From: Natronorubrum thiooxidans | GTDB lineage: Archaea; Halobacteriota; Halobacteria; Halobacteriales; Natrialbaceae | DNA length: 64,000 nt | Assembly: GCF_900156475.1 (NCBI RefSeq) | Contig: NZ_FTNR01000002.1 | Location: 186,001 to 250,000 of the forward strand | Reading direction: 5' to 3' | Shown here: positions 1 to 64,000 of the stretch, piece after piece | Layout of the letters: each line of letters opens with the position of its first letter | How positions within the stretch are numbered: the first letter of the stretch is position 1 | Made by a program: the position numbers and the translations under genes | Notes under the pieces: generated by a model | The model's database searches: none | The model's input: the letters and a program-made list of their open reading frames with translations, nothing else | What the model was told of the DNA's origin: nothing

Positions 1-657
1 AGTTGCCTCGCAGTCCTCGTAGAGCCACATGCCAAACTCGGGGACGGCATCGTCGTCGATACCGAACCAGTAGCCGCCCGAGGAGGTCTCCGAAAGCTCC
101 CCGACAGGTGCGGTCACCGGGCAGTCGGCGAGCAGTTCCTGTGTCGCCTCGAGCAGCGCGCGGTCGTCGTGGACGAACGAAATGCCGACGGTACCACTCG
201 ATGATTTGAAACAGATCGTCCCACAGCCCTCGAGCAGGCCACGAAGGAGTTCGCGATCGTGACTCGAGAACGCGCCGAAGCGGTAGTTGCCGCGGCCGTC
301 GACGGGCAGCGAGAGCACGCTGGTGCGACCCAACAGCTCCTCGCTGTCCTCGTCCTCGCCGATCGAAAGCGTGTACTCGTCTTCCGTGCGCGTGATCGAC
401 GTGTCGTGGGCGTACTCGCGGCTGCTCGTCTCGTGGTCGATGTCGCCGCCTGCGATCGCGGCGAGCACCTGCGCGGATTGCTCGTCGTTGGTCACGACCT
501 CGAGATGCTCACGGCGTCGCCGTTCGCCGTCCGTGGTTCTCGCTTCGCTCCGAACCACGCGCCCACTGCCGGCGACGTGCCCCCAGAGGTACGCGGTTGC
601 AGGATGGCCAACAAGCGGGTCAGCTGGAACCTCGATTTCACGTCGAGCGTCGCTCAT
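1..657 (-). CDS. LAGLIDADG-like protein in cobalamin operon (C-terminus off the window)
   Basis: Partial: 219 codons are visible and the reading frame is still open at position 1. The ATG overlaps the ferredoxin stop as ATGA, so it is the last visible gene of the cbi operon. The protein has two segments resembling the paired LAGLIDADG helices of monomeric homing endonucleases: residues 22-34 (AYLWGHVAGSGRV) and 136-148 (ELLRGLLEGCGTI), about 114 residues apart. In active enzymes the eighth residue of each motif is an acid; here it is Ser31 and Cys145, so DNA cleavage is unlikely. A hydrophobic stretch typical of the beta-strands after the helix follows motif 2 (residues 149-165). No intein or intron context is seen. 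Role unknown; it may be a fold-sharing DNA- or substrate-binding protein recruited to corrin synthesis. The motif match is by eye only. Confidence 0.75.
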   Translation of the reverse strand, partial: MSDARREIEVPADPLVGHPATAYLWGHVAGSGRVVRSEARTTDGERRRREHLEVVTNDEQSAQVLAAIAGGDIDHETSSREYAHDTSITRTEDEYTLSIGEDEDSEELLGRTSVLSLPVDGRGNYRFGAFSSHDRELLRGLLEGCGTICFKSSSGTVGISFVHDDRALLEATQELLADCPVTAPVGELSETSSGGYWFGIDDDAVPEFGMWLYEDCEAT

Positions 658-920
658 TCGCCCACCTCCTCGACGATGATCGCGTCCGTCGGACAGGCCG
701 CGGCGGCCTGTTTGGCTTCGTCGACGCGGTCGTCGTCGAACGTCGCAACGACGCGTTCGGCGTCGTCCGTGACCTCGCCCTCGCAGTCGTAGACGGGATC
801 CGCAGTTGGATCAACCGTCGCGAGGCCGTCTGCGCCTTCGATAAATCGCGGATCGCGGGTCAGGCAGGCGAAGATGCCGTCACAGGCGTCCTTTTCGATG
901 GTGACTTCGTAGCGTGGCAT
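654..920 (-). CDS. small ferredoxin-like Fe-S protein
   Basis: An 88-residue acidic protein with Cys13 and Cys19 in a C-x5-C arrangement and Cys76-Pro77 in a CPTDAI motif near the C-terminus; one further Cys lies at 46. This spacing fits a single-cluster (3Fe-4S or 4Fe-4S) ferredoxin rather than the two-cluster bacterial type. It is 2 nt downstream of the second cbiH and overlaps the next gene by 4 nt (ATGA), so it is translated within the cbi operon. Ring contraction and other corrin steps can need electron transfer, and some bacterial CbiH enzymes carry an extra Fe-S domain, so a redox partner role for the neighbouring CbiH proteins is a reasonable inference. It could also serve an unrelated reductase. 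Confidence 0.85.
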   Translation of the reverse strand: MPRYEVTIEKDACDGIFACLTRDPRFIEGADGLATVDPTADPVYDCEGEVTDDAERVVATFDDDRVDEAKQAAAACPTDAIIVEEVGE

Positions 921-922
921 AG

Positions 923-1951
923 TCAGTAGTCGTATTTGGTCTCGTAGCCACGCGGCGTGACCATCCGGTCGTCCCAGACGTAGGTGTCTTCGGTCCCGAC
1001 GACGATCGTCGTCGTCATGTCGATGATTTCGCTTTCGCCCAAGTCCTCGAGTTCGCCGAGGTCGGTGATCATCACCTGCTCGTCTTCGCGTCCTGCGCCG
1101 TGGACGATGCCGACTGGCGTGTCTTCGTCGCGGTGGGTCAGCAGGATCTCACAGCACTTCTCGAAGTTCTCCCGGCGCTTGCGGCTCCACGGGTTGTAGA
1201 TCGTGATCGTGAAGTTCTCGCTTGCGACCGAGTGGAGTCGGGACTCGATCTCGGGCATCGGCACGAGGTGGTCCGACAGTGAGACCGAGACGGTGTCGTT
1301 GACCAGCGGCGCGCCCAACCGGGCCCCACAGGACTGGGCCGCCGGCACGCCGGGCACGACCTCGAAGTCGACCATCGAGGCCGTTGCGCCCTTCGACTCT
1401 AAGATCTCGAGGGCCAGTCCCGCGAGCGCGTAGACGTTGGGGTCGCCGCTGCCGACGATCGCGACGTCATTGCCCGCGAGCGTGCGGTCGATCGACTCCT
1501 CGGTCCGCGAGACCTCGCCGCACATCGGCGTGTCGTAGATGTCGTCGGCCTGCTCGGTGATTTCGTCCGGGATGAGGTCGATGTAGGTCGTGTAGCCGAC
1601 GATGTGCTCGGCCTCGAGCAGCGCCGTCTTCGCGCGCTCGGTCATCCCCTCCGGATGGCCAGGGCCGAGGCCGACGGCGATCAGCTGGCCGGGCTCGGCG
1701 TCGAAGTCCTCAATCGTCGCGCCGACTTCTTGCTCGTTCGACTCGTCGTCCGAATCGGAACTCGAGGCCCCGCATTTGCTCGAGGACGAGGAACTGGAAC
1801 TCGAGGAGCCGCCGCACTTCGAACTCGAGTCGTCGGTGCTGCTCGAACCACCGCACTTCGAACTCGAGGAGTCGGTGCTCGAGTTGCTGCTACTCGAGGC
1901 GCCACATTTGGAAGTCGATTCGTCAGCGTCTGCATCAGTGTCCGTGCTCAT
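923..1951 (-). CDS. cbiH: CbiH-type precorrin-3B C17-methyltransferase, second copy, with Ser/Cys-rich N-terminal tail
   Basis: A SAM-dependent tetrapyrrole methylase of 342 residues. The catalytic domain begins near residue 88, with the family GLGPGHPEGMT loop at about 94-104 and the GSGDPNVYALAG motif in the middle; the VVPGVPAAQSCGA segment matches CbiH. It should methylate C17 and help contract the corrin ring. Residues 1-75 are an unusual extension made almost only of Ser, Asp, Thr, Lys, Cys and Gly, with four KCG units at residues 15-17, 32-34, 45-47 and 59-61. This is not part of the usual methylase family and may bind metal. The gene lies 12 nt after the first cbiH copy and 2 nt before the ferredoxin gene. 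Confidence 0.9.
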   Translation of the reverse strand: MSTDTDADADESTSKCGASSSSNSSTDSSSSKCGGSSSTDDSSSKCGGSSSSSSSSSSKCGASSSDSDDESNEQEVGATIEDFDAEPGQLIAVGLGPGHPEGMTERAKTALLEAEHIVGYTTYIDLIPDEITEQADDIYDTPMCGEVSRTEESIDRTLAGNDVAIVGSGDPNVYALAGLALEILESKGATASMVDFEVVPGVPAAQSCGARLGAPLVNDTVSVSLSDHLVPMPEIESRLHSVASENFTITIYNPWSRKRRENFEKCCEILLTHRDEDTPVGIVHGAGREDEQVMITDLGELEDLGESEIIDMTTTIVVGTEDTYVWDDRMVTPRGYETKYDY

Positions 1952-1963
1952 GGTATGATTGTC

Positions 1964-2839
1964 TCAGAAGTCGTCGACGTCACGCCCGCCGCGCGGGGTG
2001 ACGAGATATGTTCGGTCGTCGTTGCGCCAGGTGTCGGTCTCGTGGTTGCCGATGATCAGCGAGGTGCCCATCCCGGAGACCTTGTCGTCGTGGTCGGCGG
2101 CCTCGCCGAGCGTCGTAATGAACTGGCTCTCGCCGTTTCGGCCGGCATCTTCCCGGCCGGCGTCGTTGACGATGGCCACGTAGGCGTCGTCGGTCCGCTC
2201 TTCGCGGACGATTTCGACGGCCTTCTCGTAGTTTCGCCAGCAGTTGTAGAGGACGATCACGAAATCCGAAATCGCCGCAGCACGCAGTTTCTCCTCGATC
2301 TCGTCCCAGCCGCGCCACTTGTCCGACAGCGAGATCGTACAGAAGTCGTTACACAACGGCGCGCCGACGTTCGCTGCGCCGCCGAGTGCCGCCGTGAGTC
2401 CGGGGACGATCTCGATCGGCACGTCCGTCGCGTCCTCCTCCTCGGCCATCTTGAAGATGAGATCGGATTTCCCGTAAACGGAGGGATCACCGCCCGAGAC
2501 GTGGGCGACGTCTTTGCCCTCGCGAACGTAGTCGAACGCTGCGCGAGCGAGTTCGATCTGTCGACCCATCGTCGAGCGGACGATCTCCTGTTCGAATCCA
2601 TCGTCGCGTGTCGCGACGCCGTCGTCGTCGACGGCCTCTTTCGAGGGCAGTGTGCCGTCGTCGCGCAGGAACTCCTGATAGAGACTCGAGGCGATGACTA
2701 CGTCCGCCGATTCGATGACCTCTTTGGCCCGCTTGGTCATGTGCTCGGGTAGCCCGGGCCCGATGCCGACGACGTAGAGGGTGCCGTGGTCGTCGGGGGT
2801 GCCGCCGGCAGCGGTTGCGGCGTCAGCGTCGGAACTCAT
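1964..2839 (-). CDS. cbiH: CbiH-type precorrin-3B/cobalt-precorrin-3 C17-methyltransferase, first copy
   Basis: A 291-residue tetrapyrrole methylase. The VVGIGPGLPEHMT loop at about residues 22-34, the SGGDPSVYGKS motif, the IVPGLTAALGGAANVGAP segment and the C-terminal TDTWRNDDRTYLVTPRGG resemble CbiH/CobJ. It is predicted to methylate C17 with ring contraction of cobalt-precorrin-3. The start at 2839 overlaps the cbiG stop as ATGA, which decides it over the longer upstream open frame. A second, clearly diverged CbiH follows directly, so the two copies may have split roles or act as a heteromer; which one carries out the C17 reaction cannot be told from sequence. Confidence 0.92.
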   Translation of the reverse strand: MSSDADAATAAGGTPDDHGTLYVVGIGPGLPEHMTKRAKEVIESADVVIASSLYQEFLRDDGTLPSKEAVDDDGVATRDDGFEQEIVRSTMGRQIELARAAFDYVREGKDVAHVSGGDPSVYGKSDLIFKMAEEEDATDVPIEIVPGLTAALGGAANVGAPLCNDFCTISLSDKWRGWDEIEEKLRAAAISDFVIVLYNCWRNYEKAVEIVREERTDDAYVAIVNDAGREDAGRNGESQFITTLGEAADHDDKVSGMGTSLIIGNHETDTWRNDDRTYLVTPRGGRDVDDF

Positions 2840-3819
2840 CGGCCGATCGCCACCGTGACCTCGTTTTCGTAGCCGATCTTCTCGAGGACCAGTTCCCGTT
2901 CGGCCCCGCCGGCGATCGCGGAGGCCTCGGAGACGCCGGGCCAGCCGATCAGCTCCTTCGATTTCGACGGTGTCGGGCCCTCGTGGTCGAGCAGGGTTTC
3001 CTTGTCGAACGCAACGACGCCGAGATCGAGTTTCTGGGCCGCCTCGAGCAGCCCCTCCTCGTCTTCCTTTCGGGTCGCCGTGGCGACGAACTCGACGTCC
3101 TCGAGGTCGTAGTTGGTCTGCTCGAGGGCGTCTTCCCAGGCTGCGATGAACGACTCCGTGCTCGCGCCGGAGACGCTCCCGGTGCCGATGACGACACCCT
3201 CGTCTTTGTTGCGCTTGAGAACGGTGACGTCGTCGCCGACGAGGACGGCCTTGGGGCCCTCGAGTCGGGCCACGGGGCCGAGGTTGTCGTCTAACACGGC
3301 GAGGTTCGTCTTCACGGTCGAGTCGCCGTTGACGACGTGGGTGTCCATCGCCTTCGCCTTCGATTCGACTCCCTGCTTGCCGGCGGCCTCGCTCGCGGTG
3401 GTCATCGCCGGGATCGCCCCCATCGTCGCCAGATCCTGTGCGACCTGGTTCGCGCCGTGGTGGCCGCCCGTGATCGGGATGGCCCACGTCAGTTCCTCGT
3501 CGACGACACAGATCGCGGGGTCGTCCCACTTGTCGTCTAATAGGTGGGCCGTCTTGCGCATCGCGATTCCCGATGCCATCAGGCCGATAAAGCAGTCGTA
3601 CTCGCCCCAGTGTTCCTCGAAGACGTCGCCGTGGTACTCGAGGATCTCGATCGTCTCGTAGCGATCCTCGAGTTCGGCTTTGATCTCCTCGGCAGTATCC
3701 ATCTTGCGCTCGAAGGAGATGATCGCGATCTCCTCGGCGACTTCGCCGTCCGAATCCGGCGTCGAACAGTGGCCGCCCGAATCCGTCTCCGTACTCGAGT
3801 TGTCGTCGTCAGTGCTCAT
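2836..3819 (-). CDS. cbiG: CbiG, cobalt-precorrin-5A hydrolase
   Basis: 327 residues. CbiG opens the delta-lactone of cobalt-precorrin-5A and releases the extruded two-carbon fragment as acetaldehyde. The central region (DCFIGLMASGIAMR, then a VVDEELTWAIPITGGHHGAN segment of about residues 106-126) matches the CbiG core, and the C-terminal part (GTGSVSGASTESF; GVSEASAIAGGAERE) matches the CbiG/CobE-like domain. The first 30 residues are an acidic Ser/Asp-rich extension with the local sequence GGHC. The gene sits 2 nt after cbiF and overlaps cbiH by 4 nt. Confidence 0.93.
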   Translation of the reverse strand: MSTDDDNSSTETDSGGHCSTPDSDGEVAEEIAIISFERKMDTAEEIKAELEDRYETIEILEYHGDVFEEHWGEYDCFIGLMASGIAMRKTAHLLDDKWDDPAICVVDEELTWAIPITGGHHGANQVAQDLATMGAIPAMTTASEAAGKQGVESKAKAMDTHVVNGDSTVKTNLAVLDDNLGPVARLEGPKAVLVGDDVTVLKRNKDEGVVIGTGSVSGASTESFIAAWEDALEQTNYDLEDVEFVATATRKEDEEGLLEAAQKLDLGVVAFDKETLLDHEGPTPSKSKELIGWPGVSEASAIAGGAERELVLEKIGYENEVTVAIGR

Positions 3820-3821
3820 GA

Positions 3822-4766
3822 TTAGTCACTCTCGGCTTCGTCAGCGTCGTTTGCACCGCGGTTCGCCCAGTCACCGTAGAGGAACGAGCGTTCATAGCCC
3901 GCACCAGTCACGGCGTCGCCGATGACGACCATCGCCGAGGCGCGATAGCCCGCCTCCTCGACCTTGTCGGCGATGTCGCCGATCGAGCCAACGATGACGT
4001 CCTCGTCGGGCCAGGAGGCGTGATAGATCACCGCAACTGGCGTCTCGGGGTCGTGGTCGTCTGCGAGCAGCCGATCCATCGTATCGCGAACGGCGTGTGT
4101 GCCGAGATAGATACAGGTCGTTACGTCGCCCATCTCCACGAACTCGGAGATGTGGTCTTCCTCCTCGGTCAGGGTCTTGCCCTGTGGCCGAGTGAACGCG
4201 ACGTGGTTCGAGACCTCGTTGAGCGTCAGTTGGGTCCGTAGCGTCGCGCTGGCCGCGAAGGCCGACGTGACACCGGGCACGAAGTAGGTCGGAACACCCT
4301 CGTGTTCCAGGGCGTCCATCTGCTCGAGTGCGGCCCCGTAGATCGCGGGGTCGCCACTGTGCAGTCGAACCACATTGTCGCCGTCCTCGTAGGCGTCCCG
4401 CATGAGCGGGATCAGTTCCTCGAGGTCTTTGCCAACCGAATTGACCAACTCGGCGTGGGCGCAGTACTCGTCTAACAGTTCACTGTTGACTAGCGACCCC
4501 GCGTGGACGACGAGGTCGGCTGCCTCGAGCAGTTCCTTCCCGGCGACGGTCAGCAGCCGCGGGTTGCCGGGACCAGCGCCGACGAAGGGGATTCCCTCCT
4601 GTTCGTCGCCGGCGTTGTGGTCGAAAATCCGGTCGTCGAGTTCCTCACGGCGGCGCTCCCCCTGTGTGTCGATCGCCTCCTGGGGATCGCCACCGTCGGA
4701 TCGCAGTTTCGGTTCCGTCTCGATTACTGTCTCCGTCGTCTCGTCGGGTGGTGTCGTCTCTCCCAT
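3822..4766 (-). CDS. cbiF: CbiF, cobalt-precorrin-4 C11-methyltransferase
   Basis: 314 residues. It uses SAM to methylate C11 of cobalt-precorrin-4. After an acidic N-terminal extension of about 55 residues come the family hallmarks: FVGAGPGNPRLLTVAG at about 60-75, VVHAGSLVN, VRLHSGDPAIYGA, the YFVPGVTSAFAASATL segment, and the VAFTRPQGKT motif that separates CbiF/CobM from the other methylases of the pathway. Its ATG shares one base with the TGA of cbiL (TGATG), which fixes the start and indicates coupled translation. It ends 2 nt before cbiG. Confidence 0.95.
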   Translation of the reverse strand: MGETTPPDETTETVIETEPKLRSDGGDPQEAIDTQGERRREELDDRIFDHNAGDEQEGIPFVGAGPGNPRLLTVAGKELLEAADLVVHAGSLVNSELLDEYCAHAELVNSVGKDLEELIPLMRDAYEDGDNVVRLHSGDPAIYGAALEQMDALEHEGVPTYFVPGVTSAFAASATLRTQLTLNEVSNHVAFTRPQGKTLTEEEDHISEFVEMGDVTTCIYLGTHAVRDTMDRLLADDHDPETPVAVIYHASWPDEDVIVGSIGDIADKVEEAGYRASAMVVIGDAVTGAGYERSFLYGDWANRGANDADEAESD

Positions 4767-5635
4767 CAGTACCAGTGTTGTTCACAGTCGCCATGTTCGA
4801 ACCCTTCCGAGCGCTCGAGTTCGTGCAGTTCGCTCCCGAGTCCGACCGGTTCACCGGCCGTGGTCGTCTCCGCTCGAGTGCTCTCGTTGCTTCTGGTGCC
4901 GCTCTCGCGCTCGCTCGAGGGCATACTCGAGCCGTCCGAGCTGTCGGCTTCTCGCTGGAACGCCGCCGTCGCCTGCTCGACCTCGAGAGTTTCTTTTTCG
5001 GCGTAGGCGAGCGTGTAGTAGTCGCGCTCGTCGATCTCCTCGGGGTCGTCGGTGATTATCGTCTCGCCCTGTTCCATGAACAGTCGGCGGCCGTAGGTCA
5101 CCTCGTAGCCGGCGTCGACGAGGCCGTCGTGAGTCGCCGGTGCGTCGGTGACCTTGAAGAGGATCATCCGGTCGGGACCCGTCGGACTCGTTCCGTTTGC
5201 GGCCTCGCGAAGCGAGAGTCCCGCGCCGGCTTCGATCTCGACGCCCATCGCGGTCGCAAACGCCGTTACGGCGCTCACGCCGGGGACGATCTCCAGTTCG
5301 ACGTTCGGATGAAAGGCATCGATCGTCCGCCGCAAGTGGCCGAACGTCGAGTAGACGTTCGGATCGCCGAGCGTGACGAAGGCGACGTCACCGTCGCGTG
5401 CGTTCGGGGCGATCTCTGCGGCAGCCTCCTTCCATGCCGACCGCAGCTTTTCTTCGTCTTTCGTCATCGGGAACTCGAGATCCCCGATCTTCGACTCGTC
5501 GACGTGGTTCAGTGCGACCGTCCGCGAGAGTCGACCCGGCGAGTAGACCACGTCGACGGACTCGAGCACCTGCTTCCCGCGAACGGTCACGAGGTTGGCT
5601 TCGCCGGGGCCGAGGCCAACGCCGTAGAGCGTCAT
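4766..5635 (-). CDS. cbiL: CbiL, cobalt-factor II C20-methyltransferase
   Basis: 289 residues. The N-terminal GVGLGPGEANLVTVRG loop, FVTLGDPNVYSTFGHL and the VPGVSAVTAFATAMG segment identify the C20-methyltransferase (CbiL/CobI) group. The catalytic domain ends near residue 225. The last 65 residues are a charged, low-complexity Ser/Glu/Thr-rich tail ending in a HGDCEQHW sequence, which is extra compared with bacterial CbiL of about 230-240 residues. The start overlaps the cbiT stop by 4 nt (ATGA), and the stop overlaps the cbiF start by 1 nt. Confidence 0.94.
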   Translation of the reverse strand: MTLYGVGLGPGEANLVTVRGKQVLESVDVVYSPGRLSRTVALNHVDESKIGDLEFPMTKDEEKLRSAWKEAAAEIAPNARDGDVAFVTLGDPNVYSTFGHLRRTIDAFHPNVELEIVPGVSAVTAFATAMGVEIEAGAGLSLREAANGTSPTGPDRMILFKVTDAPATHDGLVDAGYEVTYGRRLFMEQGETIITDDPEEIDERDYYTLAYAEKETLEVEQATAAFQREADSSDGSSMPSSERESGTRSNESTRAETTTAGEPVGLGSELHELERSEGFEHGDCEQHWY

Positions 5636-6216
5636 CGCTGACTCCCCTCGCTCTTCGAGTCCCCTGGCGTTGCACTCCCGACCAGCATATAGACCGGGTT
5701 GTCCGAGTTGAAACTCGTCGCGCCGGCGAGTTCGTAGCCGTGGCTCACCTGGAACTGGACGACCTCCTCGAGAATCCCGCGCTCGCGGAACGCCTCGGTC
5801 GCCTTCCCCGCGACCTCGAGTCGCGAGACGTTCATCACGACACGGTCGACCTCGGTGTCGACGGCGTGATCGAGGACGGCCTCGAAGTTGCGACTGCCGC
5901 CCAGAAAGAGCGCGTCGGCATCGTCGGGCAGTTCCGCCGGCGCTTCCGCGTTCCGGAGTTCGACGGCCGCTCGAATCGCGTCCTCGTTGGCAGCCAGATT
6001 CCGCTCGGTCGTCTCGAGTCGTTCGGGTTTCCGCTCGAGGGCGGTCACTCGGCCGGCTCGCTGTGCGGCTTCGATCGTCACGGCTCCCGTACAGGAGCCG
6101 ACCTCCGCGAAGTGGTCGTCGGCCTCGAGTGCGAGCTTCGAGTGGACGACAGCCCGGACCTCCGGTTTCGTGGGTCCGGCCTTCGCGTCGTGTGGCAGCG
6201 CGATAGGTGGCATCAT
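5632..6216 (-). CDS. cbiT: CbiT, cobalt-precorrin-6B C15-methyltransferase (decarboxylating)
   Basis: 194 residues. It is a class I Rossmann-fold SAM methyltransferase that methylates C15 and decarboxylates the C12 acetate. The SAM loop VGSCTGAVTIEAA lies at about residues 39-51, followed by VTALERKPER for the acidic ribose contact and a DADALFLGG segment. An N-terminal TKPEVRAVVHSKL matches CbiT substrate-side sequence. The C5 partner cbiE is encoded separately about 3.5 kb away (9685-10476) rather than fused as in CobL. It is the first gene of the cbiT-L-F-G-H-H-fdx unit and has its own TATA-like element, which supports the start at 6216. Confidence 0.93.
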   Translation of the reverse strand: MMPPIALPHDAKAGPTKPEVRAVVHSKLALEADDHFAEVGSCTGAVTIEAAQRAGRVTALERKPERLETTERNLAANEDAIRAAVELRNAEAPAELPDDADALFLGGSRNFEAVLDHAVDTEVDRVVMNVSRLEVAGKATEAFRERGILEEVVQFQVSHGYELAGATSFNSDNPVYMLVGSATPGDSKSEGSQR

Positions 6217-6235
6217 CCGGTGGAACAGCGGCCGC

Positions 6236-6256
6236 CCCTAAAACAATTTTGTTTGT
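6236..6256 (-). promoter_or_regulatory. cbiT operon promoter with overlapping palindrome
   Basis: On the minus strand a GTTTTA box (plus 6239-6244) lies about 24-26 nt before the cbiT ATG, as expected for a leaderless haloarchaeal promoter. Overlapping it is the palindrome AAACAATTTTGTTT (6241-6254; 6-bp arms, 2-bp spacer), in an AT-rich patch inside otherwise GC-rich DNA. A regulator bound here would block TBP/TFB access. The site is inferred from sequence only. Confidence 0.5.
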
Positions 6257-6442
6257 TGTAGATCAAGCTGGATTGCCAAATTGGGGTTTCGGTAGCACAA
6301 TATTACTTGTGAGTATGACATTGAACGTCTCGTTGTCTGATCTATTCTCAGTCGGAACAGGTCACAGCGTCCGCCATAGTCGTGACTGACTCGAGCGATG
6401 GGTGCTGCAAGGACGGCAAGGACGTCTACGCTTGGTGTCGGC
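6257..6442. other. intergenic region upstream of cbiT and downstream of the GT2 gene
   Basis: AT-richer DNA holding upstream promoter sequence for cbiT and the 3' side of the glycosyltransferase gene. I see no convincing coding frame and no cobalamin-riboswitch-like fold by eye. Confidence 0.5.
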
Positions 6443-7366
6443 TCACTCGGGCTCGACCGTCACGTCGAATTTGTCGTGCCACCGATAGCGTCGGCCACCC
6501 CAGACGAACGATCGACGGGCCAACCCATACACCAGCAGTGGGATCGCCGCGATCGCCACTGGATACGCGGCGAAAAACGTCCAGCGTCGAATGCCAAAGG
6601 TGGCGTACACGCCGGCCACCAAAAGCGTCACGAGCGCCAGCGCGGGGAGCGGAAACAGCAGACAGCCGGCGGCCAATCCAGCCCCGAAAGCTGCTTGAGT
6701 GGCAGTTCCCGTCGGATCGTGCCGGTAAACGATCTGTGTAAACCGGACCTGTGTCTCGAGTGTCTCGCGGATCGACCCGCCGGTCTCGACGTGTCGAGTT
6801 CGCTTGACAGTGGTGAAATCGACGTGTTCCATAAGAAGCCCGTCGTCGCTTATCGTTTGTCGAAGGGCCTCGAGAAACGCCGCCTCGTCGTCGAGATCGG
6901 CGCGTTCGAAGACGAGCGAGCCGGCCCACGGAATGTCCGCGAGGAAAACGGCAACTGTCCCGCTGAGTGCGTACAGTGGCTCGAGGGCCGCAGCGAGTGG
7001 GTCCTGCCCGACAAAGACGGGCAGCTCCGACGTCGGCCCGTGGCGGTCGTAGTCCGCACGCAACCGTGCCAGCCAGTCCGGCGGATGATGAAAGTCGTCG
7101 TCGGTCCAGACGAGTCGATCGTGTTCGGCCGCCTCCATCCCGGCGGCGATCGCGTTGGCCTTGCCCGAACAGCCCTCGGGGTCGTCCGCGATCACCAGCC
7201 GAACGCTGTCGTCGTAGTCGTCGATGCGGTCGACGACCGCGGGCGCTGTGTCGTCACAGACGACGAGCAGTTCGTCCGCCGGCTCGAGTTGGGCGGCGAT
7301 CTCCTCGCTGGCGTCGCTCCAGCCCTGCGTCGGTAAGATGACGCTCGTCGGCGTCGCAGTTGCCAT
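6443..7366 (-). CDS. GT2 family glycosyltransferase with C-terminal membrane segments
   Basis: 307 residues. The N-terminal half is a GT-A fold: SVILPTQGWSD at about 7-17, GCSGKANAIAAGM for the nucleotide-sugar site, and the metal-binding WTDDDFHHP motif near residue 90. The C-terminal part has about three hydrophobic segments (roughly residues 225-275) separated by short charged loops. This layout resembles ceramide-glucosyltransferase-like and other membrane GT2 enzymes. It lies between cbiA and cbiT in the same direction but has its own TATA-like box (CTATTAC about 28 nt upstream of the ATG). It has no obvious role in corrin synthesis, so it may be a passenger gene. Confidence 0.85.
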   Translation of the reverse strand: MATATPTSVILPTQGWSDASEEIAAQLEPADELLVVCDDTAPAVVDRIDDYDDSVRLVIADDPEGCSGKANAIAAGMEAAEHDRLVWTDDDFHHPPDWLARLRADYDRHGPTSELPVFVGQDPLAAALEPLYALSGTVAVFLADIPWAGSLVFERADLDDEAAFLEALRQTISDDGLLMEHVDFTTVKRTRHVETGGSIRETLETQVRFTQIVYRHDPTGTATQAAFGAGLAAGCLLFPLPALALVTLLVAGVYATFGIRRWTFFAAYPVAIAAIPLLVYGLARRSFVWGGRRYRWHDKFDVTVEPE

Positions 7367-7424
7367 ACTCCTACTTGTTAGTGAACTGTAATAGATTCCG
7401 GGCCAGCAGAGTTGGGCGTCGTGG

Positions 7425-8786
7425 CTACCGAGATCCGTCGAGCGTCTCGAGGAACCGATCGAACGCCCCGCTTTCGGGATGGACGTGGACGTACGTACCG
7501 AGCGACTTGTACTCGGTCAGGCCATCGTGGTTGCCGTCGATGCCGTCTCCCCGAACAGTTTCGAAGGCGAAGCGAGCATCACCGTCGACGTCGGCACTCG
7601 AGTAGTGGAACTCGTGGCCCCGAATCGTCTCACCGGTGTTCGCGGTGAGCGCCCCCTCGAGAGCCTCGAGTTCGACGTGATCGAGCGCCTGATAGCGGTC
7701 GTGCATGGTCACGTCCGCCGGGAGGATGCCGGCCATCTCGCTTGTTTTGCCCTCCGCAGTCGTCAGCGACTGGCTCATAGCCATCAAGCCACCGCATTCG
7801 CCGAGTACCGGGAGTCCCTCGCTGGCCAACGTCCCGAGTTCGGCGAGCGTGCCGGCCGACTCGAGGTCGGCAGCGTGGAGTTCGGGGTAGCCACCCGGCA
7901 GATAGACGCCGTCACAGTCGGGGACGGGATCACCTGCGAGAGGCGAGAACGACACCAGTTCGGCCCGTTCGCGAAACCGCTCGAGGGTGGCCGGATAGCG
8001 AAAGCAGAAGGCGGCGTCGTCGGCGACAGCCACGGTGGCGTCGACCGGTTCGGGTTCGTCCTCGACTGCCGTTTCGGGGGCGACCGCCTCGCTCGCCACC
8101 GCAGCCAGCCGCTCGGCCGAAAGCGAGTCGGCGGCCTCCCGCAACGCCTCGCGTGGCAACGCAGCCTCCGCACCCATTTCGAGGCCGAGGTGTCGATCCG
8201 GGATCTCGAGGTCGTCGTTCGGCGGGATTCGACCGAAGTACTCGAGGTCCTCGGGCAGCGCGTCACGGATCCCCTGCTCGTGGCGGCCGCCGTGGGCGCG
8301 CTGGGCGACGATGCCGGCGACCTCGATCTCGCGGCCGATCGTCTCGGCGTAGCGCTGGAAGCCGAGCGCCGTCGCCGCGACGCTTTCCATCCCGGCTTTC
8401 GCGTCGACGACCAGCACGACCGGGAGGTCGAGGGCCTCGGCGACCATCGCCGTGCTCGAGCCGTCGCCGTCGTAGAGGCCCATCACACCCTCGACGACGC
8501 AGATATCGGGGGACGACGTCCCCCGGGCAGACGGGTGTGACCCGTCGACGTCGCCCTCGCCGCGGGCGTAGTTTCGCTGGAGACCGTCCTCGCCACAGAG
8601 CCACAGATCGAGCGTGCGGGAGGGGCGGCCGGCGATCGCCTCGTGGTGGCTCGGATCGATGAAATCCGGCCCCGCCTTCGCCGGCTGGACCTCGTGGCCG
8701 GCGTCCTCGAGGGCCTGAATAATTGCGAGCGTCGCGACCGTCTTCCCGACGCCGGAGCTGACGCCGCCGAGGACGAATCCGTTCAT
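7425..8786 (-). CDS. cbiA: CbiA, cobyrinate a,c-diamide synthase
   Basis: 453 residues. It performs ATP- and glutamine-dependent amidation of the a and c side chains of cobyrinate. The N-terminal dethiobiotin-synthetase-like domain has the P-loop GGVSSGVGKT (residues 6-15) and PAKAGPDFIDP. The C-terminal class I glutamine amidotransferase domain has YLPGGYPELHA, the nucleophile motif GECGGLMAM and the HEFHYS motif. The ATG pair at 8789/8786 begins the homology; the long upstream open frame is non-homologous and was rejected. Residues 80-90 contain an extra DGSHPSARGTSS loop. The gene is in line with the other minus-strand cobalamin genes but separated from cbiE by two plus-strand genes. Confidence 0.94.
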   Translation of the reverse strand: MNGFVLGGVSSGVGKTVATLAIIQALEDAGHEVQPAKAGPDFIDPSHHEAIAGRPSRTLDLWLCGEDGLQRNYARGEGDVDGSHPSARGTSSPDICVVEGVMGLYDGDGSSTAMVAEALDLPVVLVVDAKAGMESVAATALGFQRYAETIGREIEVAGIVAQRAHGGRHEQGIRDALPEDLEYFGRIPPNDDLEIPDRHLGLEMGAEAALPREALREAADSLSAERLAAVASEAVAPETAVEDEPEPVDATVAVADDAAFCFRYPATLERFRERAELVSFSPLAGDPVPDCDGVYLPGGYPELHAADLESAGTLAELGTLASEGLPVLGECGGLMAMSQSLTTAEGKTSEMAGILPADVTMHDRYQALDHVELEALEGALTANTGETIRGHEFHYSSADVDGDARFAFETVRGDGIDGNHDGLTEYKSLGTYVHVHPESGAFDRFLETLDGSR

Positions 8787-8886
8787 CATTGTACTTTCAT
8801 TTGGACAACTCAACTTGAATCCGTCGGTGAGGAGGGGGCCGGGCAACCGAAACGAACGTGAAGATCGTACGCGTTCGACCGATCGT

Positions 8887-9447
8887 ATGAGTGAAACGGA
8901 AGCGGGGCCGTCCACGATCGCTGCGCTGAAAGAACGCGCTGGCGTGGTCAACGCCCTGCTCGATGGCACGCAGACGGTCCTCGTTCGCCACCCCACGCTC
9001 GACCCGGGCACGATCGACGACCAATTCGTCCTCTATCCGGCCTACAGCCATCAGGACCCTGATCGATACCAGTCTCGACACGAGCACTACTACCACCACG
9101 CGAGCGCCAAACCCGACGCCGGCGTGCCGATTCGCGCCGTCGCCGACGTTCGCGAGGAGTACACCGTCTCGAGCGACGACCTCGCGTCTCTCGCGCGCCA
9201 CTACGTCTACACGCCCGATGGCCTGCGCGACAAGTACGACCCGGCCGACGACCTGCGCGTACTGTTGCTTCGAGTCCACGAACTCGGGTCACCGACACTC
9301 ATCGAGGAACGGGGCAACTATCGCGGCTGTCGCGCCTGGATCGAACTGGACGCGGACGTCAATGTCGACCCCGAGTCGGCGACGCCCGTCCTCGATGAAG
9401 CGGCGTTCGCCGAACGTCGGGCGGCGGTTCGGGACGCGCTCGAGTGA
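8887..9447 (+). CDS. DUF1802 family protein
   Basis: 187 residues, soluble, acidic. Recognisable DUF1802 features are TVLVRHPTLDPG near the N-terminus, FVLYPAYSHQDPDRY at about 47-61, and the C-terminal HELGSPTLIEERGNYRGCRAW. The biochemical role of the family is unknown. The ATG at 8887 begins the conserved region; an in-frame upstream ATG at 8815 adds a basic non-homologous stretch. It interrupts the cobalamin genes on the opposite strand, divergent from cbiA with about 100 bp between the starts. Confidence 0.85.
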   Translation: MSETEAGPSTIAALKERAGVVNALLDGTQTVLVRHPTLDPGTIDDQFVLYPAYSHQDPDRYQSRHEHYYHHASAKPDAGVPIRAVADVREEYTVSSDDLASLARHYVYTPDGLRDKYDPADDLRVLLLRVHELGSPTLIEERGNYRGCRAWIELDADVNVDPESATPVLDEAAFAERRAAVRDALE

Positions 9448-9513
9448 CAGCTATCCGATAGATAACCGACGAGTTTAACCGATCGAATCGGGTACGACCG
9501 GTTCCCGATTTCC

Positions 9514-9681
9514 ATGACTGACGAAACCGAGTCCCAGATCGAACACCACCTTCGAGAAGCGCTTCGACACCTCAACGAGGCCCAGGACGGCGACCTCCGG
9601 AAGACGAACGCGATCGCGCTCGAGCAGGTCTCGAATACGGTCTCGATGGTGCTTCGCGAGCACAGCGAAGACGGCGAGTGA
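9514..9681 (+). CDS. 55-residue acidic helical protein
   Basis: Reading from the ATG at 9514 to TGA at 9679-9681 gives 55 residues, strongly acidic, with helix-forming repeats (HHLREALRHLNEAQ at about 11-24, then EQVSNTVSMVLREH). No cysteines and no membrane segment. It starts 66 nt after the DUF1802 gene in the same direction and ends 3 nt before the convergent cbiE stop. Codon usage and composition look haloarchaeal. Function unknown. Confidence 0.6.
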   Translation: MTDETESQIEHHLREALRHLNEAQDGDLRKTNAIALEQVSNTVSMVLREHSEDGE

Positions 9682-9684
9682 TAG

Positions 9685-10476
9685 TTAGACCGGCTGTCGT
9701 ACCGCGAGGACGATCAGGTCGGAAAACGGCGTCTCTTCTTTCCCGCTGCCGCCAGCGTGCTCGGAGAGCTCCGCGAGCGTAAAGCGGTGGATCTGCTCGT
9801 CCTCGTGGGTTAGCTTCTCGCACACCAGCGCCTCGAGATCCGGTTCGGCTCCCTGCTCGAGTAGGAAGTCGGCGATATCGCCGGGCATCCGGTCGTACGG
9901 CCGGGGGAGTACGAGCAGGTGTCGTTCGTCGTCTGTAACGGCAGCAGCGAGCCGGTCCATGTCCGCCTCGAGGTCGCCGCTTTTGTGCAGCGTGACGAAC
10001 TCGGTGTCCTCCATCGGTGTCCGGGCGCGGCTCGCAGCCATTTGAATCGAGGAGATGCCGGGAATCACGCGAGTCGGAACGTCGGAGGCTACGCGTTCCA
10101 CCGCATCCTGAACCTTCCCGACGAACTGATACCCCGAGTGGTTGGGGTCGCCCATCGCGACGGCCGTTCCCGACTCGCCGTCGGCGACCCGGTCGGCGAA
10201 TTCCTCGAGGGCCTCGGCTTCGTCCTTGTAGCCACAGGTCAACAGGTCGGCGTCGGTCAGATCCTCAACGAACTCGACGACCGTGGTGAAGCCGACGACG
10301 ACGTCGGCCTCGTGGATCGCGCGTTCGCCTCGCGGCGTGAGATACTCCTGATTGCCCGGCCCGACGCCGACGGCGTAGACTGGGTCGTCAGTCGCCTCAT
10401 TGACATCTGGCTCCGCCGCTGCCGCGGCGAACGTCGCCGGATCCGGCCCCGACTCGAGGTCGTACTCGTCGCTCAT
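9685..10476 (-). CDS. cbiE: CbiE, cobalt-precorrin-7 C5-methyltransferase
   Basis: 263 residues. A tetrapyrrole methylase with YAVGVGPGNQEYLTPRG at about 33-48, VAMGDPNHSGYQF and RVIPGISSIQMAASR, the last typical of CbiE/the N-terminal half of CobL. It methylates C5 after CbiT has acted on C15. The first 30 residues are an acidic Ala-rich extension. Its ATG overlaps the cbiC stop as ATGA, giving a cobN-cbiC-cbiE coupled unit. It is encoded apart from cbiT. Confidence 0.94.
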   Translation of the reverse strand: MSDEYDLESGPDPATFAAAAAEPDVNEATDDPVYAVGVGPGNQEYLTPRGERAIHEADVVVGFTTVVEFVEDLTDADLLTCGYKDEAEALEEFADRVADGESGTAVAMGDPNHSGYQFVGKVQDAVERVASDVPTRVIPGISSIQMAASRARTPMEDTEFVTLHKSGDLEADMDRLAAAVTDDERHLLVLPRPYDRMPGDIADFLLEQGAEPDLEALVCEKLTHEDEQIHRFTLAELSEHAGGSGKEETPFSDLIVLAVRQPV

Positions 10477-11231
10477 TGCTCGCCCTCGTCGTCGGTCGCC
10501 GCTGCTCGAGTCTCGGCGTCGAACTCCAACTCGAGATCGCCAGTCCGGACGTCTTTCGCGACGTGGATCAGTTCGTTCGTCAGCGCGGCCGCGAGGCCAC
10601 TGCCACCGCGACGGCCGACGTTGGTGATCGCTGGCACGTCGTAGGTCTCGCTGACCTCGCGGATGCGCTGGCGGCTCTCCTCGGCTTTGACGAAGCCGAC
10701 GGGGGTCGCGACGATCGCGGCGGGGCGTGTGCCGTTTTCGATACAGTCTGCAAGCGCGAACGCGGCCGTCGGGGCGTTACCGATCACGGCGATCGAACCG
10801 TCGTAGACACCCTGCTTGTCGAGTTCGAGCACCGAGGCTGCGGTTCGGGTCATACCCGTCTCCTTGGCCAGTTCGGCCCCGTTGCCGATCGCCTTGCGCT
10901 TCTCGCAGTTGTGGCCGCGGCCGGTGATCCCGGCTTTCGACATCGTGATATCGGTGACGATGGTCGCCTCCTCGAGGACGGCCCGCGCGCCGGCCCGGAC
11001 GGGGGCGTCCTCGTCGTCGCCCACGTCGTCGCCACCGGTAAACTCGATCAGGTGCTGGAACTCGATGTCGCCCATCGAGTGGACCGACTTCTGCCGGATA
11101 CGATCCGCAAGCGTCTCGTCCGGCACGAACTGCCGGACGATATCCATACTCGTCTCCGCGATATCCATCGCGTTCTGGGTCGTCGCACCCAGATCGGCGT
11201 ACTCGTCTTCAAACTCCGATTGCTCAGTCAT
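10473..11231 (-). CDS. cbiC: CbiC, cobalt-precorrin-8 methylmutase
   Basis: 252 residues. It shifts the C11 methyl group to C12, giving cobyrinate. Family motifs include RIRQKSVHSMGDIEF with the catalytic His at about residue 51, TDITMSKAGI, AIGNAPTAAFAL, and ATPVGFVKAEESR, ending with TNVGRRGGSGLAAA. An N-terminal 20 residues and an acidic C-terminal tail are lineage-specific. The ATG lies inside the cobN 3' end with an 8-nt overlap; the stop overlaps cbiE. Confidence 0.95.
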   Translation of the reverse strand: MTEQSEFEDEYADLGATTQNAMDIAETSMDIVRQFVPDETLADRIRQKSVHSMGDIEFQHLIEFTGGDDVGDDEDAPVRAGARAVLEEATIVTDITMSKAGITGRGHNCEKRKAIGNGAELAKETGMTRTAASVLELDKQGVYDGSIAVIGNAPTAAFALADCIENGTRPAAIVATPVGFVKAEESRQRIREVSETYDVPAITNVGRRGGSGLAAALTNELIHVAKDVRTGDLELEFDAETRAAATDDEGEQ

Positions 11232-14200
11232 CGTTGGTCACCTCCATCGCCGAGTTGGTCGTTCGTGCCTCGAGGTCACCCTCGACCTCGAGGTTCAGAT
11301 CGCGCAGTCGGTCGACCGTCTCGTCGTCGGCGTCCCAGAGATCTCGTTCGATGGCCTCGAGTAAGGTGTCCGTGATCGACTCGAGTGCCCATGGGTTCAC
11401 CTCGCGCATCCAGTCCTGTCGATCCTCGTCGAAGGCGAATTTTCCGGCGACCGCCTCCCAGAGCGTGTCGCTGACGACGCCGGTCGTGGCGTCCCAGCCC
11501 AGCGTCACGTCGACGGTCGTCGAGAGATCGCCTGCGCCCTTGTAGCCGTGTTCTTCCATCGACTCGAGCCAGTCGGGGTTGAGCACGCGGGCACGCATCG
11601 CCTTGCGAACTTTCTCCTCGTTCGTGTAGACCGAGACGTTGTCTGGATCAGAGGAGTCTCCCACGTAGGAGGCGGGTTCCTCACCCGAAATCTCCGACAC
11701 TGCAGAGATGAACCCGCCGTGGAAGGCGTACCAGTCCGAGGAGTCGAACTCGTCCTGTTCCATCGTGTCCTCGAGTTTGACCGTCGCGTCGACACTCGAG
11801 AGTCGCCGTTCGAACGCGTCGTGGGCGTCCGACACGCGGCCGCGCGACCCCATCGCGTAGCCGCCCCACTGGACGTAGACGCTCGCAAGATCCGAACGGT
11901 CGTCCCAGTTGCCCTCGTCGACGGCCTTGTTCGTGCCGGCCCCGTAGCCGCCGGGTTTCGTCGTGAAGACGCGGTGTTTCGCCGCTTTTCGGGCCGCTTT
12001 CTCGTCCAGCCCGTCGTCCTCGAGGTCGGCTTGCTCTTCCTCGACGTGTTTCTTCACGTAGTTCATCTCGTGCGATTCGTCGAGATCGACGACTGCGTCG
12101 ACGGCGTCGTGGATAACACCCGCCGCGGCAGGGAACGCATCCCGGAACAGCCCGGAGACGCGCGTGGTAACGTCGATCCTAGGTCGGTCGAGCTCCTCGA
12201 GTGAGATCGGCTCAACGTCGTCGATGCGACCGGCGTCAGTCCACTGGGGTTCAACACCCATCATCGCGAGCACCTGCGCGATCGTCTCACCGCGGGTGCG
12301 TACCGTGGGGGTCCCCCATGCCACGACGCCGATCTCCTCGGGGTACTCGTCGTTTTCGCTGTAGTGGCGCTCGAGGACGCCTTCGGCGACCTCGCTTCCG
12401 ACCTGCCAGGCGGCCTTCGCCGGCACCTTGCGCGGATCAAGCGTGTAGAAGTTCCGCGCAGTCGGCAGCAAGTCGACGCCGCCACGAGTCGGCGCGCCGG
12501 AACCGCCCGGCGGGACGTACTCACCCGAGAGTGCGTCCGCAGTTCTCGGGATCTCGTCTTCGGCCCCCTGTACGCGGGGCTGGGCCTCCTCACAGATGTA
12601 CGCGAGCGCCTTCCGGAGGTCGTCGTGTGCTCCTGGCTTTGCCCGCGCATCGCCGATCGTCTCGAGGTCGACGATCAGGAGATTGATGTTGACCTCATCG
12701 TCGGGGCCGCCCTCTAACTCCGAGACGGGGACGTCGAACTCGTTCGCCGCGAGCGTCTCGATCAGGTCGACGCTGGTCTCGTAGACGATGTCGGCGGCCT
12801 CGGCGTACGTCATGCCGAGCGCGTCGTCGTACGTTCCCGGCGACTCGAGCATCGTCTCGTAGTCGACACCCAGCGCACCCGCCACGCTCTCGCGCAGACT
12901 CGGCGCACCGGGGTTCTCGAGGCGGGTCAGCGCGACGAGATACTCGGTCAGCCGCTCACCTTCTGGCGGCTCGGACATCGTGTGCAGCCCCAGCCGGATC
13001 TGGGTCGTTTTGACGTCGGTGAGATACTCGTGAATCCGTTCGACGAGGTCGTCAATTTCGAGATCCTCGCCCTCGATAGCTCCCTCCGCCAACGTCGAAC
13101 CTGCTTCCTCAGGGCCGCGAACATCGGCCTTCTCATCAATTGTGCCCGCAACGCCGAGTTCGACCGCGAGATCCAGCTCCTCGACTTTCTCGCGCATGAG
13201 CTCCTCGAGGTGCTCGCCGTCGTCGGCGCGGGCGTCTTCCATCCCAGCCTCTCGGTACTGGTTCGCGAGTTCCTCGAGTTCGGAGAGTTCGTCGTACGTG
13301 CCGGCGTTTCGCATGACTGGCGTCAGATAGTCGACAATGGCGGCGTACGAGCGCCGCTTGGCCTGGGTCCCCTCGCCGGGGTTGTTGACGATGTAGGGGT
13401 AGACGTTCGGAATGTCGTCGATCAGCTGATCCGGTGCGCTCGCGCCGTTGAGCCCGACCGTTTTGCCGGGGAGCCACTCGAGGCTGCCGTGGGTGCCCAG
13501 ATGGACGACCCCGTCGGCCTCGAACTCGTTTCGGAGCCAGCCGTAGAAGGCGTAGTAATCGTGGGGTGGCTGCAAGTCCGAGTCGTGGTAGACTTTCGAA
13601 GGGTCCATCCCGAACCCACGCGGGGGCTGGACGGTGACGAGCACGTTGCCGAACTCGACGCCCGGAATCGCAAAGGGCCGGTCCGGAACGTCACCCCACT
13701 CCTCGAGAATGTTCTCCTGAAATCGCTCGTCGGCGTCTGCGAACCACTGCGCGTAGGTGTCCGAGGGAACGACGTCGACCGACAGGTCCCGGACGTCCTC
13801 CGGGGCGACCCAGCGGTCCTCGAGAGTGAGCTGGGCGGTCAGTTTTTCGACGAGCGTCTGGCCGTCCTCGGGCATATCGCCGCCTAACTCGTACCCTCGA
13901 GCCTCGAGTTCTGCGAGCAGGTTGACGGTCGACTCCGGCGAATCGAGCCCGAACGCGGTCCCGATCCCGTCGTCACTCGGCGGATAGTTGTGGAGGACGA
14001 CAGCGATCTGTTTGTCCTCGTTCGGCGTGTGTCGGAGTTGCGCCCAGTTGACTGCCAGCCGGGTCGCGTGGTCGACACGATCATCGATCGGGTAGTGGTG
14101 TTTCGGCGCGCTACCGATGCCGGCCTCGTCGTCGGTGCGCTCTTTGCCCGAGATGGGGTGCGTAATGACGTTCCCGTCGAACTCCGGCAGCGCCACGGAG

Positions 14201-15111
14201 AGGGCGAGTTCGAAGCCCATCACACCCGTGTCGCTGGATTCGTACCGCGAGCGCGAGCGCATCGTGGTGACCGTCTGGAGGACGGGAACGCCCAGCCGGT
14301 CGAGGAAGACGTCCTCAGCACTCGAGCCCTCATCGCTGGCGCTGCGGCCGCGCTCGTCCATCGAGAGCGAGAACATAAACGAAGAGAGCACGGCGTCGAC
14401 GATCGGCTCGCCCGCGTCGTCTAGCAGCCACGTGTCGGTCACCCACTCGGCGTCTTCCTGTTCATCAGTGTCCGTCGCCGGGTTACAAAAAATCGGCAAC
14501 GCGTTTGCACCCTGTTCCTCGAGCGCCCGGACCTGCGCGTCGACGTAGCGGGTGTTCTCGTGGGTCCAGTGGGATTCGTAGAACCAGACCGCGACCGTCG
14601 GCTTGTCGGGGTCGTGGGTCTCGAGCAGGCCCTCGTACTCGATCCCCGGATGGTCGGGGTGGTAGACGCCCTCAGTGGGGAGGGCCGTCGGCTCGTCGTA
14701 GTCGACGTCGCGGCCTTCGTACTCGGCGACGAGGAAGCGACACAGATTCGCCGTGTTGATCGTTCCCCCCTTCTCGAGATACTCGTAGGCGCGGTCGCGA
14801 TGGGCCGCACTGACCGTCGTGTCCTCGACGGCGTAGGCGTCGCCGGTCGCCTTGACGATCAGGGGGACCCCCGCCTCCTCGAGTGCGCCCGTCGCGTAGT
14901 CGTAGCCCGGCATGCTGTCTTCGGCCCCGTGCAGCCAGAAAATCGCTGCTGTGGCGTCGCGCAATTCCTCGACGAACTCCTCGATGTCGGCCTCGCTTTC
15001 GAGGTCGCTTTCCGAGCGAACGACCAGCTCGACGTCCTCGAGACGCTCGGCGGCCCGTCCGATCGAGCCGAGTTCGTTCTCCGTCGCGGTGTAGATCCCG
15101 ATCCGTGTCAT
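11224..15111 (-). CDS. cobN: CobN, large subunit of cobalt chelatase
   Basis: 1295 residues, the CobN/BchH/magnesium-chelatase H family. Family segments seen are VAVWFYESHWTHEN near 175, the HNYPPSDDGIG motif at about 380, a VHLGTHGSLEWLPGKTVGLN segment near 550, and RTRGETIAQVLAMMGVEP near 950. The H subunit binds the tetrapyrrole and metal while an AAA+ partner hydrolyses ATP; the divergent chlID is the likely partner. Several internal regions are very acidic, as in other haloarchaeal proteins. It heads the cobN-cbiC-cbiE unit; the ATG is at 15111, 34 bp from the chlID ATG. Coexistence with cobalt-early methylases is discussed as a finding. Confidence 0.95.
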   Translation of the reverse strand: MTRIGIYTATENELGSIGRAAERLEDVELVVRSESDLESEADIEEFVEELRDATAAIFWLHGAEDSMPGYDYATGALEEAGVPLIVKATGDAYAVEDTTVSAAHRDRAYEYLEKGGTINTANLCRFLVAEYEGRDVDYDEPTALPTEGVYHPDHPGIEYEGLLETHDPDKPTVAVWFYESHWTHENTRYVDAQVRALEEQGANALPIFCNPATDTDEQEDAEWVTDTWLLDDAGEPIVDAVLSSFMFSLSMDERGRSASDEGSSAEDVFLDRLGVPVLQTVTTMRSRSRYESSDTGVMGFELALSVALPEFDGNVITHPISGKERTDDEAGIGSAPKHHYPIDDRVDHATRLAVNWAQLRHTPNEDKQIAVVLHNYPPSDDGIGTAFGLDSPESTVNLLAELEARGYELGGDMPEDGQTLVEKLTAQLTLEDRWVAPEDVRDLSVDVVPSDTYAQWFADADERFQENILEEWGDVPDRPFAIPGVEFGNVLVTVQPPRGFGMDPSKVYHDSDLQPPHDYYAFYGWLRNEFEADGVVHLGTHGSLEWLPGKTVGLNGASAPDQLIDDIPNVYPYIVNNPGEGTQAKRRSYAAIVDYLTPVMRNAGTYDELSELEELANQYREAGMEDARADDGEHLEELMREKVEELDLAVELGVAGTIDEKADVRGPEEAGSTLAEGAIEGEDLEIDDLVERIHEYLTDVKTTQIRLGLHTMSEPPEGERLTEYLVALTRLENPGAPSLRESVAGALGVDYETMLESPGTYDDALGMTYAEAADIVYETSVDLIETLAANEFDVPVSELEGGPDDEVNINLLIVDLETIGDARAKPGAHDDLRKALAYICEEAQPRVQGAEDEIPRTADALSGEYVPPGGSGAPTRGGVDLLPTARNFYTLDPRKVPAKAAWQVGSEVAEGVLERHYSENDEYPEEIGVVAWGTPTVRTRGETIAQVLAMMGVEPQWTDAGRIDDVEPISLEELDRPRIDVTTRVSGLFRDAFPAAAGVIHDAVDAVVDLDESHEMNYVKKHVEEEQADLEDDGLDEKAARKAAKHRVFTTKPGGYGAGTNKAVDEGNWDDRSDLASVYVQWGGYAMGSRGRVSDAHDAFERRLSSVDATVKLEDTMEQDEFDSSDWYAFHGGFISAVSEISGEEPASYVGDSSDPDNVSVYTNEEKVRKAMRARVLNPDWLESMEEHGYKGAGDLSTTVDVTLGWDATTGVVSDTLWEAVAGKFAFDEDRQDWMREVNPWALESITDTLLEAIERDLWDADDETVDRLRDLNLEVEGDLEARTTNSAMEVTNDD

Positions 15112-15145
15112 CGCGTTTTTAAACCTCTATTGTATTAGCGCAAGT
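15112..15145. promoter_or_regulatory. 34-bp divergent cobN/chlID promoter region
   Basis: Only 34 bp separate two divergent ATGs. A TTTTTAAA box (15116-15123) is centred about 27 nt upstream of the chlID ATG, the standard position for a leaderless haloarchaeal promoter. For cobN an AT-rich segment read on the minus strand (about 15128-15136) lies about 20-24 nt upstream. Both promoters must therefore overlap each other's start region. Confidence 0.6.
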
Positions 15146-17341
15146 ATGGTTGCAGACGCTGGGGACAAAAAGTTGTCGTCACTTCCCTTTCCGGCGATCG
15201 TCGGGCAAGCGGAGCTCAAACGCGTGTTGCTCGCCGTCGCGGCCAACGACGGGCTCGACGGCGCACTTATCAGTGGCGAGAAGGGGACCGCGAAGTCGAC
15301 CGCCGTCCGGGGACTGGTCGATCTGCTTCCCAAACAGCGAGCCGTTGCCGACTGCTCCTACGGTTGTTCGCCCGACGACCCAAGCCAGCAGTGTGCGGAC
15401 TGTCGCGAGCGCGACCCCGCGGACCTGCCGGTCGAGACGCGACCGGTCCCGCTCGTGACCCTCCCGCTCGGAGCGACCCGCGACCGTGTCGTCGGCACGC
15501 TCTCGGTCGAGGACGCACTGGCCGGCGAGGCCGACTTCGACCCCGGCCTGCTGGCCCGTGCGAATCGCGGCATTCTCTACGTCGACGAAGTGAACTTACT
15601 CGACGACCACCTCGTGGACGTCATCCTCGATGCGGCGGCGAGCGGCGTCAACACCGTCGAACGCGACGGAATCAGCCGCTCCCATCCCGCCGAGTTCACC
15701 CTCATCGGGACGATGAACCCCGAAGAAGGCGACCTTCGACCCCAGCTCCGGGATCGCTTCGCCCTCCAGGCGACCGTCGAGGGCTGTCGGGACCTCGAGG
15801 ACCGCGTCGAGATCATCGACCGAGCACTCGGAGACGGCGGCGACGACGATCCGATGGCGTACGCCGACGCGGTCGATGCGCGTCGCGAGGAGCTTGCCAC
15901 GGCCCGCGATCGGCTCTCGAGCGTGACGCTTCCGGCCGAGTTCAAAACGGAGATCGCCGGGCTCTGTCTCGAGGCCGGCGTCGACGGCCACCGTGGCGAC
16001 GTCGCAACGGCCCGAGCTGCAAAGACGATCGCCGCACTCGAGGGGCGAACGGCGGTCATCGAGTCGGACGTCTCCGAAGCCGCCCGCTACGCGCTGCCCC
16101 ACCGCCTGCGGAGCACGCCGTTCGAAGACGAACCGGAACTCGAGGATGTCCTCGAGGATCGGTTCGAGGAGGGGGAGCCGGATGAGGGTGATGGCGAGGC
16201 TGACGACGCCGGCGACGAGAGCGATTCGGAGGCCGACGGGGACGGTGAGACGGGAAACGAGTCCGGCGGCAAGGATCGTAACGACGGCCGCGACGACACT
16301 GATTCAGGACCAGAGAAGGGACGCGATGGCGGTGATGACTCGAGCGACGGCCCCGACGGCGCTGGTGACGATGGCCGCTCCGACGACAATGGCGGCGCAG
16401 CCGGAGGTGATCCGTCACCCGCTGACTCCGGTCCTGACGAAGGTGGCGACGGCGACGAGACTGACGACTCGAGTGAGCAGGAGGGGGAGGACGGCGACAG
16501 CGAGGACGAGGCCCAGCCGCTGGTTCCCGGCCAGCAGCGCGCCGAGATAGCCGATGTCGGCGAGGCTCGAGCACCCGACCTCGAGTCGCCGGACGTCAAG
16601 CGCCGGGCCGCGACGGACGCGGGTGGCTCACGCGCGAGCACGACGCCGAGCGTCGGTAATCGCGGGGCTCGCGTCCGAACCGAACCCGCCTCAGGCGAGG
16701 GATCTATCGACGCGGCGGCGTCGGTCCGGTCGGCCGCTGCTCGCGGGAGCGCGCGCGTCGAGAAGGATGACCTCCGGCAGTCGGTTCGAGCCGGCGAGAC
16801 GTCGGTGACGATCGTCTTCGCCGTCGACGCCAGCGCCTCGATGCGACCCGCGATGGAGACCGCCAAAGGCGTCGTTCTCGAACTGCTGCGGGACAGCTAC
16901 CAGCAGCGCGATCAGGTCGCATTCGTCGCCTTCGCGGGCGACGACGCCGAAGTTCTCCTGCCCCCAACCGACAGCGTCTCGCTCGCCGCGCGCCATCTGA
17001 AAGAACTCCCGTCAGGGGATCGCACGCCGCTTCCCGCCGGGCTCGAGACCTCGAGACGGGTACTCGAGCGCGCGGAGACGGACGCCTCTGTCGTCGTGCT
17101 CGTGACGGACGGGCGGGCAAACGTCGCCGACGGGAGTCCGACGGCGGCGACACGACGGGCTGCACGCGGGCTCGCGGCCGACGAAGCGACGGTGATCGTC
17201 GTCGACGCCGGCGACGACAACCGGGCTGGCCTCTCGGAACTGGTCGCAGCGGAAACGGACGGCGAACTGGTCGATCTCGAGTCGCTGTCGCTCGAGACGG
17301 TTCGGACGGCGGCAAACCGGGCCGCTGCGGACGAGTCGTAG
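15146..17341 (+). CDS. chlID: ChlID-type AAA+/VWA chelatase subunit
   Basis: 731 residues, a fusion of the I and D subunits of magnesium/cobalt chelatases. N-terminal AAA+ domain: PFPAIVGQAELKRVLL at about 14-29, a variant Walker A SGEKGTAKST at about 43-52, Walker B GILYVDEVNLLDD, and sensor-1 GTMNPEEGDLRPQL. Residues roughly 335-460 are an extremely acidic Asp/Glu/Gly/Ser linker. The C-terminal VWA domain has the MIDAS DASASMRPAMETAK followed by VLVTDGRANV. It probably drives ATP-dependent metal insertion with CobN encoded divergently. Cysteines in SYGCSPDDPSQQCADC (near 72-87) could form a small metal site. Start supported by the TATA box 27 nt upstream. Confidence 0.93.
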   Translation: MVADAGDKKLSSLPFPAIVGQAELKRVLLAVAANDGLDGALISGEKGTAKSTAVRGLVDLLPKQRAVADCSYGCSPDDPSQQCADCRERDPADLPVETRPVPLVTLPLGATRDRVVGTLSVEDALAGEADFDPGLLARANRGILYVDEVNLLDDHLVDVILDAAASGVNTVERDGISRSHPAEFTLIGTMNPEEGDLRPQLRDRFALQATVEGCRDLEDRVEIIDRALGDGGDDDPMAYADAVDARREELATARDRLSSVTLPAEFKTEIAGLCLEAGVDGHRGDVATARAAKTIAALEGRTAVIESDVSEAARYALPHRLRSTPFEDEPELEDVLEDRFEEGEPDEGDGEADDAGDESDSEADGDGETGNESGGKDRNDGRDDTDSGPEKGRDGGDDSSDGPDGAGDDGRSDDNGGAAGGDPSPADSGPDEGGDGDETDDSSEQEGEDGDSEDEAQPLVPGQQRAEIADVGEARAPDLESPDVKRRAATDAGGSRASTTPSVGNRGARVRTEPASGEGSIDAAASVRSAAARGSARVEKDDLRQSVRAGETSVTIVFAVDASASMRPAMETAKGVVLELLRDSYQQRDQVAFVAFAGDDAEVLLPPTDSVSLAARHLKELPSGDRTPLPAGLETSRRVLERAETDASVVVLVTDGRANVADGSPTAATRRAARGLAADEATVIVVDAGDDNRAGLSELVAAETDGELVDLESLSLETVRTAANRAAADES

Positions 17342-17440
17342 CGCCACTGCGTAGTGGGTCGTGATATCGAGACACGGCGTATCCGCGCCGGTGTGGATCA
17401 ATACGTCTTTGACCCCCGTCGATCGTTATCCGACGAGTCT

Positions 17441-19063
17441 ATGACTGACGAGGGGGACAAACACGCAGACGGAGACGCTGGCGGCGGTGTCGACCGCGAC
17501 GTCAGTGACCATATCGAGTACGGGATCGATGACCGACCGCCGCTGGGTGAGTCGACGGTGCTTGGCATCCAGCACTACCTGACGATGGTCGGTGCGAACA
17601 TCGCAGTGCCGCTGATTCTGGCGAGTGCAATGGGAATGCCAGGGGACGTGACTGCACGGTTTATCGGCACCTTCTTTGTCGTTTCGGGGATCGCGACGCT
17701 GGCCCAGACGACGTTCGGGAACCGATATCCAATCGTGCAGGGTGCGCCGTTTTCGATGCTCGCGCCCGCACTGGCGATCATCGCCGTCGTCACCGCCGGC
17801 GGTGTCGGGGGCGGAAGTGACTGGCAGGCCGCGCTTCTCCAACTTCAGGGGGCGATCATCGTCGCCGCAGCCGTCCAGGTCGCGATGGGGTACTTCGGGC
17901 TGGTCGGCAAACTCCGTCGCTTTCTCTCGCCCGTCGTCATCGCCCCGACGATCGCGCTGATCGGGCTGGCGCTGTTCGACGCGCCCCAGATCACGACGGC
18001 AGACCAGAGCTGGTGGTTGCTCGGACTGACGCTCGTGCTCATCGTCCTGTTCTCGCAGTATCTCGATCTCAAACACAAGGCGTTCCGGCTGTATCCGGTT
18101 ATTCTGGCGATTGCGATCGCCTGGATCGCCGCCGCGTCCCTGTCGATCACGGACGTCCTCGGGAGCGAGCATCCAGGTCACGTGCCACTCGGTGAGGTCA
18201 CCGACACGTCGCTTCTCTTGCCAATCTACCCGTTCCAGTGGGGGACACCGGAGATCACGACCGCGTTCATCATCGGGATGTTCGCTGGCGTGCTCGCCTC
18301 GATCGTCGAGAGTATCGGCGATTACTACGCCGTCGCGAATCTGACCGGCTCCGGCGCGCCCAGCGAGAAACGGATCAACCACGGGATTGGGATGGAAGGG
18401 CTGATGAACGTTTTCTCCGGGATCATGGGGACCGGCGGCTCGACGTCGTACTCCGAAAACATCGGGGCGATCGGACTCACCGGCGTCGCCTCCCGCTACG
18501 TCGTCCAGATCGGTGCGGCCGTCATGCTCGTCGTCGGCTTTATCGGCTACTTCGGGCAACTGATCGCGACGATTCCAGATCCGATCGTCGGCGGCCTCTT
18601 CATCGCGATGTTCGCCCAGATCGTCGCCGTCGGGATCTCCAATCTCAAACACGTCGATCTCGAGTCATCGAGAAACGTCTTCGTCATCGGTTTTGCGCTG
18701 TTCGTCGGGCTGGCTATCCCCGAGTACATGGCCAACTTCGCCTCGACGCTCGAGTTCCGTGACGCCGTCGCACTCGAGGCCACGCTCGCGCCGCTGCTCG
18801 AGGCGGACGTGATCGCCGGCACCGTCGTCGCGGCATCGCTCGAAGCCGCGGTGCAGGCGTTCGTCGACACCGTATTCATCATTGGCTCGACGGGAATGGC
18901 CGTCGGCGGACTCGCAGCGCTCGTCCTCGATAATACGATTCCGGGCAGTCGTGAGGAACGCGGGCTGGCCGAGTGGGACCGACTCACCGAAGACGACACC
19001 GACTTCGAGACGTTCTGGGAGCGATGGGGCGGCGCTGACGCCGACACTGACAGCCACACCTGA
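17441..19063 (+). CDS. NCS2 family xanthine/uracil permease
   Basis: 540 residues from the ATG at 17441; an earlier in-frame start would add 29 non-homologous residues. After an acidic N-terminus of about 45 residues come roughly 12-14 membrane segments. Family marks are LGIQHYLTMVGANIAVPLIL, the QGAPFSMLAPALAII segment, FAGVLASIVESIGDYYA with the substrate-binding Glu, and the NVFSGIMGTGGSTSYSENIG segment. NCS2 proteins import nucleobases with a cation. The IVESIGDYY sequence follows the uracil/xanthine permease type. It stands as a single gene 99 bp after chlID. Confidence 0.9.
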   Translation: MTDEGDKHADGDAGGGVDRDVSDHIEYGIDDRPPLGESTVLGIQHYLTMVGANIAVPLILASAMGMPGDVTARFIGTFFVVSGIATLAQTTFGNRYPIVQGAPFSMLAPALAIIAVVTAGGVGGGSDWQAALLQLQGAIIVAAAVQVAMGYFGLVGKLRRFLSPVVIAPTIALIGLALFDAPQITTADQSWWLLGLTLVLIVLFSQYLDLKHKAFRLYPVILAIAIAWIAAASLSITDVLGSEHPGHVPLGEVTDTSLLLPIYPFQWGTPEITTAFIIGMFAGVLASIVESIGDYYAVANLTGSGAPSEKRINHGIGMEGLMNVFSGIMGTGGSTSYSENIGAIGLTGVASRYVVQIGAAVMLVVGFIGYFGQLIATIPDPIVGGLFIAMFAQIVAVGISNLKHVDLESSRNVFVIGFALFVGLAIPEYMANFASTLEFRDAVALEATLAPLLEADVIAGTVVAASLEAAVQAFVDTVFIIGSTGMAVGGLAALVLDNTIPGSREERGLAEWDRLTEDDTDFETFWERWGGADADTDSHT

Positions 19064-19116
19064 GGTCATCGACGCTCGTTTCGACCGTTTTCTCGCAGTG
19101 TATGCAACCCGTCGAC

Positions 19117-19122
19117 CTATAT
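19117..19122 (+). promoter_or_regulatory. TATA box of the alpha/beta hydrolase gene
   Basis: CTATAT centred about 28 nt before the ATG at 19148. It decides that start over the in-frame ATG at 19121, which would lie on the promoter. Confidence 0.55.
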
Positions 19123-19147
19123 GGACAGCGTCCCACTACTAATAGCA

Positions 19148-19972
19148 ATGGCAACACTTCCGCTCGAGGACGGCTCACTCTGGTATGAGACACACGGCGA
19201 CGGCCAGCCGCTGGTCTTTATTCACGGTGGCTGGATGAACGGGCAGGCTTGGGAACCTCAGGTCGAACGCTTTGCCGACGAGTACCAGGTGATCACGCTC
19301 GACGTCCGTGGCCACGGCAAAACTGGGGCGACCGAGCCGAACCAGTACTCGATCGAACTGTTTACCGACGACCTCGAGGCACTCCTGTCGCGGCTCGAGG
19401 TCGACAACCCGATTCTCTGTGGGCTCTCGCTGGGGTCGATGGTCGCCCAGGAGTATATGAACCGCCATCCCGATCACGCAGCGGGCGCGGTCCTCGGCGG
19501 TGCGGTTCGCTCGATGCCGCCGATGGACCTGCCAGCAGGGATGAAACCGTTCATGTCGCCGCTGCCGGCGCTGACGACGACGCTGTCGATGACGAGACCG
19601 GAGACGATATTTCGGTCGTTGTTGGTGTCGATTCAGGCGACGACCGGCGAGCAGTGGCTGTCGGTGGACCCGGCAGTGCGATCGTCGGCGCTGGATGCCG
19701 TCGGCGAGATCTCTCGACGCGAGTTCCGGAAGGTGTTCGGCGCGCTCTATCGGTACGAACCGGCCGATCTCTCCCACGTCGAAACGCCGACGCTCGTGAT
19801 CCACGGCGAACAAGAGGCACCGCTGGTCAAACAGCAGGGTCGACAACTCGTCTCAGAAGTCGCCGAGGGTGAGCGCCTCGAACTCTCGAACTCGGGCCAT
19901 CTCGTCAATCAGGACCGGCCTGACGCGTTCAATACCGCGACCGCGGCGTTTCTCGACCCGGCAGCGCAGTAG
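19148..19972 (+). CDS. alpha/beta hydrolase
   Basis: 274 residues. The oxyanion-hole motif FIHGGWMNGQ is at about 24-33, the LDVRGHGKT segment at 51-59, and the nucleophile elbow GLSLG places catalytic Ser at residue 94. The His partner is in SGHLVNQDRP near the C-terminus. Closest-looking relatives are 3-oxoadipate enol-lactonase or haloperoxidase-type hydrolases, but substrate cannot be inferred. No signal peptide, so cytoplasmic. Probably monocistronic. Confidence 0.9.
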   Translation: MATLPLEDGSLWYETHGDGQPLVFIHGGWMNGQAWEPQVERFADEYQVITLDVRGHGKTGATEPNQYSIELFTDDLEALLSRLEVDNPILCGLSLGSMVAQEYMNRHPDHAAGAVLGGAVRSMPPMDLPAGMKPFMSPLPALTTTLSMTRPETIFRSLLVSIQATTGEQWLSVDPAVRSSALDAVGEISRREFRKVFGALYRYEPADLSHVETPTLVIHGEQEAPLVKQQGRQLVSEVAEGERLELSNSGHLVNQDRPDAFNTATAAFLDPAAQ

Positions 19973-20115
19973 TCTCGCCCGGTCACCGAACTGAACAATC
20001 CCGTTCGAGTACCCTATACGATTTGGCAAGGAGTGGAAGACGGTCGCGTGCAAACAGCTATCATGAACCAGCCCAATGGAGTAAGCGGTACACTAGTCAC
20101 TGACCCCACAAATCT

Positions 20116-20781
20116 ATGAGCAGCAATTATCCGGAGTCCGACGCCGCCAATAGTACGACCTCATCAAACGAGCACTGGTCGAGTGTGTCGAAACACGTCG
20201 TCAACAGCTATCTCGAGGCCAACAACGCCCTTCTCGCGGCGATGGGTCTGCCCCCCTCGAGCGAGACCGAGTTCGGCACGCTCACGGCGCGAAACAGACC
20301 GGAAACCGCCGAGGAACCGATCACGGAACTCGCCTTCGGTGATGAGGCGTGGCTGATGGAGCGATCGGTTGACAGCTACGAGGACCTCGCTGTCGGCGAG
20401 TACGTTCGGTTTACCAAAACGATTGATGAGACCGACGTCTCCGCATTCGCCCACATCTCCGGTGACACCAATCGACTCCATCTGGCGGAATCGTTCGCCG
20501 AACAGACCCAGTTCGGCGGGCGAATCGCCCACGGCACGCTCGTCGCCGGAACGATCAGTGCTGCGCTGGCCCGCTTTCCCGGGCTCACGATCTATCTCTC
20601 ACAGGACCTGGAGTTCCGTGCCCCGGTCGAAATCGGTACGACCGTCACCGCCGCCTGTGAAATCGTCGAGCAACTGGGCGACACACGCTACCGGCTGCAC
20701 ACGACCGTCGAAACCGACGACGAAGTAACGGTGATCGACGGCGAGGCGGTCGTCGTAATCAAGGAGTCGCCATCGGACTGA
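20116..20781 (+). CDS. MaoC-type (R)-specific enoyl-CoA hydratase
   Basis: 221 residues. The C-terminal hot-dog domain carries the hydratase-2 motif with SGDTNRLH (Asp117 and His122 as the catalytic pair) followed by FGGRIAHGTLVAG. In haloarchaea such PhaJ-like enzymes supply (R)-3-hydroxyacyl-CoA for polyhydroxyalkanoate. The N-terminal 80 residues are an extra domain with a helical SSVSKHVVNSYLEANNALL segment, absent in short bacterial PhaJ. No pha genes are adjacent, so a role in fatty-acid turnover is equally possible. Confidence 0.88.
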   Translation: MSSNYPESDAANSTTSSNEHWSSVSKHVVNSYLEANNALLAAMGLPPSSETEFGTLTARNRPETAEEPITELAFGDEAWLMERSVDSYEDLAVGEYVRFTKTIDETDVSAFAHISGDTNRLHLAESFAEQTQFGGRIAHGTLVAGTISAALARFPGLTIYLSQDLEFRAPVEIGTTVTAACEIVEQLGDTRYRLHTTVETDDEVTVIDGEAVVVIKESPSD

Positions 20782-20854
20782 TCGCGTTTCGGCGGCCGCC
20801 CCGAAGCTCCCAAAGTACTGTGGCAGAATGGTGATCCCTGTCGATATCCTTCGT

Positions 20855-21073
20855 ATGGCCATGACCCAAGCAGAGTCCCACTCGAGAATCGTCGCGGTCT
20901 GTCGTGCCTGTGACTCGGTATACGTCTCCGAACAGCAACCCGACGGCACGATCAGGCCGATCGGTGTCTCGGATGAGTGCTCCTGTGGTGACGGCGATTT
21001 CCGTCGGATCTCCGTGCCGGACGATGCTGGCCCGACGGTGGCACACTCCGCAAACGAATCCACCGTCGAATGA
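20855..21073 (+). CDS. small zinc-ribbon-like protein
   Basis: 72 residues from the ATG at 20855 (another in-frame ATG is at 20861). The VCRACDSVYV segment gives a CxxC knuckle and ECSCGDGDF a second Cys pair, so a small zinc-binding fold is likely. It ends in an acidic, disordered-looking tail. Function unknown; small zinc-finger proteins are common regulators or chaperone-like factors in haloarchaea. It stands between the hydratase and the heme O synthase in the same orientation. Confidence 0.65.
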   Translation: MAMTQAESHSRIVAVCRACDSVYVSEQQPDGTIRPIGVSDECSCGDGDFRRISVPDDAGPTVAHSANESTVE

Positions 21074-21165
21074 CTGTCAATAGAAACCGACCGTAATCCG
21101 ATAACAGAGCGCTGAAAACGGGAATCATAAGTACACGGAGTCGTACGATCCATACGAGAATAGCT

Positions 21166-22620
21166 GTGGCAACCGAATCTTCGCCGTTCCCCCGTCCGGT
21201 CGGCACTCGACAACGATTCTCTGCACTCCTCGCAGCGACTGCACTCGGTGTGTATCTCCTGTTGATCATCGGTGCAACGACGTCGCTGACGGACGCCGCG
21301 TCGGCGTGTTCGACGTGGCCAGCCTGTCACACACCGGTCGATCCGCTGAGTCAGACGGAGCTCGCGATCGCCTGGGGGCATCGTCTCGCAGCCGTCCTCG
21401 TCGGCGTGCTCGTCGGCGTGACGGCCATTACCGCCGTCCTCGGTGACGTCTCGAGACGCGTCCGCGGAACGATCCTCGCCGGCACCGTTCTCTACGTCGT
21501 CCAGGTCGGCGTCGGCGGCGTCACGGCGATCGCTGGTCCCGCCGCGATCGCTCCGGGGCTCCACCTCGGGCTTGGACTCGTGATCTTTACGCTGATCGTC
21601 CTCGCACTCGCGTGGGATCTCGAACTCGCAACCGGCAGCAAGAACGAGACGTTCGACGCACCCGAGCCCTTCGAGCCCGACACGACGGCCGAAGACGGGA
21701 TTGCAGCCGCTGGCCGATCCCTCCCCGCTGGCGGCCTCGCTCGAGCCCGGCTCACCGCGTTTGCGTACTTCAAGATGATGAAACCGCGGCTGATGTGGCT
21801 CCTCTGTCTCGTCGCTGCCGCAGGGATGGCACTGGCTGCCGGCCCGGAGCTGACGGCCCGAACGATCGTCGCCACGCTCGCCGGCGGCGTCCTCGCAATC
21901 GGCGCGTCGGGGACCTTCAACCACGTCCTCGAGCGCGACGTCGACCAGCGGATGTCCCGGACGGCCGATCGGCCGCTGGCGACCGATCTGATTCCGGTCC
22001 GGAACGCGATGGCCTTCGGCGGACTGTTGACGGTCGCCTCGCTCGGCGTCTTCCTGACGATTAACCGACTCGCGGCCGCGTTAGGACTCGCTGCGATCGT
22101 CTTCTACAGCGTCGTCTACACGCTCTTGCTCAAACCGAACACGGTCCAGAACACGGTTCTCGGCGGCCTCGCGGGCGCACTACCAGCACTCATCGGCTGG
22201 GCGGCCGTGACGAACGAGATCGGGATGCCCGCACTCGCGCTCGCGGGCGTGATCTTCCTCTGGACGCCGGCTCATTTCTACAACCTCGCGCTGGCGTACA
22301 AGGACGACTACGCCCGTGGCGGCTTCCCGATGATGCCCGTCGTCCGGGGCGAGACGACCACCCGGAAACACATCCTCTACTACATCGCGGCGACGCTCGT
22401 CGGCACGGTTGCACTCGCCTGGATCGCCGATCTCGGCGTGCTCTATGCCGCGACGGTCGCGATATTCGGCGGGATCTTCCTCTGGACGGCCATCGTGCTC
22501 CACTTCGAGCAGACCGAGGACGCGGCGTTCCGGTCGTTCCACGCCTCCAATGCGTTCCTCGGTGCCGTGCTGGTCGCGATCCTCGTCGATGCGCTCGTGT
22601 TGACAGTGTCGCTGTTCTGA
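21166..22620 (+). CDS. ctaB: heme O synthase (protoheme IX farnesyltransferase) with CtaA-like N-terminal domain
   Basis: 484 residues from a GTG at 21166. The C-terminal 290 residues are a UbiA-family prenyltransferase: MMKPRLMWL, the Asp-rich NHVLERDVDQRMSRTADRPL motif (about 256-275) and the second motif YKDDYARGGFPMMPVV. It converts heme B to heme O. The N-terminal 150 residues have four membrane segments with ACSTWPACHTPVDP, AWGHRLAAVLVG and LHLGLG, resembling one half of heme A synthase (CtaA/Cox15) with its conserved His residues. The two parts are joined by an acidic linker at about 158-190. Supplies heme for the terminal oxidase. Confidence 0.92.
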   Translation: MATESSPFPRPVGTRQRFSALLAATALGVYLLLIIGATTSLTDAASACSTWPACHTPVDPLSQTELAIAWGHRLAAVLVGVLVGVTAITAVLGDVSRRVRGTILAGTVLYVVQVGVGGVTAIAGPAAIAPGLHLGLGLVIFTLIVLALAWDLELATGSKNETFDAPEPFEPDTTAEDGIAAAGRSLPAGGLARARLTAFAYFKMMKPRLMWLLCLVAAAGMALAAGPELTARTIVATLAGGVLAIGASGTFNHVLERDVDQRMSRTADRPLATDLIPVRNAMAFGGLLTVASLGVFLTINRLAAALGLAAIVFYSVVYTLLLKPNTVQNTVLGGLAGALPALIGWAAVTNEIGMPALALAGVIFLWTPAHFYNLALAYKDDYARGGFPMMPVVRGETTTRKHILYYIAATLVGTVALAWIADLGVLYAATVAIFGGIFLWTAIVLHFEQTEDAAFRSFHASNAFLGAVLVAILVDALVLTVSLF

Positions 22621-22711
22621 GCGCCATCGAACGGCCGGGTTACCGTTCGTGGTCTGTCTCGTCCCCACGGAACCACACCCCTAACAGTGTTGCAGCCGTA
22701 GCGTCGACCGA

Positions 22712-23356
22712 ATGCACCGCCGTTCGTTTCTCACACTGGCTGGCACGGGAGCCACCCTCTCGATCGCTGGCTGTACATCCGTCTTCGAGGCATCGCTCCC
22801 CGACGACCTCGAGGGCACGGAGCCTGATTCCGACCAGCTTCCCGCGCCGTCGATCGGCAGCGGCCCTGTCGCGATCGACGTCTACGAGGACTTCGGCTGT
22901 CCGTCCTGTCACGACTTTCAGGCCGACGTGTTCCCTGACCTCGAAAAACGACTGCTCGAGACCGACGAGGCGACGTACCGACATCGGGACTTTCCGCTGC
23001 CGGCCGATGACCAGTCGGTTGCGATGGCGAGTGTCGCTCGAGCGGTTCAGGCCGAGACGATGACGGACGACGACCCGGCCGGCGAATTCTTCACGTACAA
23101 GCGGGCGGTGATCGCAGCCGACGACTGGAGCGAGGACGCACTCGTGGATCTCGCCGCGAGCGAGGCCGACATCGACCGGAACGTCGTTGCTGATGCGCTC
23201 GAGGAGGGCACGTACTCCCCGACGCTCGTGGCCGACTGGAACCGCGGCGACGAGGCCGGCGTCGAGGGAACACCGACCGTCGTCGTCGATGGCGAGCAGG
23301 TCGAGGACCCGTTCGATCTCGAGGCGATCGTCTCGAGTGTCGAAGACGCTACGTGA
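22712..23356 (+). CDS. Tat lipoprotein with DsbA/thioredoxin-like domain
   Basis: 214 residues. The N-terminus has Arg3-Arg4, a hydrophobic stretch and the lipobox AGC with Cys21, typical of haloarchaeal Tat-exported lipoproteins. The thioredoxin-fold domain follows, with the redox motif CPSC at residues 63-66 and the cis-Pro in VEGTPTVVVDG near residue 190. It resembles DsbA/DsbG-like oxidoreductases (thioredoxin_4). It would act outside the membrane in disulfide exchange. Its position after the heme O synthase suggests a possible role in respiratory-complex maturation, which is inference. Confidence 0.92.
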   Translation: MHRRSFLTLAGTGATLSIAGCTSVFEASLPDDLEGTEPDSDQLPAPSIGSGPVAIDVYEDFGCPSCHDFQADVFPDLEKRLLETDEATYRHRDFPLPADDQSVAMASVARAVQAETMTDDDPAGEFFTYKRAVIAADDWSEDALVDLAASEADIDRNVVADALEEGTYSPTLVADWNRGDEAGVEGTPTVVVDGEQVEDPFDLEAIVSSVEDAT

Positions 23357-23383
23357 CGACGACGACGCAGACGGGCTGTGTCG

Positions 23384-25012
23384 TCACTGGGTAGCAGCGA
23401 GAAACCGGTTGACGGTGTCGTCGCTGCCGACAACGATGAGCGCGTCGTCCGCTTCGACGGTGAACTCGGGACCGGGGTTCGGCAACAACTCGCCGTTCCG
23501 TTCGACCGCGACGACCGTACATCCAAGCCGTGTGCGGACGCCGGCTTCGTCTAGACTCTGCCCGACGAGTTTGGGGGCCGTCGTGCGGATAATCTCGAAC
23601 TGTGTCTCCGGTGTGAGGACCTCCTCGTCCTCGAGCAGCACCGACGAGAGCATCCGACCGGTCACGGTCGACAGCGCGAGGACGTATTCGGCACCGGCCC
23701 GGTAGAGTTTTCGAACGGTCTCCGTCTCGTTGGCTCGCACGATTACCTCGGTCTCCGGGGCGATTTTCTCGAGGACGAGCGTCGCGTAGATCGCCGTCGT
23801 GTCGTCATCGAGCGCGAGGACGACCGACCGGGCGGTCTCGATATCGACGGCAGCGAGCGTGTCCTCGTCAGTGATATCACCGACGACATCGACACCGTCG
23901 ATTTCGACCCTATCGACGACGGTCTGTGAGATGCCAGCCGTGCTAAGCGTCTCGCTGACAGTCCGGCCGACCTCGCCGTAGCCGCCGACGATCACGCGCT
24001 GTGACTGCGCTTGTGAGGGCGAGACCGTCCGTGAGGTCAGTTCCGTAAGCGCGTCGTACTGGCCGGCAACGAGCAAGATCGTGTTCTCGTCGATGACGGT
24101 CTCTGGATCCGGTACGGGTACGAATTGGCCCTCGTGCCACATCCCGATCACGTTGATACCCAGTCGGTCACGAATCCTCGACGCTGCGATCGTCTGGCCA
24201 GCGAGTTCGCTGTCACCTCTGACGAGGAGTTCGGTGATCTCGAGGCGTTCGCCGAGCTCGATCGTCTCCCGAAGCTCTGCGGTGACTGACAGCGCTGCTT
24301 TCCGTGCGAGACTGTGACCGAGGACCTGTCGCGGCCGAACGACGGTATCCGCGCCGGCATACCGGTGGTAGGTCACGACCTCGCTGTCTTCGGCGACGCT
24401 GATGATCCTGAGATCGTCCCGGAGTTCCCGCGCCGTGAGGATCACTTCGGGATTTGCCTCGTCGGCGACGTCGATCACGATGGCACGGGCGTCGTCGATG
24501 TTTGCTGCCCGGAGCGTCTGTTCTTGCTCCGGATCACCAACGATCGCGTCAATGCCGTCGCCGGTGAGTTCCGTCACCGTCTCCGGGTTGGATTCGATGA
24601 AGACGTACGGGATCCCTGCGGCCTCGAGTTCGTTTCTGAGGACGTCTTCGCGTTCCGTATGCGAGCAGATGATGACGTGGTCGGTGAGGTCGGTCGACTC
24701 CGCTGGCTGCGTCGCAAGCGCTCGCTGAAAGAGCGGTACGACGAACAGCGGCAAGGCGAGAAAGACGAGCAAGACGCCACTGAGATTGATCCAGATCACG
24801 AGGAGGTTCATCCCATCCGTGGTCCAGTCGTCCGCATCGCCACCGAACCCGGCGGTGGTCAGGATTTCGATGACGGTCTGTGCCGACTGGAACACCGTCC
24901 GCTGTTCGCCCTCGAACGTTGCCATCCCCCACTGGTAGACGAGACTGTAGACCACCAGAAGTCCGAAAACGGCGACCAGCGAGAAGCCGATTCGTCGCCA
25001 CCACGTGTTCAT
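23384..25012 (-). CDS. RCK-domain potassium channel-like protein
   Basis: 542 residues from the ATG at 25012. Two N-terminal membrane segments (about 10-30 and 70-95) flank a pore-like loop with TTAGFGGD at 52-59, a variant of the usual TVGYGD filter. Two cytoplasmic RCK (TrkA-N/TrkA-C) units follow. The first begins HVIICSHTERED and lacks the Gly-rich nucleotide loop; the second has RVIVGGYGEVGRTV, a full GxGxxG site. Likely a ligand-gated K+ channel or K+ efflux component. Two other in-frame starts upstream lie inside the aldo/keto reductase gene and were rejected. Confidence 0.88.
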   Translation of the reverse strand: MNTWWRRIGFSLVAVFGLLVVYSLVYQWGMATFEGEQRTVFQSAQTVIEILTTAGFGGDADDWTTDGMNLLVIWINLSGVLLVFLALPLFVVPLFQRALATQPAESTDLTDHVIICSHTEREDVLRNELEAAGIPYVFIESNPETVTELTGDGIDAIVGDPEQEQTLRAANIDDARAIVIDVADEANPEVILTARELRDDLRIISVAEDSEVVTYHRYAGADTVVRPRQVLGHSLARKAALSVTAELRETIELGERLEITELLVRGDSELAGQTIAASRIRDRLGINVIGMWHEGQFVPVPDPETVIDENTILLVAGQYDALTELTSRTVSPSQAQSQRVIVGGYGEVGRTVSETLSTAGISQTVVDRVEIDGVDVVGDITDEDTLAAVDIETARSVVLALDDDTTAIYATLVLEKIAPETEVIVRANETETVRKLYRAGAEYVLALSTVTGRMLSSVLLEDEEVLTPETQFEIIRTTAPKLVGQSLDEAGVRTRLGCTVVAVERNGELLPNPGPEFTVEADDALIVVGSDDTVNRFLAATQ

Positions 25013-25022
25013 CGGTCCACGC

Positions 25023-26027
25023 TCACGTCTCGTCGGTTCGGGCCGACTCGATCCGTTCGAACTGCTCGTCGTCCAGTTCGAGCTCGATTGCACCGACGTT
25101 TTCGGCGAGTTGGTCGGGCGTTCGTGCGCCCACGATCGGAACGCACGTAAATCGATCCTGGTCGATCAGCCACCGCAGGGAGACCTGTGCCGGCGTGGCC
25201 TCGAGTTCGTCGGCGACCGACTCGACAGCCTCGAGGACGTCCCAGGCCTGTTCGGTCGCGTAGTACTCTTCGAACATGTCGTCGAGACTCCCTCGCGAGC
25301 CGTCGGGGGCTTCGACCGCCCCATCCTCTGTGCGGTCGTACTTGCCCGTCAATAGGCCGCCGCCCAACGGCGAGTACGGACAGACCGCGAGGTCCTGGTC
25401 TGCACAGACGTCGAGGTAGTCGCCAACCGCGTCGTAGTGGGCGGCGTTGACCATCGGCTGGGTGACGTCGAAGCGCTCAAGGCCCTCGACGTCTGCGGTC
25501 CACAGCGCCTTCGTCAGCTGCCAGGCGGCCATCGTCGAGGCCCCCAGATAGTGGACTGTCCCCTCGCGAACGAGTTCGGTGAGCGTCCGGAGCGTCTCCT
25601 CGATCGGCGTGTCATCATCCCAGCGGTGGATGTAGTAGAGATCGAGGTAGTCGGTACCGAGTCGCTCGAGAGTGCCCTCGATCTGGGCGCGGATGTGTTT
25701 CCGTCCGAGCCCGGAATCGTTGGGGCCGGGTTCGCCCCGGCCGTCGAAGGGGAAGTAGACTTTCGAGGCGATGACGAGGTCCTCGCGGTCATGGTCGCGG
25801 TCGGCGAGCCAGTCGCCGATCCACTGTTCGCTCGTGCCGTTTGGATCGCCGTAGACGTTGGCCGTATCGATGAAGTTGATGCCGTGATCCCAGGCCGCAT
25901 CGAGCAGTTCGAAGGCTTCCTCGCGATCCGTTTCGATGACGCCGCCGGTCTCGCGGCCGAATCGCCAGGTGCCAAAACAGAGGTTCGAAACAGTCATTCC
26001 CGTGTTACCGAGCGTCGTGTACTCCAT
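25023..26027 (-). CDS. aldo/keto reductase
   Basis: 334 residues, an (alpha/beta)8 NADPH-dependent oxidoreductase. The start MEYTTLGNTGMTVS matches the family N-terminus, so the ATG at 26027 is preferred over 26054. The catalytic tetrad is visible: Asp in FIDTANVYG with Tyr, Lys in VIASKVYFP, His in YYIHRWDDD. SPLGGGLLTGKY and the C-terminal GARTPDQLAENV are cofactor-binding segments. Closest type is YajO/Tas-like AKR. It ends 11 nt before the RCK channel start on the same strand, so the two may be co-transcribed. Confidence 0.92.
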   Translation of the reverse strand: MEYTTLGNTGMTVSNLCFGTWRFGRETGGVIETDREEAFELLDAAWDHGINFIDTANVYGDPNGTSEQWIGDWLADRDHDREDLVIASKVYFPFDGRGEPGPNDSGLGRKHIRAQIEGTLERLGTDYLDLYYIHRWDDDTPIEETLRTLTELVREGTVHYLGASTMAAWQLTKALWTADVEGLERFDVTQPMVNAAHYDAVGDYLDVCADQDLAVCPYSPLGGGLLTGKYDRTEDGAVEAPDGSRGSLDDMFEEYYATEQAWDVLEAVESVADELEATPAQVSLRWLIDQDRFTCVPIVGARTPDQLAENVGAIELELDDEQFERIESARTDET

Positions 26028-26185
26028 GCGGGCCGATTCACGTGCAAGGGGCAAAACGGATGTGGAAGCGGCGACCTCGTCGAGTCACTGCCAGCAACGA
26101 TACCGACTGCTGGCAGTCAGGTCCGGCGCGACCGCGAACCGTCTGCGGGTGCGACGGAACTCGGGACAGCACCCCGTCTGAAACG

Positions 26186-26190
26186 TTTTA
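26186..26190 (+). promoter_or_regulatory. TATA box of the universal stress protein gene
   Basis: TTTTA centred 27 nt upstream of the ATG at 26215, consistent with a leaderless transcript. Confidence 0.45.
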
Positions 26191-26214
26191 CCGGTTCGCG
26201 TTCATCTCTAGGGT

Positions 26215-26625
26215 ATGGACCGCGTACTCGTCGCTATTGATGACTCCCGAGAGGCACGTGACGCACTGAAATACGCACTCGAGCAGTTCTCGGACGCCAC
26301 AATCCACGTCATCCACGTTCCAGAGGTGCCAAGCGTCTCCTTCGATATGGCACCCGATTCGTCGATGACCGACCAGGCGGAGGACCAGGCAGCGGATATC
26401 CTCGAGAGTGCACGAGAGATCGCGTCGGAGCGCGGACGGACGGTCGAGACGGACGTCGTGTTCGGTCATCCGGCCAAGGCGACCATTTCCTATGCCGAGG
26501 ACAACGATATCGAGCAGATCATCGTCGGGAGCCGTGGCAAAGGCGGGATGAAACGGGTGCTCCTCGGCAGTGTTGCAGAGACGATCATCCGCCGGGCGGA
26601 CTGTCCGGTCACCGTCGTACGCTAA
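26215..26625 (+). CDS. UspA-type universal stress protein
   Basis: 136 residues, single Usp domain. The VLVAIDDSREARDAL start and the ATP-binding signature GSRGKGGMKRVLLGS followed by CPVTVV at the C-terminus are complete (G-2x-G-9x-G(S/T) type). Probably an ATP-binding dimer. It converges with the LLM oxidoreductase gene, whose stop codon begins at the next base. Confidence 0.93.
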   Translation: MDRVLVAIDDSREARDALKYALEQFSDATIHVIHVPEVPSVSFDMAPDSSMTDQAEDQAADILESAREIASERGRTVETDVVFGHPAKATISYAEDNDIEQIIVGSRGKGGMKRVLLGSVAETIIRRADCPVTVVR

Positions 26626-27582
26626 TCACCGAAACGCCGGCAGTACCTCCTCCTCGTAGAACTCGAGTGCCAGTTCCTGGTCGGGACCGATCTGGTGGAC
26701 GTAGACGTGATCGTAGCCGGCGTCGATGGCCTGTTCGATGCTGTCGATGTGAGTCTGCGGGTCCGGATCGGTCGTGGTGCCGGCCTCGGCGACATCCTCG
26801 CGATCGACCATTTGGGCCGCCTGCTCGAAGTGGGCTGGCGTCGGCAGTTCCTGTCCGAGTTCGCCCGGGATCGAGCCGTTGGGCCAGTACTCGAGGACGG
26901 TCCCGATCGCCTCTGCCTCGGTTTCGGCGTAACAGCCGTGAAGCTGGGTGTATGTCGGCCCGTTGCCACCGGCGTCCTCGTAGGCCTCGACCGGCTGCTT
27001 CTTCGGACCGGAACACCACAGCCCGTCGGCGTTTTCGGCCGCCCATTCAGCCGTCTGGGGACCGAACGCGCTCGCGATCGTCGTCGGCTGCTCGTCGGGC
27101 ACGGTGTACAGTCGCGCGTTCTCGACCGTGTAGTGCTCGCCACGGTGGCTGATCGTCTCGCCGGACCACAGCTTTCGCATGACGGTCATCGCCTCATCCA
27201 GCATCTCGAGGCGGACGTCGTGTTCGGGCCAGCGCTCGCCCGTGACGTGTTCGTTCAGGTTCTCGCCCGTGCCGACGCCGAACGTAAATCGGTCGCCGAA
27301 CAACTCGTCAACGGTCGCGACGGCGTGGGCGACGTTTACGGGATGGATGCGAATCGTCGGGCAGGTGACGCCGACGCCGACGTCGATATCGTCGGTCGCC
27401 GTCGCAATCGCGCCGAGCGTCGACCAGACGAACGGCGATTCTCCCTGCTGGGACACCCACGGGTGGAAGTGATCCGAAATCGAGAGGAAGTCGAAGCCCG
27501 CGTCCTCGGCGCGTCGGGCGATGTCGACGAGGTCGTTCGGGCCGTGTTCTTCGCTCGAGAGCGTGTAGCCGAGCTGTGTCAT
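26626..27582 (-). CDS. LLM-class F420-dependent oxidoreductase
   Basis: 318 residues from ATG 27582. A TIM-barrel luciferase-like fold: LGYTLSSEEHGP, FDFLSISDHFHPW, GVGVTCPTIRIHP, and GVGTGENLNEHVTGERWP match F420-dependent glucose-6-phosphate-dehydrogenase-like proteins (TIGR03557 group). Substrate unknown. Haloarchaea make F420, so the cofactor is plausible. The start is chosen because homology begins there; the longer frame reaches into the next intergenic region. Confidence 0.9.
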   Translation of the reverse strand: MTQLGYTLSSEEHGPNDLVDIARRAEDAGFDFLSISDHFHPWVSQQGESPFVWSTLGAIATATDDIDVGVGVTCPTIRIHPVNVAHAVATVDELFGDRFTFGVGTGENLNEHVTGERWPEHDVRLEMLDEAMTVMRKLWSGETISHRGEHYTVENARLYTVPDEQPTTIASAFGPQTAEWAAENADGLWCSGPKKQPVEAYEDAGGNGPTYTQLHGCYAETEAEAIGTVLEYWPNGSIPGELGQELPTPAHFEQAAQMVDREDVAEAGTTTDPDPQTHIDSIEQAIDAGYDHVYVHQIGPDQELALEFYEEEVLPAFR

Positions 27583-27713
27583 GCCGACTCGGTACGGCCA
27601 AAGCCTGGGTAACGGTTGAGCCTGCGACGGCAACACCGACGCCGACACCGCGAGCACTCGCGGTGACCAACGAAATCGAACGCCTTACCCGCGCCGCGTT
27701 GATACCGGCCCGT

Positions 27714-28700
27714 ATGGAAGCCGAAGCCGTGGTCGAAGCGCAGGGCCTCGAGAAATCCTACGGCGAGACAGTGGCGCTGTCGGGGGCGTCACTCGCCGTC
27801 GAGGGTGGCGAGGTCTTCGCGCTAATCGGCCCGAACGGGGCGGGAAAGACGACGCTCGTTCGCGCGCTGACGGGGACGACCGAACCCGATTCCGGGCAGG
27901 CACGGATCATGGGCGACTCGCCGACGTCGGTCGATCGCAGCCGGCTCGGCGTGCTCCCGCAGGATTTCTCGCCGCCGGACCGACTCAGCGCCCACGAACT
28001 GCTCGCCTACTACGCGGGGTTGTACGACGACGCTCGAGATCCAGACGACGTGCTCGCGGATGTCGGACTGGCTGATACGGGCGAAACGCGGTACGAGGAC
28101 CTCTCGGGTGGCCAGCAGCGTCGAGTCTGTGTCGGCGCCACGCTGGTCAACGATCCGGACGTCCTCTTTCTGGACGAACCGACAACGGGGATCGACCCCG
28201 CCGGCCGACGGACGGTGTGGCGACTGATCGAAGAGCTCGCCGCAAGCGGGACGACGGTCGTCCTCACCACCCACGATATGGCCGAGGCTGAACGACTCGC
28301 CGACCGGGTCGGCTTGCTCGCCGCTGGCTCGGTCATCGCCCGCGGGACGCCCGACACGCTCGTCCGCGAGCACGGCGGTGCAAGTCGGCTGACCATCGAG
28401 ACGACCGCCGATCTCGAGGCGTTCGCCGACCTCGAGTACCCGGTCAGTCAGCCGGAGCGTGGCCGGGGCCGAAACCCCGATAACGCAGTCGTCGTTCGGG
28501 ATATCGACCCTGCCGCCATCGCCACTGTCGTCGACTATCTCGAGGCCCGGACCATCGTGTACACCGGCCTGACGTGGTCGGAACCCGATCTCGAAGACGT
28601 CTACCTCGAACTGGCTGATGAGACGGAACTCGAGGGGACCGATCGTGCTAGCGACGGGGCCGAGGGAACGAATCTCGCACAAGCGGGTGAGACGGCATGA
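27714..28700 (+). CDS. ABC transporter ATP-binding protein
   Basis: 328 residues from ATG 27714. Walker A GPNGAGKTT at 39-47, Q-loop VLPQDFSPP, signature LSGGQQRR, Walker B VLFLDEPTTGID and H-loop TTHDMAEAE are all present, so the ATPase is intact. The C-terminal 100 residues form the accessory region of the ABC-2/DrrA type. The start at 27714 fits a CCTTAC box about 27 nt upstream. It overlaps the permease gene by 4 nt (ATGA) and the two form a two-gene exporter of unknown substrate. Confidence 0.94.
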   Translation: MEAEAVVEAQGLEKSYGETVALSGASLAVEGGEVFALIGPNGAGKTTLVRALTGTTEPDSGQARIMGDSPTSVDRSRLGVLPQDFSPPDRLSAHELLAYYAGLYDDARDPDDVLADVGLADTGETRYEDLSGGQQRRVCVGATLVNDPDVLFLDEPTTGIDPAGRRTVWRLIEELAASGTTVVLTTHDMAEAERLADRVGLLAAGSVIARGTPDTLVREHGGASRLTIETTADLEAFADLEYPVSQPERGRGRNPDNAVVVRDIDPAAIATVVDYLEARTIVYTGLTWSEPDLEDVYLELADETELEGTDRASDGAEGTNLAQAGETA

Positions 28701-29470
28701 GTCGGCTCGGTCGCGTCCGCGCCCAAACCAGCGCCGGCTGGCGCTCGTTCGTCCGGCGACGGACGGCAGTCTTCTTTACGTTCTTTTTCCCGGTGATCCT
28801 GATCGTCATCTTCGGCGCGCTCGTACGAACGGACCCTGCGGGTGGTGGACTATTCGCGGAGCCACCGGCCTACTACGTGCCGGGCTATCTCGCCGTCGTC
28901 GTCCTCTTTACGCCGCTCTCGCGGATGGGCAGCGAGGTCGCACGCCACCGTGAGGGTAACCGCTTCGAGAAACTTGCGACGACGCCACTGACACGTGGCG
29001 AGTGGCTACTCGCCCAGACCGTCGTCAACGCCGTGATCATCGGTCTCGCCAGCCTGCTTATTCTCGGGCTGGTGGTCGCCCTGACAGGCGCCGAGATCGC
29101 CTTCTCGCCGTTTTTGCTCCTCTACATCCTCGTCGGCGTCGTCGCCTTCTGTGGTGTCGGGGCGATACTCGGCAGCTACACCGACTCACAGGACGGCGCT
29201 ATCGCCGCCAGCAACGCCATCGCGCTCCCCCTGCTGTTCCTCTCGGAGACGTTCATCTCCCTCGAGCAACTCCCCGGCTGGTTCGAGCCGTTCGTCGACC
29301 TCTCGCCGCTGACGTACTTCGCTCGCGGCGTTCGGGCGGCGACCTATTCCGATGCGGAGTCGGCCGCAGTCGCCGGGATTGATCCCGTGATTGCGAACCT
29401 CGGGATTCTCGCCGTCGTGGCAGTGATCGTGTTTGCGATCGGTGCGTGGTCGATTCCACGGACCGATTGA
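28697..29470 (+). CDS. ABC-2 type transporter permease
   Basis: 257 residues with about six membrane segments. The N-terminal TSAGWRSFVRRRTAVFFTFFFP, the mid-protein LATTPLTRGEWLLAQ and the SNAIALPLLFLSETFISLEQLPGWF stretch (quoted in part) are typical of ABC-2 exporters. It pairs with the upstream ATPase through an ATGA overlap. Likely drug, lipid or polymer export; substrate not deducible. Confidence 0.92.
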   Translation: MSRLGRVRAQTSAGWRSFVRRRTAVFFTFFFPVILIVIFGALVRTDPAGGGLFAEPPAYYVPGYLAVVVLFTPLSRMGSEVARHREGNRFEKLATTPLTRGEWLLAQTVVNAVIIGLASLLILGLVVALTGAEIAFSPFLLLYILVGVVAFCGVGAILGSYTDSQDGAIAASNAIALPLLFLSETFISLEQLPGWFEPFVDLSPLTYFARGVRAATYSDAESAAVAGIDPVIANLGILAVVAVIVFAIGAWSIPRTD

Positions 29471-29526
29471 GCGCTCGGTGCGGGCGAGTTCGCCTCGAGT
29501 TTCGGCGATGATGGCGGCTCAAGTCG

Positions 29527-32500
29527 TCAGTCGTGCTCCGTCTCGTCTCCGTCATCGACTGCTGGCAGCGTAAACGAAAACGTCGATCCGTCGCCCGGCT
29601 CGGAGTCGACCCAGATCTCCCCGCCGTGGCGCTCGACGATACGCTTACAGAGTGCCAGTCCAATGCCGTTTCCGGATCCCTCGTCGACGGCATGAAGCCG
29701 CTGGAAAATCTCGAAAATACGGTCCGTCGCTTCGGGATCGATTCCGATACCGTCGTCGCTGACCGAAAGCACCCACTCGCTGCCAGCACGGTGGGCCGAC
29801 ACGTCGATTCGTGGCGGCTCGTCACCCGCGTACTCGATCGCGTTCGAAAGCAGATTCTGAAAGACCTGTCGCAACTGGTTCCCGTCACCCTCGACACGGG
29901 GCAGCGAGTCGGCGGTGAGGTCGGCGTCGTACTCATCGATCTGGACGCCCAAATCCCGGCGAACGTCCGCAAGCACGTCGTCGAGATCGATCGGTTCGAA
30001 CGGCTCACCCCGCGTTTCGATCCGGGAGAACTCGAGCAGGCCATCGATCATCTCTCGCATCCGCTCGGCGCCGTCGACGGCGAACTCGAGGAACTCCTGA
30101 CCGTCCGCATCGAGCTCGTCGCCGTACCGATCGTCAATGAATTGGAGGTAACTCGAGACCATCCGTAACGGCTCCTGGAGGTCGTGGGAGGCGGCGTAGG
30201 CGAACTGCTCTAAGCGTTCGTTCGATTCCTCGAGGCGGCGGCGGTACTCCTTTCGCGGAGTAATATCCTGTGCCATGAGCATCCCGGCGAACACGTCGCC
30301 CTCACCGTTGCGAACAGGCAGTGTATACACGAGAAGATCTCGGCCGTCGTACGCGAACTCAAACGTGTGTTCCTCGCCCGCCAGTGCGGCTCGGAACTTC
30401 GGCTCGACGTCGTCGACGATGTCGTCGGGGTACCGATCGTAGATGTGGGTGCCGATCAGCTCCGACCGGGAGACGTCGCGCTCGTCAAGCATCTCGCCGC
30501 CGACAAGCGTGTACCGGAGGTCGTCGTCGAAGAGGGCGACGGCCCCGTTGGGGAAGTGATCGACGAGGGTTCGGTAGCGCTGTCTGCTCTCCTCGAGTTT
30601 GCGCTGGTGGGCTTGCCGTTCGGTGATGTCCCGGACCACGCCAATTCGTCTTCGGTTTCCGGATTCGTCGTCGACGTGGGTCGTGATCGTGGCTTCAGTC
30701 GGTACCCAACTGCCGTCTGCCGTCTCAAGTTCGGCCTCGAGTTTTGTCTCGCCCGGTTTGGGGGCCAGCGTTTGTGCGCGTTCGATCACGTTCTCGTCGA
30801 CGACGAGCGAGGCGTGTGCCCCGAGTAACTCCGCACGCGAATAGCCGGTCAACTCGGCGTACGCCCGATTGACCATTGTGAACCGATTGTCGTCGTCGAC
30901 CGTGTAGATGCCGTCGTCGACCGCCTCGACGATCGTTTCGTACTTCGCCAGCCGCCGCTCGCGTTCCTTGCGCTCGGTAACATCGACGTCGATGCCGACG
31001 ATGCCGACGACCGTCCCTTCGTCGTAGACAGGCACTGCTCGAGCGTGGATCCAGCGCAGCTCGCCGTCATCGGTGACGATCCGGAACTCCTCGTCATAGT
31101 CGGTTTCGGGGAGGCCCGTGTACGCGTCCCGAACCCGCTCGCGATCGTCCGGGTGGACAACCTCGAGAAACGAGAGCGCGTCCTCGTACAGCGAGTCGCG
31201 ACTGCGGCCGTAGACGTCCTCGTACGATGGATTGATGTAGAACAGGGCTTCCGGATCGGCACCGGCCAACCAGATGGTCTCGTCGAGGTGTTCGGCGAGC
31301 GTTCGGAACTGCTGTTCGCGCTCCCGAAGATCGGCCTCCATCCGCTTGCGCTCCGTCACGTCTCGAGTGACGCCGACACGCCCCGTTTCATCGTCCATCT
31401 CGAACAGGACAAACTTGTTTTGCACGCTGTGAGTTTTGCCGTCCGGTCCAGTGATGGTCGTCTCGAACGCCACCGAGTCGACCGTCCCGTCGACGAGCTC
31501 CTGCCATTCTGTCTCGTCCGTGTCGACGAAGCGCTCGCCGAAGAAGACGGAGCCGTGAGATCCAAGCAACTCTGTCCGTGTCAGTTCCGTCATCGACACG
31601 AACGCGTCGTTGACGAAGACGAAGCGACCCTCGCCATCGGTGACGTAGACACCGTCATGCACCGTTTCGACGATACTTTCGAACCGTTTTAACTGTCGTT
31701 GTCGTGCCTTTCGCTCGCTGACGTCCCTGAAATACACCGACAGTCCCGTCCCTGAGGGATAGACGTTTACCTCGAGCCAGGCGTCGGCGACGTCGGAGTA
31801 CTCCTCGAACGAGACCGGCTCCTGGGTCGCCATCGCGCGCCGATACTCGGTCTCGAACTGCGTGCCGATGGCGCTCGGAAGCGCCTCCCAGACGTTCTTG
31901 CCGACCAGGTCCCGATCCTCGACGTCGAGCAGCGTCGCGGCATGTTCGTTGACGTACGTGTAGTTCCAGTTTGGATCGATCGCAGTGAACGCGTCGGTGA
32001 CTCGATCAAGCATCGCCTCGAGTTCGCTCTCGAGGTGTTTTCGCTCGGTAATGTCTCGGACGACGCCGACTCGTTTCTCACTGCCGTCGTCTGCAGCGAT
32101 GATATCGAACCGGCTTTCGACCGTCCGTGTCCCGTCCGACCCGGCGATGATCGTCTCCTCGAACACCGGACTTTTCGAGCCGCGGGCTGCCGCCCATTTT
32201 TCGGCCTCGATGGTGTCGAATTCCTCGCCAAACACGTCTACCGATGGCTTGCCGCGTAGCTCGGATCGGGTAAACCGGGTCAACTCGGCGAACGACTCGT
32301 TTACCAGCTCGAACCGCTGTTGCTCGTCGACCACGTAGATACCGTCGTGGGCCATCTCGGCGATCGTCTTCGTTCGCCTCACCGCTTCGTCCCGGCGTCT
32401 GTTCGCCTGCTCGCGTTCAATCGCCGACGCGAGAACGGTTGCGACAGATTCGACGAACGCGACCTCGCCTGCATTGAACGCACGTCGACTCGTCGTCTGC

Positions 32501-32940
32501 ACGCTGAGGATTCCCCACGGCTCGTCGCCCGATCCGACAACGACGCCGACTCCGCTGACGACGTCGCGATCGAATTGGGAGTCCGAATCTCCAAACCGGT
32601 CGTCGGTCCGGTGATCGGTAACGACGGTCGACTCGCCCGTTGCGAGCGTGTAACCCGCCAGCGAGTCGAGGTCCGCGGCGACCGTCGTCGGTTCAACGGA
32701 GTCGTCGCCGGCTTCCCGTCCACAGCCCCCTCGACACCGGAACCGGTCTTCGCCGGGCACCGTCTCGAGAACGGTACACGAGTTCACCGCCAGCGTCGTG
32801 GCCACCGTTTGCGCCACATCCCGGAACAGCCCCTCGAGGTCGGCACACTCGAGCGCCCGATTCCCGAGGTCAGCGACGACCCGCTGTTGGCGAACGCAAC
32901 GCTGGAGTTCCGCTTCAGTACCGGTGGACGACGAATCCAT
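29527..32940 (-). CDS. GAF/six-PAS sensor histidine kinase
   Basis: 1137 residues without membrane segments, so a cytoplasmic sensor. Order: GAF domain at about 15-185, then six PAS domains at roughly 190-310, 311-425, 430-560, 565-690, 695-815 and 825-910, then HisKA with the H-box SHDLQEPLR (His919) and HATPase_c with N-box NLLSNAIEY (about 1029), DDGIGI (about 1063) and GNGIGLAL (about 1091). Repeated DVTERK/DITERK links close the PAS units. No receiver domain and no response-regulator gene is nearby, so it is an orphan kinase. Many Cys in the GAF part (CRGGCG) may be redox or metal sensitive. Confidence 0.95.
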   Translation of the reverse strand: MDSSSTGTEAELQRCVRQQRVVADLGNRALECADLEGLFRDVAQTVATTLAVNSCTVLETVPGEDRFRCRGGCGREAGDDSVEPTTVAADLDSLAGYTLATGESTVVTDHRTDDRFGDSDSQFDRDVVSGVGVVVGSGDEPWGILSVQTTSRRAFNAGEVAFVESVATVLASAIEREQANRRRDEAVRRTKTIAEMAHDGIYVVDEQQRFELVNESFAELTRFTRSELRGKPSVDVFGEEFDTIEAEKWAAARGSKSPVFEETIIAGSDGTRTVESRFDIIAADDGSEKRVGVVRDITERKHLESELEAMLDRVTDAFTAIDPNWNYTYVNEHAATLLDVEDRDLVGKNVWEALPSAIGTQFETEYRRAMATQEPVSFEEYSDVADAWLEVNVYPSGTGLSVYFRDVSERKARQRQLKRFESIVETVHDGVYVTDGEGRFVFVNDAFVSMTELTRTELLGSHGSVFFGERFVDTDETEWQELVDGTVDSVAFETTITGPDGKTHSVQNKFVLFEMDDETGRVGVTRDVTERKRMEADLREREQQFRTLAEHLDETIWLAGADPEALFYINPSYEDVYGRSRDSLYEDALSFLEVVHPDDRERVRDAYTGLPETDYDEEFRIVTDDGELRWIHARAVPVYDEGTVVGIVGIDVDVTERKERERRLAKYETIVEAVDDGIYTVDDDNRFTMVNRAYAELTGYSRAELLGAHASLVVDENVIERAQTLAPKPGETKLEAELETADGSWVPTEATITTHVDDESGNRRRIGVVRDITERQAHQRKLEESRQRYRTLVDHFPNGAVALFDDDLRYTLVGGEMLDERDVSRSELIGTHIYDRYPDDIVDDVEPKFRAALAGEEHTFEFAYDGRDLLVYTLPVRNGEGDVFAGMLMAQDITPRKEYRRRLEESNERLEQFAYAASHDLQEPLRMVSSYLQFIDDRYGDELDADGQEFLEFAVDGAERMREMIDGLLEFSRIETRGEPFEPIDLDDVLADVRRDLGVQIDEYDADLTADSLPRVEGDGNQLRQVFQNLLSNAIEYAGDEPPRIDVSAHRAGSEWVLSVSDDGIGIDPEATDRIFEIFQRLHAVDEGSGNGIGLALCKRIVERHGGEIWVDSEPGDGSTFSFTLPAVDDGDETEHD

Positions 32941-33004
32941 TTCGTTTGAGCTACTCGCCAGTCGACCCTAAAGGCTCCCCTCGGAACACGGGGCAGTGTG
33001 CCCG

Positions 33005-33478
33005 CTACGCTCGCGTCCCAGTATCACCCATCCGATCCGCGTAGTCCCAGCCGTACACCACCGCGGGCTCGATCGTGACCGTCACCTCGTCGCGTTCCTC
33101 ACGGAGCAGATTCCGTGCCAGCGCCGACTCCGTCCCGACGTGGTAGCGCTCGAGGAGCGCCCGCAGCGTCTCCTTTTCGGGATCCGGCTCGATCGTCGCG
33201 GTTCCTCGCCCCCTGACGCCCATGTACGGCGGGTCGTTCGTCGACACCTCGAAGGCGACCTCGGATTCGGCCTCGAGAAACGAGACGATGTCTGCCCCAG
33301 CCGACGTGGCACACTGTAGCCGCCAGTCATCACCGTCGGATGCGTCCTCGAGTCGATACCACAGCGAACACATCCAGAGGTGATCCTGTGGGGTCCGACA
33401 GGCGACTCTGATCGGGGCTGTCGTCTCCTCGAGGACGTCGGTGATCGCCGACCGTGAGAGGCTTCCGCGAACGTGCAT
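33005..33478 (-). CDS. pyridoxamine-5'-phosphate-oxidase-fold protein
   Basis: 157 residues. The pattern of beta-strands with PIRVACRTPQDHLWMCSLWY near the N-terminus, ADIVSFLEAESEVAFEVS and YMGVRGRGTATIE fits the split-barrel PPOX/F420- or FMN-binding family. It lacks clear PNPOx catalytic motifs, so it is not assigned as vitamin B6 oxidase. Probably a flavin or F420 binding reductase of unknown substrate. Single gene. Confidence 0.8.
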   Translation of the reverse strand: MHVRGSLSRSAITDVLEETTAPIRVACRTPQDHLWMCSLWYRLEDASDGDDWRLQCATSAGADIVSFLEAESEVAFEVSTNDPPYMGVRGRGTATIEPDPEKETLRALLERYHVGTESALARNLLREERDEVTVTIEPAVVYGWDYADRMGDTGTRA

Positions 33479-33523
33479 GGCTATGACAACGGACTCGAGG
33501 GCTAAAATAGCAACCCGGCGCAG

Positions 33524-34120
33524 TCAGACCAGCGGGAGAATCATGAACTCGTAGCTGAAGATGTGGTTGAGCATCAGATAGGTGACGACGCCTAACACGA
33601 GACTCAGGATCCACGACCCGGCAGCGATACGGCCGACCTTCGCGTGGGCCGTGTTTCGCAGCTCTGCTGGGGTGTGGGTCAGCCCGAGGATCAGCGCGTA
33701 GAGGACGACCGGCACGGCGAGGATCGAGAGGATGATGTGGATCGCGAGCATCGCGAGGTATGCGTAGTAGTAGAGATCCGGACCGACGAAGTACTTCTCG
33801 CCGCCGCCGCCGACTCGCAGGAGGTAGACGACCAGAAACAGCAAGATCAAGGTGAACGCGCCGACCATTGCGAATCGGTGCTTTTCGACCTCGCCAGTCC
33901 GAATCCAGTACCAACCGGCGACCAGAAACACCGTCGCGGTCGCGTTAATCACCGCAATCGCGTGCGTGAGCGCATTAATTTGCGCAATCGTGAGATCCGG
34001 ATAGATCGGCAGATCGAGGACGAACGTACCGATCACTAACGCGTAACCGACGATCGTCAGAAAGATCGTCGCCCCGATCGGCCGCTCTCGAAGCTGTCGT
34101 CTCGCGTCGGCGGTTGCCAT
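33524..34120 (-). CDS. DUF420 family membrane protein
   Basis: 198 residues with five membrane segments (about 18-38, 47-70, 85-102, 118-142, 163-185) and conserved His residues: ALTHAIAVINA, EKHRFAMVGAF, AIHIILSI and HIFSYEF. These His positions match the DUF420 family, which is found near cytochrome-oxidase genes and is thought to aid oxidase biogenesis in some bacteria. The ATG at 34120 follows a TATA-like AAATAC about 25 nt upstream. Confidence 0.9.
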   Translation of the reverse strand: MATADARRQLRERPIGATIFLTIVGYALVIGTFVLDLPIYPDLTIAQINALTHAIAVINATATVFLVAGWYWIRTGEVEKHRFAMVGAFTLILLFLVVYLLRVGGGGEKYFVGPDLYYYAYLAMLAIHIILSILAVPVVLYALILGLTHTPAELRNTAHAKVGRIAAGSWILSLVLGVVTYLMLNHIFSYEFMILPLV

Positions 34121-34239
34121 TATCGGGGGTTAGGACAGGTCCCGTATTTGTCTTGCTGTTCTCGATTATGAACGTCGGGTACGGTTACAGGTATCGAACG
34201 GCAGAGAACACCACTCTGAGACCCCTCGTCGATAAACTG

Positions 34240-34527
34240 TCAGTCGGTCGCCTTCTCGAGTGAGACCGTGCCGTTCCGTTCGACGGTGACGTCGTAGCCA
34301 CAGAACGGAAACGAGACCCGTCCACCCGGTCGCGGTGTGCCGTCGGCTCGAGGCGCAAAGAGGAGATCGAGCGCCTCGGGATCGATAGCGGCGTGTAGCG
34401 ATTCATAAGCCGGTGGACGCACCTGTCTGGCCGGAATGTCCTCTGCGTCGGCGATGGCTTCGACGACTGCCTGGCTTGGCTCGTTCCGATGCGATCTATC
34501 GGCGTGATCGCCGCCCCCCTCAGTCAT
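34240..34527 (-). CDS. HalOD1 domain protein
   Basis: 95 residues. PSQAVVEAIADAEDIPARQVRPP, then HAAIDPEALDLLF and VSFPFCGYDVTVERNGTVSL show the HalOD1 output domain, a small haloarchaea-specific domain of unknown function linked to signal transduction. A TTTTATTT box lies about 32 nt upstream of the ATG. It is downstream of leuS but has its own promoter. Confidence 0.9.
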   Translation of the reverse strand: MTEGGGDHADRSHRNEPSQAVVEAIADAEDIPARQVRPPAYESLHAAIDPEALDLLFAPRADGTPRPGGRVSFPFCGYDVTVERNGTVSLEKATD

Positions 34528-34718
34528 ATTACCACTGTACCAAATCCGTTGAAATAAAACTGTCTTTCTTGGCTGGATGTTTGACAGGACCGTCCCCGTC
34601 GGGTTTTGATATCAGGGTGTACAAATCGGTATATTCGCTGTGTCTGGGGAGAGCGAGTCGAGATCTGCGCTGTCGCCGTCTCCTCGAACACGGGTCATCT
34701 CGAGGGCGTGACTGGCAG

Positions 34719-37421
34719 CTAGCTGATGTAAATCGCTGGCTTGCCCGGTCGGCTGTTGCCGGCCACGTCGTCGCCATCGGTCGCCCGACGGACGACGACA
34801 TCGGCGTCGAACTCGTCGGTGAGCAGCCACGCGCTCCGCTCTGCGATCGCCAATTCGTCCTCGGCTCCGAGGAGTTGTTCGAGCTCTGTCCGTCCGACTT
34901 GATCGGCCAGGTCGACGACGAACGGTGCGACGGTCTCGCGATCGACCTCGAGGTCGGCCGTCAGCACGCGGTCGACGAGCGAGCCGGTATCGACGTCGTC
35001 GGCCATCTCGTCGGCGGCGTCGGCGACAAGCCGCGCCACGTCGTACTTCCAGTCCTGGGCGACGACGAGTTCGATCCGCTCCGGTTCGTCGATCGCGGCG
35101 ACGTCGACAATGTCACGGACGTCCGCGAGCGTCGACTCGACGAGTTGGCGCTCGAGTCGGTACTGGCTCACGTCGCGTTCGGCCGTCGGCCAGTCGGCTT
35201 CGACGACCAGCCCCTCGCCACGCAGTTTGTTCCACAGTTCCTCGCCGAGGTGGGGTGCCATCGGCGAGATCAGGGCTGCGAGTGTCAGCAGGCCACGTCG
35301 GTAGATCTCCTCGTGTGGCTGGTCATAGGCCCGGTAGCGCCGGAGCAGTCGTGCCAACTCCTGGATTTCCGTGGCGGCTCGGTGGAACCGGAACCGCTCG
35401 TACTCGTCGGTTACTGCAGTGATCGTTCGATCGATCTCGCGGGCGACGTACTCGTCGTGTGCTCGCGTCTCGACGCGGGTATCGCTTTCCTCGACGAACG
35501 TGGCGGCCATGTCGTAGAGCGTCTGCTGGAGGTCGTAGGCTCCGCGGACGTTGTTCGCGGTCCACTCGAAGTCCTGTTCGGGGTGGGCCGCCGAGAGGAC
35601 GAACAGCCGCGTCGTCTCCGCGCCGTACTCCTGGGGCGCGACGACGTTGCCCTTCGAACTGGACATCTTTTCGCCGTCGTACAACACCGTCCCCTGGCTT
35701 TTGAGCTCCGTGATGGGTTCGCGCCGATCGAGCAGGTCCAGATCCGCGAGCGCGCGCGTGAAGAATCGCGTGTAGAGCAGATGGAGGATCGCGTGCTCCT
35801 CGCCGCCGACGTAGACGTCGACTGGCAGCCACTCGTCGGCCAGTTGGGTGTCGAAGGGCGCGTCTTCGAGGTCGGGCGAGAGGAATCGCAGGTAGTACCA
35901 CGAGGAGTCGACGAACGTGTCCATCGTGTCCGTCTCCCGGCGGGCCGGGCCGCCACACTCCGGACACTCGGTCTCGCGGAACGATTCGTGTTCCTCGAGC
36001 GGGTTCCCCGTCGTGCGGACGAACTCGGGGAGTTCGACCGGCAGCTCCTCGTCGGGCACGAGCACGTGACCGCAGTCCTCACAGTGGACGACCGGGATCG
36101 GCGTCCCCCAGTAGCGCTGGCGGGAGATCAGCCAGTCGCGCAGCCGGTAGGTGACGTCGTCTTCGAGGGCGTCGTGGTCGGCAACGATCCGCTCTCGAGC
36201 CGTCTCGCTCGCCACGCCGTCGTACTCGCCGCTTGCCTCGAGGACGCCCTCGCCGGTGTAGGCCTCGTGTTCGAGGTCGAGGCTGGCGTCGCCATCTGAG
36301 TCATCGGGGACGATGACGCTCTCTATTGGTAACTCGTGTTCGCTGGCGAACGCGTGGTCGCGCTCGTTGTGGGCGGGCACGCCCATCACTGCGCCAGTAC
36401 CGACGTCCTCTAAGACGTAGCCGGCGACGTAGACGGGGAGTCGCTCGCCCGTCAACGGGTGGTGTGCCATTCTATCGGTTTCGATCCCCGACGTCCCGAC
36501 CTCACTCGGATCGCGCTCGCGGACGTCCTCGATGTAGTCGGCTACGTCGTCGTCCGTGTCGGCGAGTGCTCGAGCGAGGTCGTGGCCGGGCGAGACCGCG
36601 AGATAGGTCGCCCCGTGGATCGTCTCCGGTCGGGTGCTGAAGACGTCGACGTCGCCGTGGTCGTCGACCTCGAACGTGATCCGTGCGCCCTCCTGTCGGC
36701 CGATCCAGTTGCGCTGGATCTCGCGGACGCCCTCGGGCCACCCCTCGAGGTCCTCGAGGCCGTCGTGGAGTTCCTCGGCGTAGTCCGTGATCGTGAAAAA
36801 CCACTGGTCGAGTTCGCGCCGGCTGACGGGGGTCTCACACCGCCAGCAGACGCGTTCGACTTCGCCGCTCGCTGCCTCCGAGGTCTCACTGCGTTCGACC
36901 TCGCGCTCCTCGACTTGTGCCGCGGCGAGGACCGTCTCGCAGTCGGGACACCAGTTAACTGCTGCCGAGTCGTACTCGACGAGCCCCGCCTCGTAGAGGC
37001 GTTTGAACAGCCACTGATTCCACTGATAGTACTCCGGCTCGCAGGTCGTAATCTCGCGAGACCAGTCGTAGCCAAAGCCCATGGTCTCGAGTTCCTCGCG
37101 CATCCGGCGGATACACGCCTCCGTCCAGGATCGTGGGTCGGTCTTGCGCTCGAACGCGGCGTTTTCGGCGGGAAGGCCAAACGCGTCCCAGCCCATCGGA
37201 TGGAGGACGTCGTCGCCTTGCATCCGGCGATATCTCGAGTAAGCGTCGGTGATCGCGTAGTTACGAACGTGGCCCATATGCAGCGTTCCAGACGTGTACG
37301 GAAACATTCCGAGGACGTAGGTCGGGTCGTCGGCATCCTCGGGCAGCGCGTAGACGTCGTCGCGCTCCCAGACGTACTGCCAGAACTCCTGGACTTGCGC
37401 GTGATCATAATGGTTCGTCAT
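34719..37421 (-). CDS. leuS: leucyl-tRNA synthetase, bacterial-type core
   Basis: 900 residues. Class I synthetase motifs are intact: LHMGHVRNY with the HIGH box at 48-51 and EKMSSSKGN at 585-589. The PYTSGTLHMGHVRNY start is of the bacterial LeuRS type. Zinc-binding pairs occur at C158/C161 with C192/C195 and again at C447/C450 with C486/C489. The CP1 editing domain (about 225-425) has the STRPETIHGATYLAVS motif and the HNERDHAF motif needed for hydrolytic editing. This is the form of LeuRS found across haloarchaea. An AATAAAATA box lies about 45-50 nt upstream. Confidence 0.97.
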   Translation of the reverse strand: MTNHYDHAQVQEFWQYVWERDDVYALPEDADDPTYVLGMFPYTSGTLHMGHVRNYAITDAYSRYRRMQGDDVLHPMGWDAFGLPAENAAFERKTDPRSWTEACIRRMREELETMGFGYDWSREITTCEPEYYQWNQWLFKRLYEAGLVEYDSAAVNWCPDCETVLAAAQVEEREVERSETSEAASGEVERVCWRCETPVSRRELDQWFFTITDYAEELHDGLEDLEGWPEGVREIQRNWIGRQEGARITFEVDDHGDVDVFSTRPETIHGATYLAVSPGHDLARALADTDDDVADYIEDVRERDPSEVGTSGIETDRMAHHPLTGERLPVYVAGYVLEDVGTGAVMGVPAHNERDHAFASEHELPIESVIVPDDSDGDASLDLEHEAYTGEGVLEASGEYDGVASETARERIVADHDALEDDVTYRLRDWLISRQRYWGTPIPVVHCEDCGHVLVPDEELPVELPEFVRTTGNPLEEHESFRETECPECGGPARRETDTMDTFVDSSWYYLRFLSPDLEDAPFDTQLADEWLPVDVYVGGEEHAILHLLYTRFFTRALADLDLLDRREPITELKSQGTVLYDGEKMSSSKGNVVAPQEYGAETTRLFVLSAAHPEQDFEWTANNVRGAYDLQQTLYDMAATFVEESDTRVETRAHDEYVAREIDRTITAVTDEYERFRFHRAATEIQELARLLRRYRAYDQPHEEIYRRGLLTLAALISPMAPHLGEELWNKLRGEGLVVEADWPTAERDVSQYRLERQLVESTLADVRDIVDVAAIDEPERIELVVAQDWKYDVARLVADAADEMADDVDTGSLVDRVLTADLEVDRETVAPFVVDLADQVGRTELEQLLGAEDELAIAERSAWLLTDEFDADVVVRRATDGDDVAGNSRPGKPAIYIS

Positions 37422-37605
37422 AGTAGCGAGCAGTCTTGGGGAGTACTGGGTGTGCCGGCTATTTTATTGTTCGGCTCATCGTCGGCTGTTCGAAGCGGTC
37501 TCCTCGAGCAATCGACTCGAGTCGTCACGGACAATGTCGACTCGATGCCATGGCTGTTGGCTGCGCCTAACAAAGCTGGGAGCACCGGAATCCGGAACGT
37601 GTCAC

Positions 37606-38157
37606 ATGGCTCGTTCACGCGATGATCCGGAGCCGACGGCGTCGACCGTGCTCGTGACTATCGTGGTCGTCTTGTTCACCTTCGCAATCCTTGGGCTAGT
37701 CTTTCTCCCTGCCATCGGACTGGATCGGCCGAACTCGGCCGACGAGTCCGGAGCTGAAACTGAGCTCCCGGCCGACGACTCGAGCAACGAGCCGTCGACG
37801 GCGGCTGAGAACACCAGCGACGACGCTGACGACAGTCCAAGCGGTGCGGAGGCAGTCGATGCCGATACCGACTCGGATGGAGCTGCCGAGGGAGCGCAAC
37901 CGGTTTCGGACGACGATGACCGTGTTGACCCGTTCGACGGCGACGAACCAGCAGCGGATCCGTTCGACGGTGAGCCACCGAGTGGACCGGATGATGGTCC
38001 GTTCGATGACGATGACGGCCCGCTCGAGAACGGGAGTCCGTTCGATGACGACGACGGCCCACTAGATGATCGTGGCCCGCCCGACGATGCTGGCCCGCCG
38101 AGTGAGACAGGAGTGCCTGCTGGCGCTGGTCCACCGGACGATGCTGGCCCGCCGTAA
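37606..38157 (+). CDS. membrane-anchored acidic Pro/Asp/Gly-rich surface protein
   Basis: 183 residues from ATG 37606. After a short N-terminus comes one hydrophobic helix (about residues 14-36), then an entirely disordered-looking acidic tail. The tail contains short repeats around DPFDG, GPFDDDDGPL and GPPDDAGPP. The repeat DNA is also repetitive (for example CCGTTCGATGACGA occurs twice near 38000 and 38039), so unequal crossing-over could change its length. No known domain. It is likely exposed on the outer face, but topology is not proven. Confidence 0.7.
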   Translation: MARSRDDPEPTASTVLVTIVVVLFTFAILGLVFLPAIGLDRPNSADESGAETELPADDSSNEPSTAAENTSDDADDSPSGAEAVDADTDSDGAAEGAQPVSDDDDRVDPFDGDEPAADPFDGEPPSGPDDGPFDDDDGPLENGSPFDDDDGPLDDRGPPDDAGPPSETGVPAGAGPPDDAGPP

Positions 38158-38265
38158 CCCGTCGCGGACGGTCCGCGACAGTCTCTCGAGCGGAGACTTC
38201 TCACGCCGACGACATCAGTGATCGGCAAAAGCCGCCGTCGGAACCGTCCGGGATGGCTGGGGATG

Positions 38266-38724
38266 TCACCGCGTTCCGGCTGCCGTCCCGGTTCGGACAG
38301 CCGTCCCCGCTGCGTACGCAATGTACGCGGCGAGCACTGCCATGATGAGTCCCGAAACCACGTTGCTCCAGACGAGTCCCTGTGCAGCGACGTCGAGCCC
38401 TTCCATCGCGACCTGTCCCTCGAAGGCGAAGGGGGCAGCGATGGTCCACAGGGCGAGCAGTGCGACGAGTGACATCACGCTGGTGCTGGTCGGATAGGCG
38501 TTGACAATGCGATAGTAGTTGTACCCCGCAAGCAGGAAGATGGCTGCCCCGACCAGCACGTTGTTCCACGTCATGGACGCGGCGGCTTCGTAGATCGTCG
38601 GCGAGACGGCGATCCACAGGCCGATCAGGGAAACGATACCGCTGAGCCATTTTTTGCCCGCCGGTTCACCCTGTTCTCGAGTGCGTGGCTCTCCAGTCGG
38701 GTCGGTGGTCGTGGACTCGCTCAT
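38266..38724 (-). CDS. SPW repeat membrane protein
   Basis: 152 residues. Four hydrophobic segments in two halves, with WIAVSPTIYE and ALWTIAAPFAFE at equivalent points, match the two-repeat SPW family of unknown function. N-terminal 25 residues are charged. It converges with the acidic surface protein gene upstream on the plus strand. Confidence 0.88.
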   Translation of the reverse strand: MSESTTTDPTGEPRTREQGEPAGKKWLSGIVSLIGLWIAVSPTIYEAAASMTWNNVLVGAAIFLLAGYNYYRIVNAYPTSTSVMSLVALLALWTIAAPFAFEGQVAMEGLDVAAQGLVWSNVVSGLIMAVLAAYIAYAAGTAVRTGTAAGTR

Positions 38725-39134
38725 GGTGATCGCCAGCCGAACAGTGGTTGAGACCGGGCAAAAGGCGTCGTGACTGTTTCAGTCAGCCGGTAGACATCGC
38801 TCCAAAACCACACCCCAGTGCCATCAATGTGTTCGGTCGGCGCGCTCGAGCAAGATCCTGTTTCGACACGCCAATCAGACACTGGTCGCTCTCCCGGGGC
38901 TCGGTTAGTACTTGCTTACTTCGTTTCGGCCGTTTGGCTCTATTGAACCCCTCACGACACTACGCCGTCGGTACGTGTCGACATCTCCCCGGATATCCTC
39001 GCCCAGATCGCTCTCAACCCGAACCCGGGCCACATGATTCGTGCTGAGCGTTTCGAAACGGTCGGCACGTACGATGCCGACTCGAGCGAAGCGACGGGTC
39101 GCTCGAGTCCACACGATCGGTCCATCTCTCGCGG
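38725..39134. other. 410-bp gap between SPW and carbamoyltransferase genes
   Basis: Contains upstream sequence of the SPW gene and the region beyond the carbamoyltransferase stop. Small open frames on both strands lack homology and coding bias, and no repeat or RNA fold stood out. Confidence 0.4.
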
Positions 39135-40973
39135 TTACTGTACAAGCCGCTCGTCGGATATCGATCCCGTTGCGGTCCCGTCGTGACCCGCGTTCTGTCC
39201 CTCAGTGGCCGATTCGACTCCTGCATCGCTGATCTGATCTGGGTTGTCGATTACTTGTCTGGGCTTTTCCACGACGTAGTCGCCAAGCACGAGCAGATCC
39301 AGCCCCATCCCGTAGAAGTCCTTGACCGCTTCCGTCGGCGTGTTGACGATCGGTTCACCGTGGTCGTTGAACGACGTGTTCAACAGGACCGGCACGCCGG
39401 TGCGATCCTCGAACGCCGACAGCAAGCGGTAGTAGCTCGGGTGCTGGCCTTCGCGAACGGTCTGCGGGCGCGTCGAGCCATCCGCCGGATGGATAACGGC
39501 CTCGAGGTCGTCCATCTTCTCGGGGCGGACGTCGAACGCGTCGATCATGAACGGCGCGGGTCGGCCATCGACGAGATACTCGTCGGCGGCGTCCTCGAGC
39601 ATCGATGGCGCGAACGGTCGCCACTCCTCGCGGTGTTTGACGAACCGGTTGACTCGATCGCGCGAGGCCGCAGTTCGCGGATCGGCGAGGATGCTTCGCG
39701 ATCCGAGCGCCCGCGGTCCCATCTCTGCCCGTCCTCGGAACCAGCCGACTAGCGCGCCGTTTGCGAGTCGCTCGGCGACGTACTCCTCGAGATCAGCGGG
39801 CTCGGCGTACGCGATTTTGTTCGTCTCCAGCCGCGATTCGATCTCCGCGCGGCCGTACTCGGGACCGAAATAGACCGTCGACATCGTCTCGACCGACGCG
39901 GGGTCCTGTCCAATCCAGCCGGCACCGAGTGCGAGGCCGGCGTCGTGGGCGACGGGCTGGACGAAGCAATCGTCGACGACGGTTGCCTCACGAACCCGTT
40001 TGTTGAGTTTGCAGTTGAGCGCGACGCCACCGGCGAGGGCAACGTTCCCGGTCTCGACTGTCCCCGAATACGCCTGCACGATGTCGAGGACGATCTCCTC
40101 GAGGAGTTTCTGTGCCGTATACGCCAGATCCTTCTCCCACTGGTCGAAGGTTTCCGGCGACGACTTTCGTGGCCGATCGAAGACGTCCTCGAGCAGGCTG
40201 ACGCCGTAGCCGGTGCCCCAGCGTTTCGTCACCTCGGTCACGTCGTACTCCGGGCCGACGTCGATGAGTTCACGCAGCGTCCGCTCGATCGCCGGGTTCT
40301 CCTCGCCGTAGGGGGCGAGTCCCATCACCTTCCCTTCGCCGTTGAACATCCGATAGCCGAGATATTCCGTAATAACCGCAAAGAGGAGGCCGAGACTGTT
40401 CGGATGTTCGTACGTGTGCACGCGCGTCAGCCCGGTTTCGTCGCCGCGCCAGACGACCGTCGAGTCGTACTCGCCTTTCGCGTCGATCGTGACGACGAGC
40501 GCCTCGTCGAATCCCGAGGGATGGAACGCGCTGGCAGCGTGACAGCGGTGGTGGGAGCGCAACTCGATCGGTGGCACCGGCGTGTCAATCTCGGCGAGGC
40601 GACGCTCGATCTGTTTCGTCGGGGCCAGTCGACTCTGTGCTTCAGTGACGATCGTACCCTCGAGTGCGGACAGCTTTCTCGCGAGGCCAGGAGCCCGAAG
40701 CGCATCGGTGAGATAGTGTGAGCGAATCCGAGACCGGAGGCTCGGGTCGTATGGAAGGAGAATCGTCTCGAGATCGGCAAACTCGAGGTCGCGGTACTCG
40801 AGGCAGGCTTCGATCGCGTTCGTCGGGAACGTCTCCGAGGCGTGTTTCTCGCGTGTCAGTCGCTCTTCCTCGATGCCAAAGACTGGCGTTCCGTCTTCGA
40901 ACAGGACAGCACTGGGATCGTGCTGTCCGTACAGTCCGATCGCTGGTTTGAACGCGAGTCGGTAGTCACTCAT
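39135..40973 (-). CDS. NodU/CmcH-type carbamoyltransferase
   Basis: 612 residues. The N-terminal Kae1-like domain has GLYGQHDPSAVLFEDG, the metal-binding HHRCHAASAF (residues 141-150) and VVTIDAKGEYDSTVVW; later come GGVALNCKLN and the C-terminal RAEMGPRALGSRSI and PFAPSML segments. It transfers the carbamoyl group of carbamoyl phosphate, via an adenylate, to a hydroxyl of a sugar or small molecule. The ATG at 40973 is supported by a GGAGAG ribosome-binding site 3-8 nt upstream. No biosynthetic partner is adjacent; the nearest glycan genes lie a few kilobases downstream. Confidence 0.94.
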   Translation of the reverse strand: MSDYRLAFKPAIGLYGQHDPSAVLFEDGTPVFGIEEERLTREKHASETFPTNAIEACLEYRDLEFADLETILLPYDPSLRSRIRSHYLTDALRAPGLARKLSALEGTIVTEAQSRLAPTKQIERRLAEIDTPVPPIELRSHHRCHAASAFHPSGFDEALVVTIDAKGEYDSTVVWRGDETGLTRVHTYEHPNSLGLLFAVITEYLGYRMFNGEGKVMGLAPYGEENPAIERTLRELIDVGPEYDVTEVTKRWGTGYGVSLLEDVFDRPRKSSPETFDQWEKDLAYTAQKLLEEIVLDIVQAYSGTVETGNVALAGGVALNCKLNKRVREATVVDDCFVQPVAHDAGLALGAGWIGQDPASVETMSTVYFGPEYGRAEIESRLETNKIAYAEPADLEEYVAERLANGALVGWFRGRAEMGPRALGSRSILADPRTAASRDRVNRFVKHREEWRPFAPSMLEDAADEYLVDGRPAPFMIDAFDVRPEKMDDLEAVIHPADGSTRPQTVREGQHPSYYRLLSAFEDRTGVPVLLNTSFNDHGEPIVNTPTEAVKDFYGMGLDLLVLGDYVVEKPRQVIDNPDQISDAGVESATEGQNAGHDGTATGSISDERLVQ

Positions 40974-41366
40974 CTTCTCTCCACGTTGTCTCCCACCGCC
41001 TGATACTATGGTCCCGTTAAACGCACTCTCGAGCGGCCGGAAACCCATAGCGGTGGTTCGGTTGTGGGCCGAACTGGTCGCTTCGGTCCGACCAACGGCG
41101 GCCGGTCGAGACACGAACGTGACGAGCGACTGATGGAGTGTGGCCGTGCTGTCGACAGTAACACGGACGTACGCGGCCGCTATCGGTTCGTGTCGGCAGC
41201 CGATTCAAACTGTTCACGTCACGAAAACGGTTTTAACAGCCGTATAGTGAACCACGCCAATGAGAAACTGTCTGCCAATGCAGCGAATAGTGTGTGTCAA
41301 CCGCCCGTCGTGGAGTACATAGCGCAGACAACCACCAGCGTTTAGTTTCAGTTTCAGATACCGATT
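40974..41366. other. 393-bp regulatory gap upstream of the carbamoyltransferase and repeat protein
   Basis: Divergent intergenic region. It contains CGTATAGTGAACC (41241-41253), which resembles the motif found again near 45.5 and 46.6 kb, and TTTAG (41341-41345) about 25 nt upstream of the repeat-protein ATG. Confidence 0.5.
41241..41253 (+). promoter_or_regulatory. degenerate copy of the GGTATAGTAAACC motif
   Basis: CGTATAGTGAACC differs at two bases from the 13-bp core at 46609-46621, and both are preceded by an AAC-GTTT segment and followed by AC. It lies about 115 nt upstream of the repeat-protein ATG. Confidence 0.4.
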
Positions 41367-42350
41367 ATGCGTCGTAACGCCCGACAACAGCGTTCGGAGA
41401 CACGATCAATTCAGACGAATATTCAGATAGTGCTTACTCTCAGCGGAGTAGTACTGTTAGCTGCAGGGTTGCTACTCGCCGCGAGTGGCGGGTCCGTCGG
41501 CGGCACGTTCAGTTCAGTCACAGACAGCTGGGATGGAACACAGTCGACTGATGACGAGAGCGACGGCGTGGACTCGAATCCCGACCAGTCTACTGCCGAC
41601 GACGGTGACGGAGACACCGAGACGTCCGACAGTAACAGTGGCGATGAGAGTGATGGAACCGGAAGCGATAGCGGGGACACCGGCAAGACGGACGAAAGCG
41701 ATAGCACTGACAGCGACGGGAGCGATGGCGATGACAGTGGCGCAGACAATAATGACGGCGATGACGGTGATGCGGACGGAAGTGACGACGGGAGCAACGA
41801 CAGCGAGACAGACGGTGGTGACGGCAGCGACGGGACGAACGACGACGAGACGCACACGCTGACCGCAGTCGTCGAAGACGGCGACGGCGACCCAGTCGAC
41901 GACGCCACCGTCGAAGTGGATGCCTTCGGATTCGCCGAGGACTCGACGGTCGACAACGACGGCGAAGCCGAGTTCGACCTCGAGGACGGCAACTACACGG
42001 TGACCGCGTCCGCAGACGGCACCGAGACCGAGGAAGATGTCGAAATCGACGGCGACGACGACACGGTCACGCTGACTATCGAACAAGACGATACCGACGA
42101 CGGGATGCACACGCTGACCGCAGTCGTCGAAGACGAGGATGGCGACCCGATCGAGAACGCCACTGTCGAAGTCGAAAAGCCCTGGTTCGACTCTTCGACG
42201 AAGTCCACCGACGACGGCGGCGAAGCCGAGTTCGATCTTGAGGACGACACCTACAACGTGATCGCGTCCGCAGACGGCACCGAGACCGAGGAAGATGTCG
42301 AGATCGACGGTGACGACAACACGGTCACCCTAACCCTCGTGGAGGACTGA
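41367..42350 (+). CDS. membrane-anchored protein with two carboxypeptidase-regulatory-like repeats
   Basis: 327 residues. One N-terminal hydrophobic helix at about 22-42, then an acidic Asp/Ser/Gly linker of about 120 residues, then two beta-sandwich repeats at about 162-245 and 248-327, each starting HTLTAVVED and carrying ADGTETEEDVEIDGDD. They look like Ig-like CarboxypepD_reg domains, as in surface adhesins. The repeat units are 258 bp (86 codons) apart and share near-identical DNA (for example near 42006 and 42264), so the second arose by a recent duplication. Probably displayed on the cell surface. Partner unknown. Confidence 0.85.
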   Translation: MRRNARQQRSETRSIQTNIQIVLTLSGVVLLAAGLLLAASGGSVGGTFSSVTDSWDGTQSTDDESDGVDSNPDQSTADDGDGDTETSDSNSGDESDGTGSDSGDTGKTDESDSTDSDGSDGDDSGADNNDGDDGDADGSDDGSNDSETDGGDGSDGTNDDETHTLTAVVEDGDGDPVDDATVEVDAFGFAEDSTVDNDGEAEFDLEDGNYTVTASADGTETEEDVEIDGDDDTVTLTIEQDDTDDGMHTLTAVVEDEDGDPIENATVEVEKPWFDSSTKSTDDGGEAEFDLEDDTYNVIASADGTETEEDVEIDGDDNTVTLTLVED

Positions 42351-42451
42351 TCGACGCTGGCGGTTCCAGTTTTCGCGGTGACGACCCTCGAGACTCGAGT
42401 GACGCGTTTCTCCTCGAGTACAGTACCCTCTCTCGAGTCCGGATCGAGTCC

Positions 42452-42844
42452 CTACGAAACGGCTCGACGGCCCTGCTGTACGACGCTTCGGACGAACAGT
42501 AGACTGGCAAGGGCGACACCGCTGAGTAGCGTAAAAAACCCGCCCCAGAAGACGCCGCCTGCGGACGACGCATACAGCGCATAGAGACTCATCGCTGCGA
42601 GCCACAGCGTCACCGAGCCGACGACGCCGACGACGATTGAACTGACGGCAAGCCCTTCATGGAGTGGCTCGAGGAGCGCGACGAGACCGAGTACTCCGGG
42701 GACGACCAGTTCCGGGTTAACTGGGACCGGTCCGACAGTCAGCCACGTCGGATACGGCCGTGGTAACTCAAGGACGGTCACGACGGCGATCAGAATGACG
42801 AGCGCAGCGAGGAGCTGTTGACTAACACGAAATCGAGTGGACAT
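42452..42844 (-). CDS. small membrane protein, four predicted TM segments
   Basis: 130 residues from ATG 42844 (an alternative in-frame ATG is at 42862). Hydrophobic segments at about 10-28, 40-60, 67-85 and 95-118; ends with a basic QQGRRAVS. No recognisable family. TATA-like GTTATG about 35 nt upstream favours the ATG at 42844. Confidence 0.7.
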   Translation of the reverse strand: MSTRFRVSQQLLAALVILIAVVTVLELPRPYPTWLTVGPVPVNPELVVPGVLGLVALLEPLHEGLAVSSIVVGVVGSVTLWLAAMSLYALYASSAGGVFWGGFFTLLSGVALASLLFVRSVVQQGRRAVS

Positions 42845-43092
42845 CCAGTTCGAACTGAACATTCGCCCGTACTGTCATAACTGTTCGTTCGATAGCAACA
42901 GCCCGTGGAGTCGGTTCTCCGTCACAGAGCCAGAACGGGACGTGATCGGCAGTCGACGGCAACGGTCCGAGGCCCGTGATAGTCGCTCTGTGTGCGCGGC
43001 GGCCGGTGTTGGACGATGGACGCTGCGACGGCTCGAGGCCCGTAGAGCGCACGACGGGGCACTGGGCTCGCTGGTGGAACCGGAACCGAAAC

Positions 43093-43242
43093 CTACAGCG
43101 GAATGGTTGCGATTTCGTCCGACCCACAGAGCGGGCAGGTGGTATCGTCGGCCGTGAGCGTCTTCCCACAGCGTCGACACTCGTAGTGAACGGGTGCGTG
43201 GCGAACTCCTTCGGTGTGCTGTTTGATCCAGTCTACGATCAT
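43093..43242 (-). CDS. 49-residue zinc-ribbon protein
   Basis: Read from ATG at 43242 to TAG at 43093-43095. The sequence carries ECRRCGK and TCPLCGS, two CxxC knuckles 14 residues apart, a complete zinc-ribbon. The first 19 residues are an amphipathic stretch (IVDWIKQHTEG). Such small ribbon proteins occur in many haloarchaeal genomes as unassigned regulators. It is downstream of and separate from glmS. Confidence 0.8.
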   Translation of the reverse strand: MIVDWIKQHTEGVRHAPVHYECRRCGKTLTADDTTCPLCGSDEIATIPL

Positions 43243-43270
43243 ATGGATTCTATGACTGTCGTCGGTCAGT

Positions 43271-43392
43271 GAATCACGTTCACCCTTGTGGCAAATACTT
43301 TGTGTATATTTGTAGTATTATACATTCTAGAACTAGACATATATCCAAAATAAAGACATTTACAGTGATGTATATGTGTAAATGAATGTCTG
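43271..43392. other. AT-rich island between zinc-ribbon gene and glmS
   Basis: A stretch of about 120 bp that is mostly A and T, unlike the GC-rich surroundings. Includes several TATA-like strings and the inverted repeat described under the terminator entry. Confidence 0.6.
43345..43391 (-). terminator. probable glmS terminator (hairpin plus T-rich run)
   Basis: On the minus strand downstream of glmS an imperfect inverted repeat (arms AGACATTTAC at 43354-43363 and GTAAATGAATGTCT at 43378-43391, with a 4-base bulge) is followed by a T-rich run. This fits a factor-independent-like archaeal terminator. The repeat also has the smaller ACATATA/TATATGT pair nearby. Confidence 0.4.
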
Positions 43393-43474
43393 CCGCCGAA
43401 ACACAGTTCCGATTCGACCTCACTCGAGACGCCGAACGATCCGTCAAAAAGTCGCTACGAACGGGTCGAGCCGA

Positions 43475-45283
43475 TCATTCGACCGTCACGCTTTTCGCAA
43501 GGTTGCGGGGCTTGTCGATCGGTCGACCGAGCAGGTTCGCGGCGTGGTAAGAGAGCAACTGGAGTTGGACGTTCGCGAGCAGTCCCGCCCAGACGGGGTG
43601 GGTCTCGGGAACTGATAGCTGCGCATCGGCGACGTCAGCGAGGGGATTGTCGTCCGGGCCGACGGCAACGATCGGTGCGCCACGGGAGTTGGCCTCGATC
43701 GCGTTCGTCTTCGTCTTCTCGTCGCCGCTGCCGGTCAACACTGCAATCACCGGTGTCTCATCGGTCACGAGCGCGAGTGGCCCGTGTTTGAGTTCGCCCG
43801 AGGCGAACCCTTCAGCGTGCTCGTAGGTGATCTCCTTGAATTTCAATGCCCCCTCGAGTGCGACCGAGTGGCCGAGTCTGCTGCCGATGAAGAAGTACGA
43901 CGTGCTGTCTAAGGTCTCCTGGGCGAGCATTTCGGCCTGTGAGTTCTCCAGAACGGTCTCGACGTGTGCCGGAAGGTCCGCGAGGGACTCGAGCATCGCC
44001 TCGCGGTCGTCGGCAGGTGTCGCATCCGGTACGTCTGCTGCAATATGCTGGGTGAGCAACGCGAGCGTGACCGCTTGCGAGGAGTAGGTCTTCGTCGCCG
44101 CGACGCCGACTTCCGGGCCGGCACGGATGTAGATCGCATCGTCGGCTTCGCGTGCGGCCGTCGAGCCGACGACGTTCGTGACGGCAAGCGATCGCGCACC
44201 GCGACCGGTCGCCGTTCGGACCGCATCGAGCGTGTCGGCCGTCTCCCCGCTCTGGGTGACAGCGACGACGAGTGTGTGCTCGTCGACCGGTCCCGACGTC
44301 GATTCGTACTCGCTGGCACGGAGGACTTCCGTGGGGATTCCTGCGGCTCGCAACAGCTGGCCGCCGTACATCGCGGCGTGATAGGAGGTTCCACAGGCGA
44401 CGAACTGGACAGTGTCGACGTCAGTAAACGAGTCAGCCGGGAGATCCTCGAAGGCGACGTCACCGTCTTCGATCCGGCCCTCGATCGTGTTCGAGAGCGC
44501 GGTCGGCTGGGAGTGGATCTCCTTTTTCATGTAGTGGTCGTACTCGCCTTTCCCCGCGTCTTCGGGGTCCCAGTCGACGGTATCGACCGCGCGGTCGATC
44601 GGGGTTCCCTCGAGGTCGGTAATCCGGTAGGAGTCGGGCTCGAGCACGACGAGGTCGCCATCCTCGAGGTAAATGACCTCGTCGGTGTGATCCAGAAACG
44701 CCGGGACGTCGCTGGCGAGGAACCACTCCTCGTCGTCCAGCCCGAGCACGAGCGGCGACCCTTTCCGGGCGGCGTACACCGCCTCCTCGCCGTCGACGAT
44801 CGCGGCGATCGCGTAACTGCCCTCGAGCGTGTCGACGGCCTGTCGGACCGCCAGTTCGGTGTCGCCGGTTTCGTCTCGATACTTGTCGATGAGATGCGGG
44901 ATGACCTCCGTGTCGGTATCGCTTTCGAACTCGTGGCCCTTCGCTTTGAGCTCCGTTCTGAGTTCGTCGTAGTTGTCGATGACGCCGTTGTGGACGACGG
45001 CGACGTCACCGACGGTGTCCGTGTGCGGGTGGGCGTTTGCGTCGGTCGGCGGCCCGTGGGTGCTCCAGCGGGTGTGGCCAATACCCATGTTCCCGTTCGG
45101 ACGGCCGCTCAGCGTCGATTTGAGCTCCGATACCTCGCCCGAACACTTGTGGACCTTGACACCGGAGCCGTTCTGGACGGCGATCCCTGCCGAGTCGTAG
45201 CCGCGGTACTCGAGATTCTCGAGGCCAGACAGCAGCGTCTCTGCTGCGTCGCCGTGGCCGATCCGCGCGATAATACCACACAT
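43475..45283 (-). CDS. glmS: GlmS, glutamine-fructose-6-phosphate aminotransferase
   Basis: 602 residues. Residue 2 is the catalytic Cys of the N-terminal glutaminase (MCGIIARIG), which fixes the start at 45283 over an upstream frame. TRWSTHGPP and GDVAVVHNGVIDNYDEL follow in that domain. Two SIS domains form the isomerase part, with FVACGTSYHAAMYG and VAVTQSGETADT in the first, FIGSRLGHSVALEG in the second, and the C-terminal KPRNLAKSVTVE. It makes glucosamine-6-phosphate for UDP-GlcNAc, the precursor for glycan genes further right. A short ORF upstream ends on the shared base of its ATG. Confidence 0.97.
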   Translation of the reverse strand: MCGIIARIGHGDAAETLLSGLENLEYRGYDSAGIAVQNGSGVKVHKCSGEVSELKSTLSGRPNGNMGIGHTRWSTHGPPTDANAHPHTDTVGDVAVVHNGVIDNYDELRTELKAKGHEFESDTDTEVIPHLIDKYRDETGDTELAVRQAVDTLEGSYAIAAIVDGEEAVYAARKGSPLVLGLDDEEWFLASDVPAFLDHTDEVIYLEDGDLVVLEPDSYRITDLEGTPIDRAVDTVDWDPEDAGKGEYDHYMKKEIHSQPTALSNTIEGRIEDGDVAFEDLPADSFTDVDTVQFVACGTSYHAAMYGGQLLRAAGIPTEVLRASEYESTSGPVDEHTLVVAVTQSGETADTLDAVRTATGRGARSLAVTNVVGSTAAREADDAIYIRAGPEVGVAATKTYSSQAVTLALLTQHIAADVPDATPADDREAMLESLADLPAHVETVLENSQAEMLAQETLDSTSYFFIGSRLGHSVALEGALKFKEITYEHAEGFASGELKHGPLALVTDETPVIAVLTGSGDEKTKTNAIEANSRGAPIVAVGPDDNPLADVADAQLSVPETHPVWAGLLANVQLQLLSYHAANLLGRPIDKPRNLAKSVTVE

Positions 45284-45429
45284 TAGCCGATCACCGCCGT
45301 TCGAGGGGCAGTTTTCGACCACGTCAGACGACCGGGCAGACGCGCTGCAACGGGACGACCCGCGTTCGCGACGGTCGTATCCAGTCGATTCGGGACGGCT
45401 GCCTGAGATGCAGTACGTGTGTATGTCAT
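45283..45429 (-). CDS. possible 48-residue upstream ORF coupled to glmS
   Basis: ATG at 45429; 48 residues, basic and Thr/Ala/Arg-rich (ends RTAVIG). Its TAA shares one base with the glmS ATG (TAATG), so coupled translation is possible. A weak GATAC box lies about 28 nt upstream. Lacks homology, so it could be a regulatory leader or chance. Confidence 0.25.
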   Translation of the reverse strand: MTYTRTASQAAVPNRLDTTVANAGRPVAARLPGRLTWSKTAPRTAVIG

Positions 45430-45501
45430 TGTTGTCACCGACCCGTGGTCGCCGAGTATCGGACGCCGGGTCTCTACTCGCCCCAACTCACAGACGAGCC
45501 A

Positions 45502-45519
45502 TTACTATACCACGAATAA
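45502..45519 (-). promoter_or_regulatory. conserved 18-bp motif, left copy
   Basis: On the minus strand it reads TTATTCGTGGTATAGTAA, 17 of 18 bases identical to the copy at 46601-46618 on the opposite strand. It lies 219-236 nt upstream of glmS and could be an operator or contain its promoter TATA element. Confidence 0.55.
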
Positions 45520-45682
45520 GACAGTCGCCATCGATTGTGGAACGCTGAATTCGGTTGCAGATCTGCAATCGGCATGAACAACGGAAACGGTTTCAGGCCG
45601 ATCAGACAGCAGTCGTGTGAATTGCCCTCTCTCACCACGAACAACTGTCGGCCACGAAACACGGCTGTCAGAAATGGAGTTG
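45520..45682. other. gap upstream of the conserved motif and downstream of the HTH regulator gene
   Basis: No gene seen. Small open frames on both strands lack support. Confidence 0.35.
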
Positions 45683-46456
45683 TCAGTGGTGTGAATGGTG
45701 TGAACCGACTCCCGGGTTCTCAACCTCGTCCGACTGTGTCGCCTCGGTTGAGCGCTCGGAAAGGCGAATGACGTTCTCTCGGCCGGCCGAAATCTTCTCG
45801 ATCATCTCGTCGTCGTGCATCTGCGAGCAGATCCGGCTGACTTTCGACTTCGACCAGCCGGTCTCTTCAGCGATCCGATGCTGGCGAATGCGGCCCTGAT
45901 TCGCAACGAGCAGCCGAACAACCAGTCCCTCGTCGCTCAAGAGTTCCGGCGGTGTTTCCGGGGAGAAATACTGTGCATACGAGTCCGTCTTGGTGGGTGA
46001 GCTGTCGGTCGGTTTCGACTCAATCGTGCCATCATCGACGTCTGCCGGCTCGTCTGCCGCTGGTGATTCGGCCGTTCGTGTCGACACCGGGAGGAGTGTG
46101 GCAACCTCGAGGGTGCGTTTCGACATCGTTTCGGCGAGACGGACGCCGACAAGCCCGCCGATCAGTAGGAAGAGAACGACGATCAGGGCCGCTTCCCAGA
46201 CCGAGACGTTACGAAGGACCGACAGCCAAGACACCAGTCCAGCTGGCCAATTGCCAGTCCTGAGAAGCGCCGATGCGACCGTCTGTCCGTTGAGTTGGTG
46301 AACCAAAGCCGGCCCTCCGTCGGTCGAGATCGACCGCAGCGCGGTTCCGGCTCCGATCTGGAAAGTAGACACCATGGATGTCGCGGTTCTAACACGGTCG
46401 GCCTGTGGGGGACCCACGATACTCGTGATCCCGCCGACCGCACTCGAGATGTGCAC
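45683..46456 (-). CDS. membrane-anchored HTH regulator
   Basis: 257 residues from a GTG at 46456. The region 1-85 contains a Thr/Gly-rich extracytoplasmic-looking part, then one membrane helix at about 90-108. The cytoplasmic part is acidic, then a winged-HTH-like unit (LLVANQGRIRQHRIAEETGWSKS and KVSRICSQMHDDEMIEKIS) at about 180-225, ending in an unusual His-rich tail (SHHSHH). Such inverted-topology HTH proteins (DUF7343-type) are common in haloarchaea. The GTG is supported by a TATA box exactly 27 nt upstream. It sits between inverted copies of the 18-bp motif, so it could regulate glmS and the dehydrogenase operon. Confidence 0.8.
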   Translation of the reverse strand: MHISSAVGGITSIVGPPQADRVRTATSMVSTFQIGAGTALRSISTDGGPALVHQLNGQTVASALLRTGNWPAGLVSWLSVLRNVSVWEAALIVVLFLLIGGLVGVRLAETMSKRTLEVATLLPVSTRTAESPAADEPADVDDGTIESKPTDSSPTKTDSYAQYFSPETPPELLSDEGLVVRLLVANQGRIRQHRIAEETGWSKSKVSRICSQMHDDEMIEKISAGRENVIRLSERSTEATQSDEVENPGVGSHHSHH

Positions 46457-46480
46457 TGTGGGGTTTTCATTATGGATCCG

Positions 46481-46486
46481 TATAAC
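46481..46486 (-). promoter_or_regulatory. TATA box of the HTH regulator gene
   Basis: GTTATA on the minus strand, centred 27 nt before the GTG start; decides that start. A palindrome-like GGTTTAATAACGATTTAAAC lies just upstream (46489-46508). Confidence 0.55.
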
Positions 46487-46600
46487 CCGGTTTAATAACG
46501 ATTTAAACGCTCACGCTCTCGATTCGGGCAATCCATCGCTGAGACGTCCGGAGCCCTCACAGCACGCTGGTTTGCTGGCAGATGCTCCTGCTACAACCGT

Positions 46601-46618
46601 TTATTCGAGGTATAGTAA
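46601..46618 (+). promoter_or_regulatory. conserved 18-bp motif, right copy
   Basis: TTATTCGAGGTATAGTAA, in opposite orientation to the copy at 45502-45519. It extends into GGTATAGTAAACC (46609-46621), an imperfect palindrome. It lies about 115-132 nt upstream of the dehydrogenase ATG, which has no TATA box at the usual distance. Confidence 0.55.
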
Positions 46619-46732
46619 ACCACCGATGGCGAGTGGGCTGTCCTGAGGAATGCCGTCGGTTGCAAAACGCGTACTGACCCGGAATCACCGTCGCACTCGG
46701 CTGTGTGACGGCCCAGCGACACCGCATCATCC

Positions 46733-48133
46733 ATGACCACAACAATCAGCGACACGGAGACGCGAGGGGGCGAACGAGAGTACGATCGGTACCCACTGCA
46801 GACGGGTGAGGAGGGGACGACTCTCCAGCATATCGACGAACAGTCCATCCGCGAGGCGACGATCTGTGTCGTCGGACTCGGCTACGTCGGGCTCCCGCTT
46901 GCAGTCGGGTTCGCACAGTCGAACTACCGCGTCGTCGGATACGATATCGACGAATCGACGGTCGAAACGCTGCAATCAGGCGTCGACACGACCGGCGATC
47001 TCACCGACGAAGCCGTTCAGGACGGGGATATATCCTACACGACCGACGCGAGTCAGATCAGCGAGGCGGATTACATCATCATCACCGTCCCGACGCCGAT
47101 CGATGACGACAACCGTCCCGACCTGAGCTACGTCGAAAGTGCGGCGACGACCGTCGGCTCGAAGATGAACCCCGGAAGCACGGTCATTCTCGAGTCGACT
47201 GTCTACCCTGGCTCGACGCGCGACGTGCTCGTTCCGGCACTCGAGGCCGCTTCCGACCTCTCTGCGGGGGAGGACTTCTTCGTCGGCTACTCGCCCGAAC
47301 GCGCGACGCCCGGTGACGAGAAACACGGCCTCGCAGACGTCGTCAAGGTCGTCAGCGCACAGAACGAGAAAGTGCTCGACGACGTGGCGACCCTCTACGA
47401 GTCGATCATCGACGCGGGCGTCCACCGTGCCCCGTCGATCGAGGTCGCCGAGGCCAGCAAGGTCGTCGAAAACACCCAGCGCGACCTCAACATCGCGTTC
47501 GTCAACGAACTCTCGATGGCCCTCGAGCGCTTAGACGTCGACGGGCAGGCGGTCCTCGAGGCCGCGGGCACGAAGTGGAACTTCCACGACTACCGACCGG
47601 GACTGGTCGGCGGCCACTGCATCCCCGTCGATCCGTACTTCTTTACCTACCGGTCGTCCCAGGAAGGGTTCGAACCCGAACTCATGCAGACCAGTCGAAA
47701 GGTAAACGAGTCGGTGCCCGGCCACGTCGCCGAACTGACGATCAAGGCGCTCAACGAGTGTCACAAGACGCTCCGGGAGAGTCGAGTGCTGGTACTCGGG
47801 CTCTCGTACAAACCGGGGGTCGGGGACATTCGAAGCTCGAAGGTCGAAGCGGTCATCGACACCCTCCAGGAGTACGCGATCGATATCGAGGGGTTCGATC
47901 CGTTCGTGGACGACGAGACGATCGAGGATCAGTTCGGGATCGAAGCCCAGGACCGACTCTCGTTCGAGGGGTTCGATGCCGTCATGCTCGCGACGCCACA
48001 CAAGGAGTTCGAAGAGCTGGACCTCGAGGCCGTGTCGACCGAACTCGCGGACGATCCCGCCCTGATCGACGTGACGGGGACACTCGAGGAAGCCGAAGCC
48101 ACCGAGGCAGGGTTCGTCTACCGACGGTTATGA
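46733..48133 (+). CDS. wecC: UDP-N-acetyl-D-mannosamine dehydrogenase-type nucleotide-sugar dehydrogenase
   Basis: 466 residues. N-terminal NAD-binding GLGYVGLPLA with Gly48, Gly50, Gly53; VPTPIDDDNRPDLSYV; the conserved Lys in ASKVVENTQRDLNIAFVNE (about 242-260); and the catalytic Cys296 in GGHCIPVDPYF. It oxidises a UDP-HexNAc (most like UDP-ManNAc to the uronate) in two steps with two NAD+. The N-terminal 40 residues are an extra acidic extension. No epimerase (wecB) gene is visible in the window; the DUF354 gene two ORFs downstream has a related fold. First gene of the operon running to 52244. Confidence 0.93.
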   Translation: MTTTISDTETRGGEREYDRYPLQTGEEGTTLQHIDEQSIREATICVVGLGYVGLPLAVGFAQSNYRVVGYDIDESTVETLQSGVDTTGDLTDEAVQDGDISYTTDASQISEADYIIITVPTPIDDDNRPDLSYVESAATTVGSKMNPGSTVILESTVYPGSTRDVLVPALEAASDLSAGEDFFVGYSPERATPGDEKHGLADVVKVVSAQNEKVLDDVATLYESIIDAGVHRAPSIEVAEASKVVENTQRDLNIAFVNELSMALERLDVDGQAVLEAAGTKWNFHDYRPGLVGGHCIPVDPYFFTYRSSQEGFEPELMQTSRKVNESVPGHVAELTIKALNECHKTLRESRVLVLGLSYKPGVGDIRSSKVEAVIDTLQEYAIDIEGFDPFVDDETIEDQFGIEAQDRLSFEGFDAVMLATPHKEFEELDLEAVSTELADDPALIDVTGTLEEAEATEAGFVYRRL

Positions 48134-48240
48134 GCCACTCCAGTCACGCGCTCGACGGCGGGGCCGTCCCGACGGGGCTGGAGACGCCAGCTATGGCGGT
48201 CGTCGTTCGAGACTGCGCCGGCAGCATGGGGGCCGAGTGA
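48130..48240 (+). CDS. 36-residue ORF between wecC and DUF354 gene
   Basis: The ATG overlaps the wecC TGA as ATGA, and the ORF ends 2 nt before the DUF354 ATG. The peptide is 36 residues, mildly hydrophobic in the middle (AMAVVVRDC), without known motif. The exact coupling on both sides is typical of genuine genes in this operon, but so short a sequence may also be a linker that keeps ribosomes moving between wecC and the next gene. Confidence 0.4.
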   Translation: MSHSSHALDGGAVPTGLETPAMAVVVRDCAGSMGAE

Positions 48241-48242
48241 CG

Positions 48243-49316
48243 ATGCGAGTCGTCGTAACGATTCAACACCCCGGACACGTCCACTTCTTTCGCCACCCCA
48301 TCGCGGAGTTGCAGGCTCGCGGCCACGAGGTCCACGTCTTCGCCCGCGAAAGCGACGTGGCGATTGCCCTCCTCGAGGCGTACGACATCGACCACGAGGT
48401 GCTGGCCGGCGAGTCGGACTCGCTGCTCTCGCTGGCGACCGTCCAGGCGACCTACGAACTGCGACTGCTGGCCCGGGCGCGCCGGATCGATCCGGACGTG
48501 ATCACGGCGATCGGTGGCGTCGCCGCCGCCCACGTGTCGTCGGTGCTTGGCACGAAGAGTGTCATCTTCTACGACACCGAACACGCGACGCTCATCACGA
48601 GACTCGCCTACCCGTTCGCGGACGTGATCTGTACGCCGTCGTGTTATCGGGCCGAGATCGGCCCGGCCCAGCGGACGTATCCGGGATATCACGAACTCGC
48701 CTATCTCCACCCCGACCGCTTCGAACCCGATCCGACGGTTCGCGAAGCAGTCGGCCTCGAGCCCGATGATCGGGTCGCCCTCGTCCGACTCAGCAGCTGG
48801 GAGGCCTCACACGACGTCGGCCACGGCGGCTTCGACGACCCGCGCGAGGTCATCGACCGGCTCGAGGCCGCCGGCTGTTCGGTCTTGCTGACGGTGGAAG
48901 GCGAGCCCCCGGCCGACCTCGCGTCCTACCAGTTCACGACGTCGCCGGACCGAATGCACGATCTGCTCGCCGTCGCCGATATCGTCGTCAGCGAAGGCGC
49001 GACGACGGCCGCCGAAGCGGCCGTACTCGGCACGCCCGCCATCTACGTGAACCCGGCGTCGCTCGGCTATACGGCTGAACTCGAGGCCGAGTACGGGCTG
49101 TTGTTCGGGTTCGACGGCCCGGATCGCCACACGCGCGCGCTCGATCGGATCGACTCGGTCCTCGAGGAGCCTGCCGACACGTGGACACAGCGACGCGAGC
49201 GCCTGCTCGCGGACCGGATCGACGTGACGGAATTCATCGTTCGACAACTCGAGACGGTTGCGAGCCCACAGGTGTCGAACCGATCGCCATCCGCAACGAA
49301 TCCACGCAAATCATGA
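48243..49316 (+). CDS. DUF354 family protein (GT-B/epimerase-like fold)
   Basis: 357 residues. IQHPGHVHFFRHPIAELQARGHEVHVFARE at the N-terminus (in part) and IVVSEGATTAAEAAVLGTPAIYVNP near the C-terminus are typical of DUF354, proteins resembling UDP-GlcNAc 2-epimerases and GT-B glycosyltransferases. It has a Glu/Gly donor-binding loop (SEGATTAAEA). It could be a glycosyltransferase acting after the dehydrogenase or supply an epimerised sugar nucleotide; neither is proven. The ATG at 48243 is preferred to the GTG at 48237. It overlaps the GT4 gene by 4 nt. Confidence 0.88.
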   Translation: MRVVVTIQHPGHVHFFRHPIAELQARGHEVHVFARESDVAIALLEAYDIDHEVLAGESDSLLSLATVQATYELRLLARARRIDPDVITAIGGVAAAHVSSVLGTKSVIFYDTEHATLITRLAYPFADVICTPSCYRAEIGPAQRTYPGYHELAYLHPDRFEPDPTVREAVGLEPDDRVALVRLSSWEASHDVGHGGFDDPREVIDRLEAAGCSVLLTVEGEPPADLASYQFTTSPDRMHDLLAVADIVVSEGATTAAEAAVLGTPAIYVNPASLGYTAELEAEYGLLFGFDGPDRHTRALDRIDSVLEEPADTWTQRRERLLADRIDVTEFIVRQLETVASPQVSNRSPSATNPRKS

Positions 49317-50275
49317 AGGTACTCCAGGTGGTCACCTCACCGCGGCCGTTTTTCGACCAGCAGGTGGCAGCGCTCGAGACGCGTGGCATCGACTGTACCG
49401 TCTGCAGTGTGCCCGGCGCACACCGCGGTGATTCGACCCGCTCGCTGACGGACTACGCGCGGTTCTATCCAGAACTGCTCTCGGAGCTTCGCTCTGAGGA
49501 GTACGATCTGGTCCACGCAAACTACGGGCTCGTCGCGCCGTTTGCCCTTGCACAGCCAACTCGGCCAGTGGTACTGACGCTGTGGGGAACGGATCTGATG
49601 AGCGATCAGTCGTGGCTGCGATCGCTCAGCCAGTACAGCGCCCGCCACGCGAGCGCGACGGTCGTCCCGAGCCATACGATGTCGCGTGCGCTCGAGGCCG
49701 ACCACGAACTGATCCCGTTTGGGGTCGATACGGACTTGTTCAGGCCGATTCCACAGCAGGAGGCACGTGACCGAATCGGCTGGAACACCGATCGACCGAT
49801 CGCGCTCTTTCCGTACGACCGCAGCCGCGACGTGAAAGACTACGACCGCGCTCGCCGGCTCGTCGAGCACGCCGACGCCGATCTCGAGCTTCGCGCGGTC
49901 ACCGGCGTCGACCACGATAAAATACCCTACTATATGAACGCGAGCGATGTTCTGCTCGTCACTTCAAAACGGGAGAGTGGACCGATGGTCGTCAAAGAAG
50001 CCGCTGCATGTACTCTGCCGATCGTCTCGACCGACGTCGGATTCGTTAGCGAGACAATTGGTGACGTGCGAAACTGCGTCGTCAGCGACGACGACCGCGA
50101 GTTGATCGACGGCCTCGAGACCGTCGTCGACGCGGACAGCCGATCCAACGGACGCGACGTGATCGATGGGCTCGGCATCGAGACACTGGGTGAGAACCTC
50201 CACGGGCTGTATCGTCGCGTCCTCGGCCGAGACGACCCGACGGAGCGTCGAACGGAGGTCGGCCATGGGATATAA
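49313..50275 (+). CDS. GT4-family glycosyltransferase
   Basis: 320 residues from ATG 49313 (ATGA overlap). A GT-B enzyme with VLQVVTSPRPFFDQQVAALETRG at the start (in part), LTLWGTDLMSD, PFGVDTDLFRP, and the EX7E-type donor site in SKRESGPMVVKEAAACTLPIVSTDVGF near the C-terminus. It should transfer a sugar from a nucleotide-sugar to a lipid-linked or growing glycan. Overlaps the following membrane gene by 11 nt. Confidence 0.93.
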   Translation: MKVLQVVTSPRPFFDQQVAALETRGIDCTVCSVPGAHRGDSTRSLTDYARFYPELLSELRSEEYDLVHANYGLVAPFALAQPTRPVVLTLWGTDLMSDQSWLRSLSQYSARHASATVVPSHTMSRALEADHELIPFGVDTDLFRPIPQQEARDRIGWNTDRPIALFPYDRSRDVKDYDRARRLVEHADADLELRAVTGVDHDKIPYYMNASDVLLVTSKRESGPMVVKEAAACTLPIVSTDVGFVSETIGDVRNCVVSDDDRELIDGLETVVDADSRSNGRDVIDGLGIETLGENLHGLYRRVLGRDDPTERRTEVGHGI

Positions 50276-52244
50276 ATCGATTTCAGAACTGCGCCCGTTT
50301 CGGCTCGACACCGTCGCAGCGATTGTTGGCCTTCTGATCGCGCTGGCGCTGTTGCCGCTGCGATTGTTCGCATCACAGATCTACCTCAACACCGTCCCGA
50401 TCGTCCTCGGGATCGCGTGCGTACTGTATCTCATCGGCCTGTACCAAGGCGAGAATTCGACAACGATTCCGGCGCTTCCGTCGACGGTCTCGATGACGCT
50501 CCCGACTGTCGTTCTAGGCGGACTTTCAACAATGGTCGTACTACCGGCGCTACAGGGAGCACGGACGCCGGTCTTTTTCGGCCTGGCGAGTCTCGTCGGG
50601 ACGCTCGTCATCGGGCAGATCGTGTTCGCGAACGACCGCGATTTCAAACCGGGGCTCCTCTTGCTCCAGATCGTTCTGTTCGCGTTCGTCTTCCGGTTTA
50701 CCGCACTGTACGCGACAGCGGGATACATCGGCATCGACGTCTGGACCCACGCAGAGCTCACACACGCGATTCTTGAGGAGGGGTCGGTCGGTGGAATTTC
50801 CGACGACAAACACTACGCATCGCCGTTTTATCACCTGTTGGTCGCCGCCTCATCGCTGCTCTACGACGTTCCGTTTCGACTCGCGTTGTTCCTCTCCGTC
50901 GGCATCGTGATGCCCGTCTCGGTGTTGCTCATCTACGCGACCACGAACCTGCTCGTCTCACAGCGATGGGCGACGTTGGCGACGGCACTCTTTGCGTTCG
51001 CGAGTCACGTCTCGATGTGGGGGATCCATCTCATCCCCACGAGTCTGGGACTGGTCTTCTTCCTCGGGATGGTGTACGCGTTGATTCGGGTGATGCGGAT
51101 CGAGTACACCATGCGTGATTTCTCGTTGCTGTTGTTGATGAGCGTCGCCGTCATCCTTACTCACCAGGTATCGACGTTCATCATGCTCGTGTTGTTACTC
51201 GCGGCGTTTATCGCACAGCTCGTCTTCGAGGTCGGTCCCCTCGGGCTGACACGACTTGACACGAGCGTCTTCCGGACAAAAAAACCGGTCAACCTCATCG
51301 GACTCGTCGTTTTCAACCTCGGGCTGACGATCTTCGTCTGGTCGCTGACGCCGTATCGCCAGCAGTCGTTTCTGGCAACCGTCCTGAGTTTCTTCAGCCA
51401 GACCCTCGAGGAAAGTGCCGGCTTTCTCAACATCGCGAGTGACACCTCGTCGGAGACGGCCGAGGCAGGGGCCGAAGCGACGCCGACACTGCTCGAGCAG
51501 GTCGTCCCCTACGTCGACGCGCTCGGGTTCCTGTTCCTGCTCGGCGCGACGTTCGTCGGCTGTCTGTACGTCGTCCACAGGCGACGGGCAGAACAGTCCG
51601 TGTTCACGCTCTTGCTGGCGGCGGCATTCATGCTAGTGTTCGTGCTCGGGCTGCCGATGTTCGGGATCAGGAACTTCATTCCGACCCGCTGGTTCGCCTT
51701 CTTGTTTGCACCGATGGCGATCCTCGGCGCGATCGGCCTGCGAACGCTCAGCCAGGGGCTCAATCCCAAAATCGTGGTCTCCGTGCTCTTGATGGTCGTG
51801 CTCATCTACCCGGGTGCGATGATATTTGCGGTTGAGAGCAACGTCGATAATCCGGTCTTCGACGAGCAACACGAACGGCTCGCCTACGACGAATCCGAAC
51901 TCGCCGCCGTCGAGTCGATCGGCCGCCTGACTGGCTCACCGAGCGGCCAGGAGATCCGCCCGGACCAGCAACTCCACACGGACCACCCGTATCAGACGCT
52001 GTTCAGCCGAACCGGCGCGTACCCATCGACGACGACGGCGACGGTGCCGGATAACGGCGTCGCCGACCACGACTACGTCGTCTACCGGTCGACGCAGTCG
52101 ACCAGTGCGACGTACTTCAACGACGCCGATGGAAACGGCCGGATCGAACAGCTCACACAGTCGCGACTCTGCAGCCCGGCACAGGCCACCGTCTACACCA
52201 ACGGTGACGTAACGATGTGTACGGCCTCGCCGGCGTCCAGCTGA
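50265..52244 (+). CDS. polytopic membrane protein, GT-C-like
   Basis: 659 residues from ATG 50265. About 13 hydrophobic segments in residues 15-540, then a soluble acidic domain of about 120 residues. The loop GIDVWTHAELTHAILEEG near residue 155, with the following HYASPFYHLLVAAS, resembles the first extracytoplasmic acidic/His loop of GT-C glycosyltransferases (GT39/83-like) and oligosaccharyltransferases. It would use a polyprenyl-phosphate sugar. No match to a specific family is certain. Alternative: polymerase or membrane transporter of the same operon. Ends the wecC operon. Confidence 0.8.
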   Translation: MGYKSISELRPFRLDTVAAIVGLLIALALLPLRLFASQIYLNTVPIVLGIACVLYLIGLYQGENSTTIPALPSTVSMTLPTVVLGGLSTMVVLPALQGARTPVFFGLASLVGTLVIGQIVFANDRDFKPGLLLLQIVLFAFVFRFTALYATAGYIGIDVWTHAELTHAILEEGSVGGISDDKHYASPFYHLLVAASSLLYDVPFRLALFLSVGIVMPVSVLLIYATTNLLVSQRWATLATALFAFASHVSMWGIHLIPTSLGLVFFLGMVYALIRVMRIEYTMRDFSLLLLMSVAVILTHQVSTFIMLVLLLAAFIAQLVFEVGPLGLTRLDTSVFRTKKPVNLIGLVVFNLGLTIFVWSLTPYRQQSFLATVLSFFSQTLEESAGFLNIASDTSSETAEAGAEATPTLLEQVVPYVDALGFLFLLGATFVGCLYVVHRRRAEQSVFTLLLAAAFMLVFVLGLPMFGIRNFIPTRWFAFLFAPMAILGAIGLRTLSQGLNPKIVVSVLLMVVLIYPGAMIFAVESNVDNPVFDEQHERLAYDESELAAVESIGRLTGSPSGQEIRPDQQLHTDHPYQTLFSRTGAYPSTTTATVPDNGVADHDYVVYRSTQSTSATYFNDADGNGRIEQLTQSRLCSPAQATVYTNGDVTMCTASPASS

Positions 52245-52679
52245 GAGCGGTCTCGCTGGCGAGATCATCTGCTTTTCCGCGCCGTCAGTTCTCTCCTGAG
52301 CCACCTCTGTAGCGGCTAGCGTAACATTGCACCGATCACGGGCGTCGTGCGATGTATTTCTCGCCCGTTGTGAGCTCTCTATTACGGCTTCTCACCCTCC
52401 AGAGAACGCCTCGAGGAGCGGGCTGTTCGATACGACTCACGCTCGACTCGAGTGGTGACGCCGGTCGTACGTCATTTTCGACGCAACCGGAACCGTCTGT
52501 TCGGGTGCAGCTGATAGGGATTCTCGTCGCCAACACGAGGGGGCGCGAAGCCCGCCCTTCGACGACGCCTCTGCCCTTCGTTGAAAAACGACGACCGCCT
52601 CCGAGAATTCCTCTGAATATACGAGCCTATCGACACCAAATCGCCAAAAAAGAGCCTCGTCTGCGACCGTCGGTGAGCG
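52245..52679. other. 435-bp intergenic region
   Basis: Convergent region between the GT-C-like gene and DUF1616. A hairpin (arms ACGGGCG and CGCCCGT, 52338-52368) lies early in it. No coding frame is supported. The terminator of DUF1616 lies at its right end. Confidence 0.4.
52641..52653 (-). terminator. T-run terminator downstream of DUF1616
   Basis: Read on the minus strand, the DUF1616 stop (52680) is followed about 28 nt later by a run of six T residues (plus-strand AAAAAA at 52646-52651), typical of archaeal termination. Confidence 0.5.
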
Positions 52680-53669
52680 CTACTCGACTTCGATCGGGAG
52701 GTGAACCGTCCGGTATGCGTTCTCGGGTGTGGGTTCTGACGACGGCTCGCCGTCGTAGAGCAACAGCGTGAGCCGGAACTCCTCGCCGGCCATCGACGGC
52801 GTGACCTCGAGCGTCTGCTGGTGTGTGTCGCCGTCAGCGACGGTCGCTGACGCTCTGTCTACCTCTTCGGCCTCGCGGACGGTCACCTCGTCAGCATCGT
52901 AGCTCACCCGCTCGAGCAGTACGACGGTCGTGTAGGTGCGTTCCTCGTGTTCCTGATTGGTGATCGTGGCCTGCAACTCCTGGGGCTCCCCGGCGGTGTA
53001 CGTCGACTCGTACATGGTCTCAGTCTCGCCGGTAACGGTCTCCGTTGCCACCGAAAACTCGGTGAACCCGTCATGTTGTGGTGGGTTGGCGATCGCAAAG
53101 CCACCGCTTGCGACCAACAGAACCAGTCCGATCACGATCGCGACGTTATACGGTCGGGTGGTCGTTCGCTCGTACGCAGTGGGCCGTCGCTGGGTAAAAA
53201 ACAGTGTGTCCGCGGAGAGCGACGGAACGAACCGTTGGTCCGGCGGACACCGATAGCGAGCGCCGATCGCAGACAGTCCGAGGCCGACAGTGAGTACGGC
53301 GACTCCGGAGAGTGCTGTTTCGAGGGTCAAACCCCCAGGGGTTACGGACGTAAGAAGGGTGATCGTCGAGACGAGTGCAACACTAACGACGACTGAGAGG
53401 ACTAGCCGTTCGATCGCCTCGAGTCCGCCGGAGACCAGCAGTGGGTTTCCGAGTCCGGTTTTCTCTTCGTCGAACGGCTGGGTGTCGTCGTTTGGCTTAT
53501 CCGGAAACATGGCCGAGACGAGCGCATACCCGGGAAGAAAGACAACGAGCGGAATCGTCAGCAGGATCCGTGCAGTGCCACCAACACCGGAGAAAACGCC
53601 GAATGTAAGGGCCCCAGTGATCACGATGACGGCTGTGAGATCGGAAAACCACCAGTGAGTGTCGCTCAT
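52680..53669 (-). CDS. DUF1616 family membrane protein
   Basis: 329 residues. Two pairs of membrane segments in the first half (about 12-60 and 85-135), a fifth at about 170-190, then an extracytoplasmic beta-sandwich-like domain (FTEFSVATETVTG..., EEFRLTLLLYDGEPSSEPTPENAY). The N-terminal GGTARILLTIPLVVFLPGYALVSAMFP segment (in part) is the DUF1616 mark. This family often sits next to S-layer glycosylation genes. It has a GATAATAAACC box about 34 nt upstream of the ATG. Confidence 0.9.
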   Translation of the reverse strand: MSDTHWWFSDLTAVIVITGALTFGVFSGVGGTARILLTIPLVVFLPGYALVSAMFPDKPNDDTQPFDEEKTGLGNPLLVSGGLEAIERLVLSVVVSVALVSTITLLTSVTPGGLTLETALSGVAVLTVGLGLSAIGARYRCPPDQRFVPSLSADTLFFTQRRPTAYERTTTRPYNVAIVIGLVLLVASGGFAIANPPQHDGFTEFSVATETVTGETETMYESTYTAGEPQELQATITNQEHEERTYTTVVLLERVSYDADEVTVREAEEVDRASATVADGDTHQQTLEVTPSMAGEEFRLTLLLYDGEPSSEPTPENAYRTVHLPIEVE

Positions 53670-54058
53670 TGCGTCGACAATCGGGGTGGTGATGGTTTAT
53701 TATCACCCAGGTAAGCCCCAATCGAACGGGTCGGTATGACGACTGTCTGACGGAGATGTATAACAATCTCGACACTGCGTCTACGTAATACCTTGTTGGT
53801 GGTTCTGAACGCTTCCATAAACTGAAACAATCACATAAACGAAGTGGTCTCCAAAATATATATTCAAGAATTCCTGACGTAATAAAGGTCTGATGAGTTT
53901 CAGAGATTCTGTTTAGAGCGGCTGAGACGCGATATTTTGGCTGTTTTAAAAACACCTGAAGAGTAATATCGTCTTATGAAAACAACGAAACGGTATCTTT
54001 CACGAAGATATGGATCCAATCCTTTATTACCCACTTCTGATTATGGAAGACTGGTGCG
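53670..54058. other. 389-bp AT-richer intergenic region
   Basis: Divergent region between DUF1616 and the first DUF7344 gene, noticeably AT-rich. Holds GGTTTATTATCACC (53694-53707), which is the DUF1616 promoter box and partly resembles the conserved motif, and CTTTATTACC (about 54020) upstream of the regulator. No ORF seen. Confidence 0.45.
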
Positions 54059-54643
54059 ATGAAATCGACACATATCAGTTCGGAACAACAGGGTGAGGTA
54101 GATATGGGCGATGAAACTGACAGTCCTGCCGATGAGCCTGCGTTCTCGAAAGACGAAATCTTCCATCTCCTACAGAACGAACGTCGCCGGATGGTCCTCA
54201 GATACCTTCGCGGCACGGAAGGCCCCGTTCGCATGCGCGATATCGCAGAACAGGTGGCCGCTTGGGAACACGATACCACCGTCCAAGAACTCACCTCGAC
54301 ACAGCGCCAGCGGGTCTACATCCCTCTCTACCAGTCCCATCTCTCGAAGCTCGATACGGCAGGGATCATCGATTATCAGCAAAATCGCGGGATCGTCGTT
54401 CGAAAACCGCTTGCCGATCAGATCGATCAGTATCTCCAGATCGACCCATCGGCTGAACCGACGACCGAGCCCTCCGATTCGAACTGGGATGACTACTACA
54501 TCAGTGCGACAGTCCTCTGTTATATCCTCCTGATCGGTGCAGTGATCGAACTGCCGTTCCTCTCGCTTCTCTCCGGAATCGCACTGAGCGCATCGATCCT
54601 GCTGCTCTTTACGGTGTTGACAATCAGTCGCCTGATTAACTGA
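54059..54643 (+). CDS. DUF7344 HTH protein with C-terminal membrane segments
   Basis: 194 residues. Residues 30-125 form a winged-HTH-like DUF7344 domain: FSKDEIFHLLQNERRRMVLRYL, PVRMRDIAEQVAAWE, and the SHLSKLDTAGIIDYQQNRGIVV segment (quoted in part). Two membrane helices follow at about 148-190. Probably a membrane-bound transcription regulator sensing envelope state. ATG 54059 is chosen because of the TTTATTA box about 35 nt upstream; ATG 54104 is in frame too. Convergent with a second DUF7344 gene. Confidence 0.85.
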   Translation: MKSTHISSEQQGEVDMGDETDSPADEPAFSKDEIFHLLQNERRRMVLRYLRGTEGPVRMRDIAEQVAAWEHDTTVQELTSTQRQRVYIPLYQSHLSKLDTAGIIDYQQNRGIVVRKPLADQIDQYLQIDPSAEPTTEPSDSNWDDYYISATVLCYILLIGAVIELPFLSLLSGIALSASILLLFTVLTISRLIN

Positions 54644-54659
54644 CAGTGACTGCGACGTG

Positions 54660-55202
54660 TTACAGATATCCCGGAACGGACAACACTGGAACAGTGGTCG
54701 TGATGGAACCAACTGCCACCGCAAGCACCGCTGAAACGGCAATCAGTGCGACAAGCGCAAACAGAATTTTGAGGAGTGATGTCTGCGCAGGTGACGAAGA
54801 ATGTCGAGACTCCGTGGTTGCAGCGGCAGTCTGATACTCGACCGTTCCTTGCTTCGTATCGAACTCGATATATCCCGCCGTCTCGAGTTCCGGGAGTCGG
54901 TCCTGATGGAGTGTCTCGTGGACGGTTGCCCAGGTTTCGATCGGTGGCCGTGCAGGCCGTATCAACTGGTCAGCGACCTCGTCGACAGTCGTCGGTGTCT
55001 TCATGTCGTCGAGGACGTCTAACAGTGCCATATCCGATTCGGGAACGAACGCCGCGGCACGCTCCGTCTTTTCGTTGGCCGCCGAAAGATCACCCGGTGG
55101 AGAGTGATAGATCGTGACCGCCGAGGAAGCCACCGAATCCTCGGATCGCTCTTCAGAAGAATCGTCCGATGAAGAGCGAAACCAAGACGGTGTCAGACGC
55201 AT
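54660..55202 (-). CDS. second DUF7344 HTH protein with C-terminal membrane segment
   Basis: 180 residues from ATG 55202. The DUF7344-like region at about 50-125 (ESDMALLDVLDDMKTPTTVDEVADQL; HQDRLPELETAGYIEFDTKQG, quoted in part) is followed by a Ser/Thr linker and one or two hydrophobic helices (about 140-170). The N-terminal 45 residues are Ser/Asp-rich. A strong TATA box (TATATAAG) 26 nt upstream of the ATG indicates a leaderless transcript and excludes the longer frame. It faces its paralogue with a 16-bp gap. Confidence 0.85.
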   Translation of the reverse strand: MRLTPSWFRSSSDDSSEERSEDSVASSAVTIYHSPPGDLSAANEKTERAAAFVPESDMALLDVLDDMKTPTTVDEVADQLIRPARPPIETWATVHETLHQDRLPELETAGYIEFDTKQGTVEYQTAAATTESRHSSSPAQTSLLKILFALVALIAVSAVLAVAVGSITTTVPVLSVPGYL

Positions 55203-55224
55203 ATTCCACGGTAAAACCCATTGG

Positions 55225-55232
55225 TATATAAG
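55225..55232 (-). promoter_or_regulatory. TATA box of the second DUF7344 gene
   Basis: Minus-strand CTTATATA centred about 26 nt before the ATG at 55202. Fixes the start. Confidence 0.6.
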
Positions 55233-55478
55233 TATTCTCACGATTCCGCAATCACGAACAATATACCGCCTTGTTAGCGTGTTTGCACCAGTCGATTGCA
55301 CGATAAGGATCCAATAATCGAGGGGAAAACGCCCATCATTTGACAGCTATACTGATGGTCTTCGACTGTGTTATTTGCCGAGATCGACACTGGATCCGCT
55401 CGTGGAAGTGCTCGTATGGTGACCGCCGAACCGATGAGTGCCGATCGCGCCGCCGTTCGATCGGGTGTGCGGTGAATT

Positions 55479-57143
55479 TCAGTGGCTACTATCGAGTTGT
55501 GGACCTGACCAGCACTCGAGCCAGCCCCGAAGATCGGTGAATCGCAGCTTATGTCTGGCCGGCAACGGGTGGACCTGCTCGACGTCGGACAGGAGCCGTC
55601 GATCGAGGTCGTGTCGATCGAACAGGACCTCACGGTTCGGCCACGGGGATTGAAACGACTGGAGAAACGGCGTCTTCCGACGAACAAAACCCTCGATCTC
55701 GTTGCGGAGCGTGCTACTGTGGGGGCGATCGGGCGGTCGATGTCGTAAAATGTCCCCGTCGAGCTGTTGGCACGCCTCGAGAAAGGTGTCGGTCGTTCGG
55801 TGGGCTGGCGGCGTCTGGAGGTGCCAGTCGATCAGTTCGCGATCCGTCGCGAGAAACGACGTCAGGAAGTGATCCGACAGGTGATTGTGGAACGGAATCG
55901 ACGGCTGGTTGGCGATCCCAACGCAGGTGAGGGTGTTCTGTACCGTGTCCGCACGCGAGCGTTTCGAGCGGAACTCGTCGGCGATCGCCTTCCGGACGAA
56001 CCGCTCCGGATCGGTGTCGAACGACGTTCGCTCGGCGAGTTCGAGACTGGCCTCACGATCGTAGCCGAACTTCTCGAGTAACACGTCGACGGGGTTCGGA
56101 TCGGGATCGAGCCGGCCGAGTGGGATCCGTTTGTCGAGGACGTCGATCGTGTCCTGTGCGGTAAAGTGGCCGCGGAAGAACGTATCACAGAGCAGGCCGT
56201 GATACATCGTGTCGACCTCCAGTGCGTCGGTGTAGCCGGCGTGGTGGATGTGGAGCGATTCTTTGATTCCCTGTGAGTAGCGGATCTTCGACTCGTCGGG
56301 GCGGAGATACCGCTCGTCCGGCGTAAACGCCGTGTGACTCGAGCCGTACTGGGCAGCGAGCCGTTTTGCGCCGTGTACCTCCTGTGCGTCCGGCGACCCT
56401 ACGGTGTAGCTGTGGTCGATGTCGGACACCTGTGAGAGGATGATCCGCGAGTCGTACCCGGCCGAGAGGAGCACGCCTTTGGGTCCGGGCAGCGCGGATC
56501 GCCGTTGGAACGCACGGTCGAGTCGATCGGCGAGTTCACTTGCGTAATCGAACTCTTGGGGCTGGTAGACGAACCGATCGAGGCACTCGATCGATGTCGC
56601 TTCCAGCCGGCTGTCGACCGGAAGGCGATGGAGGTCCGAGATGGCGGTTTTGTCGCCGAGTATGACGCCCAGATGCAGGAACTCGAGGACACCGTCTCGG
56701 TCGATCGTCGGCTCCGTGATCGGTCGCCCGACTTCGGCGGCATCCGTTCCGAAGACACGAACCCCGGGTTCGTCGGTGTAGAAACACTCTCGAGACCGGA
56801 CCGGGTCCGTGGCAACGAACGCGCCATCACTCGCCGCAGTGTCGAGGACGGCGAGATACGATCCGTTGAGTGCCGACAGCGCGTCGCGTCCGTTCGTCTC
56901 GTACTGCTCGAGGAGCCAGCGTGCGGCGTTTGGCTCGTCGTCGGGGACGTACACTTCGCCCCAGATAACGCAGTATCCGTCGTCACTGGTGTATCGGGCG
57001 CTCCAGCCCGGCGTTCCGAGATCAGAATCCCGGATCCCGACCGTGACGGTCGGCCCGTCGAGGATTTCGTCGAACTCGTCACTGGATCTAAACCGGTCAA
57101 ACGTCTCGATACCGCCGAATACCCCGAAGAGTTCCCTGTTCAT
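55479..57143 (-). CDS. asparagine-synthase-like protein lacking the glutaminase Cys
   Basis: 554 residues. Residues 1-190 follow the class II amidotransferase fold (ALNGSYLAVLD, ATDPVRSRECFYT), but residue 2 is Asn instead of the nucleophile Cys, so glutamine hydrolysis is not expected. The AsnB-like synthetase domain has a PP-loop variant LLSAGYDSR (225-233) in place of SGGxDS. It may use free ammonia or another nucleophile, or a separate amidotransferase, to amidate a uronic acid or amino-sugar acid. It lies between glycan genes. Confidence 0.88.
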   Translation of the reverse strand: MNRELFGVFGGIETFDRFRSSDEFDEILDGPTVTVGIRDSDLGTPGWSARYTSDDGYCVIWGEVYVPDDEPNAARWLLEQYETNGRDALSALNGSYLAVLDTAASDGAFVATDPVRSRECFYTDEPGVRVFGTDAAEVGRPITEPTIDRDGVLEFLHLGVILGDKTAISDLHRLPVDSRLEATSIECLDRFVYQPQEFDYASELADRLDRAFQRRSALPGPKGVLLSAGYDSRIILSQVSDIDHSYTVGSPDAQEVHGAKRLAAQYGSSHTAFTPDERYLRPDESKIRYSQGIKESLHIHHAGYTDALEVDTMYHGLLCDTFFRGHFTAQDTIDVLDKRIPLGRLDPDPNPVDVLLEKFGYDREASLELAERTSFDTDPERFVRKAIADEFRSKRSRADTVQNTLTCVGIANQPSIPFHNHLSDHFLTSFLATDRELIDWHLQTPPAHRTTDTFLEACQQLDGDILRHRPPDRPHSSTLRNEIEGFVRRKTPFLQSFQSPWPNREVLFDRHDLDRRLLSDVEQVHPLPARHKLRFTDLRGWLECWSGPQLDSSH

Positions 57144-57360
57144 CGTCGAAGATCACCGTCCACGATCGAGAAGCGGGCTGTCGGTTTCGACTCGCCAGCT
57201 CATTCGCGTACGCACAACTGGTTCACCCTCCGGTGGAGTCGCCATTAACTATGCCATTGTTAAGCACCGGAGCAGCCGTTACACACCGGTCTGAGCGATC
57301 GGTGGCACTGACTATCGAATCCATAATAATGGTCGTGCTGTCGAGAGTATCGACCGACCA
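57144..57360. promoter_or_regulatory. divergent promoter region
   Basis: 217 bp between divergent genes. ATAATAATGG (57324-57333) lies about 28-37 nt before the CE4 gene ATG, a box also seen upstream of the GT2 gene at 61015 and of DUF1616. Confidence 0.4.
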
Positions 57361-58692
57361 ATGTCACAGAACCGAACGACGCGCCGGCGGGTTCTCGCAC
57401 TCGCGGGTGCGGCCGGGCTCTCCGGACTGGCAGGCTGTGCTGATCGTCTCGAGTCGGTAACCGACCGTGTGAGTAGCGATTCCTCGGACGAGTCAGCGGC
57501 CGATTCGGATGGCTCATCTGCTGCGGCGCTCGCTGACGGTGTTCCCCCGCTCGAGACGGAATACAACAGCAGAGAGCGGTACCGACAGCCTGGTGACTCC
57601 TTCGACGACTTCAGCGATCTCGAGGGCTGGGAGGTCGTCCGGGGTTCGGGCGAGGCGGACACGGACGTCGTCTTCGATGGCGACCAGAGCTTCAAACTGG
57701 AGTCAAACGGCAGCGAGAACATCATCGCAGAGCGGAGTCTCGAAGGAGAAGACCTGACCGAGATGGACCTCTCGTTTGCCATTCGGACAACGACGCCCCA
57801 GAGTATCGCGATCAACCTGCGTCTCATCGACCGGTTCGGGAGCGACAAAATATACTCGCTCCGTGAGATCACGTACCGGAGCCCAGATATCGGCTGGTTC
57901 CGCTCGAGTCCGGGGGTCTTCCAGCAAACCCAGATCGAGCCCACAATGAATCAACTTGAGACGCTCCAGATACAGGTCCTCCATTCCATGCCGGAAGCGG
58001 AGGTCTGGATCGACGACCTGCGGACACACGAGACGCCCGATCAGGGGTACGTCATGCTGTCCTGGGACGACGGCGAGAGCGACTACTACGAGGTTGCCTC
58101 ACCGCTGCACGATGAGTACGGCTTTCGAACGGTTCAGGCACCAGTTCCTCGATGGACACAACAGGGCCGTGACGGCCATATGACGATCTCAGAACTGCAG
58201 GAACGGCAGGACGAAGGCGATCAGATCGTCGTCCACGGGACCCACACGCGGATTCACGAGGAGGACGAGGATCAGATCGAGACGCGACTCAGATCGGACA
58301 AACAGTGGTATCTCGACAACGAGTTCGAAGGTGCCGATTACATCGTCTACCCACACAACAGCTACGACAAGACGAGTCTCGAACACAAGACAGACTACCA
58401 CTACTGCGGTGGGTTCAACCAGGCCGGGAACGTCAACACGACGAACGTCTACGGGTTTGACCCGCTTGCGCTGCCACGGACGATCGGCTGGGACCTCGAT
58501 ATCTCGAAGCGATGTGTCGATCTCGCTGCCGAACACAACCAGTGTACGATCTTGAACTTCCATACGTTCGAGGCCGATAATACGATGCCCGAGGACGACT
58601 ACGAGGCGCTTCTCGAGCACATCGACAACGCCGACGTCGAAGTCATTACGTTCGACGACCTCTGGGAACTGCGGACTGCCCAGCACTACTAG
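57361..58692 (+). CDS. Tat lipoprotein with polysaccharide-deacetylase (CE4-like) domain
   Basis: 443 residues. Signal: RTTRRRVLALAGAAG with the lipobox LAGC, lipid-anchored Cys26. Then an Asp/Ser linker, a jelly-roll-like region (about 75-225: WEVVRGSGEADTDVVF..., IWIDDLRT), then a NodB-like domain starting MLSWDDGESDYYE with Asp236 and Asp237. The His motif VHGTHTRIH (292-299) resembles the CE4 HxxxH site. It should de-N-acetylate or de-esterify a surface sugar on the outer membrane face. Whether all CE4 motifs are present is uncertain. Confidence 0.88.
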   Translation: MSQNRTTRRRVLALAGAAGLSGLAGCADRLESVTDRVSSDSSDESAADSDGSSAAALADGVPPLETEYNSRERYRQPGDSFDDFSDLEGWEVVRGSGEADTDVVFDGDQSFKLESNGSENIIAERSLEGEDLTEMDLSFAIRTTTPQSIAINLRLIDRFGSDKIYSLREITYRSPDIGWFRSSPGVFQQTQIEPTMNQLETLQIQVLHSMPEAEVWIDDLRTHETPDQGYVMLSWDDGESDYYEVASPLHDEYGFRTVQAPVPRWTQQGRDGHMTISELQERQDEGDQIVVHGTHTRIHEEDEDQIETRLRSDKQWYLDNEFEGADYIVYPHNSYDKTSLEHKTDYHYCGGFNQAGNVNTTNVYGFDPLALPRTIGWDLDISKRCVDLAAEHNQCTILNFHTFEADNTMPEDDYEALLEHIDNADVEVITFDDLWELRTAQHY

Positions 58693-58752
58693 TCGTTTTG
58701 CCGCCCGTTGTCGACTGCGATCCTCACTCACCGACCGACTGCTCTTTTCCGG

Positions 58753-59886
58753 CTAGCAGACGCCCGTCCGTTCGTAGAATCGTCGAACGCGGTCGTCAGC
58801 CAACAGCGGTCCGTGGACCTGAATCGATTTGAGACCGGGATAGCTGTTCGCTTCGATGACGCGAAACGCCCCATCGCTGCCGGTCACGATGACGTCCCAG
58901 CCGATGTACGGGACGAACGAGCAGGTATCCGCTATCTCGAGGATCTGCTCTCGTATCTGGTCCCAGCCGGGGACAGACACCCCTTCGACCGGCGTACCGG
59001 TGTCGGGATGGGTCGTGTGCCACTCGACGCCGTCGCCGTCGGGTGGCTGGGCACCGGCGCCGAGCTCACCTGTCTCGAGGTCGATTTCCGCCGAGAGCCC
59101 GCCCTGTGTGAAGTTATCCAGCGGGGCGGAGTCCGCCGTCCCGATCCGTTGGATCGCCGTAGCAATGAACGCCTCGTTGGCGACCTCGTCGTACATCGTG
59201 ATGATGCGAAGGGTGTTCGGTGTCTCCGGATAGAGATCGGCCGCGAACGAGCCCTGGTCGACGAACTCACAGACGAGATACTCGTCGAGGCCCGCAACCA
59301 GCGACCGAAACGCGGCCTCGGTGTAGTGGTCATCGTTGACCTGATAGCCGTCATCGATCCGGTGACAGAGATAGACGTTGTTCCCGCCGCCGCCGTGGAC
59401 CCACTTGAGCACCAGACGGTCCTCATCCTCGAGCCGTTCGACGACTCGCTGGGCGGCGTTATATGCGTCCGTGGCCGTTTCGCGGTCTCCGTCGGCCGAC
59501 GCTGAAACAGCCGGTCCACCGTCAGGTAGTTCACGACACACCGCACTCGAGTCGACGGCGTGAAACGTCCCGTCGCGGATCATGCCGTAGACACCCATCC
59601 GTCGGTCGGCAAACGGCTGTAGCACCCGGTGAAAGAGGAGTTTGTTCGACAGGGCAACCGACCACGTGCCGTTGATCCGTTTCGTCCGCACGTATCGCTG
59701 GTAATCGCTCAGATATTCCTCGGAAGTCGCTTCCTCAAGCTCGTAGACGGCGTCGGACTGGCTGACAAAGCCGCGACGCCAGAGCCAGAGTCGGCGACGG
59801 AGCGATGGCGTCGATGGTGATTCGTATTCGGCTGTGGCAAGTCCCTGCAGTCCTCTGGCCGTGTGATAGAGCGATCGAATACTCAC
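58753..59886 (-). CDS. sugar-transfer-associated ATP-grasp enzyme
   Basis: 377 residues. The ATP-grasp fold shows in the VLKWVHGGGGNNVYLC lid (about 157-172), EYLVCEFVDQG (about 200-210), LRIITMYDE and VIEANSYPGLKSIQVHGP near the C-terminus. This matches the ATPgrasp_ST group found in polysaccharide clusters, thought to join an acid (amino acid or similar) to a sugar by an acyl phosphate. N-terminal 60 residues are basic. No membrane helix. Confidence 0.85.
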   Translation of the reverse strand: MSIRSLYHTARGLQGLATAEYESPSTPSLRRRLWLWRRGFVSQSDAVYELEEATSEEYLSDYQRYVRTKRINGTWSVALSNKLLFHRVLQPFADRRMGVYGMIRDGTFHAVDSSAVCRELPDGGPAVSASADGDRETATDAYNAAQRVVERLEDEDRLVLKWVHGGGGNNVYLCHRIDDGYQVNDDHYTEAAFRSLVAGLDEYLVCEFVDQGSFAADLYPETPNTLRIITMYDEVANEAFIATAIQRIGTADSAPLDNFTQGGLSAEIDLETGELGAGAQPPDGDGVEWHTTHPDTGTPVEGVSVPGWDQIREQILEIADTCSFVPYIGWDVIVTGSDGAFRVIEANSYPGLKSIQVHGPLLADDRVRRFYERTGVC

Positions 59887-59961
59887 GGCTATCGATGCCA
59901 GCGTGAGTGTCTTAGTTACCGATCAGTCAAGACTGTTTCAAACTATGTAGCGAGGCGGATT

Positions 59962-59983
59962 CCCCGCGCCACCGTGCGCGGGG
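59962..59983. repeat. GC-rich hairpin, possible relic of an IS200/IS605-type end
   Basis: Arms CCCCGCGC (59962-59969) and GCGCGGGG (59976-59983) are perfect 8-bp complements with a 6-base loop. It sits 37 nt past the GT2 stop on the minus strand; the hairpin followed by GAATCC resembles the right ends of IS200/IS605-type elements in haloarchaea. No transposase is visible, so it could also be a terminator. Confidence 0.35.
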
Positions 59984-60019
59984 CAGTTGACACAGGAACA
60001 ACACGAGAGCCGCTCCCGA

Positions 60020-61015
60020 CTACGAACTCGTCGTGAGCACGCGCTGTGAAAGCACGGTCCAGGCCAGAACGGTTGCGACGAGCACAACCACGACTGTTGT
60101 GGCGATCGGAAGCGGCCGCCGTCGAACGCCGGACGCGACGGCCCAGCAGACGCCGGGGACGTGGCGCGCCGAGATCGACGCCGCGCGGGCGTGCCAGAGA
60201 CCACGCAGCAGTCGACCGTCGGCGAAGTAGCGTTTCGCGAGGATGAGGTCGTGTGTCGATCTGATTTCGTAGCCCGCGGCTTCGAAGTCGTCGACTTCGT
60301 CTTCGTACGCGGACAAATACTGCTCGCTTGCGTTTTTGATTACGTCTGCCGGCGGATGGCCGGTCTCCTCCCGGCGAACGAGTTCCTCGTCGACGTAGGC
60401 GAGCTTTCCATGCTCGAGCACGCGGAGACAGAACTCGGGATCCTGAAACCGATCGAGCGTCTCGTCGAAGCCGCCAGCCGCTCTGGCGACGCCCGTTTCC
60501 ACGAGCAGCGTCGAGCCGGCCCCCGGCTGGACGTTATCCGCCAGAATTTCGCCGACCAGTTCCTCGCCGCCTTCTCTCGTGGGCGGTTCGTCACCGCGAG
60601 CGAGGACGGCGGCAACAGCCGTCCGAAGCCTGCTGCCCGTCCCCGACAGCTCGAACGCCGAATCACAGTACGCCCCGACCCACTCGCTCGAGCGCTGCTC
60701 GAGGCGGGCGAGCTGTCGCTCGAGTTTCTCGGGATGCCACGTATCGTCCGAGTCGAGAAAGGCGACGTACTCCCCGCTTGCGTGTTCGATTCCCGTGTTC
60801 CGGGCGACGTTTGCCCCCTGATTGGTCGCGTGGACGACGGGACGAACCCGGGGATCCTCGTAGCTGGCCAGTACGGACCCAGTCTCGTCGGTCGAGCCGT
60901 CGTCGACGACGACGACCTCGAGGTCGTCGACCGTCTGCTCGAGTGCGCTGTCGATTGCACGGGGAAGCGTCCGCGCTCTGTTGTACGTCGGAATAACGAC
61001 GCTGACGCGAGTCAT
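60020..61015 (-). CDS. GT2-family glycosyltransferase
   Basis: 331 residues. VSVVIPTYNRARTLPRAIDSAL at the start (in part), VVVVDDGSTDET at about 34-45, the metal site AFLDSDDTWHPEKL at about 85-98, and the EFCLRVLEHGKLAYV acceptor segment identify a GT-A inverting enzyme. A single membrane helix is at about 305-325. An ATAATAATG box lies 26-34 nt upstream of the ATG. It is divergent from the small membrane protein gene. Confidence 0.92.
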   Translation of the reverse strand: MTRVSVVIPTYNRARTLPRAIDSALEQTVDDLEVVVVDDGSTDETGSVLASYEDPRVRPVVHATNQGANVARNTGIEHASGEYVAFLDSDDTWHPEKLERQLARLEQRSSEWVGAYCDSAFELSGTGSRLRTAVAAVLARGDEPPTREGGEELVGEILADNVQPGAGSTLLVETGVARAAGGFDETLDRFQDPEFCLRVLEHGKLAYVDEELVRREETGHPPADVIKNASEQYLSAYEDEVDDFEAAGYEIRSTHDLILAKRYFADGRLLRGLWHARAASISARHVPGVCWAVASGVRRRPLPIATTVVVVLVATVLAWTVLSQRVLTTSS

Positions 61016-61196
61016 GGTCGAGGGCTATCCAGCCACACCGCATTATTATCGAGTCGATAACCTCGACACAGCGGTCGTGTGACCGGTATTTTCTGCTCGG
61101 CGAACGGGCTGGAAACGCTGATAGCGGACGCCGTTGCCCGGCGGCAAACGCCTAATGACTGTATAAGAAAGCGTGACCGAGCCGTCGACGCCGGCA

Positions 61197-61397
61197 ATGA
61201 CGAGTCGAAACCGACGAGCGGTCGTGATCACCGTCGCCATCGCTGGCACAGTCGCCATGACCGGCTGGCTGTCGCGTGTCCACGAACGGCTGGGGTCGGA
61301 CGGTGGCCTGACGCCGTCTTACCGGCTGTTCGCCCGGGGAGGCGACGAGCAGACCGTGGACAGCGACATCGAAACGGAAGCGCTGGAGGGTGCCTGA
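61197..61397 (+). CDS. 66-residue single-TM protein coupled to GT2
   Basis: ATG at 61197, 66 residues. A hydrophobic helix at about 6-24 (RRAVVITVAIAGTVAMTGWL, in part) with basic flank before it, then an acidic tail with SYRLFARGGDEQ. Its TGA shares a base with the ATG of the downstream GT2 (TGATG). TATA-like CTGTATAAG (61157-61165) is about 33 nt upstream. A GTG at 61173 could extend it. It might anchor or partner the glycosyltransferase. Confidence 0.6.
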   Translation: MTSRNRRAVVITVAIAGTVAMTGWLSRVHERLGSDGGLTPSYRLFARGGDEQTVDSDIETEALEGA

Positions 61398-62446
61398 TGT
61401 ACCGGGATGCGACCGTCGGCGTCGTGATACCCGCCTACAACGAGGTGGGGTTCGTCGGCGACGTGATTCGTGAGATGCCGACGACCGTCGACCGACTCTA
61501 CGTGATCGACGATCGATCGACCGACGAGACCTGGACCGAAATCCTCGAGGCAGCCCGGGCGGACGCAAAAGCGCGATCGGCCCACGACACTGCAGGCGAT
61601 CCGCTCGTTGCGGACGGCGGGACGTCGACACTCGCGGCTCGAGCGACGATTCACGACCCGATCGGACGGGTCGTCCCGATCCGACACCGCGAGAACCTCG
61701 GTGCCGGTGGGGCGATCAAGACCGGCTATCTCGCCGCACTCGCAGACGGCGTAGACGCGACGGTCACTGTCGACGCGGACGGGCAGATGGACCTCTCCCA
61801 AATGCCACGGCTGCTCGATCCGATCGTCGAGGGCGAGGCCGACTACGCGAAAGGAAATCGGCTGCTCTCGAGCGAATACCGCGCCGCGATGCCCCGGTTT
61901 CGGTTCGTCGGGAACTCGATCCTGACGTTTCTGACGAAGATCGCCTCGGGGTACTGGAAGACGATGGATCCCCAGAACGGTTACACGGCAATCTCTCACG
62001 ACGCGCTGGCGGCGATCGACCTCGAGGAACTCTACGAGTACTACGGCTACTGCAACGACCTGCTCGTCAAGCTCAATGTGCAGGGCATGCGTGTCGCCGA
62101 CGTCGCAATGCCGGCCGTCTACGGCGACGAGGAGTCGAGTATCACGTACGCCGATTACATCCCGAAGGTCTCCTCGATGCTGCTCCGGAACTTCCTGTGG
62201 CGACTCCGGACGAAGTATCTCGTGCTCGATTTCCACCCGCTTGCGCTGTTTTATTTTGTCGGGGCCGGAGCGGCTGGGGCCGGCGTGCTCGGTGCGGGGT
62301 TGACCCTGCTCTCCACGTTGCTCGGTGCCGGCGTGTCGATCGGCCAGACGAGCGTGCTGGTTGCCACTGCCGGAATCACGCTGTTGTTGTTCGCCATGGT
62401 GTTCGACATGGCCGAGAGCGAACACCTCGAGTCCCAGGTTCAGTGA
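61397..62446 (+). CDS. GT2-family glycosyltransferase, dolichol-phosphate-sugar-synthase-like
   Basis: 349 residues from ATG 61397. VGVVIPAYNEVGFV at about 8-21, YVIDDRSTDETW, GAGGAIKTGYLAAL and the DxD site VTVDADGQMDL identify the DPM1/DPG-like GT-A family. The insert at about 60-90 is longer than in DPM1. The C-terminus has two membrane helices (about 290-310 and 320-340), the usual sign of polyprenyl-phosphate hexose synthases such as haloarchaeal Agl enzymes. It probably loads a sugar on dolichol phosphate. Start chosen by TGATG coupling with the upstream small gene. Confidence 0.92.
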   Translation: MYRDATVGVVIPAYNEVGFVGDVIREMPTTVDRLYVIDDRSTDETWTEILEAARADAKARSAHDTAGDPLVADGGTSTLAARATIHDPIGRVVPIRHRENLGAGGAIKTGYLAALADGVDATVTVDADGQMDLSQMPRLLDPIVEGEADYAKGNRLLSSEYRAAMPRFRFVGNSILTFLTKIASGYWKTMDPQNGYTAISHDALAAIDLEELYEYYGYCNDLLVKLNVQGMRVADVAMPAVYGDEESSITYADYIPKVSSMLLRNFLWRLRTKYLVLDFHPLALFYFVGAGAAGAGVLGAGLTLLSTLLGAGVSIGQTSVLVATAGITLLLFAMVFDMAESEHLESQVQ

Positions 62447-62524
62447 CGAAGCCGTCCACAGCACGCGGTTGATGAACGAACGGCGCGTTGCTGTGCTCCA
62501 CAGCGAGCGCGTCACCAGTGCGGA

Positions 62525-64000
62525 TCAGTAAATACTGCCGTCGAGGACGCCAAGCACGAGTCCCGAGACGAGCAAGGAGAGGCCAGCGACGAACAGGACG
62601 CGCTGTCCCCAGTTTCGTGTCGCTTTGCCGCCAAACCGTTTCTCGAGCCACCCGTGGATCGACTCCGCCCTTGAGCCAATCGGATCGGGAAACGCCGCGA
62701 GGACCTCGAACGGCTCCGTCGGGTCCAGCGCACCGACAAGCAGCGCGAAGGTGAGGAAGATCACGAAACCGATCGGTGGGACGATGGTGAGTGCGAGCCA
62801 CGGACCCGAAAGTGCCGTCGAGAGGGCGACGATAGGGACGGCTGCGAGAACGGTCGTCAGTATCACGCGCCCGAACCGGGCGTCAGCAAGCGGATCGAAG
62901 CCGACGAGTCGCGCGCTCCAGCAGTGGAAGGCGAACATCGTGGCGTAGCCGATGCTCGTCGCGATGGCCGCCCCATGCATCCCGTAGCGTGGGATCAAGA
63001 CGGCGTTGAGCACGACATTGATCGCGGCCGCAGCGCCGGTCGCCGCGATCGGATAGCGGAGCGTTCCGTTCCCCTGTGACACGGCGAGAATCGGCCGGGC
63101 GAGTGCGAACCCAAGTGCGCCGGGGAGCAACAACAGTAGGGGCGTAATCGCCGGTTCGGCCTCGGCACCGAAGTAGATCGGGACGACGACGTCTGCGAGC
63201 GAAGCGAGACCGACCGCCATGACGGCCGTCAGCAGAAACGTGTACCGTGTCGTTCGGGATGCGAGTGCCGTGATCTTTCGATGCCGGTTGTTCGACCACA
63301 GCTCCGACGTCGAGTGAACGTACACGGTCTGGAGGGCAAGCGGGACAAACCAGAGGAATTCGGCGAGTGTGAGTGCCGCCCGGTAGTTACCCACGTCCGA
63401 ACTTGCGGCGAACCGCTGGAGCATCACGATGTCGATGTGATAGAGCGACATCAGCAGGAATACGAGAACGATGCTCATCGAGTTGAACGTCAGCAGCTCC
63501 GTTCGCGGAAATCGCATCGTCGGCTGACTGAACACACACGACAGCGAGATTCGACGGTGGACGAAAACGAGCCCGACAACGGCGACGATTGCGCTCGCGA
63601 ACAGGTGGCCGGCAAGGGCACCCATCACCCCGTAGCCGGCGTAGACGAGCGGAATCGCGACCACGACGAACCCGACCTTGTCGAGGACCTTCAGCGGCTC
63701 CGAGTATCGCTCGAGGCCAAATCCCATGAGCGTCTTCCGAGCATAATCACGAAACTGCGCCGTGACGACGAGCACGGCCAGCGCGTAGAAGTAGATGGTC
63801 AACTCCTCGCCGAACGCGAGGGCAACGAGCCCGAACTGGGCGGCGACGACCAGCAACAACGCCCCAGTGACGGCGAGAATGACTGCCAGCCGGAAATAAA
63901 AGCCGACGACGTGTTCGCTCCAGTTCGCCGCGGTGCGGTCCTCGGCGAGGAACTTTCGGACGCCATCGGTGATACCGGAGCTAACGAAGATCATGTAGAT
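62525..64000 (-). CDS. Wzx-like polysaccharide flippase (N-terminus off the window)
   Basis: Partial: 491 codons from position 64000 inwards, with the reading frame open at the edge. About 12 membrane segments are visible. The first visible part is SSGITDGVRKFLAE, an interior loop of MATE/MOP-type flippases, so around 50-80 residues are missing. PMRFPRTELLTFNSMSIV and GNGTLRYPIAATGAAAAINVVLN are typical of Wzx/RfbX proteins. The soluble region (about 435-465) and a further TM helix end it. It would flip lipid-linked oligosaccharide across the membrane. Confidence 0.9.
   Translation of the reverse strand: MYMIFVSSGITDGVRKFLAEDRTAANWSEHVVGFYFRLAVILAVTGALLLVVAAQFGLVALAFGEELTIYFYALAVLVVTAQFRDYARKTLMGFGLERYSEPLKVLDKVGFVVVAIPLVYAGYGVMGALAGHLFASAIVAVVGLVFVHRRISLSCVFSQPTMRFPRTELLTFNSMSIVLVFLLMSLYHIDIVMLQRFAASSDVGNYRAALTLAEFLWFVPLALQTVYVHSTSELWSNNRHRKITALASRTTRYTFLLTAVMAVGLASLADVVVPIYFGAEAEPAITPLLLLLPGALGFALARPILAVSQGNGTLRYPIAATGAAAAINVVLNAVLIPRYGMHGAAIATSIGYATMFAFHCWSARLVGFDPLADARFGRVILTTVLAAVPIVALSTALSGPWLALTIVPPIGFVIFLTFALLVGALDPTEPFEVLAAFPDPIGSRAESIHGWLEKRFGGKATRNWGQRVLFVAGLSLLVSGLVLGVLDGSIY

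Follow-up and report, generated by a model that had tools for sequence, protein, structure and literature searches.

Why should a protein with the paired helices of a LAGLIDADG homing endonuclease be encoded inside an operon for cobalamin (B12) biosynthesis? The question is raised by a gene at the very start of a 64 000 nucleotide stretch of the Natronorubrum thiooxidans genome (NZ_FTNR01000002.1, positions 186 001–250 000), here called the window. When the neighbouring DNA was read, the LAGLIDADG-like gene was found to be 242 codons long and on the minus strand (L002:9929–10657). Positions 1–657 of the window hold the first 219 of the 242 codons, and the gene continues for 71 bases before window base 1. 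The relevant features of the window, all on the minus strand, are as follows.

1–657, minus: LAGLIDADG-fold protein (HVO_B0055 by synteny), truncated by the window edge
211–213, minus: codon of Cys149, the second invariant cysteine, in the strand (residues 146–151) after motif 2
214–252, minus: LAGLIDADG motif 2, residues 136–148, ELLRGLLEGCGTI; position 8 is Cys145 (codon 223–225)
556–594, minus: LAGLIDADG motif 1, residues 22–34, AYLWGHVAGSGRV; position 8 is Ser31 (codon 565–567)
654–920, minus: small ferredoxin (Fer4_15) with three near-invariant cysteines (CDGIFAC...CP); ATGA overlap with the LAGLIDADG-like gene
923–1951, minus: cbiH2, with a Ser-rich N-terminal tail containing KCG(A/G)S repeats at about 1733–1909
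1964–2854, minus: cbiH1, from homology and gene order
2836–3819, minus: cbiG, the marker for the cobalt-early pathway
3822–4766, minus: cbiF, from homology and gene order
4766–5635, minus: cbiL, from homology and gene order
5632–6216, minus: cbiT, the first gene of the cluster, from homology and gene order

The operon has the order cbiT-cbiL-cbiF-cbiG-cbiH1-cbiH2-ferredoxin-[LAGLIDADG-like gene]-cbiX-DUF3209-PQQ-like, and cbiX, the cobalt chelatase gene, is immediately downstream of the LAGLIDADG-like gene. The translational coupling to the ferredoxin reported in the first-pass annotation is seen in the sequence, where the ferredoxin stop and the start of the LAGLIDADG-like gene overlap as ATGA. 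Of 63 related loci, 48 have ATGA at this start codon and 20 have an ATGA overlap where the gene ends. The cbiX/cbiH neighbourhood, whose conservation had been named as a check, is conserved, as cbiH2, fdx and cbiX accompany the gene in 63/63 gene-positive loci within the reach of each contig; in the genome at hand, cbiX lies outside the window. HVO_B0057 to HVO_B0052 of Haloferax volcanii have the same order (cbiH2, ferredoxin, LAGLIDADG-like gene, cbiX1, DUF3209, PQQ-like), and by synteny the gene in the window is HVO_B0055. The published Haloferax annotation, the one paper found to name HVO_B0055, lists it as 'function unassigned' and does not mention its fold (PMC8305020). The protein is a 'hypothetical protein' in some NCBI records and a 'cobalamin biosynthesis protein' in others. 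Just past the cluster of Halorubrum lacusprofundi are CbtA, CbtB and a gene with a (2Fe-2S) ferredoxin domain (L177:10970–12265).

An AlphaFold2 model of the window protein, built with 56 aligned homologues (pLDDT 88.4, pTM 0.87), consists of two alpha-beta-beta-alpha-beta-beta repeats, with the motif helices at residues 19–31 and 127–145 and a single long helix at the C-terminus. When the model was compared with the PDB using Foldseek, the top 50 matches were LAGLIDADG nucleases, maturases or inteins throughout (best E 7e-7; TM 0.5–0.6). Pfam LAGLIDADG_3 was matched by 31/56 homologues (best E 6e-5), and by the window protein alone with an E of 0.048 that is under Pfam's cut-off. An hhalign comparison with haloarchaeal intein nucleases put the two motifs in register, at a probability of only 10% despite an E of 0.003. 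Searching PDB sequences with the protein or with its profile returned only noise, and an NCBIfam search assigned the window protein to no family. The same fold was predicted for the most divergent homologue (32–39% identity; AlphaFold2, 32-homologue alignment that includes the window protein), which had I-DmoI and WhiA among its best PDB matches, WhiA (3hyi) being second with a TM of 0.58. The two LAGLIDADG-spaced helices that had been read from the letters of one chain are not a chance resemblance, given the LAGLIDADG_3 matches of the homologues, the model and the PDB matches, and comparison with homing-endonuclease folds gave the paired LAGLIDADG arrangement. The first hairpin of the window protein carries an insertion of approximately 13 residues (35–47; window 517–555, minus strand), which 9/76 homologues have.

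The position 8 residues given by the first-pass annotation, Ser31 and Cys145, are correct. Its description of the protein as lacking catalytic acids holds for motif 2, where the acid is gone in 76/76 homologues, but not throughout for motif 1, where position 8 (residue 31) is occupied by S (47 homologues), D (15), G (7) or N (7). An active homing endonuclease would be expected to carry an acid at position 8 of both motifs, and the family has C145 in every member and S, D, G or N in motif 1. As a control, haloarchaeal intein nucleases were examined, and these retain D or E at position 8 of motif 2. Cys145 and Cys149 are both invariant (76/76), as are Arg139, Gly140, Glu143 and Gly146, and the dN/dS of the window gene (0.12–0.24) indicates purifying selection. 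The catalytic acid of motif 2 is replaced, not decayed. By the usual LAGLIDADG alignment, Cys145 would stand at the place of the catalytic Asp20 of I-CreI and Cys149 would face the saddle from the following strand, and the predicted structure would bring the two cysteines near each other.

Among 194 Halobacteria genomes, the LAGLIDADG-like gene was found in 102 and cbiG in 106. The gene was present in 102/106 cbiG-positive and 0/88 cbiG-negative genomes (Fisher's exact test, about 4e-51, a value that ignores relatedness). In an extended genome set it was present in 182/190 cbiG-positive genomes; the two genome sources may contribute some loci of the same species. Outside Halobacteria, no homologue was found among 295 genomes sampled across the phylum, and none was found in viral contigs. 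The gene co-occurs almost completely with the pathway and keeps its place in the operon, and so behaves as a fixed accessory of the haloarchaeal cobalt-early B12 pathway. Both the LAGLIDADG fold and domestication of the protein are well supported. The co-option of a homing-endonuclease fold by a metabolic operon, originally proposed from the letters, is supported by the fold, the conserved operon place, purifying selection and co-inheritance with the pathway; as had also been stated, the gene is in neither an intron nor an intein and is free-standing at a fixed position.

The eight cbiG-positive genomes that lack the gene are G021, G033, G035, G043, G524, G568, G567 and G604. The cbi clusters of seven were read, with G567 left out, and six of these (G033, G035, G043, G524, G568 and G604) have a compact cluster without the ferredoxin, the LAGLIDADG-like gene, the CbiX [2Fe-2S] domain, DUF3209 or the PQQ gene. 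A compact cluster type lacking all four orphan genes, namely the LAGLIDADG-like gene, the ferredoxin, DUF3209 and the PQQ gene, was seen at L116, L117, L118, L135, L136 and L137. In 62/62 readable gene-positive loci, and in 0/6 compact clusters, CbiH2 begins with a tail that is rich in Ser and contains one to five cysteines; this tail could be a flexible metal-binding arm. As the gene-negative clusters represent about four lineages (G033; G035/G043 with G524/G568; G021; G604/G567), these associations rest on few events. A haem-copper oxidase gene was present in every gene-positive genome tested and absent from G033, G035 and G043. A restriction of the LAGLIDADG-like gene to aerobes fits these three genomes and is broken by the other five gene-negative genomes (G021, G524, G568, G567 and G604), which have the oxidase. 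Thus, missing oxygen respiration accounts for only part of the pattern.

The type of CbiX goes with the presence or absence of the gene. In 5/5 compact clusters that have cbiX, the chelatase has a C-terminal tail rich in His and lacks the [2Fe-2S] domain, while 69 of the 70 gene-positive CbiX sequences read have the [2Fe-2S] domain and no His-rich tail. In G021, an extra His-tailed CbiX (L115:11703–12644) is exactly in the place of the LAGLIDADG-like gene, overlaps the ferredoxin by ATGA in the same way, and adjoins the usual CbiX. Three genomes of the same genus retain the LAGLIDADG-like gene and lack the extra CbiX there. The exclusion is not strict, as L076 combines the LAGLIDADG-like gene, the ferredoxin and a His-tailed CbiX at one locus. 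The cbi clusters read in G034 and G604 contain no cbiX, which may be elsewhere in the genome. In G034, the LAGLIDADG-like gene is outside the cbi cluster and lies between two cation-efflux transporter genes on the same strand, in the order CDF transporter, LAGLIDADG-like gene, rhodanese, CDF transporter (L119:6445–9454). This detached homologue retains Cys149, and the G034 cbi cluster still holds the ferredoxin and the CbiH2 Cys tail. The detached copy provides a metal-handling placement that is independent of cbiX synteny. The same G034 stretch also contains a dCTP-deaminase-like ORF that seemingly includes an intein (L119:11362–13443). In G050 the LAGLIDADG-like gene is present and the ferredoxin was not detected at the locus. 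An apparent LAGLIDADG-CbiX fusion in G642 was rejected, as it is due to a frame change within the gene.

A thiolate metal or cofactor site is the best single explanation, since the gene goes with CbiX type and with metal transporters and a cysteine pair has replaced the Mg-binding acid. We favour, with a probability of roughly 0.4, a domesticated, non-cutting LAGLIDADG-fold protein whose thiolate site would serve cobalt insertion as an accessory of the cobalt-early B12 pathway. The former Mg-binding centre between the two motifs would have become a thiolate site (Cys145, Cys149) that may bind Co(II) or an intermediate and so aid cobalt insertion by the neighbouring CbiX. The ferredoxin, probably a partner in this role, and the [2Fe-2S] domain of CbiX would keep the site or the metal reduced, and in clusters without the LAGLIDADG-like gene the His-rich tail of CbiX would take over the holding of cobalt. 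A more specific version is more tentative: the Mg site of the endonuclease fold would have been rebuilt into a Cys site, and this would supply or protect the chelatase where other clusters use the His-rich tail. Genomic context makes cobalt metallochaperone activity (Co(II) binding and transfer to the chelatase) a candidate function. The linkage of the gene to a block of Cys and Fe-S features also speaks for a cobalt role. Against it, L076 keeps the gene alongside a His-tailed CbiX, the gene-negative cases are few, and the G034 and G604 clusters were read without cbiX. A full metal site is rarely built from two cysteines alone. For CbiX-L, metal storage and delivery have been proposed as the function of the His-rich region, but deletion of this region left cobalt insertion in vitro unaffected (PMC7689651), and a CbiK-type early pathway has no need of a metallochaperone (PMC10206600).

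The main rival is that the protein is a redox or scaffold partner of the co-translated ferredoxin, shielding the oxygen-sensitive intermediates of the cobalt-early pathway in aerobic cells but not itself delivering cobalt, whether through thiol redox, as an Fe-S ligand or as a docking platform. The ATGA coupling of the two genes, the loss of the Cys/Fe-S block as a unit and the absence of that block from all three cbiG-positive genomes without a haem-copper oxidase are consistent with this reading; a 'structural factor', as the first-pass annotation put it, is possible. We nevertheless consider it somewhat unlikely, since five genomes with the oxidase also lack the LAGLIDADG-like gene, G050 has the gene with no ferredoxin detected at the locus, and in G034 the ferredoxin is still in the cbi cluster but the gene is among metal transporters. 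Regulation of the cbi genes by non-cutting DNA binding through the LAGLIDADG saddle, the other role originally suggested, is distinctly less probable. LAGLIDADG folds bind DNA, a conserved basic stretch (SRRRK) is present in the C-terminal helix, and a known transcription factor, WhiA, contains a degenerate LAGLIDADG domain (PMC3781837). However, a Pfam search found neither the DNA-binding HTH domain of WhiA nor any other DNA-binding domain here, and the putative DNA-facing strands are poorer in basic residues than those of haloarchaeal intein nucleases, with K and R making up 0.7% of the last strand pair compared with 12.5%. The cysteine pair among the invariant motif 2 residues, the G034 copy away from the cbi genes, and the tracking of CbiX type and Cys/Fe-S features by the gene also tell against a regulator. 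The shortness of the beta hairpins was dropped as an argument against DNA binding, as those of haloarchaeal intein nucleases are of similar length.

Slightly less probable again is an enzyme that fills one of two gaps in the pathway, by CbiD-type methylation or CbiJ-type reduction. The 2021 Haloferax annotation paper (PMC8305020) put forward the four orphan cluster genes, among them the LAGLIDADG-like gene, as fillers of these haloarchaeal gaps. Neither CbiD nor CbiJ was present when the 194 Halobacteria genomes were searched, a set that does not include G524, G568, G567 and G604. The absence of both proteins from this set is in keeping with a gap, and their intended use as complementary markers failed since no sampled haloarchaeon has either. 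Yet G033, G035 and G043 have cbiT-L-F-G-H1-H2-X without the four orphans and also lack CbiD and CbiJ. Gap filling by the orphans is therefore not a requirement in every genome. The LAGLIDADG fold is not known to have a SAM or NAD(P)H site. Finally, it is very improbable that the operon has been invaded by a homing endonuclease that is, or until recently was, active. Only the fold speaks for it, and the motif 2 acid is Cys in all homologues, there is neither an intein or intron setting nor a viral relative, no copy is found in genomes without a cbi cluster, and the gene is under purifying selection.

The window family shares the two-repeat fold and in-register paired motifs of LAGLIDADG homing endonucleases (I-DmoI, I-OnuI, I-SceI, PI-PfuI; LAGLIDADG_3), but has an invariant Cys instead of the motif 2 catalytic acid and is free-standing in a metabolic operon without sign of mobility. 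Few domesticated LAGLIDADG proteins have been described, and none of them is known to act on anything but DNA or RNA. WhiA (DUF199) likewise contains a domesticated, degenerate LAGLIDADG domain that has lost its metal-binding and catalytic residues (PMC3781837). Unlike the window protein, WhiA has a C-terminal DNA-binding HTH; it also belongs to another domain of life and another pathway, and the invariant Cys pair marks the haloarchaeal family. Haloarchaeal CbiX shares MxCxxC and, in some cases, a His-rich tail with CbiX-L of Bacillus megaterium, which has an Fe-S centre and a His-rich tail, whereas gene-positive haloarchaeal CbiX has the [2Fe-2S] domain instead of the tail. No literature joining LAGLIDADG, homing endonucleases and cobalamin biosynthesis was found.

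The cobalt role proposed here bears on how the cobalt-early pathway operates in aerobic haloarchaea. The findings also bear on whether orphan cluster genes fill the CbiD and CbiJ gaps, against which three genomes argue. HVO_B0055, so far an orphan in a model organism amenable to genetics, gains a fold and a testable role.

Follow-up and report, generated by a model that had tools for sequence, protein, structure and literature searches.

A conserved promoter site ahead of cell-surface glycan genes in haloarchaea, with a neighbouring DUF7343 protein as its candidate reader

Near-identical, switch-like promoter sites lie before sugar-coat genes of salt-loving archaea and are conserved between families, and an adjoining, uncharacterised membrane-anchored regulator probably reads them. 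In the window, i.e., the whole 64,000-nucleotide stretch of Natronorubrum thiooxidans DNA analysed here, the first-pass annotation had reported an inverted pair of 18-bp motifs that bracket a gene for a membrane helix-turn-helix regulator and point outward from it, towards glmS and a gene called wecC. The coordinates of the pair proved exact and its outward orientation correct, with 17 of the 18 positions identical, so that TTATTCGTGGTATAGTAA and TTATTCGAGGTATAGTAA have a single difference. The finding is larger than was claimed there: it comprises a conserved haloarchaeal glycan-regulon promoter site together with a strong candidate regulator. Our preferred reading, to which the comparative evidence inclines us without compelling it, is that the motif is a regulatory site embedded in the promoters of a cell-surface-glycan regulon, with the neighbouring DUF7343 protein as its candidate reader. 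The pair and the genes around it are located as follows.

43475–45283, minus strand: glmS, glutamine--fructose-6-phosphate transaminase (above the cut-off of NCBIfam TIGR01135).
45502–45519, minus strand: putative regulatory site in the promoter of the glmS unit, TTATTCGTGGTATAGTAA; exact match, a site being present in 34/34 family loci that include the start of glmS.
45683–46375, minus strand: predicted DUF7343 membrane-anchored winged-helix regulator (Pfam PF24034; helix and winged helix in the structure model), start at MVST.
46601–46618, plus strand: putative regulatory site in the promoter of the sugar-dehydrogenase unit, TTATTCGAGGTATAGTAA; exact match, with a site in 35/35 family loci, inside a wider dyad, GTTTAY-N10-RTAAAC.
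46733–48133, plus strand: nucleotide-sugar dehydrogenase ('wecC'; above the cut-off of NCBIfam TIGR03026, the specific UDP-ManNAc model not being reached).

The motif pair is not a product of chance. With up to three mismatches, the TTATTCGTGGTATAGTAA and TTATTCGAGGTATAGTAA copies are the only matches in the window (mean in shuffled sequence, 0.01), and the 4.21-Mb genome holds just one extra place, a poorer one with three mismatches. A genome-wide scan of this sort had been proposed in the first-pass annotation, with random placement as the outcome that would speak against a regulatory site; the placements are non-random and the pair is near-unique. The dyad around the dehydrogenase-side site was derived from column counts over 28 non-redundant loci, and the glmS-side site is the weaker of the two in symmetry. 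On the flanks, the identity of glmS stood, as did that of a nucleotide-sugar dehydrogenase, but the name wecC is not established because the protein reaches 246.7 against the 750 required by the archaeal UDP-ManNAc dehydrogenase model.

Both sites, together with the block of glmS, DUF7343 regulator and sugar dehydrogenase, were present in all ten genomes of the genus, which were chosen by the regulator protein. Across 392 genomes of the order (tallied by hand), the pattern with up to two mismatches occurred in 49 of 96 genomes of the organism's own family (f1), where a reversed control gave 2 of 96, and in 21 of 296 genomes of other families against 20 of 296, i.e., at control level at that stringency. 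An outward-facing pair approximately 1.0–1.75 kb apart was found in 23 f1 genomes, and the block was kept in 34 of 40 fetched stretches, as far as each stretch covers it. A site lies 102–135 nt upstream of the dehydrogenase start (35/35 loci) and 170–279 nt upstream of the glmS start (34/34 loci), the window being included in both counts. The remaining six stretches (L093, L095, L096, L097, L099 and L103) carry single sites, three of them before flippase genes; the other three showed no convincing target, L095 running off its contig. Among glmS loci fetched by protein similarity, the block was also present in four further families (f17, f6, f5 and f4), with a related arrangement in f14. The glmS sites of these four families read TTA-N7-TATAGTAA or one-base variants of it, and TTA-N7-TATAATAA stands before the dehydrogenase or a gene set containing it, which gives the general form TTA-N7-TATARTAA. 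In the f5 genome (G093) the DUF7343 gene lies about 3.5 kb away on the opposite side of glmS, not between glmS and the dehydrogenase. Most family loci, as well as the training set of the matrix used below, were picked by the motif itself, so that conservation inside those sets is in part a product of the selection, and the search expression, which required TATAGTAA, partly imposes its invariance in the family loci; the regulator-chosen genus loci and the glmS-chosen loci are less biased.

Further sites were scored with a matrix of 34 sites, the window's own sites excluded, against a null of 1.28 Mb of first-order random sequence in which the best score was 13.4 bits. The additional sites and their putative targets in the window are these.

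41233–41250, plus strand: third site, TTAACAGCCGTATAGTGA, with a CarboxypepD_reg-type gene 116 nt downstream; 19.2 bits; kept in 10/10 relatives fetched for it.
41367–42350, plus strand: CarboxypepD_reg-type protein (Pfam PF13620), target of the third site.
52680–53669, minus strand: DUF1616 membrane protein (Pfam PF07760), target of the fourth site.
53697–53714, minus strand: fourth site, TTACCTGGGTGATAATAA, 27 nt before the DUF1616 gene; its score, 13.2 bits, borders on the null.
62525–64000, minus strand: polysaccharide flippase, truncated at the end of the window, with its site at C41:250338–250355, 338 bases beyond the window.

The degenerate third copy previously placed at 41241 is real and corresponds to TTAACAGCCGTATAGTGA. 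Its ten relatives mostly read TTA-N7-TATAGTGA; an eleventh stretch (L290), a locus of the other glmS type, is without the site. The fourth site is kept as TTA-N7-GATAATAAACC before the DUF1616 gene in 10/10 genus genomes. The flippase site scores 16.4 bits, above the best of the null, and has a counterpart in 10/10 genus genomes, in eight of which the flippase gene was verified behind it; flippase genes of two additional genera are also preceded by such sites. Another site (C41:256344; 18.1 bits) lies 25 nt before glmM (TIGR03990), with the exact pattern in just five of the ten genus genomes. An exact scan of ten genomes returned 51 matches to TTA-N7-TATARTAA, where the reversed control gave 5. 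Assigned to genes by coordinate and sequence, with part of the loci read, they comprise ten each at glmS, the dehydrogenase and the flippase, five at glmM, nine at a site beside a second glmS and seven others; the first four genes account for 35 of the 51. The extended form ACNGTY-TTA-N7-TATARTRA gave 11 mismatch-free matches in the ten genomes, by coordinate all at the glmS or the CarboxypepD_reg site. Because the conserved sites lie mostly within one glycan cluster, the local regulon that had been proposed for these genes is well supported, with conserved copies before glmS, the sugar dehydrogenase, the CarboxypepD_reg-type gene, the DUF1616 gene, the flippase gene and glmM.

Some sites were also observed elsewhere. 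Downstream of the second glmS, TTATGCTGTCTATAGTAA (L235, 1501–1752; C30:95511 in the organism's own genome) stands 27 nt upstream of the gene for a small, zinc-finger-like DUF7563 protein; a similar copy occurs in 9/10 genus genomes, and no DUF7343 gene was recognised within the 1.5 kb read on either side. A weaker site, TTAGCGAACCGATAATGA, at C41:254874–254897 on the minus strand, 4.9 kb beyond the window end, lies approximately 115 nt upstream of a phosphodiesterase-family gene and is seen again in G002 and G007. Two more places in the same genome, C22:189740 and C22:600964, showed no convincing target gene.

The right half of the site, TATARTAA (with variants such as TATAGTGA, GATAATAA and CATAGTAA), is probably a non-canonical TATA element, to judge from its position approximately 25–30 nt upstream of near-leaderless starts. 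The site includes this probable TATA element, so it appears to be a non-canonical core promoter to which a TTA element is added upstream, and not a free-standing operator. In the 30 glmM loci read, the octamer ends 25–26 nt before the ATG in 12 (L110–L120 and L124) and 31 nt before it in L121, and the octamer-to-ATG distance at DUF1616 and DUF7563 in the organism's own genome is 27 nt. Because 72% of protein-coding transcripts in Haloferax volcanii are leaderless (PMC4983044), this is where a TATA element would be expected. A second glmM paralogue, in six genomes (L131–L136), has TTTTTATATA in the corresponding region and carries TTTATATA at the TATA position, where glmM and DUF1616 have the octamer. 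The haloarchaeal core promoter in the cited part of that source consists of the TATA element TTWT and the BRE CGAAA, the element being approximately 26 nt upstream of the transcription start; the octamer departs from this consensus and is not preceded by CGAAA. A TTTAT at the left end of the dehydrogenase-side site fits TTWT as cited, but that position is occupied by TTAG or TTAA at glmM and other sites. ACNGT often lies just upstream of TTA, and ACNGT-type conservation is seen at these sites. A general alternative TATA box was rejected: TATAGTAA alone occurs 32 times in the genome against 31 for the reversed control, so that the octamer is specific to the present set of sites and is not a general promoter element.

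We took the regulator gene as 45683–46375 because several orthologue matches start at the MVST methionine; a longer GTG frame extends to 46456. The protein belongs to DUF7343 (PF24034; 89.7 bits, cut-off 27.6), a family described as of unknown function that has several paralogues per genome. The claim of a membrane helix-turn-helix regulator between the sites was borne out by this match, by one predicted membrane helix and by a predicted winged helix; the structure model has a long helix at 47–94 and a confident winged helix at 148–205. A membrane helix and a DNA-binding domain are thus predicted in one chain, in an ArnR-like one-component layout. No TrmB family was among its Pfam matches up to E 0.001, a fold search of the PDB gave weak, mostly winged-helix matches, none at E 0.001 or better, and a sequence search of the PDB matched no chain. 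In orthologues from f17 and f6 (L200, L201 and L215), TSP3 repeats (PF18884) precede the membrane helix; the window's regulator has merely about 50 residues there. TSP3 repeats typically bind calcium, and the outer part in those families could therefore sense calcium or the surface layer.

At glmS loci, the TTA half of the site appears to track the adjacent regulator. Sixty such loci were fetched by protein, 13 with an adjacent DUF7343 gene and 47 without; a TTA-type site stands at 13/13 of the former and 3/47 of the latter (L149, L150 and L171, the last being the f5 genome whose regulator gene has moved), for which Fisher's test gives 1e-10 over loci that are related and lineages that are not independent. 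The 47 loci carry GTA-N7-TATAGTAA in 17 cases and neither site in 27. In a tree of the 92 glmS proteins that passed a length filter, the octamer occupies a 68-tip clade, the basal lineages of which have both regulator and TTA; one 20-tip clade has no adjacent regulator and shows GTA in 17, TTA in two and neither in one, and the remaining 24 tips are without a site. The link is suggestive and not decisive, because the tree reads as one main loss with few independent events. Since the 20-tip clade keeps TATAGTAA with no regulator adjacent, the right half would be held by something else, the basal machinery being the simplest candidate. In the family's other glmS clade (L147–L165), GTAGYCYRTCTATAGTAATG stands approximately 95–265 nt upstream of glmS, often with CTAC 8 nt before GTAG, i.e., a different dyad ahead of the same octamer.

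The suggestion that the encoded regulator binds the site is a circumstantial one, the neighbourhood recurring in several families and TTA being mostly changed at glmS loci where no regulator is adjacent. The reader could instead be a DUF7343 paralogue or an alternative TBP/TFB pair, with the neighbouring regulator incidental; the number of paralogues per genome, the persistence of TATAGTAA at loci lacking an adjacent regulator and the site beside the second glmS all speak for this. We nevertheless regard another reader as doubtful, since TTA accompanies the adjacent regulator in the proportions given above, and the octamer is not used genome-wide, contrary to a class defined by basal factors.

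If the neighbouring DUF7343 protein is the reader, the TTA seven bases before the octamer, often with the upstream ACNGT, would act as an added recognition element. The membrane-anchored winged helix would read the site, probably dimerising on the TTA...TAA dyad, which spans BRE and TATA, and the bound dimer would block TBP/TFB. A cell-surface signal would release the regulator, and release would co-adjust amino-sugar supply (glmS and glmM), sugar oxidation, the flipping of lipid-linked sugars and surface proteins. Repression has a slight edge, since the TATA element falls inside the dyad, as is described for TrmB at malE (PMC4158304); activation follows closely, in view of the poor core and the upstream ACNGT common to the sites. 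An explicit activator reading, in which the regulator binds ACNGT and TTA beside the BRE so as to recruit TBP/TFB where the TATA element is poor, fits the departure of the core from TTWT/CGAAA (PMC4983044) and the ACNGT-type conservation upstream of TTA. It has parallels in archaeal TrmB-type regulators, which activate from sites upstream of BRE/TATA (PMC4158304), and in ArnR, a membrane-bound activator (PMC13286277). However, the dehydrogenase dyad spans the TATA element, which a bound activator would cover, and we give this reading a minority place beside the preferred one.

Two features lie in the leaders that follow the paired sites.

45283–45429, minus strand: 48-codon open frame, its stop overlapping the glmS ATG; kept in 39 loci, with a weak coding signal.
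46688–46711, plus strand: hairpin of nine pairs in the dehydrogenase leader; 96.3% of cells paired and three pairs changed on both sides over 27 leaders, a count favoured by the omission of five divergent ones.

The existence of these long leaders, with a conserved hairpin on the dehydrogenase side and an overlapping short frame at glmS, would be compatible with the motif being the start of a structured leader RNA and not a DNA site, which we think very unlikely. The glmM and DUF1616 sites end 25–27 nt before the ATG and leave little room for a leader. The glmS-leader alignment (27 of 34, with five near-duplicates, L067 and L101 left out) yielded no shared consensus structure, and Rfam covariance models gave no match up to E 1 in positions 41000–47000 of the window; on these two results a common leader RNA was rejected. 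The dehydrogenase-leader alignment held 27 of 35 leaders, three near-duplicates having been removed and then L081, L086, L089, L094 and L102 as divergent. The stop of the 48-codon frame, the product of which often reads MTRNST...EVSG, overlaps the start codon of glmS, as TAATG or TGATG, and the frame may couple its translation to that of glmS. Its mismatches at codon positions 1, 2 and 3 number 978, 1117 and 1233, a weakly coding-like pattern, and a coding short frame before glmS was set aside despite its conservation in 39 loci.

Another reading takes the pair as terminal inverted repeats bounding a mobile element with the regulator as its cargo, an outcome that the first-pass annotation had named as adverse and that the bracketing of one gene by inverted copies might suggest. 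It was rejected as next to impossible: the gene order is shared by the 34 fetched family loci and by other families, each further copy stands alone ahead of another gene, and no transposase or integrase was recognised between the sites in the window.

Among known systems, TrmB of Pyrococcus furiosus at the malE promoter is similar in being an archaeal winged-helix sugar regulator with a palindromic site at BRE/TATA, from where it represses by interfering with initiation (PMC4158304). Its operator, in the cited part of that source, is TACT-N3-AGTA, which neither of the paired sites carries at BRE/TATA, as against TTA-N7-TATARTAA here; the present regulator has a single predicted membrane helix, and Pfam gave no TrmB match for it. 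ArnR and ArnR1 of Sulfolobus are likewise membrane proteins with a helix-turn-helix that control genes for surface structures (PMC13286277), and are likened to the present protein by layout, not homology: as cited, their helix-turn-helix is N-terminal and their targets are archaellum genes, whereas here the winged helix is C-terminal and the genes are glycan genes. CsmR of Haloferax volcanii is a haloarchaeal regulator with a semi-palindromic site beside the TATA box, but that site is TATCA-N4-TGATA and its targets, in the passages cited, concern motility and cell shape (PMC13286277). In the openly licensed literature we found no paper naming DUF7343, and none on haloarchaeal glmS, exopolysaccharide regulators, operator/TATA overlap or the dehydrogenase cluster that describes the present site.

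A more speculative proposal, which we consider improbable as it stands, is that the membrane-tethered factor, with an outer TSP3 domain in some families, serves as the dedicated selectivity factor of an ACNGT-TTA-N7-TATARTAA promoter class whose TATA element is poorly read by the basal machinery. The supply of amino sugars, export and surface proteins would thereby be tied directly to the state of the envelope, in an ancient haloarchaeal circuit of envelope homeostasis. If the preferred reading is true, it would make testable the control of promoters by a membrane-anchored archaeal factor through an altered TATA element, explain the unusual promoter common to these genes across families, provide a regulatory entry point into haloarchaeal surface-glycan synthesis, and give a predicted DNA target and regulon to a member of the DUF7343 family, which is described as of unknown function and is represented several times in each haloarchaeal genome.
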